From the NCBI GenBank assembly GCA_950295325.1, contig OX485808.1, positions 7,316,501 through 7,380,500 of the forward strand: a stretch of DNA of 64,000 bases, in the 5' to 3' direction. Below, in pieces: positions 1-64,000 of this stretch (its first letter is position 1; every line of letters starts with the position of its first letter). This DNA is from Polytrichum commune (lineage: Eukaryota > Streptophyta > Polytrichopsida > Polytrichales > Polytrichaceae). A model generated the notes under the pieces. That model saw only the letters and a list, made by a program, of their open reading frames with translations. It did no database searches and was not told the DNA's origin. The translations under genes were made by a program, and so were the position numbers.

Positions 1-149
1 TTGGGCTCTGGACCTTAACCCTATCTTTTCTCTTTGTTTTTGTTATGTTTTTTTGTTTTTTTCCGTCACTCGGGGTTTTGGTTGAGGTTTGCTGAGAGGA
101 GTGGTGGTGGTTCTGGGGTTTTGATGGTTTTGGTGGGATCTAGCGCGTT

Positions 150-740
150 GGTGGATTTTGCTGTTTGTTGGCATGTTGGTGGAGATGTGTTTTGGGTGAG
201 GTGAGGTGGAATTTTGCAAAAATGAGCATCTATCACTTCCCAAATTTCTGGTGGCCTGTGGTGGATTTCGAGTGCACATTGTTGTGGAGATGTGTTTCGT
301 TTGGGAAGGTTGAATTCAAAAAATGAGAGGACCTCTCCATCGCCCTTTTCTCAGCTTGCATGTGGTGGATTTTAGCTGCACATTGTTGTGGAGATGTGTT
401 TGGGTAAGGTGAAGTTGTATTTTACAAATGGAGGACCTCACCACCTCCCAATTTTTCTGCTGGCATGTTGGTCTGAGGTGGATTTTAGCTGCAAGTTCTT
501 GTGGAGATCTGTTTTGGATTTGGTGAGGTTGAATTCAAGTAATGAACACCTCATCACCATCCTAAACCTTTCTTTTTTCCCTTGTTTCTTCATTGTCTTT
601 GTGGGAGGCCTCACAAATGGAAGGAGTGGTTTGGGGGTTCTGATTTCTTTTGGTGGCAACTGGTACATTGAGGTGCACATTCTGTGAGATGTTTATTTTG
701 TTTGGTGTTGTTGAATTTACGAAATGAGCACCTGATTGGG
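150..740. repeat. ~105-bp diverged tandem repeats upstream of the RPL3 exon
   Basis: About five diverged units begin near 179, 285, 389, 502 and 686. Each carries a version of 'TGGAGATGTGTTT', then 'GGTTGAATTC', then 'ATGAGCACCTC', then 'GTGGATTTTAGCTGCACATT'. Unit length is 104-113 bp where intact; the fourth unit is longer because of an insertion. The block lies immediately upstream of the splice acceptor of the RPL3 exon, so it is probably inside that gene's last intron. No coding potential is seen in it. Confidence 0.7.
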
Positions 741-793
741 CACCGTAAATGTCAGTAACCTGATTCTTGCAATTTGGTTGTTGGTGTGTATAG

Positions 794-1083
794 GTGGTAT
801 TAAGAGACATAATTTTGCAAGGGGTTTAATGACTCACGGTTCCAAGTCGCACAGACAGCTTGGTTCCATTGGAGCCGGAACAACACCCGGACGTGTCTAC
901 CCTGGAAAGAAAATGCCCGGGCAGATGGGAGGTGGAAGAACAAAGATTCGCAAGCTAGAGATTGTCAAGGTTGATTCGGAGCTTCGCGCTCTATTAATTA
1001 GAGGTTCTGTTCCCGGTAAACCTGGAAACCTTCTCCGAATTACTCCAGCCAAAATTGTGGGCAAGAACATCCCTCTGAATTAG
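794..1083 (+). CDS. RPL3: 50S ribosomal protein L3, plastid type (terminal exon only)
   Basis: This is the C-terminal exon of uL3, which binds near the 23S rRNA peptidyl-transferase region and is needed early in large-subunit assembly. The exon opens after a TGTGTATAG acceptor at 791-793 with a split codon and encodes about 95 residues ending at TAG. The diagnostic stretch reads [31 protein letters not shown], then [12 protein letters not shown] and [17 protein letters not shown]. The short bacterial-type tail and this motif set fit the plastid protein rather than the cytosolic or plant mitochondrial L3. The protein is nuclear-encoded, so the transit peptide and the N-terminal two thirds must lie before base 1. 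The NEK gene converges on it from the other strand with about 1.5 kb between the two stops. Confidence 0.9.
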
Positions 1084-2603
1084 ATTTTCAGTTTAGTACT
1101 CCTGCATTTTGGTAGGTCTTATTGTTGAATGTAATTCTATATGGAGTAGGTTTGTGAGGTCTGAACCTCACAGGGACAAGAGAAAAGAGAGTTGCATTAG
1201 CTACCCTGAAGGTGTCTGTATTTTCTCTTATTTAGAGGGATGCCCTCCAAGAGGCTTTTGTTGCAGTCTGATAATCTAGGCAAAATTGATTCACAGCAGA
1301 CACATGACTCAAAACAATTTCTGGGAGACCTGACCATGTTATCAAGGTTACCAAATATCTTTCTTTTGCACACCCCTGGCCTCTTCAAAAAAAAAATCCT
1401 CACAGCAGGATAAGTAGGCTTATTAGGTGTAAGGAGTGTTATGCAGATTTTTTATTGCACCTATAAATTGGCAGATGTTCCATGTACTCGCATGGATGTA
1501 GCCTCTTAAGGTCTCTGGTAAGTATAGGTCAGAATGAAAGGCTTCCGGATAATGTCATCTGATAGTGATTGAATGAATCATAACACAACAGAGAATATGT
1601 TGTCTTACGATTGTAGGAGTTATCAGAATTTGAAGTGATTGGTATCCATGACAGGCAATGTTGGTCTTGAGACTATAGACAGGCGGTTGGATTTGTGAAT
1701 TTTACAAAATTTGTTTCCCTTGCCTACCATGATTCTCTGATATTAGCATCTGCCTACATGGAGATTGGAAAGAAGCACTACACCAAGATGTCAGTGCATG
1801 TCTTTGGTTTTGACACTTCATCTTTTGGATACCAAAATTTCTGGCATCTTGGAACATCACTTCTTTTCCTGTGCATGGTTCTTCTCTCTGCAATGTGGCA
1901 ATATACATCCACCTGTGCCGAAAGGGATATATTGGCATCTAGGTGTGAAGATAGTCAAGAAAATGAACATGAGAGGGAAGATCATTAACAGGTAAGAAAA
2001 TAAATAGGAAACATTCTTGGAGTTGGCAGCAGCTTGGTTAGAGTTCTAGTCTGCACACCTTCCCATACTTCTTGCTATTGACTGTAGTCATGATTATATT
2101 CCAGCTCCAAAAGGCGAGTTGTTTTCGCTACTGAAATTGAAGACAGTTTATTTGTGTCTGAATATATCTTCTAAATTATCTTTCGTGTAAGTCAGTAGAT
2201 GTAACCAGTGCAGTAAATTTCACAGCTTTTCAGGTGTTTTAGTTTTTGCTTCTGTTGTGGTTTCGATCCTGTACTGCCAAGGTGTAGGAAACTAGAATCA
2301 ACTAGAGTTGAATGAGTTTTCTAGCATTGTAGAAATCATCAAGTGGCAAATGTCCACCAATTCTGGCCAGATCTCAGCCCAGCCAGTATCATGTCACTAC
2401 ATACAGATGTGAGAGTCACTTGTTTGGAGAGTCCATAAATATAGACTGAAGATTGGTCTTCATTTATTGCGACCAATTAACACACTCAACATACTCCGTG
2501 CCCTAAAAAGTGCTAGTGAATCTGATTAACTATGAAGAACTTGTGAAGATGATGAGTAGTACAAAGTAAGAGCTGCAACTGTATATAGTTTGTCAGATCA
2601 AAG
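1084..2603. other. Convergent intergenic region between RPL3 and NEK stops
   Basis: It should contain both 3' UTRs. An open frame at 1695-1988 (+) encodes a short hydrophobic peptide, but I see no family, no splice context and no codon signal, so I do not call it. No other structure is recognised. Confidence 0.5.
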
Positions 2604-11869
<9,266 letters not shown>

Positions 11870-12767
11870 TGATTCACCAGAATTCAATTCCCAAACCTCT
11901 CTTTTCTCAACAGATGGGAGAAAATGAGGCGACGCCAGAGAGCCTAAAAATGCATCACCTTGGTTTTTCTCTCACAATGCCATCACTGCAAACCTAACCC
12001 TTGAGAGTTTTGATTACCCCACTTTGTAGAGAAATTCGGAAATTTTGATGATAATTATCTGCAAACTACTGATGAGGTTATGGCTGTGCCAACCTCTACC
12101 CCTCTTACATCACTTTCTATCATGTGGGTTGCCCCTACTAAACTTATTGTCGTCTCTTATTGTTGCTGTCTGACCTCCCATGGAATGAAGATATGTTTCA
12201 TCACCGCCCCTGCTGTTGTATGAGGACTGAAGGCGCCTGTACACATATAGAGAATTCAGAAACCAGCCCAAATTTCAGCTCCAAAATTCAAATCTCAAGG
12301 TTGCCAGATACTGTGATTTTACTTTAAAAAATTGGGTTGACACTTCTCATCTGCTGCGGATGCCGTCCCCATTGGTAGAGAGTGTCCAGCTTCTGCAATC
12401 GATTCACAGAGAGAAATAGAAAGAAGCATGTTCAACATGGATTTCCTTTAAGTTCCTCATTGGATTGCAAAATGTGAGTAGGTAGAGCCAAGATTCGGGA
12501 GTACCTCAATGCAAAGAAAATGTGGTTTGTTGCTTGCCTGCAGCATGTGTTCCAATCCTTTTGAATGGTTCAACCTTTGTGAACTGTTAATCGCATACAT
12601 TCCCCACAAAACTATTACATTTAATCAACATCAAACCTGCAGACATAAACATCACACCAAAATAATATTGCATCATGTTCACATAGTAGCTTCTGTGGAA
12701 GTTTGCAAGATTTCAAAGGAAGTTAGCTCTACTTTTTAATTTTTGTTGTTGCGCCTTCCAAAGGGCG
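11870..12767 (-). promoter_or_regulatory. 5' flank of NEK (5' UTR and possibly promoter)
   Basis: Sequence directly upstream of the NEK start. I see no open frame of substance and no element I can name. The transcription start cannot be fixed from sequence. Any 5' UTR intron would have to reach into the repeat block at 12.77-14.09 kb. Confidence 0.35.
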
Positions 12768-14090
12768 TTTGAAGGGTGTGAGTGAGCAGAAAACCCAGTG
12801 GCAAGATTCAATTGGAAAGAAAAATGCTTCCATCTACATGGAAATTTTTATAGCAAGTGAAGAGGCTACAATATCTCACTCCAATTGTGAGTAACTAAGA
12901 ATTCTGGGACTTGGGAGGCCATTCTGCAGACCGAATTTATGGGTATGCAAACACAAGGGCCACTAAAGGGTAAGGTTAAGTTATTGGCGTGGAGGTGGAG
13001 GGTGGCTACCCAAACTGTGAGCATTGGTTAGAAAGAACAAGGGCAGGAAACTGAGCAGGGGATCAGGGCAACGAAATTACTAAAGGATACTGCAACAATC
13101 TACAAGACCCACCATGGCCATACCATTTCAACAAAAAAAAAAAAAAAACCACTAGGTGACCATAGTGTTGATGATGAAGGGTCATGTATGCTTGGAGCAA
13201 CCTGAAAACCTCGAAGAAGAACTACATAATCGTTTGGTTTCGAAGGGTGAAGGTGAGCAGAAATCTCCCAGTAGCAGGCTTCAATTGGAAAGAAGAAAAC
13301 AAGGATTCATCTACGCAGAATATAGCAAGTGTGGAGGCTACGTGATCTCGCTGCAATTGTGAGTGACTTGGAATTCGTTGTCTTGAGAGACCATCCTGCA
13401 GACTAAAACTATGGATGTGCAAACACAAGCGTCAGGCAAGGGTGAAGGTAAGGTCTTGGTGTGGAGAGGTGGCTTCCCAAGGGCAAGACACTAAGGGAGG
13501 GAATCAGAGCAATGACACATCACTAATTTGAGAATAATGCAACAATCTACAAGACCCACCAGGGCCGCCATATCTGAATATCAAACTACGTAACCATATT
13601 GTGGTTGATGAGGCGGGTGATGTGTACTGGGAGCAACCTCCAAACCTCGAAGAAGAGTTCAGTTTCGAAGGGTGAAGGTGAACACAAATCTCCCAGTAAC
13701 AAGCTGCAATTGGAAAGGAAATGGAAGAAGAAAAAAAGGTAGGTTTCATCTCAGCTCATCTCATCTCATAGACATACAGCAAGCGAGTGACGCAGGTTTT
13801 GAGGATCTCACTCCAATTGTCGACAACTTGGAATTCCTTGAGCCTTGAGATCCCATTCGGCAGACTGAAATTCTGGATGTGCAAACACAAAGGCCCAGAC
13901 GAGCCGGGTAAAGACAAGTTTTTTTCCCCAGAATGTTATGTCATCAGCTTCACAGATGACATTGAAAAGGAACAAATCCCAAGACACGAAGCAGGGGATC
14001 AAACCATGGCCACCGTACCTCAGAAAACAAAACTAGGTAACCATAGTGCGTAGACGATGAGCGGTCGTGTGTACTTGGAGCAACCTCAAC
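12768..14090. repeat. Three diverged tandem repeats (~425-470 bp) upstream of NEK
   Basis: Landmarks recur in the same order at three places. 'GTTT(C)GAAGGGTG' occurs at about 12768, 13238 and 13663, followed by 'TTGGAAAG', 'CTCACTCCAATTGT' or its variant, 'GGATGTGCAAACACAAG', and 'GGAGCAACCT..AACCTC.AAGAAG' closing units two and three. The periods are 470 and 425 bp. Short open frames inside shift between copies, so this is not a protein repeat. Confidence 0.75.
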
Positions 14091-15250
14091 TAAAACCTCC
14101 AAGAAGCACGACTGCAAAATTCTTTTCTCACTCTCTCTCTCTGTGAGGCAGCCCAAAGCGACGAGTTAGGCTGCAACCAAATGAAAGAGTTTCATTGCAC
14201 TCCTGCCTAACCCTGTACCTGAAAACTCTATACAACGGCAGAACTCCCACCTACTCTAGCAGTACTGCAGTTTGCAAGACTACAGGCTGATGGAACCAAA
14301 TGGGCACCACATGGAAACCAAATGAGATCAACCAAAATGGGGACAAAATGCATCACACAACAACAACAACAACAACAACACGAGCACACTAACTAACAAG
14401 GAAATTAAAGCTGCAATTTTCTTACCTGCTCCCACATTCAAATCACACCAAGGATAATTCTGCCCCTGCAAACTGCAGCAAACTACATGATACCCTACAT
14501 GCCCCTTCCAGTAATGAAGCAGTGCTATAGTCACACGAGACTCTGAGTCTCTGACTGAAGAGAGTACTGGTCTGTGAGCGTCTGTATGTCTGTTTGCATG
14601 AAGGGAAGCGCAGTGGGGGATGGATGGGAGTGACTTGACATTAAGTTAAGTTGATCACTTTTTGGGAGGTCTTGAGGAGGTAATGAGTAATTAAATTTGA
14701 TTTTAGTGTCCGGGCAGATTTTTGGGCATAATATATAATCGGTCAAGATCGTAGAGTTTCCATTCGGTTTTTCTTCATTAATTTGAGGTATGTTCTCTAA
14801 ACTCCTCTAATACGATCTGTAACTTTCCAGAACGAATACTTGAACTCCAAACTTCTCTAAAATGATCTGTAATCCTCCAGAATAATAAATGGAGTCTTGA
14901 ACTTCAGCCAGTTATTTCTCGAAATTCAACCAGTTCATCTGTAACCAACGGTCAGATCTCCCAGGCCCGTTCATTGATTGGAGTGAGTTGCTTACACATG
15001 TGGTTTTGCGAATGTAAGTGAGGCAGGGAGGAATCGGGAGGGAGGGAGGGGTCAGTTGTGGAGATCATTGCGAGTCGAGGAGGTACGAGTAATTGGGAGG
15101 CCTTTGAACTTTTTACCAATCTGCACTCACCATCATTGTTTTGCTTTCGTTTGGTTTGGTTTTCACACAACTTTGGGGAGCTTTTGGGGTTTTTTATAAC
15201 TGCGGTGACACATCACCACTGAACTGGCTGCTAGCTGGCTAGCTACAGAC
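14091..15250. other. Intergenic sequence, no gene seen
   Basis: Contains a short CAA microsatellite near 14360 and CTAGCTGGCT repeats near 15230. A TATA-like AATATATAATC at about 14729 (in both strand senses) has no gene I can attach to it. Confidence 0.4.
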
Positions 15251-15253
15251 ATT

Positions 15254-15435
15254 GAACTGGCTGGGTTTGAGAAATGACCGGTTGGAGTTCTTCAAGACTT
15301 TCAAGGGAATTACCGAGGGTTTTAGAGGGATCTAAGAATATACCTCAGTATAATAAAGAAAACCGAAAGATCACAGCATGTAACCGGTTGGACTTAGGAA
15401 CACTAGGATCTTGATTGTTAATGTGCACAAACCTT
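15254..15435 (+). repeat. Dispersed repeat family A, copy 1
   Basis: Carries the family landmarks in order: GGTTTGAGAAATGACCGGTT, AAGACTTTC, GGTTTTAGAGGGATCTA, AATAAAGAAAACCGAAAGAT, TAACCGGTTGGACTT and ACACTAGGATCTTGA. No open frame is conserved between copies. Confidence 0.7.
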
Positions 15436-15915
15436 TCTGGACACACTGCCATCAACCGACAACCGCAAGGAGAAAAAAAAAGTGATTTATTATTTATCGT
15501 GGGCACACATGCTTGGCAGTATGAAAACCGTGACCGAGAGAAATCCACATGTCACATTTTGAAAGCCTTGGTCACGCTTCATAGTGTAGAGCAGGCTTAT
15601 AGACTGGGATGTATTGTTTTATGAGAGAATCAAAAAATATTTGGTATTCAAAACGACTAGAAAGAAACTCTTGTAGAATTAGACACTTGTAGAAATTAGA
15701 ATTTGCTTTGATGTGATCGTTTTTAGTTTCTACTAAGATAATTATTAGGGTTCTCTCACTGCAAAATCCGGGTGACCGTCAAGCATTATTCATTTTTGGA
15801 TATGTAGGATTTCATGTCACTTTCAAGTCACTTTCTCATCCATTTTTTGACAGGCTCACCCACGATCACTTTTATGTTGGGCGACCTTGTGTAAATTGAA
15901 GTGGGTTCATGTGTG

Positions 15916-15936
15916 AAGTGGCCCTAATTGCGTGTT
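15916..15936 (-). repeat. Solo end of the TTA-target MITE
   Basis: TGTGTGAAGTGGCCCTAA matches the right terminus of the element at 20450-20948. The rest of the element is not recognisable next to it. Confidence 0.4.
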
Positions 15937-16263
15937 TCCATCGTCCCACTTTAAGTGGGTGCACAGAGAAAAGTATCCGAATTCGGCGCATCTACATCAC
16001 GGGTAGATGTACCACATGTACCACCTTGGAAACAATGCGGTAAAGTGGACACCAGAACCTAGTGAATGAATGGGTTCCAGATGCTCCCCACTCCATTCTG
16101 CATTTGCATGAAATTTTGTTTAATTTTTTCGCCTTTTTCTTTCTTTCTTTCTGGATTTCCACAGAATCACTGTCGTTGAGAAGACCAGGTCCCCCTGTAA
16201 AAATGCAAGCCTCCTCTGGAGTTCGCACTTGTTACATATGCATCTTGTTGTCAAGAACAATGG

Positions 16264-16493
16264 TCGGGGAGAACTGGCAGTTTGTTACAATAGATGAACC
16301 AGTTGAGTTTGAGAAATAACCGGTTGAAGTTCATCAAGACTGCAGGAAAATTACCGATCATTTTAGAGGAATCTATAGAAATTTATACTCCGATTTAATA
16401 AAGGAAACCCGGAGGATGTCAACATGATGTAACTGGTTGGACTTGCAAACACTAGGATCTCAACCGATTAACTTAGTGTGCCCAAAAACCTCC
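16264..16493 (+). repeat. Dispersed repeat family A, copy 2 (near full length)
   Basis: Begins GTCGGGGAGAACTGGCAG and ends CCCAAAAACCTCCCC, so the ends share a short inverted GGGGAG/CTCCCC. Between them lie TTTGAGAAATAACCGGTTGA, GAGGAATCTATAGAA and AACTGGTTGGACTTG. It is the cleanest copy in the window and useful as a reference. Confidence 0.75.
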
Positions 16494-16988
16494 CCTATCA
16501 CTGCTCAAGAAGTGGCCTAACTGACGGCCGTAGTATTCTTATAAGTACCGCACTCCATGAGAAGAGGCTCGGTGTATGCTAGTAATTAAGTCTCCCCAAT
16601 TTGAGTACTTACTAGAAGCAAGGGGGCAGGCGCAGGCTCATCATATAAAGTGGCCATTGACACATCCATCTTCATGCACAATCACTTTTCCTGTCGCCGC
16701 ATTAAAGTATTCTGCACCGCTACGATAACTTATGAGTTGGGTGTGGGTCACTCGAGCACTTTGTGTGTTCCAGCGACATGTAATAAGTTTGTGTGTTGTG
16801 AATGGACTGAAGTTGTGGTTAACTTGGTTGCATTTCAGCAGACCTGTGTCTCAATGTGTGTCATCTGAAAGCTCGCCTGCCTTCCTGCCTGCGAGCTTTG
16901 TGAAGCAGAATGAATGAATAAATCAATAGATAAAAGTAACGTCGGGGTTTGGTTTATACACCGACGTGAATGGGAGCCCGTTCCTCTA

Positions 16989-17748
16989 AGGTAGAAATAC
17001 CATAACCCGTGGAAATAAGGTGATTCGCATTGAAGATTTGGTCAGACAATCATGAGATAATTTTCCAAGATAGACGAGAAGGATTCATGAAGAGTGCAAG
17101 TTGTTTCATATTTTTCTATCCTATACAAAAAATGCTACAATTTTTTTAAGTGGTCCAAACCCGTACTCGTTCACTAGATTCTCCCTACACCGAACACGGT
17201 AATCCGTGTTTCCATATAGAACACCCGGGGAGGGCAGTGTGTTAAAAAGTTAAGGATATAGGTGCGAACAACCACTATTTTATAGGGGGGTATTACTTTC
17301 AATTATCTTCTTTTTTCACATGCTATCATTATATAATTTTCTACTTTGGGTTAATAGAAAAATGGCTTGCATTGCTTATAATTCCAAATTACCTATTATT
17401 TCATACCCTATAGTACTTTAAAGATGTCCAATGCCATTTTTGATACCCTATATTACTCTTAAGTCCATTTATAATATTTTGCCCCCATGTTTTTAAAATA
17501 CCCTATCATTTGTTCGCACGTATATTGCTACTCCAACCAATGACTACCCTCCCCACGACAGAACATCGCCTAAATTGGTGACCTCATGAGTACATTAACA
17601 CTTGACTCCCATTGGCTACACTACGTGTACACACATTGAAGTTGCCGCCGAGCCATGATCGGTTTTAGAAATGTCACTTCACCATTATGACGGCGGTCTA
17701 GTGCACGGCTAGAGGGTGGTTAACGGGTTATGGTATTTCTACCTTAAA
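16989..17748. mobile_element. TIR element with a nested insertion
   Basis: The left end AAGGTAGAAATACCATAACC and right end GGTTATGGTATTTCTACCTT are perfect inverted complements. If the outer A and T are excluded, flanking TA dinucleotides fit a mariner/Stowaway-type 2-bp target duplication, but this is weak. A shorter relative without the insertion lies at 18968-19390. No transposase frame is present. Confidence 0.75.
17224..17559. mobile_element. 336-bp insertion inside the TIR element
   Basis: Compared with the uninterrupted relative near 19200, extra sequence begins after AGAACA (17218-17223) and ends before a second AGAACA (17560-17565), a clean 6-bp direct duplication. The insert has imperfect inverted ends (GGGGAGGG near the left, CCCTCCCC near the right), and GTGCGAACAA is inverted as TTGTTCGCAC further in. 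No coding frame. Confidence 0.65.
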
Positions 17749-18459
17749 CCTGTTTGTAAAGCAAAACCCGATGTAAGGGAGTGGGTGGTAAATGGTCACT
17801 CTAACCATGCAAAGGCCAACACGAGATCTTCTCAAAATCGCCTCATATAGTTCAGTCCAAATCGGGAGCTCATTGAATAAAATCGGCACCTCTTATGATA
17901 GATCCGACCGTATGGATGACATCTTTGAGTAGTTAGAGTTGCTAGCTCAAATTTTTAGTTGTGCTCATGTTGAAAATGAAAAGATTATATTGTATATGTG
18001 TGTATTGGTATTTCGGACAGCGATGATTGTTCAAACAAAAAACGTCTGCTTTGGCCTAAACGCCGAGATGGACATTTTTGTCCGGATAGTCATCCCTGCC
18101 CGATGACGCCATTGTGCATGTTTATCTTATAGTCTTTGATTTTAGATGCATGGATGGTTGCAATTGTGTGTGAACAATCTTAACTTCACAAAGATGTCAC
18201 CCGTACTGTTAGATTTATTAGAATAGGTGCAGATTTCCTTTTGTAGGCTAATGAACTCAAGTAAAATGGTTTAGGCAATTTTGGAGAGATTTGCTTTGGC
18301 ATGTTCTGCCTCCACTTCTTGTAGGTCGTGAAACACGCAATTAGAGTGAAGCCAATGCCAATCCCAAATCACGTTCGCAACCATTTTTCTCATAATTTGT
18401 GAAACTCATATGAATATCTTATTCATCGTCAAAAGTGAAGATTCTAATAGACATTAAAT

Positions 18460-18545
18460 GATCAGATAAGTTCCCCCAATTATGTGAACTATTGAACCTA
18501 GAATAACTAACATATTTTGAACATGCTTGTATGCGATAATCCTCT
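18460..18545 (+). repeat. Family B fragment
   Basis: Contains CTATTGAACCTAGAAT followed by a form of TTTTGA(A/G)CA, the core of the dispersed family B. It is followed by a TC/CA microsatellite at 18543-18565. Confidence 0.4.
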
Positions 18546-18967
18546 CTCTCTCTCACACACACACCTGCATCATTGTGGTGGTCTCGGGTGAAAACGAAGT
18601 TGCGAATCCATTGGGACTAAGTGAAAAGCTGAGAGTCGTTTAGTTAGTGTAATTCATTTATTTTGTTGGCAGGTGGGGGACGTGCAAGAGAGAGAGAGAG
18701 AGAGAGCTGGCACAGTTGGACACAGAACTGGTCCCGAGTGGCAGTCCACCAACCAAGCTGCAGATTAAATTGATTGTCAAGGAAAACTACAAACTCGGCC
18801 CAAGTCACAGCTGCTGCTGCTGCTTACTCTTTGTCTTCCATGAGCCAGTGCAGGGGAACCAGTTCCTTGTCTTAGCATTTACTAGCAGTACTTTCCCTCC
18901 TGACACCTTGCAAATGTGGTGGGGTGGTCTCCTTAATCCACTTGCGTCCAAATGATCGATTCACACT

Positions 18968-19390
18968 AAGGTAGACATGCCATAACCTGTGAAAATAAGG
19001 TGATTCGCATTGAAGATCTGGTCCGACGATCATGTGATACTTTTCCAAGATAGACGAGAAGGATTCATGAAGAATGCAAGTTGTTTCGCATTTTTCTACC
19101 CTATACAAAAGAATGCTACAATTTTTCAAAGTGGAGAGTTGTCCAACTCCCTACTTGTTCACTAGATTCTCCCTACACCGAACACGGTAATCCGCGTTTC
19201 CATATAGAACATCGCCTAAATCGGTTACCTCATGAGTACATTAACACTTGACTCCTATTGGCTACACTAAGTGTACACGCATTGAAGTTGTTGTTGAGCC
19301 ATGATCCGTTTTAGAAATGGCACTTCACCATTATGACGGCGGTCTACTGCACGGCTAGAGGGTGGTTAACAGGTTATGGTATTTCTACCT
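18968..19390. mobile_element. TIR element, shorter relative of 16989-17748
   Basis: It starts AAGGTAGACATGCCATAACC and ends GGTTATGGTATTTCTACCTT. The body matches the 17-kb copy throughout, including GATAGACGAGAAGGATTCAT and CACCATTATGACGGCGGTCT, but lacks the 336-bp insert. The right flank is a T-run, so no target duplication is visible here. Confidence 0.75.
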
Positions 19391-20449
19391 TTTTTACCCC
19401 TGGAGGCCGAAGCAAAATCCCCCCGAAAATCACCGCAAAAATAATTCAATCTAATCCACAAGCTTGTCACACAAAATCGGCACTTCTTATGGTAGATCTG
19501 ATTATACGGATGGAGTCTTTGAGGAGTTAGGATTGTTCACGCAAGTTTTCACTAGTACATGTGTTCGAATTCAAAAGATTACAACGTAAACGTGTATGAT
19601 GGTACGGTCGGGCAGAGGTGGTTGGTTGCCCGGACAAAATTGTCCCCCTCGGCTTTTAGGGGTTAACCCTCCAAGGGAAGCGAGTCTAACATGGTTACTC
19701 ATTTGGATCAAACACTTGTGTTTGAGTGGTTGGGTGGTGCTATGTGGGTGTTATTTGGTTCCTTTATAATGTTCTCCAACTCCTACCAATTAGATTTGCA
19801 TATCAAAATTTGGGTTGTATTAACATATCTTAAATGAAACATAAACAAAAATCAGATTGAAAATTGGACCACTTCTAATTTAGTTATGGATATGAGAAGT
19901 GCACATCAACATTCCTTAACTCAACACATAGGTCATCCCAATTGCGTTTCACTATTGAGTGTGGAGTAGTTGATAAAATCTATAACTATAGTCCAATCTC
20001 TTTCAAACTGTGTCTTTATGGGGTTTGGTTTTTCATCCTTACCTAACTGCACACCAATCAAATGTAGGTGTCCAATCAAGAAAAGAGAAGTAACCATATA
20101 ATACCCGCATACCTTAGAGTTCAATCTTATAGCTCCAAGCGGGGAGAAACATGGGTCTCAACCAATGTAGGATTGACACATGGCAAAACTCAAAGGAAGT
20201 AAGATTTTATTTTTGTCCCAATAAAGAGCCCTCCACGGTCACATGATATCCTCGTTGATTTTGCAACTGGACACCTTTGCAACCATCAATCACATGTTGC
20301 AACTCAATCTGGGAGAAAGAGAGGAAATATTACATTACGAGTGGACCTCTCATTCATCCAATATAAAACCCATGAAATAGCATGAAGTACGAAGGTTACC
20401 TGTTTTTAATTGATTTGACACCGAAATTAGCTTCAAAGACCCCGAGTTA
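19391..20449. other. Intergenic, no gene; family B fragment at 19920-20120
   Basis: A diverged family B copy (CTATTGAGTGTGGAGTAG, TCCAATCTC, CACACCAATCAAATGTAGGTG) is present. Nothing else is recognised. Confidence 0.4.
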
Positions 20450-20948
20450 GGGCCACTTCACACACGAGACTGAGAGCCCGTGACCATTACACTTCAAGCA
20501 CTCTCATTGGTGGAAAAGGCAGAGCCGGTCCAAGTTCACTTCACACTACGTTTGAGGGACCAACGGAGTAAGTGAATGCAAGATGGATGTAAAGTCTACA
20601 TGGATTCCTACATGGCATCAAATGGATCATGTTTCATGGTCACTTGGATTGTTTTCAAAAACCACCTCTTGGAGGTAGGCCGAACACAAAACTGGGAGAC
20701 CATGGGACTCCAAACACTCACAACCATTGGTTTATTCAATTCTATCATGTGTGAGGACCCGCATGCATAGAAATTCATTGAAATAACATTTGGTTGAGGG
20801 CCCGGTCACATATGACTTCACACTACACTTGAGGGTCCATGACCACACTACATGACTTTGAGGGTGTCTTGGGGTGGCCTTCACACACTCTCTTTTGGGC
20901 TCTCACAATTTCATGGTCACGGCTCTTGGCTCGTGTGTGAAGTGGCCC
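20450..20948. mobile_element. PIF/Harbinger (Tourist)-like MITE, 499 bp
   Basis: Ends GGGCCACTTCACACACGAG and CTCGTGTGTGAAGTGGCCC are perfect inverted complements. TTA stands immediately outside both ends (20447-20449 and 20949-20951). A 3-bp TTA/TAA target with ends opening GGGCC is the signature of PIF/Harbinger MITEs. No transposase frame, so it is nonautonomous. Confidence 0.85.
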
Positions 20949-21004
20949 TTAGTGTAGTCCAAGTTATTTGAGATAAATTAGCCACAAACATGTAGGGGGT
21001 CAAG

Positions 21005-21007
<3 letters not shown>

Positions 21008-21037
<30 letters not shown>
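21008..21037. repeat. (TTA)n microsatellite
   Basis: About ten uninterrupted TTA units. Confidence 0.9.
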
Positions 21038-21041
<4 letters not shown>

Positions 21042-22179
21042 TGGATGGAATAGAGGTACGCTTGTATGCAAAGTGTACATTTCAATGAACCAAAAAATCA
21101 AACCGACCATGTGAAGATGTATCAGATTTGGTCCGATTGGATCTGAACAGCAAAACAACTGTTCTTCCAACACATGAATTAGGTTCATGAGGCTCAAAAA
21201 CTTCATGTGAAAGAGTCCTTTCGTCATGTGCTATTTGGTTTGATAAAAGACCTGTCACTAGTAACTACAGTCCTCCATGCTACGGCTTTAAAAATGTAAA
21301 TTTTTTTAATGCAATGAATTGATATAAATTTTCCACATGGCAGGTTTACATTCCTTGGAACCTTTTAAATCCCATGTGGAAATTTTATAATTATACATCC
21401 TAAATGATCAATCGGGAAGCACATTACAGAAATTAGTGATGCCAAGCATTCGGGGGCTGGGGTTCACTCTTTGTACTTATTGGGAACCACATGTATCCAA
21501 AAGGTTTTTTTGGGGGGTTTTAAGTAATATCCCTAAATTAAACTATTCTAGGAATAATCTAGGAATAGAATCAATTGTGGTTTCTAGCAATCTTATGTTA
21601 TTTAGAGAACGTTAATTTTTAAACCTCTCTTCAATAAACAACATTGTATCTTTGGACTCACCAATATGTCTAAGACTGATGCTACACCGTTTATGGTATT
21701 TAGTGTCACGTACATGATTGGCAAATTGTCTTAACTACATACCCAAAGGTCTAGTAGTGCCATGTCCGCTAATTGTACAATGTTTATGGTATTTAGTACT
21801 CACATGTACATTATTGGGGAACAGTCTAAACAAGATGCCTAGAGGCCTAGTAGTGACACATTTGCGAATTATGAACGTGAAACAATTTGTCAACATGTGT
21901 GACTTTTTGAAGTGCATATCAACACATGTCAGTTTCTAGTCTTGTGGAATGCAATTGATCTTTGGAAAGAGCTATAGTTGGAAAAACGTGTGTAGTTGGC
22001 AAAAGTTGCCTTCAAAGACCAATTCAAGCCAACCTTCCTTGGATTTGAGAAAACAACACATATGACATTTTTACGTGCCATGTGACGTTTTCACAAGTAC
22101 CATGTTATATTATGATAAAACATCAACAAAACTTGGATGGAAAATCAAACTTCTCTCAATTTAGTTATGGTTATCAAAA

Positions 22180-22380
22180 GTGCATGTTCGTTGTCTCCTT
22201 AATCGAATACATAGCTAATCCTCCCAATCATGTTCACTATTGAGTGTGGGAGTAGCGATTAAAAATTAAAAATGCAATCCTATCTCCATTAAACAAATGT
22301 CATCATGGTGTTTGTTCCTTGATCCTCACCTGACTACAAACCAATCAAATACAAGGGGTCCGATTAAGAGAAGTCACGGA
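22180..22380 (+). repeat. Family B copy
   Basis: ATCATGTTCACTATTGAGTGT, TCCTATCTCCATTAAA, CAAACCAATCAAATACAAG and GTCCGATTAAGAGAAGTCAC follow the family order. Ends in a GA microsatellite. Confidence 0.5.

Positions 22381-22382
<2 letters not shown>

Positions 22383-22415
<33 letters not shown>
22383..22415. repeat. (GA)n microsatellite
   Basis: About sixteen GA units. Confidence 0.9.
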
Positions 22416-22418
<3 letters not shown>

Positions 22419-22958
22419 ACAAGCACACATCTCAATCCTTCCAACCTGAAAATTCGAGATCCCCTATAGGTTTGTTGCCAATTCATCTCAAATGTACATG
22501 AGTACACACTAATTTGGGGTCTTTAAAGCTACTTCCGGTGCCAACTCAAGTAGAAAAAAAGTTAACCTCGGAGCTACATACTATTTCAAGGCTTTTATGT
22601 TGGATGGAATGGGTGAGAGGTACGCTTGTATACGATAATTCCTCTCTCCAACTAAAAGCCACAACCGAATAAACACTTGCATCATACCTTACACTTACAT
22701 AGTGAATCGTGTTGTCTTGGGAGAAGATTCGCCCCTCACGAGGTGAACCAATAATGCACACAATACACATTTATTATATAAAAGACAAGGTGGGGGCGGC
22801 CCCGATGTCACTATGTACTCACACGAGTTATCATTTGATGGCGCATATGTAATATCCAAACTATACTACCAGATGCGGGATTGCATGATTGGAACTAGGT
22901 CCACCCCCACCAGCTTCACATTAAAAAACAACATTAATTCCACACATGTACAATGCAC

Positions 22959-24165
22959 GGGGAGAATCGACCACTAGTTATAGATGGACTGGTTGAGTTT
23001 GAGAAATAACCGGGGGAAGTTCATCAAGACTTTGGGATCATTACAAGTCATTTTAGAGGAACTTAGGGCCACTTCACACACGAGCCAAGAGCCGTGACCG
23101 TGAAATTGTGAGAGCCCAAAAGAAAGTGTCCAAAGGCCGTCCCAACATACCTCCAAAATCATGTAGTGTGGTCACGGATCTTCAAGTGTAGTGTGAAGTC
23201 ACATGTGACCGGACCCTCAACTGAATGTTATTTCAATGGGTTTCTGTTCATGTGGGTTCTCACGCATGATAAATAGAATAAATCAACAGTTGTGAGCGTC
23301 TGGAGTGCCATGGTCTCTTGGGTTTGTGTTAGACCTACTTCCAAGAGTGGTTTTTGAAAATAGTCCACGTGATCATGAAACACGATCCATGTGATGCTAT
23401 GTAGGAATTCATGTCGACTCTACATCCATCTTGCATTCACATACTCTGGTGGTCCCTCAAGCACGGTGTGAAGCAAACTTGGACCAGCTCCGCCTTTTCC
23501 ACCAATGAGAGTGCTTGAAGTGCAATGGTCACATGCACTCATGTCCACTTCACACACGAGCCAAGAGTTGTGACCGTGAAATTGTGAGAGCCCAAAAGAA
23601 AGTGTCCAAAGGCCGTCCCAACACACCTCCAAAATCATGTAGTGTGGTCACGGATCCTCAAGTGTGGTGTGAAGTCATATGTGACCGGGCCCTCAACCAA
23701 ATGCTATTTCAATTAATTCACACGGATTCCTCACGCATGATAAAATAGAATAAACCAACGATTGTGAGCGTTCAGAGTGCCACAATCTCCCAGTTTTGTG
23801 TTAGGCCTACCTCCACGAGATAGTTTTTGAAAATAGTCCACGTGACCATGAAACACGATCCATTCGATACCACGTAAGAATCCATGTCGACTCTACATCC
23901 ATCGTGCATTCACTCACTCCGATGGTCCCTCAAGCACGGTGTGAAGCGAACTTGGACCGGCTCCGCCTTTTCCACCAATGAGAGTGCTTGAAGTGCAACG
24001 GTCATGGGCTCTCAGTCTCGTGTGTGAAGTGGCTGTTAGAGAAGAATACACCCCAATCTAATAAAGAAAAAAAACCGAAAGGCGTCAACATGCAACCGGT
24101 AGTTGGACTTGGAAACACAACACGAGGATATCGATCGATGATGTCCCAAAACCTCCTCGGCCACT
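22959..24165 (+). repeat. Family A, copy 3, split by a MITE
   Basis: The left part (to 23065) has GGGGAGAATCGACCACTAG, GGTTGAGTTTGAGAAATAAC and TCATTTTAGAGGAACTTA. The right part (from 24036) continues TTAGAGAAGAATACACC, AATAAAGAAA, ACCGAAAGG, TTGGACTTGGAAACAC and CCCAAAACCTCC. Removing the MITE and one TTA restores the family order seen at 16264-16493. Confidence 0.75.
23066..24035. mobile_element. Composite PIF/Harbinger-like MITE (two units) nested in family A
   Basis: Left end GGGCCACTTCACACACGAG, right end CTCGTGTGTGAAGTGGCTG (mutated), with TTA on both sides. Inside, a second left end (TCCACTTCACACACGAG) begins near 23543, so two ~480-bp units lie head to tail, both inverted relative to 20450-20948. 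The AAGGCCGTCCCAAC and CTCAAGCACGGTGTGAAG segments occur in each unit. Confidence 0.8.
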
Positions 24166-24475
24166 GCACATGTAAGAAGCTTATTATTCAACTTTCAGTT
24201 CCTGCTTGGATACAGTGACAAGGCTGCCGCCCCAACTTCAAAATGCAGTGATACCTAGCTAATCAGAGAAGTTGGCATTAAGTAAGCTTTGTGAGGAGTG
24301 GCTTACGAGTGTTTTCTTTTTTAATGCTTAAGTCGTCCAAATTTGCACAGGCCTTTAGTACGGTGTTTGACCTGGAATTGGTTCATGTTTGTGAGGAGTT
24401 CGATGTCTTGCATGGTGGCTTCTTCACTCACGACGAGTGAGCTTTATCTTCGGCAATTGGTCCACGGACCGATTT

Positions 24476-25044
24476 CAGACCTTGGACAACTGTTAAAATA
24501 ATTATAGTTAATTGGATTTTCTTCAATACATTCTAGGGAGCATCTGTAGTTTATCTAGGATATGTTCAAACTGATTTGAAGAGTAACTATAGTTAACTAG
24601 GAAGATTTAAGACCAGATTCAAGAATAACTGTAGTTAGTGAGGAAAATTTCCAAGTGTTATTATACATTCGAAGAAGTTCGCCTCTTGATTTGTTTCAAT
24701 CGAGGGTTTTTAATATGCTCGGGTCACTGAGGATCATCAAGAAACGTCTTTATACGATCATTCATATGTTGGGCTCCGGAACAACCTACATGTACACCAC
24801 CAACACAAATAACACACTAGTGGCACTACAACACTACAACAAAATTTCGTGAATAGGCTACGCTCAACTTTGGTTAACTAGATAGATAGATATAACTATA
24901 GTTAACTACATTTTTTGGCAGACCGAATTCAGAACAATTATAGTCAAGTACCGTTATTGGCAAGTCAAATCGCGAACAACTATGGTTATGAAAAGCAACT
25001 ACTTAACTAACAATTGATTTAGTTGGTTAGTTTTCCAAGGTCTG
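24476..25044 (+). mobile_element. hAT-like nonautonomous element, copy 1
   Basis: Begins CAGACCTTGGACAACT and ends with a diverged complement (CCAAGGTCTG). Flanks are ACCGATTT (24468-24475) and AACGATTT (25045-25052), an 8-bp target duplication with one mismatch. Internal direct and inverted copies of TAGTTAACTA recur. No transposase frame. An inverted relative is at 35847-36376. Confidence 0.7.
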
Positions 25045-25074
25045 AACGATTTGTCTCTTGGTCAATGAACATGG

Positions 25075-25292
25075 AGAACTGGTTGCTAGTTACAGATGAA
25101 CTGGTTGAGTTTGAGACGTAACCGGTGGGAGTTCGAGACTTTGGGAAATTTACCGAGTCATTTTAGAGGGATTTATAGAATACACCCTAATCTAATTAAG
25201 AAAACCCGAAAGATGTCAACATGTCACCGGTTGGACTTGGAAACACTAGGATATTGACTGATTATGCATGCCCAAAAATCTCTTTGAACATT
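25075..25292 (+). repeat. Family A, copy 4
   Basis: GGAGAACTGGTTGCTAGTTA, TTTGAGACGTAACCGG, ATTTTAGAGGGATTTATAG, CACCGGTTGGACTTGG and ACACTAGGATATTGAC in family order. Confidence 0.75.
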
Positions 25293-28200
25293 GTTCTTGA
25301 TCCCCGGGGGTTGAAATTAAAAAAAAAATGACATGTGTGCGTCATCCCCTACATTAATCTCCCTATATATAAAGTGTTTGGCTCTTGTGTCACTGAAAAA
25401 ATTGTCCCACGTTATTCAAAATATGTAAATCTATCATAGTGATATGGGATGATTATTGAGGACTCATATCCTAGTAGTGAAACCACTAAAAAAACAGAGG
25501 ATATATGTACAAACTTACAGGTGTGAACTAGCTTTAGGTATTTACATGAGTAGAAAATATGATAGATGATGGAATGCCTATTGAACATGGTATTCATGAA
25601 AACGTCAAATGGCACGCAAAAATGTAACAAATGTCGTTTTCTTGAATACAAGGAAGGCCGGCTTGAATTGGTCTTTGGAGGCAACTTTTGCCAACTACGT
25701 TTGGATACATTTATAAAATGCTAGTAGCATGTGCATGTGGTGTACAATACAAGGGAAGAAGCCTTTTTATATCATGAATGTTATGTTGTTCATTGTTAAT
25801 TCAAAGACTCTTGATAGCAATTGAAACATAGCATTCATGATATAAAAGACTTCTTCTTTACCCTATGAATTTCTACCATAGGTGATGATACAAAATTAGT
25901 TTCAAAATGATTTTTTTTCCAAAGTGGAAGTGCACTCCACGAGAATAGACACCGAGTCGGCCTTGAAAAAAGAAAAACGTCACATGTGAATGTGACGACA
26001 TTTTCACAAATACTATGTTATTATACAAATACCCTAGAGCATGATGACTATAGCCCTTATTGTAGGCTTACAACTCTTATTACATTTGAAGTAGTTTGGT
26101 ATATTTACAATATGAAGAAAACTAACACTACCCTACAACTATGTGTACTTTGTATCCCCTACCCTTAAATAATACCCTTCTTGTGCATCCACATGGGTAG
26201 GTGTGCCAATATTGCAGTGCACCCCCTGGGGTTCGATCAACTAAAGGTATGTGACCCTATTGTTGGCACTTCCAACCCCACAAACGATTTGGTTGTTGGA
26301 CTGAGATCGGGTATTGCCTCATCCAATCAACAAACTGCAAATAACAAAGATTATCATTTCTAAGTTTAGAATGAATTTTGAGATGCAAAAGTCAAAAGAG
26401 GTCAAATTGGAAGAGTTATTTTCTTTGTGAATGATCATATACTAGGCCCTCCCAACCTGTTTAACTATTGAATCTAGATTGGTGTCTTTATGTTGAGAAC
26501 GTTGCACGTAGTCCATCAATTTGTTTTCATAATTTCAAGCCTAGAATCCCACTGGCGACAAACATTGAAGTGATGCAGCCACATACAGATGATAATATCA
26601 AATTTCATCCAAATGTGAGCATACTCATCCTAATATCCACAATTTCATCCAATTCTTACGATTTTGGGAGAGTTTCGTAGCGAGAATGGATGAAAAATGA
26701 GGGAATATCCTATTACTTATTTCTACCATCAAAGTGTGACAATAAATCGTCCCCTCAAACACGGTGATGGGACTTCGCACCTACCGAAAAAAACAAGCGC
26801 CGGCCTTCAAACCAACCATGGTGTGTACAATAAACAACAATAATAGATGTTAATAGGCTTCCCATTTTGCATGTATAGGGTAGCAAATGCGGCGTCCGGG
26901 TCTTCTCAACTTATGATAGAAGTCCACGGTCCTTCCCGGTTGGTCAAGCATATGTGCCAAGAGCAAACAACATCATGATGAGTCCTAGAATCCTAAAGGA
27001 AAGTAGTATGTTGGGGTTTTTTTGGGAGGGGGGGGGGGCCTACAACGGCTTCCATGTTGTCCATCACCCGACCGCCACGAAGAGGCCATTCATGCACATG
27101 TGTGCCAAAAACGTGATAATTGGGGAGATGCGAAAACACCACATCGGTGGCTTTGGATTCAAAGCGGATTCGCAAATGAGTGCCGAGCCATTTGCATATG
27201 TAACTTATGAGTCCGAGCATAAGTTCCAAAGCTAGCATGAGTGACGGAAGTGGTGGGCACCTCTATGTAGCCTCAATCTCCAAGCGGGGACCCTTTTTTT
27301 ATGTCAACTATACAATTGAACATAATATGTTTCATGACATGTATATATATATATATTATCCAAGATATGTGACTCTAGTTTTGTGGGCACTTCCAACTCC
27401 TAGGAAAATTTTGACTATTGAATTGGATCGGAAGTTGTCTTGTTTGGTTAGCGGTCGTGGATCACGAAGATTGTTGTCTCAAGTTTGAGAATTGAAGTTG
27501 AGATGCAAAAGTTCTAGGAGGTCAAAATGGAGATTCTTCTTCTCTTTCGATGGTTGCATAGGTTTTCCCATTTGTGTAGAAACTATTGACCCTAGAATAG
27601 TGGTTCATAGTGCAGTCTCGTTGTAACACATGTCGTTTTGGTGCCAACTCTTTAACAATGAGTCTTGTCACATACCATTCGGATATTGGTGTCAAACCAA
27701 GAAAAAGAACATCATTGTAATACATTGACGTGCGATGTAAGTCCATCGCCTTTCTATAGGTGTCCAATCGAGAAGCATGGCCACATAAGGCCCACAAAAC
27801 TTATATCTACACGAAGATGAGAGCTTTCTTTTGAAGCAAGACGAGAACTATTTGGCGCTTTAAGGTGGCTTTCTGAGATTGTAAAGGAGGATAACTTCCT
27901 TATAGAATAACCATCCCCTTGTCATGTCCTCAATCTAAGCCACCAATCTCCATGATTGAAAGAGGCTGCCAAAAATGTTCAAGTCCAATAACTCCATTCA
28001 AACATCCCAATTCTAAATATGTACAACCTTTTTCAATAAGAACATTCTAACAAACTAACATCAATGACCAACTAGTGTATTCGCCCCCATACCAACAAAC
28101 GTTGGTGACACCCAACTTCCCCCACTTCAAAATCAACATTGAATCTGGTGAGGAGAGGATCGGAGTTTATTCTCTCGGCCCCACAACACACCCCAACAAT

Positions 28201-29356
28201 ACTGAATAATGTTATGACGTTCATTCAAAAATATATATTTGGCTATAGTGTTCCATAAGATCACTCATACTACTATGTACATGTTCCCTTTTCTAAATAG
28301 GACATGCTATTGCCAAATGTTGTAGCCTCACATGTAGTGCCGAATATAGTGACCTCACACGTAGCTTGCGCCTTGCTCATGTGGCAGGCATGCATGCTTG
28401 CATGCTCGCTCGCTCGCTTCTCAGAATTTAAAACAGTAAACATGATTTTGCAAGTCGGTGAGAGAAACCACCTAGCTGGACCACTATTGCACAACGAACA
28501 ATCATCATGTTCATTTTGCATATGAAAGAGTATTATTCTCTCAAAATGCCCCAAATTTCCGGCACTAGGGGAGCCACACCCTAGTGATGAGTGATGTTGT
28601 TATGTTCCCCATCTCTTCAATTTCCCAAACTCAGACGAGTCACATTGCTTAGTAAATACCTAACTCTGTCGGTGGTTTGCGGTCGAGAGTTGCCCTCAAA
28701 GACACAACTGGCATTAGGGCCCCACTTGATCTTTTGTCTTGTCCTTTGGTTTGTGCTTGTGTAAGAGGACTCTATGTTGCAGTAAGGTGCCAAAACATTC
28801 TTATTGCGCTCGAAAGAACATCTGCTTTTTGAGTACCTATCTAAGTACTCCAGCTTTACCAAGCACCAAAATAATGGACCGAATAAAGTGAGATACCATA
28901 AAAAATGAGAGAGAGAGAGAGAGAGAGCGAGATTCAAGGAAGTTGTTTACTCAACAGGTGGCCAAAAACGTAGGCTGTGGAATGGCTTTTGGGCGGCTCA
29001 GAAACGACCCCACTGTTAACCCTTAAAGGACAATGCTGCCCCACGGGCTTGGTATTATTTTGGGAGAATCTTGTTCAAAACTTCTACTCCATTGCACCAA
29101 ACAGGGTTTTTAGAATGTCAAATCGAGCACCTTAGCAAGATCTATACTTCTTTAGAATAGAGCCTATGTAAATTAATTGGTTAATCATGCTTAAAATGAA
29201 TTTTAAAAGATATTTTGGGTGTGGTATCGGGAAAGCATATGTCCTTTAAGGGTTAAGGACAAATTGTTTTTGAACAAGTTTGTTACAAGGAATGATGACA
29301 TGACGTTGTGCATTGAATGTTTGACTGCACTTGTCTTGGCTGATGAGAGCAGTGAT
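25293..29356. other. 4-kb gene-poor stretch with repeat fragments
   Basis: Contains family B fragments at about 26380-26490 and 27480-27790 and a G-run near 27030. Open frames overlap on both strands at 26954-27238 without a recognisable product, and an AG microsatellite lies at 28909-28930. GACTTCT/AGAAGC-type short inverted segments near 25755 and 25840 flank TCATGAATG. No gene is supported. Confidence 0.4.
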
Positions 29357-29585
29357 CTGGGAGATTTTTTAGCATAAATTTCGGTTGAGATCCTAGTGTT
29401 TGCAAGTCCAACCGGTTACATCATGTTGACATCCTTCAGTTTTCCTTTATGGAAATTGGGGTATATTCTTCTATAGATTCTTCTTAAATGATCGGTAATT
29501 TTCCTGCAGTCGTGATGAACTTCAACCAGTTATTTCTCAAACTCAATCGGTTCATCTATTGTAACTAACAGCCGGTTCTCCCCGA
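29357..29585 (-). repeat. Family A, copy 5 (inverted)
   Basis: Reads GGGAGATTTTTTAGCAT, GATCCTAGTGTTTGCAAGTC, CAACCGGTTACAT, TTCTTAAATGATCGGTAATT, AACCAGTTATTTCTCAAACT and ends in CGGTTCTCCCC. Confidence 0.75.
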
Positions 29586-31790
29586 TCATAGGATGAGAGT
29601 GTCGGGGTGATGGCTTTGCTGGACGTAGTGAAAGGAAACTGTAGATATTTTTGCCCATGTCAACTAAAATTCAAGGCAGCAAGAGGATGTCGTTGCACTA
29701 CAAATACTTATTATGGTGTAATTGAGCTCAGCCATTTCAATTCCTTCGACTATAACAGGAGTAGGACGCATGGGTCTGAAGGCTGGGGCGAAACAACCTG
29801 TACATTGGTTTCTTGGAGGCAAAGGTTTAGGCATCCAACAAGGAACAAGTGTATGGGTTGGTTCGCTCAAATTTGGGTCTGAAGGATGGAGGGAGGGAAT
29901 TATCGTATACTAGGATACCTCTCTGCCATTCAACATGAAAAACTTGACCTTCTAGAGCAAACATACTTATTTTTGATGACTTGAGCGATTTTGCATAAGT
30001 GTAGTATAGGTGTGATATAGGAGTGATTTTTCAACGGTCAACTTATTTCCGATAACTGGGAGACAACAACTTGAGTACAGTTTAGTGTCCTTTTCAAGGG
30101 ACCCAAGTCCATGGCCTTTTACGTTGCTTTTTCCCCATGCCGAATGAGATGGCTACATGTGTGAAAGTTCATCATTGTAGGGGACTCTATAGATTAAGAT
30201 TTTTTTTTGGGGGGGGGGGTCTGAACTTATGGGTTTGTCTACTCTATATGTTTTCTCTCAATTTGTCTTCAATGACCTTCAATTCACTAACACATGCTCT
30301 TTAAAGCTAATTTTTGATGTTAAATCAACTTTTAAAAAAGTAATCTCTAGGCTACATACTATTTTTGGGCTATTTTGTTGGATGAATGAGAGGTGCACAC
30401 TGTGTACAACAAACCCCCCTCTTCCTAAAGGACTCTTCTCATTTGATACGAACATTTCAAGTTATTTTAGCCAATTGTTACTCAAGGCTTAGTTTATATC
30501 AACTTATTAAAGAGTAAGTGAAAATCAATTGTGATCAAGTCTACATAGGATAGATAAACCCAAAAACGGCAAATGACCATTTGCTGGTGCACTAGACTAG
30601 ATGTAAAATAATTCTTGTGTGGATTCGAAATGGCTAATTCTAAAAGTGGTGGCCTGAAAAGGATATAATGATTGGCCGGTTAGGTATTATTTCATGCCAC
30701 TTTCAATCACTTTTCGGTGCCATTTGAGTTACCAGTTTTGTAGTTTCATATTTATTTGTAAGTAACATAGGATATTTTGATGCTCAGATTAGGGAGATAT
30801 AGTGTACAAATGGGGAGTTGACTTATTTGCCTATTTGGGGAAATGTAACTACTTAATTACAGGGAACAACAGTACAAATCAACTTATAATTCCTCATCAT
30901 TTCCTCTACTCCATCATTACAAAATATTGCACAAATTCCAAGCCGCTCTTTCTCAAATCTGCTTACTGTATTTTCACCGTTTTCCATGTATCTGCCTCAG
31001 TGTATATTCAATTCTAGGTCATCTACTTGACGAGGCCAAGTTAATTCTGTATTTCATTTCATGCATGAATTGGTCCGATTGGAAGAACCCAACCGACGAT
31101 TTCGTCAATTTGAGATGTGGTCCCTTTTGAAATCAGCTTAAGATCACAGGAAATAACCTCAAAACACCTTTTCATGACACCTAGTGGTCTTGAGGGGTTA
31201 AGAGATAATGAGGATTGCCACCATCCTCACTAAAATTCTTGTGACATCCTGGAAGAGTGTGTGATGCAATTCCTAGCAATGATACAGCAGGCAGAGTCTG
31301 ATATACAGAGGAAATAAAAAAAACAATTGCATGCCATTGCACACTCAGACTTGGCACTCAAGCCTTTCAGTGTTAGAAGTGCAAAATCGCTGTATCATTC
31401 ACAAAACTGAAATACAAAATGAAGGAACAATTTCACAGACGCTGCAATTTAAACATGCATAATACGCTCAATGTAAAGAAAGCTACTGCAGAATGCTATA
31501 TTTATTAATACAACACTTTCAACCCGTCCGGAATGGGTACAAGAAAAAAAGAAGTCACAAAGATTCACAGAACATGAATGGGCGCCATCTCCTGTTTCCT
31601 TCCTTCACAAAAAATGTATCCATCACTTTCGTCAATCATAAACATCATTTCCTCCCTCCAAAGTAGTGAGGGTTTGACATAGCTGGTGGTTGGAATGGCT
31701 TCAAATAAGTCTGAAGAATTTGCAGAATTTACATTTCTGTGGATGTAGCGGCTCCCAATAATATTGGGAGCCTCATTTGTGGCTGCAACT
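29586..31790. other. Intergenic and 3' flank of the RCI2 gene
   Basis: A T-run followed by a G-run lies at 30199-30219. Two short frames at 29607-29913 overlap in different phases and match nothing I know. The 300 bases before 31790 should include the RCI2 3' UTR. Confidence 0.4.
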
Positions 31791-33102
31791 CTAGCCGACG
31801 ATGACCCAGATGGCGTAGATGATTCCGGGCAAGTAACCCAATATTGTCAAGATTAAGCAGATCCAGAATTCCATCTGCACAAGAAAACAAAAGCATGTTA
31901 AGCACGCCAGGCCCATTCCACCAAATCAATCATAATGACCTCTAACACAAAAAACACAATTCATTTTTTTGATATGCCTAGATTAATATGCCTTAATCAT
32001 ACAACTAAGTAAGTTGACTCTGCAATGGAACTAAGGGCTAAGGCTAAGGGCCAACTTGGCAACTACCAAAGTATTAGATGCAGCGACATGCCTTGAATTT
32101 GATATTAGCCTCCAAGTTGCAAGTTACAACATACTAGGATGGTGTTACAGATAGATTGAAGACGCAAGTCACGAAGCGATCAAGCGAGAGGTCAAACTTG
32201 GTGAGCACATGAATGTCTGGAACCTTACACTACTAGAAAATAAGGATTCTTTACGTTTGCTTCTTAGAGTATACAAGTTTTCCATAGCACTCGACATCAA
32301 CATGCGACAGAGTTGACATCCTAGTGCAGAATAGCGCCATTGATGATGCATTTCCCTTGGTCCAAGCACCTTAAGGGCAAGGCAACACATGCTACACAAA
32401 GCACTAACATCAAGGGGCGTTTAATCGTGTAACATTCATTAGCTTAGAGGAGACTTCAGCTTAGAGGTGGAAGAGGTGACCTCTTAAAACTATAGAAAGA
32501 GAGCACCTCTAAGTTAGTATTTATAAGGCAACTATCTTGCTAGAGTTCACTTTCAGATACACGGCATGCATGAGGTAAATATTTTTTTGTAACGGCAACA
32601 TGTGGGAATGCTCTGATCTAAACCTTTCATCTATGGGACCTTCAACCTATTCCAAACAAAAGATGTGCGACAAGTAGCAAATACAAGGAGCGCTTGAGCA
32701 CAAACTTAGTATTTCTCTTCTTCTGCAGTTTCGTATGCAACAACCTACTAGTTTGTTTTGTAGTTTGAAACGACCGACAAAGCAGAGAACTTCTAAGTAT
32801 CACAACACCAGATTCTGTGTTTAAAAACCAGGAGGAAAGATTTTGATTAATTTTTTTTTTTTACGAAAAAAAAAAAAACCGACACCCAGTCACAAACAAA
32901 CAACACGCCATACCGAAGTTCTTAAACCACATCCCTAAACCAAAGCTTCGATCAACAAAAGGTCCAATATCTAGGGTTGAGTTAGTTAGGTAGAAGAGCG
33001 CCATACCTGGAGGCCATATTTGAGGAAGACGCCCAGAGGCGGCAAGATGATGGCCAAGATGATGTCGACGAATGTGTAGGCGCCCCTTGAACCGACCGGC
33101 AT
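31791..33102 (-). CDS. RCI2: RCI2/PMP3-family small hydrophobic membrane protein
   Basis: PMP3/RCI2 proteins are tiny plasma-membrane proteins of two helices. They are typically induced by cold, salt or ABA in plants and affect membrane potential and Na+ tolerance. Two exons: 33102-33007 (96 nt, starts ATG) and 31874-31791 (84 nt, ends TAG), joined in phase 0 across a GTATGG..TTGTGCAG intron of 1132 bp. The protein is 59 aa. The family signature is intact: TFVDIILAIILPPLGVF in helix one (about residues 10-28) and EFWICLILTILGYLPGIIYA in helix two (about 34-53). The intron sits at the usual place between the helices. Compared with the common 54-aa form, the N-terminus before TFVD is a few residues longer and the tail ends WVIVG. 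No signal peptide is expected. Confidence 0.93.
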
Positions 33103-33500
33103 CTTGAAATACTGGTGAAACTAAAGACCCACAAAAGCAATGAAACTCAAATTCCAAACAGCAAGCAAACAACAAGGAGAGATCGAAGAGGAGGAGGGTA
33201 AGTTAAGTTAGCAGAGGCAGCCGGCGGTGGGGTGGGCAATGGGGTGTTTGTGGTAGGAGGAGAAATCTTAAGGGGTGGGATGGGGGCGGAGATGGAGGGT
33301 GGGGGCCTGCATGCGTGGCGCTGAGGTGGCGTTCGCAGCACGCTTGGCGGGGTCTGGGGGGCTGGGGTGGTGCCGCGTGTAGGGTACAGATGGCCAGGTG
33401 GCCTGAACATTGAAGTGGTCAGCAGTAAAGGGCTCTACAATGGCATCTTGCTGAGAGAAACGGAGCTTGGGGAAGCTGTATGTTATTAGCATGAGGTCTA
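33103..33500 (-). promoter_or_regulatory. 5' flank of the RCI2 gene
   Basis: A GC-rich, purine-skewed stretch (33180-33360) directly upstream of the RCI2 start, likely 5' UTR and core promoter. Overlapping proline-rich frames here follow from composition. No specific stress element is claimed. Confidence 0.4.
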
Positions 33501-33510
33501 ACCTATCCTG

Positions 33511-34150
33511 ATGCTGCCTGTTTGCTCCTCCTGGAAGTGGGAGGAGATCCAGTTGTGGGTGAAATTTGAGGATGGAGGATTGGGCTTCAATGTCTTGCAG
33601 ACTGATGGTGATGACTCTGGGATTGATGAGAAGAAGAAGAAGTTTAGCAGTTCAATTCTAGGACTTGCCATCAAGTTCCCGCGCCGAAGAGCAACCAGTT
33701 ACACATCCTAGAAAACTACAATTTGATGCTGAGGTGGTGGTGCCAGAGGTCTGAAATCGTGAACCCTATGTAATTTACCCTTGTGAGCCTTCATCAAGTG
33801 GAAGAGGATGTGCATTTCAAGTGGCCGGAGATGACGGATCAGATGCAAGCTTTTGGGGAGCCTTCGTTCGTCAAACGTTCCATCCTCGTCACTTATGGCA
33901 AAGAGGGAGTAAGAAAGAATTGAAACATTTTGTTGAAGAGATTTTGGTTTTGAGCTTCTGTTTCTTGTGTCCTCTGGGAGCTTGTTTTTTTCGCACAACT
34001 GCTGATGTTTTCACTTTGAGCATTGTTTCTCAGATCATTGCAAGTTTCGGAGCTGAAGAAATTAAAAGACATGTATGCAATGGAAGTGGACAACCGGTTG
34101 TTCAACCGAGACGACCGCACGAAATTCGAAATCTTTTGTGCAGGTGGATT
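33511..34150 (+). pseudogene. Exon-like fragments of an unidentified gene
   Basis: Two stretches on + look coding rather than random. One at about 33530-33705 reads WKWEEIQLWVKFEDGG and then SGIDEKKKKFSSSI. The other begins after a TTTCTCAG acceptor near 34033 and reads SLQVSELKKLKDMYAMEVDN and LFNRDDRTKFEIFCAGG to a TAG at 34153. They cannot be joined into one frame, and no family is recognised. They precede the RdRP-like pieces at 34603 and 35826 on the same strand, so all may be debris of one gene. Confidence 0.3.
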
Positions 34151-34602
34151 TAATGTTTAGTCTTCTCTGCAGTTCATAGCTTCATAGAAATATCATAAAT
34201 TGTTACGAATAGACGAGTAACACTTTAGAGTTCATGGAATGTAGTGGAGAGGTTACATTATGATCCAAATGGGGTTTATTGGAAACCGTGGATTGTAGTG
34301 GAGGTGTCCTTTAACCCTTGTAAACTATCAGTTGAGTCCTACCTGTTTGTCAAATTTTCTGCCATTAAGAGCATCAAAGGAATAAACCTAGAATTTTCAT
34401 TGAAACGGAATGCTTGTATTCAACTGTGATGTTGATCGGAACGGCCACTATAAATTCTTGGCGAGGCTTTCTACAGCCTACCTTTTCAGTTTTACTATTC
34501 CATTATTACGTCTTGATCCACAGCATGTCTTATTTGTTTGTTTGTTTGTTTGTTTGTTCTTAGCAATCTGATACATGACTGCCATGGACTGAGTTTTTAC
34601 AG

Positions 34603-34764
34603 GGTCCTGTACTAGAAAGTGGAAGCACTCCACTTCTTCAGAGAGCACTTTGTGCAGAGAATGTCATCCGCGTGGATTCTGAAGATTCCATCACCAAGAT
34701 TGATCATGTGGTTCAAAAATGCGGTATCAAACACATGCTCAGCATGGAATTCTGTGTAATCTGA
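34603..34764 (+). pseudogene. Exon-like fragment, possibly RNA-dependent RNA polymerase
   Basis: After a TTTTTACAG acceptor a 53-codon frame runs to TGA. It opens GPVLESGSTPLLQRAL and continues ENVIRVDSEDSITKIDHVVQ. Plant RDR proteins have a GPxxExSNRVLR segment followed by a FxRVxFxDE segment, and the resemblance in order and spacing is suggestive only. The NRV core is not conserved. Confidence 0.3.
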
Positions 34765-34821
34765 GACGATTTGTGTTCTATGGTGTGTTCGCTTGTCCTG
34801 TTCTAGTCAACTGCATGTGCA

Positions 34822-34844
34822 GGGGTTTAGGGTTTAGGGTTTTA
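34822..34844. repeat. Short interstitial telomere-type repeat
   Basis: GGGTTTAGGGTTTAGGGTTTT, just over two plant telomere units; too short to suggest a former chromosome end. Confidence 0.6.
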
Positions 34845-35334
34845 GAACTTAGGTGTATGTTCTGCTCAAACTTCAGAATCTGCTGAGGTGTTTTCATTGC
34901 ATCCGTATAAGGTCCATGAAATTGAATTGGTTTCCTGAAAGGGAGGCCACACATATTTGTAAACTCCTGTTTTGAAATGGAATTCAGTGGGCCAAGGTAC
35001 AAGGAATTTTGGCCTTGACATGTGCCTAACCTTGAGGAGCTTGGTTCCAAGGGCGGTCCCTCTTTTTCTTGGTTAAAACTGTCCGTTTTTTCAACTTCGA
35101 ATGGAATCGGATGTTTGAAGCCTTACAAACCTGCAGTCCCGGATTGGAGTTGAAGCAGATGTTTATACTCAATAGAAGAGGGTCCAACCTTGAAACCAAA
35201 CTCCCCAAGGTTAGGCACATGTCAAGGCCCAGATTCTTTTACCTTTGACCCACTGAATTCCGTTTCAAAACCGGCATTCTCAAACATATCTGGCCTCTCT
35301 CAAAATGTGTCTATGGCATTAAATAGTCATCCAG

Positions 35335-35475
35335 GTCCTCTCAATCATGTTGACTATTGAGCCTAGATTGATTAACATATTTTGAGCAAGCAATCCAATT
35401 TTCTAATTTAACACATATCTTTTTGGTGCCAGTTCTTAAATTTACACCTAACCACATACCACTCAAATATAGGTG
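35335..35475 (+). repeat. Family B copy
   Basis: CAATCATGTTGACTATTGAG, CTAGATTG, ATTTTGAGCA, ACACATATCTTTTTGGTGCC, CCACTCAAATATAGGTGT. This is one of the better-preserved copies. Confidence 0.55.
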
Positions 35476-35825
35476 TACAGATTATTGTTGTGTAATTTGA
35501 TTCAAGCACATGTACTGTATTGAGTTTGAGTGCTCTTTCTGATGCGATGGAGTCGTTTTTATTTACGAACTTGAAATATGCACATGTGCAAATTGCAGCT
35601 AGTTTTATTGGAGATGAATCAGATTATCAACGATTTTGTGGACGTTCACGTGGAGGAGATTGATGGTATTTATTGCAGAGTACTATTGCTCCACCTCTCC
35701 TAAAGTCCACATTATCTTGCATTTGCCATTGAATCCTGTATGGAGACGTTGCAAAATACACCAAGTTCGGACTGGAGGGACACTCACATTAGTGTCAAAT
35801 AGTTGAATTGTGATGATAATGTCAG

Positions 35826-36506
35826 GATGAGAAGGGGGAAATTGTGCAGACCTTGGACAACTAACCAACTGATACAACTATTACTTAACTAGTTGCCTTT
35901 CGTAACTATAGTCGTTTGGGATTTGACTTGCCAAAAAATGTAGTTAACTATAGGTGTTCTAAATTTGGTCTACCAAAAAATCTAGTTAACTATAATTATA
36001 TATATCTAGTTAACTAAAGTTGAGCGCAACCTGTTCATGGAATTTTTTTGTGGTGTTGTGGTGTTGTGGTGTTGTGGTGTCACTAGTTTGGTATTTTCGT
36101 TGGCGGTGTACAGTACATGGAGATTGTTTTGGAGCCCAACACTTGAGTGATCGTATAAAGGTGATTCTTGATGATCCTTAGTGGCCCAAGCATATTAAAG
36201 ACCCTCAATTGAAACAAATCAAGAGGCAAACTTCTTCGAATTTGAAATTTTCTTAGTTAGCTATAGTTGTTCTTGAACCTTGCCTTAAGTTTTTCTAGTT
36301 AACTATAGTTGTTTCCCTGAAATGTATAGAAAAAATCTAGTTAACTATAATTATATTGGCAGTTGTCCAAGGTCTGAAATTGTGTGTGATGTGAATGAAA
36401 AAGCATTGGTTCACACTGATGGTGCTGGATGTGTATTGAAGAACCTGGCTAAGGTTTGTCAGGAGATTTCATTAAGGGTGTCAAAATGCCAGAGAAGGGC
36501 AAGCAG
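35826..36506 (+). pseudogene. Coding exon split by a hAT-like element; RdRP-like motif
   Basis: After a TAATGTCAG acceptor the frame DEKGEIV runs into the left target duplication. After the element and its second 8-bp repeat, the same frame continues at 36385 with CDVNEKALVHTDGAGC and KNLAKVCQEISLRVSK, and ends at AGCAG before GTGACG. Removing the element and one duplication leaves an open exon of about 48 codons. TDGxG followed by a few residues and LA is a conserved feature of plant RNA-dependent RNA polymerases (TDGxGxISxxLA), best in the RDR3-5 type. The match is short and the ISxD part is lost, so identity is tentative. I find no catalytic DxDGD loop in the window. Confidence 0.4.
35847..36376 (-). 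mobile_element. hAT-like nonautonomous element, copy 2
   Basis: Ends CAGACCTTGGACAACT and AGTTGTCCAAGGTCTG are perfect inverted complements. Flanks are AAATTGTG at 35839-35846 and 36377-36384, a perfect 8-bp target duplication, as in hAT elements. It is inverted relative to 24476-25044 and shares its internal segments. A GTTGTGGT mini-repeat (36045-36082) lies within. Confidence 0.85.
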
Positions 36507-37014
36507 GTGACGCCCATAACTCTGGTGGGTTTCTATGTATCATTGTAGGTTTCTAGGACTTGTAGGAATTTGTCTTGTTCATAACATAATCAAATCTTGT
36601 AAAGACCTTACTCATTAGTCAATAGTTGATACCTCATTAGAGTTCTCTGTAAAATTTCTCAAAGAGGGGTGACCTTCTTTAAGAAAACTTTCTATTAAGA
36701 GTTCATTAGCTCATTGTCCATTGGAGCCTATTTTAAAAGCGGGTGCAAATTTTGGGACCTCCTCTTCTCACTTCTCAAACTTTGAGAGAATTGTAGGATC
36801 TAAAATAGGGTATGCGTATGGGACCTGTCATTCTAAATCCCGGACTGGCCTATGCAAGGCTAGTTTGGCCCACCCATCCTAGAAAGTTGGCTTTTAATAG
36901 CCCGGCACCACTCTTTGTGAATGATAATTTAAGCATTAAGAAAACTTGGGTGACTTTGTGTTAATCCTTATGAATTCAAAGTTTGGGACTAATCCCATGG
37001 TTTCATCTCCTTTA

Positions 37015-38062
37015 GGGCCACTTCACACACGAGCCAAGAGCTGCGACTATGAAATTGTGAGAGCCCAAAAGAAAGTGTCTAAACGCCATCCCAACACACC
37101 TCCAAAATCATGTAGTGTGAAGTCATGTGTGACCGGGCCCTCAACCAAATGCTATTTCAATGAATTTCTATTCATTAGAATAAATCAACGGTTGTGAGCG
37201 TTCGGAGTGCCATGGTCTCCCGGTTTTGTGTTAGGCCTACCTCCAAGAGGTGGTTTGTGAAAATAGTCCAAGTGACCATGAAACATGATCCATTCGATAC
37301 CATGTAGGAATCCATGTATACTCTACATCCATCTTGCATTCACATACTCCGTCGGTCCCTCAAGCGTAGTGTGAAGCGAACTTGGACCGGCTCCGTCTTT
37401 TCCACCAATGAGAGTGCTTGAAGTGTGATGGTCACGGGTTCAGTCTCGTGTGTGAAGTGAGGGCCACTTCACACATGAGCCAAGAGCCGTGACCTTGTAA
37501 TGGTGAGGACCCTTGACTCTCATCCAAAGGCCGTACCATGAGTGTTGGGAAAGCCATTTTATGTAGCCTTTGGCCCTCAAGCATAGTGTGAAGTGAGAAT
37601 GAACCATGTTGCGGGACCATTGCATATTTTGTTGGCGGAAAAAGAGGGGAGGATTTGGTTTAATATAATATGTCTCCAAGTTTATTAATTTAAGATAACT
37701 ACTTGGTGGTGTTTGTCTGTCTTGGAATCTGTCTTGGAATCTGTCCTGGAATCTGCCATGCAGTCTGTCCTGAAACCTGTCCTGCTGGAAAAAATATTAA
37801 AAAAGTCATGGTCTCCCAGAATTTGCGTCAAGCCCACCTCTTGGAGGTGGGTCTGACGCAAATTCCGGTAGACCATGCACCCTTATCCACAACTAGCCAT
37901 GTAGGACTCCATGTAGACTTTTCATCCACCAACTTTTCTTTGGGCCTTTAGGCCTTCACCTCCTAGTGTGAAGTGAACTTGGACGGTCTCCGCCTTTTCG
38001 ACCAATGAGAGCTCCTACATTGCCATGGTCAAGGGCCTTCAGCCTTGTGCGTGAAGTGGCCC
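37015..38062. mobile_element. Composite PIF/Harbinger-like MITE, two units
   Basis: TTA flanks both sides (37012-37014 and 38063-38065). The left end is GGGCCACTTCACACACGAG and the right end GTGCGTGAAGTGGCCC. Unit one ends near 37460 (GTGTGTGAAGTGA) and unit two begins at once with GGGCCACTTCACACATGAG. Unit one resembles 23066-23540; unit two is a more diverged subfamily with its own inner inverted repeat around 37800-37870 (GACGCAAATT type). Confidence 0.8.
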
Positions 38063-38504
38063 TTACTTTACGAATAACTCTATTGTTGCCTAACTTTGGG
38101 CTTGAAGTCTTCTCCCATCTACCAAGGCCGAATTGAAGGGGGGCGCCCCAAAAGGAATAATGCTCAGGTTTTTGGGATGATCTAAAAGTTATTCCATTTG
38201 CACCAGGGGACTACATTAGCTACTCAAAAGTGTTATACACACGTCAACATAGTTATTCAATTGTGCACTGCTCTAGTGACAGGATTACCCATTGATTATG
38301 CAAGTGCCTATATTTTACAATGGCAATGTGTGGAAGGGAGTTCTTCTGGTTACTGCCTAGTATGAAAAACAGACTTGTTATTTATGTGTTGAGTATGGGC
38401 TCCCTTGACACCATTTGTTTGATTGGCAAAATTTAACACATATTACACTTATCCTTAAACTCAATGGGATCCTTATTGTTGGGAGTTGATCCCCTATTAT
38501 TTTC

Positions 38505-38720
38505 CATTGGTTGTTTTGCATATAAACTCCATAATAGCTTTCCAATGTGTGGTGTATGCCGGAGATAGTGTTTGAGTTTGAATGTAGAGCAACCTATTTC
38601 CGTACATTGGGGGTCAAACTTTTTTAAGCACCTCATGACATGCAAAAATGAAATTGACCCTCCATGAACCAATATAATGTTCCCAAAGTCCATAATTGCT
38701 TTGTTTTTATGGCATTTTGT
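38505..38720. repeat. Relative of the NEK-intron foldback
   Basis: GTTTTGCATATAAACTCC, TGTGGTGTATGCCGGAG, GAGCAACCTATTTCC, ATTGGGGGTCAAAC and TTGACCCTCCATGAACCAAT follow the order of the left arm and centre of 7375-7680. Confidence 0.55.
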
Positions 38721-40899
38721 GGATCTACACCAAGCCAACCTTGGATATTCAAGGGTTCTAAGGTAACTGGGTTGAAGTGCACGTCCCCCTTGAACTGCAC
38801 AATCAATTTTTCCTTGACAAAGTTGGAAAAGACCCGCGTTGTGTGGTTGGGAAGCACCTAGTTCTTGTCCCCCTTGACCATCTTGGACTTTGGACTTCAA
38901 GTAATTGCACCCTACCTCCCGCATAAGAGCAACCATGGATTCACTAGTGAACTTGTACTCACCCTTGAATGCCCTCCAATGATGTTCGTTGACCTCCCCA
39001 TTGATAATGATGTTCATTTAAGGCACAAACTTGTTGAGTTCTTGGACGATCGTGGTATTTTTTGTCCTCTTCACAGTCAATTCCTTCATTATATAGCATG
39101 AGGGAAGGAAGACTTTGGGTTTAAAGAACACGATCTTGGGACGTGCCCAACATCTCTTTAGGGTTAGTGTTACATGGAGGATGTGGGATGCGGCCTTTCC
39201 CATTCTGTCTATGTGAAACCATGTAGAGTCCTAAAAAAACTCCTTCACCAGAGGCCTCATCTGCTTGAAATTTGGTGGTTGGATCAATGAGATGCCCCGT
39301 CTTGTGTTTCTTGAACATCTCCTTCCAATATTTCCAAATGACATATGAAGAGGTTATAAGGTAGATCCCCCCTTGAGCTCATTTGTACTTCTTTTGCTTG
39401 TGACAAGCGTTATTGATAGAAGAAAACTTGTTGATCATTTGATATATGAAATATTGTGTGCAACACACATGAGAGGCTTGGTTACTAGTAGAAAATGAAG
39501 GACATGTGAAGATTGATTGAATTGTTTGGGTTGATTGCCCCAAATTAAGATTACACAATTTGGGATGATCGACCCAAACAATGACCCTTATTGTGCTCAC
39601 CAAGCTTTGACTACAAAAATTGCAATTTGGGTTGGAGGACCAAAACATTATTCACCTACCACTTGAGGTTCTTGCCTTTGACAATTTCTCTTTTCCTATG
39701 TGGTCTCCCATAGAACTTCCAAACCTCCTGAAGAGCCATAATATTGTGAATACAAGAAGCTTGGTACGCCCTCTTCTTATTGCCCATGTTAAAATATCTC
39801 AATATGCAACTTAATCTCGTATCATTGTCTGAACAAATTACAAGTGCATTCCATAGATAGATAGATAGAAACTCCGGTCCCTTTTAGGGGCCGGCGTGAA
39901 TAGAGTGTCCGTTCGTAATGCCAACAACTCGATGCCCACAGGACATGGGGAAGCTGGGACAAGACTACTCTCCTCTTTCGAGGATGGAGTGCATTCCATA
40001 CCTACATCTTCTTCTATCCGTTTGGATCCTCCCAACCTAGTCATCAACTAGATTTTGTTGCCTGCCTCCACACTGCGTTGGCTACCAATCAACTAGAAAT
40101 TTCATTTCTCAAATGTGGCCCACATATCTTGTGTGGGCATTTTCTTCTACCCCTTAGGCATGACAACAATGGTTTGCATGTCGTCTTTGAACTGTTCCCT
40201 CACTACTTGAGCAATTATTTAGTCAATGTATGCATCCTCCTTGGCCTGCACGTATTTCTCAAGTGGTGCCAAATGGCAGTTGATGTCAGACTTGAAATCT
40301 CTTCCCATGAAGAAATAGTGCAGAGATTTGTTGAGAAAATGTTTACAATCTTTTGGATTACAGATGCATCAACCTCCTGCCCGTGTTTGGGCATATGCAG
40401 CTCGGGGGAGATGAGCTCATTAGTCATCCCCAAAATCTCTCTCATCCTCTGCAACAAAGAGTTTTGCCTACTATTGGTAAGTGTCTACAGATCATTGTTA
40501 ACATGCACCTCCATTACAAAGGTTCTTTTGGATTTTATAAGGAAAATTTTAGGTTTCTCATAGCATGTATTCTTGAAGAACCTACATTTTTGTATTGTGG
40601 CTTGTCTTCGCGCCATTTGTTGGCACTTGTTTTGCCCTGCTAGACCTTATTTAGGGCGTTTACTGCAAGTTTTAGTTTACAAAACCTACTTGTCACTTTG
40701 GTGTTTGCGACAATGTCATCAATGAAGTTTGACTTCGGTTTCACAATCTCGGGGTCTATGCATGATTCCTAATGTACATTGAATCAAATGGTACAAAGAA
40801 TTGGTGCATGAATGTGGTGACAATTGTTACTCCAAGCGAAACAACAAACCATAAGATTGGCCGGATGGGTGTACTACTCTAGTGCCTTCAAACAATAAC
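38721..40899. other. Gene-poor stretch with long open frames of no known family
   Basis: A 194-codon frame (38433-39017, -) and a 161-codon frame (40078-40563, +) are the longest. The first overlaps a repeat and neither matches a family I know. They could be decayed retroelement gag or spacer sequence. A truncated SINE sits at 39856-39987. Confidence 0.35.
39856..39987 (-). mobile_element. 5'-truncated tRNA-derived SINE copy
   Basis: This is the inverted 3' third of the SINE at 48721-49091: the (TAGA)n tail, GAAACTCCGGTCCCTTTT, GGGCCGGCGTGAATA, GTGTCCGTTCGTAATGCCAA and CTCCTCTTTCGAGGATGGA. It is flanked by a perfect 13-bp direct repeat AGTGCATTCCATA at 39843-39855 and 39988-40000. The left duplication runs straight into the tail, as expected for target-primed insertion. 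Confidence 0.88.
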
Positions 40900-41430
40900 C
40901 TTCTAATTCCTATAATGCTGAAAACTAATGTAGAGCTTGATATAGAGGATTAATGTAGAACAGTGTTGCATGACATGCAAAATACTATTATATAACATAT
41001 AGAACATTACTGCATAACACACTGAATCTTAATACAACGCACGAATGCATAATACTTATGTACAAGACTAATGCAGAGTTTAATACAAAACATTAGAGTA
41101 AAGCCTAACACCAAACCTAATGCAGAGGAATAATGCTAAACATAGTGTAGGAGAGTAATGTAGAAGGCTGATGCATGAAACTAATACAAAGTTTAATGTA
41201 AAATCTAATGCATGAAACTAATATAGATGGTTATTACAGCTGAATGATGCAGGACATAATGTAGAAGTCTAATGTATGAGACTGATGTAGGAGACTAATG
41301 CAAATTCTAATGCAAAATGTAATACATAATACTAAGATAGAAGATTAATGTAGAGGATTGATCCAACAATAATGCAAAACTAACATATAAATTAGTGTAA
41401 AGACTAAGAAAAGAACTAATGGAGTAAGAG
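40900..41430. repeat. Degenerate short-period TAATGCA/TAATGTAGA repeats
   Basis: The words CTAATGCA, TAATGTAGA, ACTAATACA and AAATCTAATGCA recur dozens of times at loose intervals of about 10-20 bases. The array is strongly decayed and has no coding potential. Confidence 0.6.
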
Positions 41431-41839
41431 ATTAAGTAACAATTTATATATTTTAGAATTTAGAATTTCAAAGCTAATGCAACTAAACAATAACGTTTTT
41501 TTTTCAATAGGGTTCAAAAACCCTTTTATTCAACATTCATAGAGTTCATAAATTCTTTTGTACATCATTTTTATTTCTATCTTTCAACAACTCTTTACAT
41601 CTACTTACATCAAGAGGAGGGAGAAATGAGTAGTCCTAACCACAAGAATGAGAAAAAAATAAAAAATAAAAATATCCATGCTCCCTTCGGGGAACTACCC
41701 CTTCCAACCACCAAGCCTTCTCGACCGTAAATCTAATCATACCTACATCTAACGGTTGGCATTTACGGCCGCCACCACTCTAGCTGTTATTTTCTAAACC
41801 CCTAGATCCAACGGTCTTGGTTTACCAACCATTTAATTC

Positions 41840-42130
41840 AACGGCCTTTATTCGTTTGACTTCATCCGCTTAACATCATCATCCGTTCGGTATTGTCTTA
41901 CGTTTATGCCTTCATCCGCTCGACAGCTTATCCGTTTGACATCATCATCCGTTCATTGTTGTCCTATGTTCGACATGACCTACGTTGTCATTCATTCATC
42001 ATTTGACGTCATTCTACGTTGTCCATCATCCATTTAACGTTGTCATTCGTCGTCCTACATCCATTTGATGTTGTTATTCACTCTCCTTCATTTATTCGAC
42101 GTTGTCTTTTACTTCCCTTCATCCATTATC
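41840..42130. repeat. Degenerate CATC/CGTTTGACGTTGTC repeats
   Basis: Words such as TTCATCCG, TTTGACATCATC, CATTTAACGTTGTCATTC and CATTTGATGTTGTTATTC recur with a period near 20-35 bases. Confidence 0.55.
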
Positions 42131-42384
42131 TATATTTCTTCATATTAACTAATTGATCTAAATTTCATTTCTATTCACTAACTTCCTTTTTATTTAGACC
42201 ATGAACCTAAAACCAACCGCAAACGGTTTGATTAATTCACGCGGGCAAATGATAACTTATTTCTAAAAAATATAAAATAATTGAGAAGATTTTACATACA
42301 CCCGCGTAGTAACTTCTTCTTTATATCCGCCTATAGATTATTCATGCTTTAACACTAGCTCAATTTGGAATAGCACCAGTTAAT

Positions 42385-42420
42385 GTAACCAACCGGATTC
42401 GAACCCGGATTGGTCCTGAC
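42385..42420 (-). other. tRNA-like B box (isolated)
   Basis: On - the sequence CCGGGTTCGAATCCGG contains the exact B-box GGTTCGAATCC with a self-complementary stem. I could not build a full cloverleaf or place an A box at normal distance, so this is a tRNA or SINE relic at best. Confidence 0.3.
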
Positions 42421-42838
42421 ATAATACCAGTTTCTTATATAACTTGCATCTATAGACGATGTTTCAAAACCTAGTAACCACCTATATATTGAGTATTTCT
42501 AATAACTAACTTCCTTGTTTCTGTAGATTGTGTGCCTTAACTCAACCCATGAGCAGTTTGAGTGGCTCACATGTGTCGACCATTTGCGAGACACTCTGTG
42601 AGTATAATGGACCAAAAATCTCGCAGCTACGTTGGCAAGTGATGTTCCATTGGATTGTACGGTTATAAGTTCTATATTAGTTATTAGATCTACTTTATAA
42701 TTAATTATTTTAGGATGATTACCAACCTCAAAGTGGACTTTTGGCAGGAAAACGTATTGTTAGTGTGGCATTGAGAGTGAGGAAGACCTAGTATGGCACT
42801 AGAAGTAATAAAATACAAAAGAATGTAGATAAGAAGAA

Positions 42839-43349
42839 TTACACCTTGTAGGATTTACAACGCTCGCCATTAGTACGGGTTGGAAAGTATGTGCCATCGA
42901 AGGTGGCCAACTGAACATAGTTATTGGGGTATGTTGCTATCACCCAATATGGCCCGAGCCAAAGGGCATTGAACTTCCCTGGGAATTCTAACCATTTTGC
43001 ATCTTGGAGCATCACCAATGTGCTTGGGATCAATTCACGTTTTTTTGTGTTACTTATCACAAGCAACCTTACGATGTCGTTGCATCGTTTCTACATGTTG
43101 CACGCTAAGGCGTCGGGATTCCTTGAGACCCTCTAACATGAGTGTGCAGTCTTGAATGTCATTTTTTATGAATGTAAGAAATGCCTTCTCCCACATGCCA
43201 ATACACCAATGTTCAATGTACTTGGAACGCTTGAATATCCCATCCCCCCACCGGATGTCACCAAGATCCTCTTCCATATTAGCCTCGAATTCCATAACAA
43301 CGGTTGTTTTCAACTCAGAAACATTGAATACAAAAAACAACACAAACAA
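42839..43349 (-). pseudogene. Ty3/gypsy integrase C-terminal remnant
   Basis: On - the upper part (43349-43053) has a basic helical stretch (ESRRLSVQHVETMQRHRKVACDK region). A frame change leads into 43066-42839, with LVMLQDAKWLEFPGKFNALW, LGPYWV, YVQLATFDG and NGERCKSY. The pattern PGKFxxxWLGPY..VxLxxxDG..NGxRxKxY is the C-terminal tail of integrase in plant gypsy polyproteins. The frame break and absence of the catalytic core mean it is dead. Confidence 0.75.
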
Positions 43350-44775
43350 AGAGAGTGAATGGAAACAAAGTCAAACCATTTTATGATATGAACAAAAGGT
43401 ACTTGTGCCCAAAATGAAACTTTTGAAAGCCAAATATCTAGTTCGACCTCTTTGACATCGACTGTGGAAAACTTGAAAGAGTGACACAACATCATGCTAG
43501 AATTCCACCACTTTAGCTAATGGGTCTTTGTATTTTACATGAACCGCCGATGTGGCAATTTTTTGGAGCTTCTTTAATATCATCTCAAGCTTCACATTAA
43601 GGCTCCAATGCTTATTGATTTGCTTGAACAAACATTGTAATATCATGGATGGGTTCTTTTGATAAAGTCTTCTCTTAAAATGCCTATACATGAAATGAAC
43701 ATGAAGAGGTCAAAGCAACTAACCTCAAGTATGACCCTAAACCGTGGAGGTGACAATGTCAAGCTAGTGTGTGTGGACCGGTTCCACTGTAACCAGTTGC
43801 GAGCACACTCCCATACTTGAATTAATCCAGGAATAGCTAACTCTATTGAATCAACATTATCCACATAGCAAGACATAGCAAACCTGAACATGAACAAAAG
43901 TAGTTCAAAAAATCCAGAAACCATCTGAACTACTGTCAAAGGGGTTGTTGAAAAGCTAACCACCAAGAGATTGAGAGTTGTACTAACACGCCGGAATTGG
44001 CACCAAAAAATTAGGAGCTGCTGACAGGGCTCATAATTTGTACTAACTACATAAGATTAAAAGCTACTAATGGAGATCAAAAGTTGTGCTAACTACCAAG
44101 AGATTGATGGGTTGATCACACCCGCCAGATCTGACACCATCCGTTGGCATCTCTGGTTGTAATAGTGTGAAAAGTGGTGGGACAACATCTATTTCTCAAC
44201 ATAATCCACAACAATTTCACAGTTGGAACTGGACGGAAATTTTGGTGTGATTGGGGCATGAAAGCTCCACCAGCACCGAAATAAGAAGCTATACTAACTA
44301 ATAGAGATCAGAAACTACTAACATCGATTAGAAGCGGCATTGACTAACAAAAATCAGAAGCTACACTAACTAACAACGATTAGGAATTGTACTAAATTGA
44401 CAAAGATTGTAAAAGATTGCTCCTAGCGGAGCGTCTTTCACCATATTTGAAGATCGTTTGAATGATGTTTATAGTCCATGAAGCCAAGAAACCCTCTGTA
44501 GTCACCAAATTAAATAGCTTTGGATCCGTTCACGTAGGTCATTTGCAACCCATTTTAAAAGCTCAAGTTTTAACACTAGGGCCACATACTTTTACAACGG
44601 GCCCCAAGAAACATCCCCATACAATCCTGCAATATATCTTACACTCCATCAACTCCAGTACATTAGTAAATTAACTTGAAGTCTTAAATTTGCCTGTGTC
44701 ATGCATATGTCACACACATGCAGACTGCAGTTTATAACATTTGATTATAAGTTAGAGGTGATGCACGGGATTTAT
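43350..44775. other. Uncharacterised repeat-like DNA
   Basis: Frames at 43497-43691 and 43643-43966 (-) overlap in different phases. They may be further retroelement debris upstream of the integrase relic but show no diagnostic motif. Variants of GCTACACTAACTAACA recur around 44290-44400. Confidence 0.35.
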
Positions 44776-44790
44776 GGTCAGAGCATGATC

Positions 44791-44897
44791 ACATCTTCTT
44801 CTTCTTCTTCTTCTTCTTCTTTCTTTTTTTTTTTTTTTTTTTTTGGCACAAACATGATCACACGTTGTGAGTGTTTGGGGGGGGGGGGGGGGGGGAT
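44791..44897. repeat. (TTC)n, T-run and G-run cluster
   Basis: A TTC array of about ten units runs into a T-run of about 20. It is separated by some 33 bases from a G-run of about 20 ending where a family A copy begins. Confidence 0.85.
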
Positions 44898-45115
44898 TTT
44901 TGGGCATCATCAGTTGAAATCCTAGTGTTTCCAAGTCCAACCAGTTACACGTTGACTCAACTAGTTACATTTTGGAAAAAGAACTTTGGGTTTCTTTATT
45001 TAATTGGGGTATATTGTAAATTCTTCTAATACGGTTGGTAAATTTTCGTGAAGCCTTGAACTTCAACCGTTTATTTTTCAAACTCAACTGGATCATATGT
45101 AACTACACTAGGTTG
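44893..45115 (-). repeat. Family A, copy 6 (inverted)
   Basis: GGGGATTTTTGGGCATCATC, TCCTAGTGTTTCCAAGTCCA, ACCAGTTACACGTTGAC, AATTTTCGTGAAGCCTTGAA and TTATTTTTCAAACTCAACTG in order. Confidence 0.75.
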
Positions 45116-45794
45116 TCTAATTAGTGTGGGTTACGATTCGGAGTTATGCGTTGCTATAAGTTTTTACCGAGGTTATCGGTTTTTTACCAACTTAGTTATA
45201 TCATATTCTTCGGTGTGCATATTAACTACACTAAATATGATGTTTAGTGTCATATGGTATTTTACGTCACTATGGTAATTTTTTGGATTCATGTTAGCAT
45301 TTTGTGTACAACTATTAACATGTGATCATGCTCTGAGCATGAATCCCAGCATGCAAGTACATCACATGTCTAACTCTCATAATAATACTCTAAACTCCCT
45401 AGTATCACACATGTGGCAACCAAATTGCACGTGATATTACAGAGTTTTGTAGTGTTATAACACAAAGTGCAACATTTTAATGATGTAATCTCTAACATTG
45501 ATGACAATGTGATGCGTGTGGTTTGCATCCTTTGGTAGATTATTTGAATGTCAAACCCCATGATATATGAGAGGGAGATGTCATAATAAGGAGGGAGTAT
45601 TAAACTAAGCACATCCGTTCCCTGAGTTTAAGGATACAAGAGAGGAGATGACATTACATATGGTGACATTATGAAGTTTAAGGCGTACACTAAGATTTTC
45701 ATTTTAAGTTTCGAAATTGGAGTTAAATCCATGTAAATGTCATACAAGATAGTCAAAGTGAAGTTTTCTCTTCCTTTGTAAGTGATGACATAGG

Positions 45795-45940
45795 TCTTCC
45801 CAAGCTTATGAATCATTGAACCTAGATCGGTGACTATATTTTGAGCACATAGTCTAATCTCATTATCACAAATGCCTTTTTTTGCATGAGTTCTTAACTA
45901 CAACTCAACCAATAGCCACTCAAATATAAGGGTTGTGCAC
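45795..45940 (+). repeat. Family B copy
   Basis: AATCATTGAACCTAGATCGG, ATTTTGAGCACATAGTCTAA, CCACTCAAATATAAGGGT in family order. Confidence 0.55.
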
Positions 45941-46349
45941 CTAGTATAGGTAGTGTATTGTGTACTTAAAATAGACAAAGTTTATGATTGGTTTCAACAT
46001 CAACATCTAGAATCTAAGAATGCCATAAGGTAGAGGGTGCTCAAACCAACTCTTGGGCTAAATTAGCCTATTTTGGAGTCCATTTGGATAAGTGGCATGC
46101 TTGAGACATGATTGGCTTAGCAAATTGGTGTTGACATGGTAGGAAATAAACTAAAATGTATTGCAAATCATTTGAATATACTATAATTTTTAAAAGTCAC
46201 TTACCCCTAGGTTCCTAAATCCCTGCCTAGACCCACACATTTTTCACTACATACGGCTCTACAACATCCCAACATTCATGTTGAAGCACCCCCATTTTTC
46301 TGCTCATACCTTAGGCATCCAAGTAAGAAGTGTGACCACATCCCTATGT

Positions 46350-46545
46350 GGGGAGATTTTTGGACTTAATCAATCAAGATCCTAGTGTTTCCAAGTCCAG
46401 CCGGTTACATGTTACGATCGGTTGGTTTTCTTTCTTTATCTCATGTATACTCCATAAATTCCTTTAAAATTATTAGTAATTTCCCTGAAGTCTTGAATTC
46501 GAACTGGTTATTTCTCAAACTCAACCGGTTTATGTGTAAATACAA
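46350..46545 (-). repeat. Family A, copy 7 (inverted)
   Basis: GGGGAGATTTTTGGACTTAA, ATCCTAGTGTTTCCAAGTCC, GCCGGTTACATGTT and TTATTTCTCAAACTCAACCG. Confidence 0.75.
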
Positions 46546-46844
46546 TGTTTTGTCTATTTAGTGTGGGTTCCCATTTGGAGTTGGGCATTGCTATAACATT
46601 TTATTGAGAATATACATTTTTACCCAAATAAAACAAGCACACTGGATAGTCCTTTTGGTTTGGGTGGAAAATTTAGTGTGGAAATAATTAGCGTGCGTCA
46701 CACAAATTTTCTAGTCAAGGTGACATTTATGTGGCTCCAAGGGACCACATATAAGGCCCACTTACATTGGTAGCCTCCTCCATGTTCAGAGCTGGACCTA
46801 TTTAAGAGGTAATTGCCCCCCTCACGCCCCGGCATGCTTCACAC

Positions 46845-47250
46845 GAAAGAGAGACTTAAGGTGCGCAACATTTCAATATGACAATTTAGAGAGCAAAACT
46901 CAAGGGAGCCCATGAGCTTTCCATGAGCCTTCAAGTTGTAAATACCTAGAACCCAACTGCAACAAGAATGGGCAAGGTAGTCATTGAGGACTATTATCAT
47001 ATGGCAATAATGATGAAAATATGAATTGGATGAAACTAGCACATCTATTGTCAATTATTTCTCTAGCCCCTAGGGCCCCCTTTTGTACATCTACTTTTAC
47101 TTCAACATTCTTTGATAGCCTTTTTAAATGTACACACTAGAGCATATTAATACCTCTCCCTTACGTATACTATGATGCTAATGCCTCAAATAGCACCCCT
47201 TCTTACACTCACAATAGTTCATACGTATGAAGAGTCCATTCCCCAGGGTG
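46845..47250. repeat. Dispersed repeat C, intact copy
   Basis: Its first half (AAACTCAAGGGAGCCCATGA, AAGTTGTAAATACCTAGAAC, CATTGAGGACTATTATCATA) recurs at 52795-52985. Its second half (GTACACACTAGAGCATAT, ACGTATGAAGAGTCCA) recurs at 55345-55520. The two halves are adjacent here. Confidence 0.6.
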
Positions 47251-48720
47251 GTCTTATTGTGGGCATACCATATGGCCCTTGAATCAGGTTGGGAATGTTC
47301 TTATCTGGTTCCTTTTTGTGAAACATGAAATTGTTATTTCAAGTTCAAATTTTGGAAATGGTGATGCAAAAGTTGTAAGAAGTCAAAGTGAGAGTATCTT
47401 GTACTCTTTAAACGTTTGTATAGGCCCTCTCAAATATAAACTAGAACCAAAATGCTAGATGATTGTTTTGAGCACATAGTCCGATCTCATTGTACCCACA
47501 TGTCTTTTTGGTGTCCATTCCTAATGAAGATGATGTACGCATTCTTGTTATTAGTGTGAGCACTCCTTTTTTGTCAAGTGCCATCAAATTAGGGTACTAC
47601 TTTATTTGATTTTTTTGTGTGAAATAAAGTATCCTAAAAAAATAATAGTCATCCACAAAATCTTGAGGGGTGCACTCTTTATGAGGATCCAATATAGTGT
47701 GCATGCATCATCTTTATATTAATATCCCTATGTACATATAAATTCACAAGAGAGAAAAAATATACATAAAAATTAGAGATTACACATAGCCTCATATACA
47801 TGTACTAGTAAAAAAATATGTGCCCACTCATGGCTAGAATTTTAAATTTTCATTTTCCATGCAAATGATACCATATGAGTGGTTCGCCTACTCCATTGTC
47901 AAAAATTAGAAATATCACACCACATAATAACCCAAATTTTACATACAAATTTTACCTTCAACAATATTCTTCTTATGTGTACGATGTTCAAGACTTGTTC
48001 AATTGATAGACCTTTTGTACACCCACATGGGTAGATATTGCAAAATAGAGTGCACCTAAGTTTCATGTGTCACTACATGGGTCTTTGCCACCAATTGCGC
48101 AAATCGTTGTCACTTTGTTAAGATCTTGAGACTCCTTACACACCATACATCCACCACTCTCCAACCCTATATGCTCTCAAAACATCACCGAACAATATCT
48201 CAAAAAAATTATAGTATTATAAAATTCGAGGCCATGTTAAATTGAAAAATGAAATGTCTTGCACACCACATCAACATCTCATTTTGAGAATATTGCGGCA
48301 TTGTGCTATTATGCGTACCACATCAAATCAAGCTATCTAAATGAGTGATGAAAGTTCAAAATAATGAAGGCCACACGAAAGAGAAAGAGAGTGGAGCCTT
48401 GCCATTAGTTACGAAGACTCAAATATAGGTGTCTTATTAAGAAGGGGTGACCACATAAGGCCCACATATGGTAGAGTGCTCCATCAATCACATGCAAGTC
48501 AGTTGGACGTCCATTGCACATGTGATTTGATGTCAACTTTTGTGGAAATATTGTACATGACGTCATGCCAGATGTGGTCATAAGTGATTGTGTCCACATT
48601 TGCAAGTAAAAGGTAGATTTAAATACACACAATAGACTATTGGGCCACATACTACACCAAATATTAGATTCAGTGTCACCAGTTCTAATTGTCTTGCTGA
48701 ATACTAATTGTAAACCCAAG
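47251..48720. other. Gene-poor, AT-rich; family B fragment at 47400-47535
   Basis: The B fragment has TTTTGAGCACATAGTCC and ACATGTCTTTTTGGTG. No gene recognised. Confidence 0.4.
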
Positions 48721-49091
48721 AGGCACCACGGGCCTTGGCTTGGTGGTTAGGGCTCATGGCCCCCAATGAGGAGGTTGTGGGTTCTATTCCCCATGCCGGC
48801 GTGGTGCTCACCGCCTTAGTCCACCCAACTATGGTGGGGGGTCCTTGGACCTTGTTGTATGGGTACCTCAAAGCCCTTTAGGGGGATACCATGTCCGGTA
48901 TCTTCAAGGCACTAGTGGCTAGCTAGGAACTAGTATAGTGTGTCACTATAGTGTCCATCCTCGAAAGGGGAGAGTAGTATTGTCCCAATGTCCCCTTGTC
49001 CAGTGGGCATCGGGTCATTGGCATTACGAACGGACACTTTATTCACGCCGGCCCCTTGCTAAAAAGGGACCGGAGTTTCTATCTATCTATC
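48721..49091 (+). mobile_element. Full-length tRNA-derived SINE (371 bp)
   Basis: An A box TGGCTTGGTGG (48736-48746) and a B box GGTTCTATTCC (48780-48790) stand 33 bp apart, as in an internal RNA polymerase III promoter. The body ends in an (ATCT)n tail. A perfect 12-bp direct repeat TGTAAACCCAAG flanks it at 48709-48720 and 49092-49103. There is no open frame, so it depended on a LINE for movement. The 3' part matches 39856-39987. Confidence 0.92.
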
Positions 49092-49103
49092 TGTAAACCC
49101 AAG

Positions 49104-51618
49104 TGTAGTGTCACCAATATTTATTTATGATAAGTTAACATCGTTTGTCATTCCTTGTTTAAAATATTGGGCATTATAGATTTACAGTGTTGTGGTTACT
49201 GTCATTAATGAAGTAGTTTTTTTTATCCAAATGTCAATCATCCATGACAATATTTCATTACAGAAATGTTAGGATGCCGGTCACACCAATAGTTGACACG
49301 GATTTCATGCAGTAGATTTCAACACTCGCACTTTTTAAAGGTGACGTGGCCCTGAGGGTTTCATCATCATCGGTTTCCGAGCCTTCTCAAAACATGTGAA
49401 GATCAGGATGTAAACTGCACCACAACAATCGTGTGGTCTACTTACTGAGGGCTTTTTGTATTTTGTGAACAAAACCTAACGGAATTAGACCAAACCAAAA
49501 CCTCGGGTCGATAATCGGATCTCGAATTGCAACTTGTGATGATGGCAAGGAACCAGATTCAAGCCCCGAAACTCAGGAGGCAGAAAAATTGGACCTTAAT
49601 TTATGTATGTAACCTGCACAGCTCCTTCAAGTGAAGGCAGAATGTGATCAAACCCTTTCCAAAATTCCACACTAAAGTTCCTACAGAGTGGAGGGAAGAC
49701 ACTTGCGGCTTAAGAAATGAGCCTGAAGAAATGAGAAGTGCAGTGACAATGACAATGACGAATATTGCTTTCACATATTTCTAGGAATGGAGTGATCGGA
49801 ATGTGAAAGAGCCGCGAACGTTGTCTCATTTGGCTAACGCGATAACTGTTCCTTAAGCTCCAAAGAGTAAGATCCGATGCAACAAGATTTTGAGTCTTAA
49901 AGCTGCCGAAAAGATGACAAAAGAAATAATGATGAAGAGTACAACAGGAATGCAATGTTAGATATAAACTGCCAATCGAGCTTCAAAGAATCACTGAAAA
50001 GATGAGGAATTCAGCGATAAGTTAGAGTGATGAGCAAAATGGGTTTTGTAGAGGAGGTCAGCGAAGAAATATGCAAAGAGAAACAAGACAAAGATAGCAA
50101 CAAATCTTCAGACTTCTCATGATGTACATGAAAAGTAGAAACCCTGAAATTCAAAAATTCAAGCTGACCACCTTCACCCAGCTGCTCTCAGAACGGGAAA
50201 AACAGATGCAACACTTCGATTTTCAAAGCAACGTTATGAACATCGATACATTGTGATCACAAGTTGAAAATGCCTAACACCCTTTGTGAGCCCAAAAATA
50301 GTGCTCACATGTGTTGTTAACCTTTAAAGTTGTTGGAATCTAGACTTTGAATTTTCATCAATTATTATAGAACTTAAACAAAGTGAAAACTTTGAGTGTG
50401 TGTTAGGATTAAGTTTGAAGCTCAAAGGGTAGTGTTTTATGGTTTGGGAATAGGTTGGGGTTAATTGGAATTAGTTAGGGGGTTAGGGGGTTCGAGCTTA
50501 GGTTGCAAGCTGGGTTATTGGCCGAGTAAGACTTTAAGGTGTTTGTTTTAGGCTTTAGCTGGGTTCGTTTAAAAGTGAGTCGTTACAAACGGATTGGGTA
50601 CCGCCCAATTTCCGGATCTCTGGAAGGGGGTCCCCTGTTTCGCAGAGGCTCTCTCATGCTCTCTCTCTCTGAGGCTGAAGGGGAGAGCGAGCCGGACAGG
50701 GTGCGAAAACCCTGCCAGATTGTTGAAGCAATTATTATCTCACAGTTGGTGTTGAGGCTGGGGTGAGATGCATGGGTAGCAGATCGGCGAAGGGATGACT
50801 GTGCGGAGAAGGTGGAATGACGCTCAACAAGGAGCGTTGGGAGATGGCTATAGCTCCTGAAGAATTCTCAAATTCACTGGCTAAGGGAGGGATTTAACGG
50901 AGCGAGCTGGCTGGCACATGATTCATTTCGGGAGAACAGGGTTCGGAGTCGGGGAACTTAGGTGAGCAGTCCGAAGAAGAAAAGAAAACCATAAGAGTGA
51001 GAGGGGATTCGGAGGGAGGCAAGCCGCGCTGGCCTCTGCTCAAACTTCGACCAACAAGACGGAGTGAACCTGGAAGACAACTGCAGAAAAGCTGGGCTCC
51101 CACATTGCTGGGGCCACACAGCCGAAATGTGCATGTGCCAGCTGAGGGCAGCAACCTTCAAAGTTCAGGTCTACATTTAGGAACATTTTTTCTCTTGACG
51201 CATGCACAGCCAATTTGCTCACAGTCGACATTTAGCGTTGCTGAAGGAGTGTGGTTGCGGAAGGCCCTGCATTGTCGGGGATCTCAACCGTTTGGGTGAT
51301 CGGTGACTGAACCTACCATTTCATGCGGTTTGTGCATCAACCCAAGTTCTCTGTGAAGGTTGGCTTCACAGCCAGCAAAAATCAGAGGAGGAACGCTGGA
51401 ACTGTGTGTGGGTGCGTTAACCTTTGCGTCACCGCTCTCTGATGCCTGGAAGAGCCCTGTAAACGGGTGGAGGAGCAATTGAGCGAGGGGCAGGCTGGTC
51501 TTCCACAGGGCATGATTAGACGAGGACTGCTGCTCAGTTGAAGTGCTGACCTCGGGTTGGGATCAGAGGTGAAGGGGTTCGGTTGGGACAGGGGAGGAGA
51601 GAGGATAGGAGAGGCAGA
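49104..51618 (-). other. Putative internal region of a decayed LTR element
   Basis: It lies downstream (on -) of the primer-binding-like site at 51619-51630. Composition is GC-richer between 50.5 and 51.65 kb than in the flanks. A frame opens at the primer site (MWYQSSASPI) but stops after 83 codons, and I recognise no gag, protease or polymerase motif. Confidence 0.3.
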
Positions 51619-51630
51619 GCTCTGGTACCA
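51619..51630 (-). other. Primer-binding site resembling tRNA-iMet complement
   Basis: Reads TGGTACCAGAGC on -, one base from the common plant LTR-retrotransposon site TGGTATCAGAGC. Confidence 0.5.
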
Positions 51631-51636
51631 CACCGC

Positions 51637-52073
51637 TGGACATCAATGAGGCATGACAATGGTAGCATTAGTTAGAAGATTAATGGTTGATTAGAATAAA
51701 TTAGGGTGCTAAGTGAAGAAATGGGCATGAGTGAGCCAATGGTGTGAATTGGTGTCACTCAATGTCATTAGGGGATGGTGTGGTGTTAGTTGAGTGGCCC
51801 ATGGATATAGAGTAGTGGTTGAAGTTGGGGAGTGATGTTCATTAATTAAATGTGTTTAGTGAGGATTACGAAGGAAGATAGTATTTCTCAATACTTGAGA
51901 CCTCGCGCTCTTTGAATAAAGGTTGTGTGTTCCTTATTTATGATCTTGGAATATTGGGAAGTTTGGACCTGAGGGTCGAGTGGGATCAACCTAGTACATG
52001 TGAGCCTTAGACCTCCACTCGGACCACGACGCATAAGGGTGGGGGTTTAGGGCTGACACCCTTGTTGCCAACA
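51637..52073 (-). mobile_element. Putative LTR of a Ty3/gypsy-type element
   Basis: On - it starts TGTTGGCAACAAGGGTGTC and ends near TTGATGTCCA, six bases before the primer site, giving TG..CA ends and about 437 bp. I did not find the partner LTR to the left, so the element may be truncated. TTATGATCTTGG and AATAAAGG-type strings near 51910-51950 could relate to its promoter or polyadenylation. Confidence 0.45.
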
Positions 52074-53840
52074 AGTCGAATGTCAAAACATGAGGAAGTA
52101 AGTTATTTATGCACTGAAATGATTTGTGTACCATGCTACAAAGTCATGGCATTGAGAACTTCACAATGCATCGCATCGAGCAAACTCTCAAGCACATAAT
52201 GAGTCGTTAGGGTGGAGGCCACAATAAAAGGTATGGTCTTGGTTAATGAATGACCTCATCCATCATCATGACAACATTTGTCCACTTATTCATAAGAAGA
52301 GTGGTCACAATAGTTACCACATTGACATAAAAAACCATATCACACTAGATATCATATTTAATGTAGCTTAATATTTTTGCTAATCAACAAACATCCTATC
52401 TTTAATATTTGAAGTCACCAATATGTCTAATACCGGGGCAATGCATCTTTATCAAAGCATGCGTCACGTGTGGCTCCCCAGGGGGTGGACTCTTCGTTGG
52501 AAACCTAAATGACATGCGTGGGTCACTATGAAACTAAACCCCCTATTTACGAGAAGTTTATAGAAGAAAACAAATTTATATGTACTGAAGATAAGCTGGA
52601 AAATGGACTCATGTATTAATACTAAGCTTTTTGAATTAGTGTGATAAGTGCCTCTACTACATACACAAGATAGATAAATCACAAATTGAATATTTCTTTA
52701 TTATTTAGAAAATCCACTTTCATTTTTCAATGAGAAAGTCATTGAAAGTTTAGTCATTCATAGCATGTAACCCAATGATTGCATCAAACAAAAAAAAAAG
52801 AGGCAAGAGCACAATATCTTAGCCACAATCCAAAGTGCAAACTCAAGGGAGTTCATGAGCACTCTAGGAGCCTCCAGTTGTAAAACTTCGAACCCAAATG
52901 CAGACCCTAACAAGAACGAACAAGGTAAGTCATTAATGACTATTACCATATGACAAACAATGAATGAAAACGTAAATTGGAGGATAATAATGTTGAGGGT
53001 GCCTCCTAGGTCAAGAGAGTCTCTCAACCTCAGACGATGTAACCCGTTGCTTGACCAGTTGCACGAATGTCACACTTCAAAATTTAGGTGTTTACTAGTT
53101 GTATAAGTTTATGTTCCCCTAAAATCTTAGTAATAAGGTTATGTTTTTCTAGGATGAACTAAGTATGTATCTCCAAATGTATTGTGAAGGTTAAGTGATT
53201 CCTCACCTACCCTATCACTTACATGATCTAAGTCCCAAATCCTCTTATCTCTTGATTACTTGGTCAAAGAATTCCTTTGCATCCTCCTCAATTAGAATTT
53301 ATAATCACTTATTTGTTCATTTGTTCCCGGAATCTAATTTCACTTTGATTGCAATGAATTCCAACGATGATGTGAAATCTTAAGGTTATCTTTTAGTGCG
53401 AGGTGAGAGGTGATTTGACCTTCTTGATGGCCTCATGTGAATCACCTCCAACCTTTGCTTCTCACTCCAAATGATGGTCTCCACCTGTGCCAATTAGATC
53501 TTACACGTAATTCTCCTAAGTACGCACAATTGATGAATCCTAAGACATCCAACAACCCCTTGGATTATGCCCTTTGATAGGTGGCTTACCTTGGCCCCTT
53601 AGTTGAATTTATGAAAGTGCTTATGAATCTCCCTTTTGTAATTTCTCAATTAATTTGCTCTACCACAACGTGAGTTGATTTCCTTATAAAACTCTAACTC
53701 AAACACCCTCGAGTCCTTGGGGAATTGAAACGCAACCTCCACTTAACTTGAAGACTTGAGCCAATGAGTCTAAGTGTCCGCCACCTTTGTTAAAAACTAA
53801 CTTCCTACACCAAGGGTGCCAATCAAGTCAGTGCACCGTG

Positions 53841-53861
53841 GGCGCCAACACTAAGGTTGGT
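53841..53861 (-). other. LTR-start-like motif
   Basis: On - TGTTGGCGCCCACGGTGCA opens with the TGTTGGC typical of some plant gypsy LTRs. A close variant (TTGGCACCCACGGTGCA) is repeated 40 bp away at about 53868-53884. No second LTR found. Confidence 0.35.
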
Positions 53862-54148
53862 AGCTTAATGCACCGTGGGTGCCAATGCTAATACTAGAAG
53901 AGCTTGATGGCTCAGACAGGCATATATGAGTAATCGTGGAAAATTAAATGTATGAGGGCCCTCAACTTGGCCTTTTTTTTATTTCGTTTGAAACCTAGGT
54001 ACTTTTAATATTTTCAAAATGTTTCTACATATAAAAGTATAATTATATCTAAATGTAACCTAAATTGAAAGTCCTAATTATATATTTCCAAATCTAACTT
54101 ATTTGAAATGTTCATCCTAAATACATAACCCTTGATATCAAAATTCAT

Positions 54149-54880
54149 CTAGTGATTGGATTTCCATCTAAGGCTTATCAATCCCATGTCGTGTAAATAC
54201 CGATCGTGTGTCACTGCAGCTCGAGTACCAACCACCACTAACAAACAACACCAAAAACATAGCAAGGTCACACATGAACAACACATCTCTACAACCTTCA
54301 TTCCGGGAAATGTACCATGTTGAAGCTTATACAATACGGGAAGATCCTCCCATATATCCGCAATAGCTTGAGGCCGATCAGTCTCATCATCCGAGCCCTG
54401 TATCGGAATTTCAACGGATGCACCAGAAAATAAATTGAGGTAGGCAGCCGCGTGCCAACCTGGAACCGCCTCTCGATCACAATCTCCATGCCACCTGGCC
54501 CCAGTCAAGTCCTCATCTGAAGGACTTGGATTGCGTGAGAGTCCATCTGCATCCATGTTGGTAATCCCAGCACGGTGTACCACCTCAAAGTCATACTCTT
54601 GGAGCAACAAAGCCCACCTAGCAAGCTTGCCAGTAAGCTTATCCGACTCCATGAGCCATCGTAATGGCTGATGGTCAGTCACTAAAGTAAAGTGTTGACC
54701 ATAAAGATATGGCCGGAAATGGGCAATAGCCCATACCGCCGCCAATGCTTCTCCCTTGGTGGAGTGAGAGATAGCTTGACTAATTTGTGTGCATTTGAAG
54801 AGATTTAGAGCTATTGTGAGTATTCTACTCTCTTCCTTCTCACTTGGCAAGAATGCCAAACCAAGGAGGAGGCTCCTCAC
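54149..54880 (-). pseudogene. Ty3/gypsy RNase H fragment
   Basis: The 243-codon frame contains STKGEALAAVWAIAHFRPYL, YGQHFTLVTDHQPLRWL, LARWALLLQEYDFEV and HRAGITNMDADGLSR. These are the E(C)LA, TDHxPL, R(L)xRW and H(R/x)xG..N..ADxLSR segments of gypsy RNase H. The reverse transcriptase that should precede it and the integrase that should follow are absent, and the ends are unrelated sequence. It is an old, truncated copy. Confidence 0.9.
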
Positions 54881-55029
54881 TTAGGAGCCTCACTTTCCAA
54901 AACTAAGGTTCATCCATCCAACTCTAAATGGATGAAGCCCAACGGATAAGGTGCGGCCGCCGACGCTGCATACCGTGACACCCCTGATTCATCTAAGCAT
55001 ATGCTCCCAAACTGATTGCGCTCCCAAGC

Positions 55030-55197
55030 CTCAGTTTGTTCCCTTGCATGTTCCCAAACCTCAGCTTCTTCCCTATGATCCCTTGCATGTTCCCTAGCCT
55101 TGGCTCGTTCCCTACGGCTCCTTGGGTGTTCCCAAGCCTCAGTCCATTACCAACATCCTTTTGCATGTTCCCGAACCTCAATCCGTTCCCTATGCTC
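55030..55197. repeat. 39-bp minisatellite, about four units
   Basis: Units carry (C)CCTTGCATGTTCCC followed by a variant of AACCTCAGCTTCTTCCCTA. On - it stays open and encodes repeated G(N)GLRFGNMQ-type peptides because the unit is a multiple of three. I see no evidence that it is translated. Confidence 0.7.
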
Positions 55198-55564
55198 TTG
55201 GGAATTTCATCTCCCTCAGCCTCCAGTTGCCTTTTCCATTCAGATTGTTGCTCCTCTTGCTCTTGCATGCTCTTGGTCTTGTGTTCATTCCAGGGTTCTA
55301 CAACTAACACATCCATGATGAAAATTTTCTCTAAACCTTAGTTCCCCCTTTTTGTACATTCACCATTACTTCATAATTCTTCATAGCCTTTCTGCATGTA
55401 CACACTAGAGCATATGATCCCTCTCCCTCATGTATAATATGTACATTAATGCCTCATAAAATACCCCTTCTTCCACTCACGTTAGTTCGTACGTTGTATG
55501 AAGAGTCCACCCCCCGGGACTTCAACAAATACTTGCTACAAAATTATTATGTGAAATGTCATTA

Positions 55565-58500
55565 TCAAGATCTTTCCTTAAATGCACCATATTTTCTAGG
55601 TTCCACATTTTTCCTTGATTGTGATCTCAATATCAAGCTTCTTGCGCGCCTCCAAGACGCCATTAAAAATATCATTGAGAAAAACCCAATTAGAACTCCA
55701 ATTCCAAATCCTGTCAATGACACTTCCTCTTCAAAGAATTTGCCTTGTGTGGATATATTCCATTCACCTTGACTTGGAGGGGTCTCTTTCTTGCATGATC
55801 GATTTATAACACTCCCGCAAAGGCTTGGATTCCCTGGAAGGTATGATGTGTTGTCGAAGGTATCAAAATGGGCGGTTGTTGGAATTGCACCTTGAAGGTT
55901 GTTGGATGACACATTGAAAGAAGATAAATATTGGAGAAGTGCCAAGCTATATGGAATTGTCCCATTGAGATTATTGTTGGATAAATCCAAAGTCTCTAAA
56001 CCTAGAAGATTTGTCCCCAAATCATATGGGATTTCACCCTCCAACTTATTGTTGGATAAGATCATAAACTTCAATCCCACTAGTTGTGCAAGAGCTTCGG
56101 GGATACCACCCACAAGGTTATTGGAGGATAAGTCAAAGAAGGTCATGGTTTTTAGAATATAAGTATATGTCAATGGAATTCCTTGCCCCTTTGTGAGAGT
56201 CACAGTTTGGTCTAAAGTGAAAGCCTCAGAGGTGCTTTGAGTTGAATTGTCTACCACCTTGAAACTGTCCAAGCCGTCAACATGAGATAGTATCGAGCCT
56301 TCCAAGTTGTTGTGAGATAAGTCCAACACTTGAAGTGACTTCAAATCTCCAATCCATGATGGTATTGGACCGTGAAGATTGTTGTGTGCCAAATCCAAAA
56401 CACGCAAGCCTTGCAAGTGACTCCCTAATATGGATTGGGAAGGTATGACCCCGGTTATGTTATTCTTACTAAGGTCAACAAGCACAAGGCTAGAATTGGT
56501 GATAGCAAAGGATGTCGGGATTGGTCCACTGATGCTATTGGAAGGGGCTGAAAAGTATTTGAGGGACATCAATTTGCTGAAGTTTAGTTCCAATTGTCCA
56601 ACCATTTGGTTATCTCCAAACCTAAGTGTTTCCAACTTTGGACATCCTTCAAGACTTGACATTGCCAAAACACTACCATTGAGGTTGTTCTTTGACAAGT
56701 CCAAAGTCACCAAGTTGCTCAAATTCCCCAATGTTGTAGGTATGCTTCCACTAAGTTTGTTGTAGCCCAAAGTTAAATAATATAAAGATGTACAATTTCC
56801 AAGTGATGGTGGAATTGAACCAATGAGACTATTGTTTCCGAGTTGCAATAGTTCGAGTTGATTCAGTTTGCCAAGTTCCATAGGTATTTCACCTGCAAAC
56901 CAAACCACTTTAGGATCATAAAAGGACCATGTATTTTATTTCCCATGATTTATGTATTCTCTAATTTCTAGCTTGAGAATTTATGGACATGGGCACACCC
57001 ATTTACATAAGTTTGACAATAAGTAGTTGAGACATCACCCACAAAATTCAAATACACACACCCTTGGGCCTCTGCCTACACATCTGGTTGACAAGCTAAA
57101 CTATTTAGATTTCTTTTATGCCATAAAGCAAGGAACTGCAATTACAAGTTCTTTGTCAAGTCCCCTAAGGACACTAGGTAGGACACTCTAAGGCCTTAGG
57201 TTGAAGTAAATACAATACTTCCCTCTTGTCAAGCCCTTCCGTAGTCTCATAAAAATCAATAGAGAGAATTCCAACCCAAACCATGTTCTGATTGTCAAGA
57301 GCCTCAATTTTCTACATGGTGATTAGTATTGAGTTGAAGACCTCAAGGACAAACCACTCTGCCTACTATTTATTTTCATGGAAATAGAAGGTTTACAAAG
57401 GCTAATAACGTTGTTACCTACGAGAACTCGGAGAATATGTTTACAATCACATCCATGCTTTGTTTTCATGATCCTTAACAACCCATCAATTGAAGAAATT
57501 TATAAACTTAGCACACTCTTCCAGTTCATTTCAAGATGAAATCTAGGTGAGGTCCTTCAGCCAATGAAATGAGCCTGTTTCATTTGTCCTAAAAACAAAA
57601 TAATCTAGGTGAGTTTCATACTTGTGTTATTTAACCTCTTTATCTTTGATGCCTAGAGCTCAACGCATTCACATGCGCAAGGAAAATGCATTCAGTTTGC
57701 TGGGTGTATTCTGGACTTCCTGATCAGACTTAAATCTCACGGATTTCATATCATTAGCGTGTATTGTAACTTCGTGGAAGCTGTAAACTGAAATATATTT
57801 ACTGCAAGTAGCGATTGAGAAGCAATCATGCGAATGTTTGGATCAAATGATGATTTCTATGTTTTGTGATACCCATAATCACAAAATGAAGGTTACCTCA
57901 AAGCTTACAACCTACTGAACTAAAGGGCTAGACATCAAACGGATTTACAAGAGAGTTCAAGGTTGAGAGGAATATCTTACAGTATATTGAGGTAACAAAT
58001 TCTACTTGAAATAGCCACTGAAGGTTTGAGCAATCTAATACCTGATAATAAGTTATAAGTCGCTGTAAGATATTGTAAATTTCTCAACTGACCAAGCTCC
58101 ACTGGTAGTGGCCCTAATTATGACATACACACAAACACCATGGATCCAGGATTAGTTGTTTACAAACACTTAGAAGTCCGGTAGTCTTGTATTTGAGTAA
58201 CTTTACCCACTTCAAAGTGATAACATGCTCCCATTCAGGTCTCATGCCTAGTTGTTGAAAAGGTTATCTCTAGAAGCTTTTAGCAAACTTTATTCAGATG
58301 TGCAACTTTCATTTTCTCATATGAAATTTCACATGATGTATGAAAAACTGGTTCCCAAATCTATCAATAGTATTTATGGTGCAATTCCTATATCATTGGG
58401 AACTTTTATCAACTTGGTATCTTTGAGCTTGTTAAAGAACAACCTCTATAGTAGTGTTTTAGCATTGTCAAGTGTTCAAGGTTGTCCAAAGCTGGAAACT

Positions 58501-60499
58501 CTTTAGTTCAAGCTATTGGAATGACACCATACTTTCTTGTTTCCCAAATAGATAAATCTAAGCACACATGCAAGTCTAACAAAATGATTTGGGCGTGAGA
58601 TTTTCTCACCAGTGAAGTTGTTGTTATCCAGAATAAGATAAATCATGTTGTGGCAACGTCCTAGACTTGCTGGAATTTTCCCAGAGAGTTGGTTGCCCCC
58701 AACTGAAAGAACTTTGAGTTGCCCAAGCCCGCCAAACTCTGGTAGTGGCCCTAATTATGACATACACACAAACACCATGGATCCAAGATTAGTTGTTTAC
58801 AAACACTTAGAAGTCCGGTAGTCTTGTATTTGAGTAACTTTACCCACTTCAAAGTGATAACATGCTCCCATTCAGGTCTCATGCCTAGTTGTTGAAAAGG
58901 TTATCTCTAGAAGCTTTTAGCAAAATTTATTCAGATGTGCAACTTTCATTTTCCCATATGATATTTCACACGATGTATGAAAAACTGGTTCCCAAATCTA
59001 TCAATTATAGTATTTATGGTGCAATTCCTATATCATTGGGAACTTTTATCAACTTGGTATCTTTGAGCTTGTTAAAGAACAACCTCTATAGTAGTGTTTT
59101 AGCATTGTCAAGTGTTCAAGGTTGTCCAAAGCTGGAAACTCTCTAGTTTCGAGCTATTGGAATGACACCATACTTTCTTGTTTCCCAAATAGATAAATCT
59201 AAGCACACATGCAAGTCTAACAAAATGATTTGGGCGTGAGATTTTCTCACCAGTGAAGTTGTTGTTATCCAGAAAAAGCTCAGTCATGTTGTGGCATCGT
59301 CCTAGACTTGCTGGAATTTTCCCAGAGAGCTGGTTGCCCCAAACTGAAAGGACTTGGAGTTGCCCAAGCCCGCCAAACTCTGTGGGAAGAGACCCACTCA
59401 AACTGTTCACAGAAAGTATGAGATACTCCATGCTCTTGCACTTGGCTAAGCTCGTAGGGATGGATCCTGTTAAGCTGTTGCCGTGCAGCCATAATTGTTG
59501 AAGCAGCTGCAAATTACCAAGGGTGGTGGGTATGTTTCCGGTCAAGTTATTGTGGAAAAAAGAGAGAAATATGAGGTTCTGGCACTTGCCCAAGCTTGTA
59601 GGTATCGTCCCGGACAGATTGGCAAAATCTGCTTGCAGACTTGTGAGTTTCTGGCACGAGTTGCCCAGGGCTTCAGGAATGGAACTAGAGAAGGTGTTGT
59701 TGGAGAGCCATAACACTTGGAGTTGAGATAGGTTACCGAGTTGTGGGGGGACTATGCCACTCAAAAGGTTGACACTCACATCCAGGACAGAGAGGTTATG
59801 GCAGTTCATCAACTCGGAAGGGATGCTCCCACTGAGATTGTTCGAAGAGAAGTTGAGGTAGGTTAGTTGAGTAAGGTTGCCAATTTGAGGACTGAGAGTG
59901 CCATTGAGTTGGCAGCCTGGGAGAGAGAGGCTCACCACCTGCCGCTTGGAGTTGCATGTCACTCCTGCCCATGTGCGGCAATGATCAGAATTCCTTGAGT
60001 TTGTCCAATTAGACAAGACACTACGAGGGTCATAGACAATGGCTTCTCTGATGGCTAGTAAAACCGATACATCGTCCATAGCCGTGGAAGAAGAAAGCCT
60101 CCTGCCAGCATGCTCAACCTCCTTAGAATCGGACCGCTCTTGCTGAGTTGATGGGGAATCAGAGACCGCTTGCACTTGAAGGTCTAGTGCAATAGACAAT
60201 GCATGTAAATTTGCACCACCAACTTCTTGTCTCCAGTGTTGATCGATGACATCCTTTTCTCTTTTCGTCTCCCAAGCCTCCATTTGCAGTCGGCGTCTCC
60301 GTTCTGGGCAGCTTACTATTTCGCCAGTGGGTAATGTCTTCCACTCCGTCAAGTGAACAGGAAGCGCCGGTGGAAGCGCATCCGTCCATAGAACCATATC
60401 GACGAGCAGTGTAGTAATTGCAAGAAACGCAACCACACGTGTAAGCCCATGCATCTGGCATGCATACATGAAGGACATTGGTCTACTTCGGCGAGGCAT
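55565..60499 (-). CDS. LRR receptor-like protein (RLP), four exons, no kinase
   Basis: Predicted single-pass surface receptor of RLP type; such proteins sense peptides or microbial patterns and signal through partner kinases such as SOBIR1/BAK1-type co-receptors. Exons: 60499-59251, 58750-58610 (141 nt), 58113-58042 (72 nt), 56892-55565, total 2790 nt, 929 aa. Every internal junction is phase 1 and each falls on the FTG/LSG position of an LRR. Order: hydrophobic signal region (about residues 17-38), an unusual ~100-residue charged extension, LRRNT (VLLAIREAIVYDPRS, then CRTWAGVTC) near 142-180, about 25 plant-type LRRs, an island (about 40 residues around STQSTSEAFTLDQTV) before the last four repeats, the LPGNPSLCG cap, an acidic-poor linker, a TM helix (FGIGVLIGFFSMIFLMASW, near 883-901) and a 28-residue basic tail. 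Start at 60499 (MPRRSRP) is a choice; in-frame ATGs lie at 60544 and 60454. No kinase domain follows. Confidence 0.85.
56893..58041 (-). other. RLP intron 3
   Basis: 1149-bp intron with GTATTAG donor and TTTGCAG acceptor. No repeat or gene recognised in it. Confidence 0.7.
58365..58505 (+). pseudogene. Antisense LRR fragment in RLP intron 2
   Basis: On + it reads YGAIPISLGTFINLVSL, LLKNNLYSSVLALSS, then QGCPKLETL and stops. This matches the sense strand of RLP exon 4 near 56617-56755 (SGSIPTTLGNLSNLVTLDL, SLEGCPKLETL), so the intron carries an inverted, diverged copy of an exon of its own gene. The upstream part of the same frame (58252-58360) is not LRR. Confidence 0.75.
59005..59145 (+). 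pseudogene. Antisense LRR fragment in RLP intron 1
   Basis: Second copy of the fragment at 58365-58505, carried by the tandem duplication. It differs by a few bases and an extra TAT codon-sized insertion near 59006. Confidence 0.75.
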
Positions 60500-60684
60500 G
60501 ATTGTGAGGACCATTTGGGCATGAGACTTAGAGTCCGATTTCATGGGCGAGTTACCGCCTTCCTGCTTTCTTGCTTGCCTGCCTGCCTGCCTCCCTGGCT
60601 GCAAATCCAAAGCAACTGACATTAAGATTTGAGCTTCAGTTCCACAGAAGCATTCTAAACAGATTATGCAATATAGATCAAAAC

Positions 60685-60871
60685 ATGGATAGAACGCTCG
60701 GTTCACTTTGTGATACCGACACTTTCAAATGGAGCCATACAACCACTAAGATACAGCATCGCAACCGCATAAATACCAAATGTCCAAAACCTGTTAAGGT
60801 AGATGAGAGAGATGCAGCTGAAGAAGAACTGGGAATGCTGATTACTGGGAAACCAGTGATTGAGTCTCAAG
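60685..60871 (+). pseudogene. Candidate exon on the opposite strand upstream of the RLP
   Basis: An ATG at 60685 opens a frame reading TFKWSHTTTKIQHRNRINTK and VDERDAAEEELGMLITGKPV, ending CAAG before GTAAGT at 60872. The composition and the ideal donor look exonic, but I recognise no family and find no following exon before the family A copy at 60983. It could be a captured gene fragment or the first exon of a divergent gene cut off by repeats. Confidence 0.3.
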
Positions 60872-60982
60872 GTAAGTACCTCGGGGTCTTGGATTGAATC
60901 CTGCTGTGTGTTGCGGAAAGAGTCTCCTCCAAATCTTGCAGTGATCCATCCCGACTGAAACGAAGACAAATGAATGCGGAAA

Positions 60983-61470
60983 ACCGACTGCTAGTCGCAG
61001 ATGAGCCGCTAGAGTTTGAGAAATAACCAGTTGAAGTTCAAGACCTCAGGAGAATTACCCATCATTTTGGAGGAGTCTACTGAATATACCAATGTTGGAC
61101 TGGTGTATAGGTGAATGCATGGTATGAGTAAACAACATCTATAATGGCATCAAAGAACCTACCCATGAATATCAAAACTGTAATTATGGTCAAATATTGA
61201 TATTTGGTGGGTACATCAAGGTGAGAAAGTCTTTGTATGTCCAAGTTACTATTTGGGTCAATATCATTCTAAAAATTAATGAGACGTACTATGATTTTAA
61301 CTAGGTATACCCGAATGATATTTAATTAAAATTGTAGCAGTCCAACACTGAAATATGCCTCAAATTAGTGAAGAAAAACTGAAAGATGTCAAGTTCAACC
61401 TGCAACCGGTTGGACTTGGAAACACTAGAATCTCGACCGATCATGTCCAAAAGTCTCCCTGGCAACTGAA
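60983..61470 (+). repeat. Family A, copy 8, interrupted
   Basis: The left part (to about 61090) has CGACTGCTAGTCGCAGATGA, AGTTTGAGAAATAACCAG and GGAGGAGTCTACTGAATATA. The right part (from about 61355) resumes GTGAAGAAAAACTGAAAGAT, GCAACCGGTTGGACTTGG, AACACTAGAATCTCGACCGA and CCAAAAGTCTCCC. Confidence 0.75.
61091..61346. mobile_element. TIR element nested in family A copy 8
   Basis: Ends AATGTTGGACTG and CAGTCCAACACT are inverted complements. Flanks TGAATATACC and TGAAATATGCC look like a 9-10 bp target duplication with small changes, which would suit a Mutator-like element. The body resembles 5395-5780. Confidence 0.6.
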
Positions 61471-61653
61471 CAAAAAAGCCTCAGGCTCAAAGTTTGAGGT
61501 GGCAGCACGGGTACAATAAGTGCTGAGTGCTGTAGAGTGTGGAACGAATTTACAACACATTTACTGGCCTCTAGGTGCCTGGAACCTCAAATACTGTGCA
61601 CCTTAAGTAACAATCTTACTTTTGTGTTTTGAAGGGGGTGTCAGTGAACAATA

Positions 61654-61861
61654 CACTAATCATGATTTTTAGTGTCACTTACTACTTGAATTTACACAGC
61701 GCTATATCTTTGTGTTATTGATGTAAATTTTTACCAAGTGAAGTTGTTAAAAGTTTAAACAACCAATTTGACATTTCTTGGTGCAATATGAGATATATAG
61801 GAAAGATATATAGCATTGCGTAATTCTAAACAGTATGTGACATTAAATACAATATTTAGTG
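61654..61861. mobile_element. 208-bp MITE with CACTAA/TTTAGTG ends
   Basis: CACTAATCATGATTTTTAGT at the left is an imperfect inverse of AAATACAATATTTAGTG at the right, and subterminal GTGTCACTTAC is inverted as GTATGTGACAT. TA flanks both ends (61652-61653, 61862-61863). Related ends occur near 21690, 45225, 48655 and 52350. Confidence 0.6.
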
Positions 61862-62159
61862 TAGTAAAAATAAGATATTTTCATGACAACCGTAGATGAC
61901 ATAAATTGGATTTCACGACCAACTTTCGACAACGTTGGCCCCGGACATTTTGGTTGACAATATTTTTCAACACTCGTTGAAAAGTCAATGTCATTTGTGG
62001 TTTGGTAGCTAGTAACAAGGTTCAGTACCTAGTGGTGAGGCTCAGCAGCCAGTAACGAATTGTCAGTGAGGTTTGGTGGCTAGTATGTAACTAATAAATG
62101 AGATTTTTCAACTATTTGCAAGCTTGGGTAGCTACTAAGTGATGTTTGGTAGCCTTTAG

Positions 62160-62376
62160 CACATCAAATATTGAATTTAGTGTCACTTACCAGATGGAGT
62201 TACACAATGCTATATATTTTTACTATTAATGTATTTTTTTACTTAATAATAAAGATGTGAATGTTCTATAACGTCCACACAACCAATTATACCTTTGTTG
62301 GAAAAAAATTGAGGTATATAGTATATAGTATTGCATAATACCAAATAGTAAGTGACACTAATTACAATATCTAGTG
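62160..62376. mobile_element. Second copy of the CACTAA/TTTAGTG MITE
   Basis: ATATTGAATTTAGTGTCACT at the left and AGTAAGTGACACTAATTACA at the right, in the same orientation as 61654-61861. The left terminus has decayed. Confidence 0.6.
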
Positions 62377-63724
62377 TAGTTACCAAAGAGGCTAAATGTT
62401 GGTATTATAGGCTATGAGCTCAAATGGTGAATTGTTTCATTATGTAACTAGTTGCAAATCAAGAAGTTTTTCATTTCAACTTTAGAATCAAAGTTCAAAT
62501 GCAAGAATTACAAGAGTTTAAAGAAATATTTAATTTGTTGTCAAGTGATCACGTCAATTCTCACAATCATGTTAATTATTGAACTTAGAATGGTTTCTAT
62601 ACACCCTAAACTCTGTAATATCAACCTTTAAAATGTCACTCACTCTCTAATATCCCAAAACTCTAGGGAATGGATGCTCTTAGTTCAAATTTCACTCTTT
62701 ATTGTCACATTTCTCTCCCTTATATCATTGGTTTTGCTATGATATAACCACTAATAGTTCCATCAGTGCAAACCACCGTTTCAACCCACACCCTCGCGCC
62801 ATGTGTCAGTATGTGGAGTGATTTCTTCTTCTTCTTATGCCACTTGTTGATTTGTTGTTGCATGGATATGTCACATTGCTTAAGAAGGCCAAGTGGGAGG
62901 TTGACATGTGAAGATGGATCATGTGTTATGATATTGTAGATTTCCCACGGTATCATCTTTCTAAACCCTATATCCTAATTCTAAACCATTTCTTCTCCCT
63001 CTCACATGTGTTGCACATCTCTTGGCAATTCGATCCACCAATGTGGGAGCTCTTTAAGGAGTTGAATATGTGTAGGGGTGTGCATTACCCATTGTGAAGG
63101 TCAGACCTTACTAATCTCAAATGCAAGCCTTGTTAATTATGCTTTCTACATATCCTTAGAAGCCGAGTTGTTTTGAATATGAGACCGAGCATCATGGAAT
63201 TGGTGTTGTTGTAGGACACTTCCCTCAATTGCTGATGAAGATATAGAAGCACTATTTTATGCATGAGACAACAGTGGTCACTTCAAGATTCGTTTCGTAC
63301 ACCAATTTTTTATTATTGTAAATATTTTCTTAGAAAAAATTTAATTTCTTCATCAAATGTTTGAGGTTTCGTCCATCTCAGGGATATGATGTGTTGGTTG
63401 TCTCTAGTTCAATCGGGAAGAATTTGTTGACCTTTGTAACACCATCTCTTTGAATTTAAAAGGGAGGTGAGCTACATTCATGTCTACATTTGGATGACGT
63501 CCCTTATAGTAATGTTCTTTTTCATGTATGTTTCTTGAGATGAATTTCTAATGAGCTCAAATGTGCCGAATGTATGTCCTTCATAATCATCAGTCATTTA
63601 ATGAAAATAGTGGATTTTTTTTTCGCCCGAGGGTTGATGTGGTGCTAGCTTATAAGCTCATTATATGGGAACTATGAGTCCGAGTTTTTGATGATTTTGC
63701 ATATAGGGTTGTCACTGCCTGGAG
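62377..63724. other. Gene-poor end region
   Basis: Family B fragment at 62555-62645 (AATCATGTTAATTATTGAAC). A CTT-rich run near 62825. No supported gene. Confidence 0.4.
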
Positions 63725-63860
63725 AGGATTTTGGGCACTATCAATCAAGATCCTAGTATTTCCAAGACCAATCAGTTAAATGTTGACCTCTTTCATGTTT
63801 TCTTTGCTACATTGAAGAATATTCTATAAATTCCTATAAATGGATTAGATCGATGTAAAT
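63725..63860 (-). repeat. Family A, copy 9 (partial, inverted)
   Basis: GGATTTTGGGCACTATCAAT, CAAGATCCTAGTATTTCCAA, ATCAGTTAAATGTTGACC and AATATTCTATAAATTCC. It is truncated before the AACCGGTT-AAGTTC half. Confidence 0.65.
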
Positions 63861-64000
63861 TCCTTGTCTTGACTAGAGATCGAGCACCCTATTGCTATTA
63901 GCTAATCTTCGAACGATTGTACATAAATTTTGCGTATGTGTGCAACTTTGGGAGATTATCCATATCCCATGTATGAGATCGTCAACTTCACTAATATAAA

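Follow-up and report, generated by a model that had tools for sequence, protein, structure and literature searches.

A putative chimaeric exon from a tandem duplication that carried an intron in an LRR receptor-like gene of the moss Polytrichum commune

Introduction

Changes in the number of LRRs have been described in several systems, and three of them come close to the locus presented here. The tomato Hcr2 genes (Cf-2/Cf-5) encode LRR receptor-like proteins with 24-residue repeats, the number of which varies via intragenic recombination (PMC7468133). The other two are the brown algal ROCO genes, in which each LRR lies on its own 72-bp phase-2 exon and LRR exons are shuffled (PMC11378527), and the arrays of 90-bp phase-2 LRR exons in Tetrahymena, where it was proposed that repeats can be gained when LRR exons flanked by introns of matching phase cross over unequally (PMC6564038).

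The gene described here very probably gained a unit by unequal exchange or microhomology-driven tandem duplication, which made a new exon. It lies in the window, i.e., the whole stretch of 64,000 nucleotides that was analysed (C6:7316501-7380500 of a genome of 407,808,757 bases in 64 contigs). The likeness to Hcr2 is that plant LRR receptor-like proteins with a changing repeat number are involved, and a 144-nt array inside an exon of one paralogue is comparable in kind to the tomato case (PMC7468133). The features of intragenic unequal exchange of the Hcr2 type are present, with paralogues that differ in repeat number and a junction inside repeat coding sequence; the difference is that the gain in the window gene also copied an intron and made a separate new exon. 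To our knowledge, the repeat region of Cf-2 has no introns.

With the ROCO genes the window gene shares a 72-nt exon that equals one LRR and a gain of repeats through exons and introns, but it has only one exon of this kind, which is in phase 1 and flanked by large exons with several repeats, rather than a 72-bp phase-2 exon for each LRR (PMC11378527). Neither a ROC nor a COR domain was listed in a Pfam scan of its two large exons. The Tetrahymena proposal has in common with the window unequal crossing over between LRR exons as a route to repeat gain, whereas the window holds a single event with a chimaeric exon and no 90-bp array (PMC6564038). Among the titles and beginnings of abstracts consulted, a partial coverage that is weak evidence of absence, no plant precedent of an intron-carried LRR gain was found. 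The window duplication is a clean, well-resolved new example of a known process, with the chimaeric exon as its special touch. Through its precisely defined junction and three relatives with one unit in this genome, the locus illustrates how an exchange between two LRR exons that flank an intron can make an exon with ready-made splice sites in one step.

Structure and Class of the Gene

The gene lies on the minus strand, and its four predicted exons give an open frame of 929 aa from the ATG at 60499, a putative start codon that was picked by conservation. Exon 1 (59251..60499) encodes the N-terminal region with an LRRNT_2 domain and the first LRRs, and ends in phase 1 at the donor ACTG|GTGAGA. 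It is followed by the new chimaeric exon (58610..58750; 141 nt, 47 codons), which joins the opening 12 nt of the 72-nt exon to the final 129 nt of exon 1, then by the 72-nt exon itself (58042..58113), the 24 codons of which encode a single LRR and which is present in all four close paralogues, and then by the last exon (55565..56892) with the remaining LRRs, a hydrophobic stretch, a short tail and the stop. All exon junctions are in phase 1, and with the 141-nt and 72-nt exons in or out, in all four combinations, the frame stays open (929, 905, 882 or 858 aa).

A Pfam scan of exon 1 and the last exon returned PF08263, PF00560, PF13855 and PF12799 above the cut-off; LRR models occur in both exons and LRRNT_2 in exon 1, and the Pfam lists for these two exons (E up to 0.001) contain no kinase model. 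Read by eye, the frame stops ~28 residues past the hydrophobic stretch, leaving a short tail, and hydrophobic stretches stand at both ends of the protein, where they may represent a signal peptide, subject to the uncertain start codon, and a single transmembrane helix. An LRR ectodomain with an N-terminal LRRNT_2 cap, the lack of a kinase domain and a short cytoplasmic tail are together the make-up of an LRR receptor-like protein (RLP), for which a role as a ligand receptor is predicted.

The Tandem Unit and Its Junction

The first-pass annotation of this DNA had claimed a tandem unit, and the alignment of 59382-58742 with 58741-58105 bears this out. Unit 1 (U1, the original; 58742..59382, minus strand) has 641 nt: the 132 nt that close exon 1, a 500-nt intron and the 9 nt that open the new exon. 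Unit 2 (U2, the copy; 58105..58741, minus strand) has 637 nt, namely the copied 132 nt of exon 1, a 496-nt copy of the intron and the 9 nt that open the 72-nt exon. The two stand head to tail and differ by 16 substitutions in 640 aligned bases (~97.5% identical) and by two indels of 1 and 3 nt, the substitutions being distributed as 9 in 132 exon nucleotides, 7 in 496 intron nucleotides and none in the last 12. The boundaries proposed earlier (58114-58750 and 58751-~59387) describe the same unit rotated by a few bases, and the 141-nt exon at 58750-58610, the 72-nt exon at 58113-58042, the CATAATTAG acceptor common to both, the shared donor and the frame of 929 aa were found as claimed. Chance similarity of U1 and U2 is ruled out by their identity over the 640 aligned bases and by the matches of the new exon in a DNA search of the genome, which returned five including itself, the others being the parent exon (93%) and the three paralogous exons (92, 91 and 89%).

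The duplication junction, which can be read directly, has exon sequence on both sides: a shared CAG (58739..58741, minus strand) links the 12 nt that open the 72-nt exon to the 129 nt that close exon 1, and the other two CAGs of the duplication are at 59380-59382 and 58102-58104. The 72-nt exon starts with GGCCACTACCAG|TGGAGC, exon 1 reads CTTCCCACAG|AGTTTGG at the breakpoint, and the new exon combines the two as GGCCACTACCAG|AGTTTGG. Since the breakpoint lies 12 nt inside the 72-nt exon, the new exon is a chimaera; the repeat position is nearly equal in both exons but one codon off register, which is why the new exon has 47 rather than 48 codons. In a tandem exon duplication an entire exon is copied with its flanking intron and the breakpoints lie in introns, whereas here they lie inside two exons.

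In the mechanism that we propose, position 12 of the 72-nt exon would have been joined over the shared CAG to the near-equivalent repeat position near the end of exon 1, and one product of the exchange would have gained ~640 bp. This gain would comprise the exon-1 end with its donor as well as the complete intron with its acceptor, and the intervening DNA would then read as a 141-nt exon between intact-looking splice sites. The new exon would add 47 residues, corresponding to two LRRs, one of them 23 residues long, and might thereby widen or alter the ligand surface of the receptor. The one-codon register offset fits microhomology joining as well as crossing over. What the DNA itself establishes is the junction, an open frame, conserved letters at the splice sites and paralogues with a single unit, and the earlier proposal of an intron-carrying tandem duplication that inserted 47 codons in phase 1 is supported, the copied piece being open in the predicted frame.

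Paralogues and the Ancestral State

A whole-genome search with the exon-1 protein gave 143 matches, and among the best 97 of 2226 candidates, which were scored, there are four close members at 100, 93, 90 and 89% identity, followed by the next at 49%. The three relatives of the window gene (L005, L006 and L007) all lie on C3 at 37.87-37.95 Mb, i.e., on another chromosome. Each has one unit, with one exon match, and the 72-nt exon, and their spliced models contain no internal stop (1337, 1199 and 1199 aa, respectively). One unit is taken as ancestral because all three paralogues have this arrangement with open frames. The first-pass annotation had suggested a comparison of relatives for one or two units; these three paralogues have one, and within this genome none of them combines it with the same 929-aa protein, a combination that would have spoken against the proposed duplication.

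Long pieces of L005 match the window in the same order at 87-93% identity, except that the two units correspond to a single L005 stretch. The matches extend from window position 62890 to 55076 and resume at 54175-53974, at the end of L005. Given these long matches, both loci derive from copying of a segment that measures ~8 kb or more. Distant paralogues are far less similar over their matched parts (L009 49 and 55%, L010 45 and 48%). In L009 the exon-1 LRRs also end at the NNRFTG motif, after which the open frame continues for ~40 residues that are not LRR-like, and a motif scan in three frames made no separate single-LRR exon evident there.

Age of the Duplication and Excess Change in the New Exon

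The introns of U1 and U2 differ from each other at 7 of 496 sites (1.4%) and from the L005 intron at 46/497 and 45/496, respectively (about 9%); the second intron of the window gene differs from its L005 counterpart at 109/1148 (9.5%). At 42 intron sites U1 and U2 share a base that L005 does not have, and they differ from one another at 7; they are therefore sisters, and the duplication took place after the split from L005. If intron change is clock-like and was not homogenised by conversion, the duplication has an age of ~15% of the L005 divergence. This intron clock is doubtful, as divergence from L005 is lower elsewhere, namely in the 5′ flank (18/501, 3.6%) and at the silent sites of exon 1 (4.3%). 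Silent divergence in the duplicated exon tract, which is higher between U1 and U2 (3/30 sites) than between U1 and L005 (2/30), is not readily reconciled with a duplication that is far more recent than the split from L005. The earlier description of an event “caught in the act” is therefore kept in a relative sense only: the duplication is recent compared with the L005 split, by an intron divergence that is ~15% of that to the nearest paralogue.

The nine exon differences between the units, when polarised with L005, fall on U2 in eight cases and on U1 in none, and one is ambiguous; as U1 matches L006 and L007 at the ambiguous site, it was counted to U2. The intron changes are three in U2 and four in U1. 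With the ambiguous site included, the new exon (9/132) changed ~11 times faster than its own intron copy (3/496), and Fisher tests, chosen after the data were seen, gave p = 0.0019 for all exon versus intron differences and p = 7.8e-5 for the U2 branch including that site. Six of the nine changes are replacements and three are silent; the rate ratio of 0.61 gives no indication of positive selection on its own. Five residues were replaced (Q to K, W to G, T to I, E to Y and F to I), all of them at exposed x positions of LxxLxLxx, on ligand-facing strands of the predicted LRR surface, and the framework residues are kept. This preference is partly a family trait, because 10 of the 19 variable residues of the region among the four paralogues are also at exposed x positions, which make up 40 of its 231 residues (counted with a regular expression, which recognised eight strands). 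Over its full length, exon 1 is under loose constraint between the window gene and L005 (ratio 0.8), compared with 0.33-0.38 in the other four pairs.

The excess in the exon bears on the origin of the unit. It is possible, albeit doubtful, that the unequal exchange was between diverged alleles or paralogues, or that the exon was later converted or the introns homogenised, such that the exon differences came in from elsewhere or have a greater age than the introns indicate. The one-sided distribution of the exon differences, silent ones among them, beside the few changes in the U2 intron, the higher silent divergence of the tract between U1 and U2 than between U1 and L005, and two of the nine differences that match L006 or L007 would be in keeping with such an origin. 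On the other hand, among the best DNA candidates scored no better donor was found in the assembly than the exon's own parent (93%), and the two most altered stretches yielded either no further match (up to 2 mismatches) or a single one at 3 mismatches, in the L006 paralogue. The near identity of the introns, and three exon sites at which U1 and U2 agree against all three paralogues, also speak against such an origin.

For the duplication within the gene, we tentatively consider, at less than even odds, that the new exon underwent a burst of change right after its birth, unshared by the parent exon and by its own intron, and caused by selection for a fresh recognition surface or by error-prone repair beside the breakpoint. 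If the rate of the U2 intron holds, 3 silent changes at ~30 silent sites seem too many for selection alone; conversion from an unsampled copy, error-prone repair at the junction or homogenised introns are possible causes of the excess.

Splice Sites of the Copied and Original Exons

The acceptor CATAATTAG stands both before the new exon (the copy; 58751..58759, minus strand) and before the 72-nt exon (the original; 58114..58122, minus strand). The counterpart of the latter reads CATGATTAG in L005 and GTCATTAG in L006 and L007, and ATTAG|GGCC precedes the 72-nt exon in all three. The acceptor was thus not created at the duplication boundary, as the first-pass annotation had considered; the old acceptor of the 72-nt exon, which stands before that exon in the four close paralogues, was carried along. 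GT and AG are present at both copies of the unit, as is a branch-point-like CTAAT with no AG between it and the acceptor. From these intact-looking splice-site letters, the putative new exon is presumed to be spliced in. Since its skipping keeps the frame, the sequence cannot say that it is used.

A reading in which a genuine duplication left an exon that is passed over or seldom included, with a protein of 882 aa and a neutral change, is rather unlikely. The phase-1 junctions throughout would make such skipping harmless to the frame, and the fast change of the new exon at both silent (3) and replacement (6) sites is expected with little constraint. In the stretches compared, however, the donor region of the new exon is identical to that of its parent, and between its acceptor region and the one before the 72-nt exon there is a single base difference, ~35 nt upstream of the exon; moreover, no stop arose, and five replacements are at exposed repeat positions with the framework residues retained. 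An assembly artefact is very improbable as the source of the extra unit, for although near-identical tandem units are a typical place for assembly errors, the copies differ by 16 substitutions and two indels and the junction is a two-exon chimaera over microhomology rather than a simple stutter.

Repeat Loss in the Last Exon

The gain did not make the window gene longer than its relatives. At 56739..56743 (minus strand) its last exon lacks, in frame, a series of LRRs that all three paralogues have, amounting to 951 nt relative to L006 and L007 and 1365 nt relative to L005. A rough regular expression found 23 LRR strands in the window gene and 41, 30 and 31 in L005, L006 and L007. L005 and L006/L007 share LRR sequence at this site that the window gene is without, and a stretch in an intron of the window gene, in antisense, retains a match to ~30 nt upstream of the site that is found in the three paralogues and not in the window exon; both observations speak for a loss in the window gene. 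The ectodomain “lengthening” put forward earlier does not hold as a net statement: having lost this long run of repeats, the protein is the shortest of the four (929 aa versus 1337, 1199 and 1199 aa), and net lengthening was rejected.

Inside the last exon of L005 (6532-7705) there are 8.2 tandem copies of a 144-nt two-LRR unit (91% matches). LRR number in this family goes both up and down, and with one intron-carried gain, one 144-nt in-exon array and one large loss, the family forms a compact natural series for change of receptor repeat number in a moss.

Antisense LRR Sequence and Other Observations

A part of intron 1 (59000..59156, minus strand) corresponds to last-exon LRR coding sequence in reverse complement, and the duplicated intron contains a copy of this part (58366..58508, minus strand). 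These stretches, read as 59156-59000 and 58508-58366, match 56743-56611 over 133 nt at 80% and, for the copy, 125 nt at 82%; the duplication doubled the stretch, giving two possible hairpin arms in the pre-mRNA. The L005 intron also has an antisense stretch. No antisense match was found in the introns of L006 and L007, which are too diverged to tell gain from loss. The predicted duplex energies with the exon are -152.7 and -143.8 kcal/mol, compared with means of -43.7 and -41.7 in shuffled controls (100 single-base shuffles each), but the longest perfect run in the first predicted duplex is 13 nt. A small-RNA role of the antisense stretches is conceivable; among the papers listed on antisense LRR sequence in introns, none is on point by its title.

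Past the 3′ end of the gene, window 55037-55192 holds about four copies of a 39-nt repeat, and an array with a 39-nt unit also occurs in L005 (9615-9707). L005 9485-9266 resembles window 47034-47247 at 77%, and window 17227-17558 gives a 333-nt alignment that is 95% identical to L005 1060-728, upstream of the paralogue; the latter is perhaps a dispersed repeat. On contig C8, a presumed plastid sequence of 146,561 bases, lies psaB; among the 60 of its 175 PDB matches that were listed, the top ones are 7ksq, 6l35 and 8htu (1671.8 bits), followed by matches at 1634.3 and 1601.3 bits. These three entries are photosystem I structures of the moss Physcomitrium, in line with a moss as the likely source. 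Short psaA/psaB-like pieces with stop codons lie on two large contigs (C4:47707642-47707821 and C5:337267-337371) and are presumably plastid DNA that moved to the nucleus.
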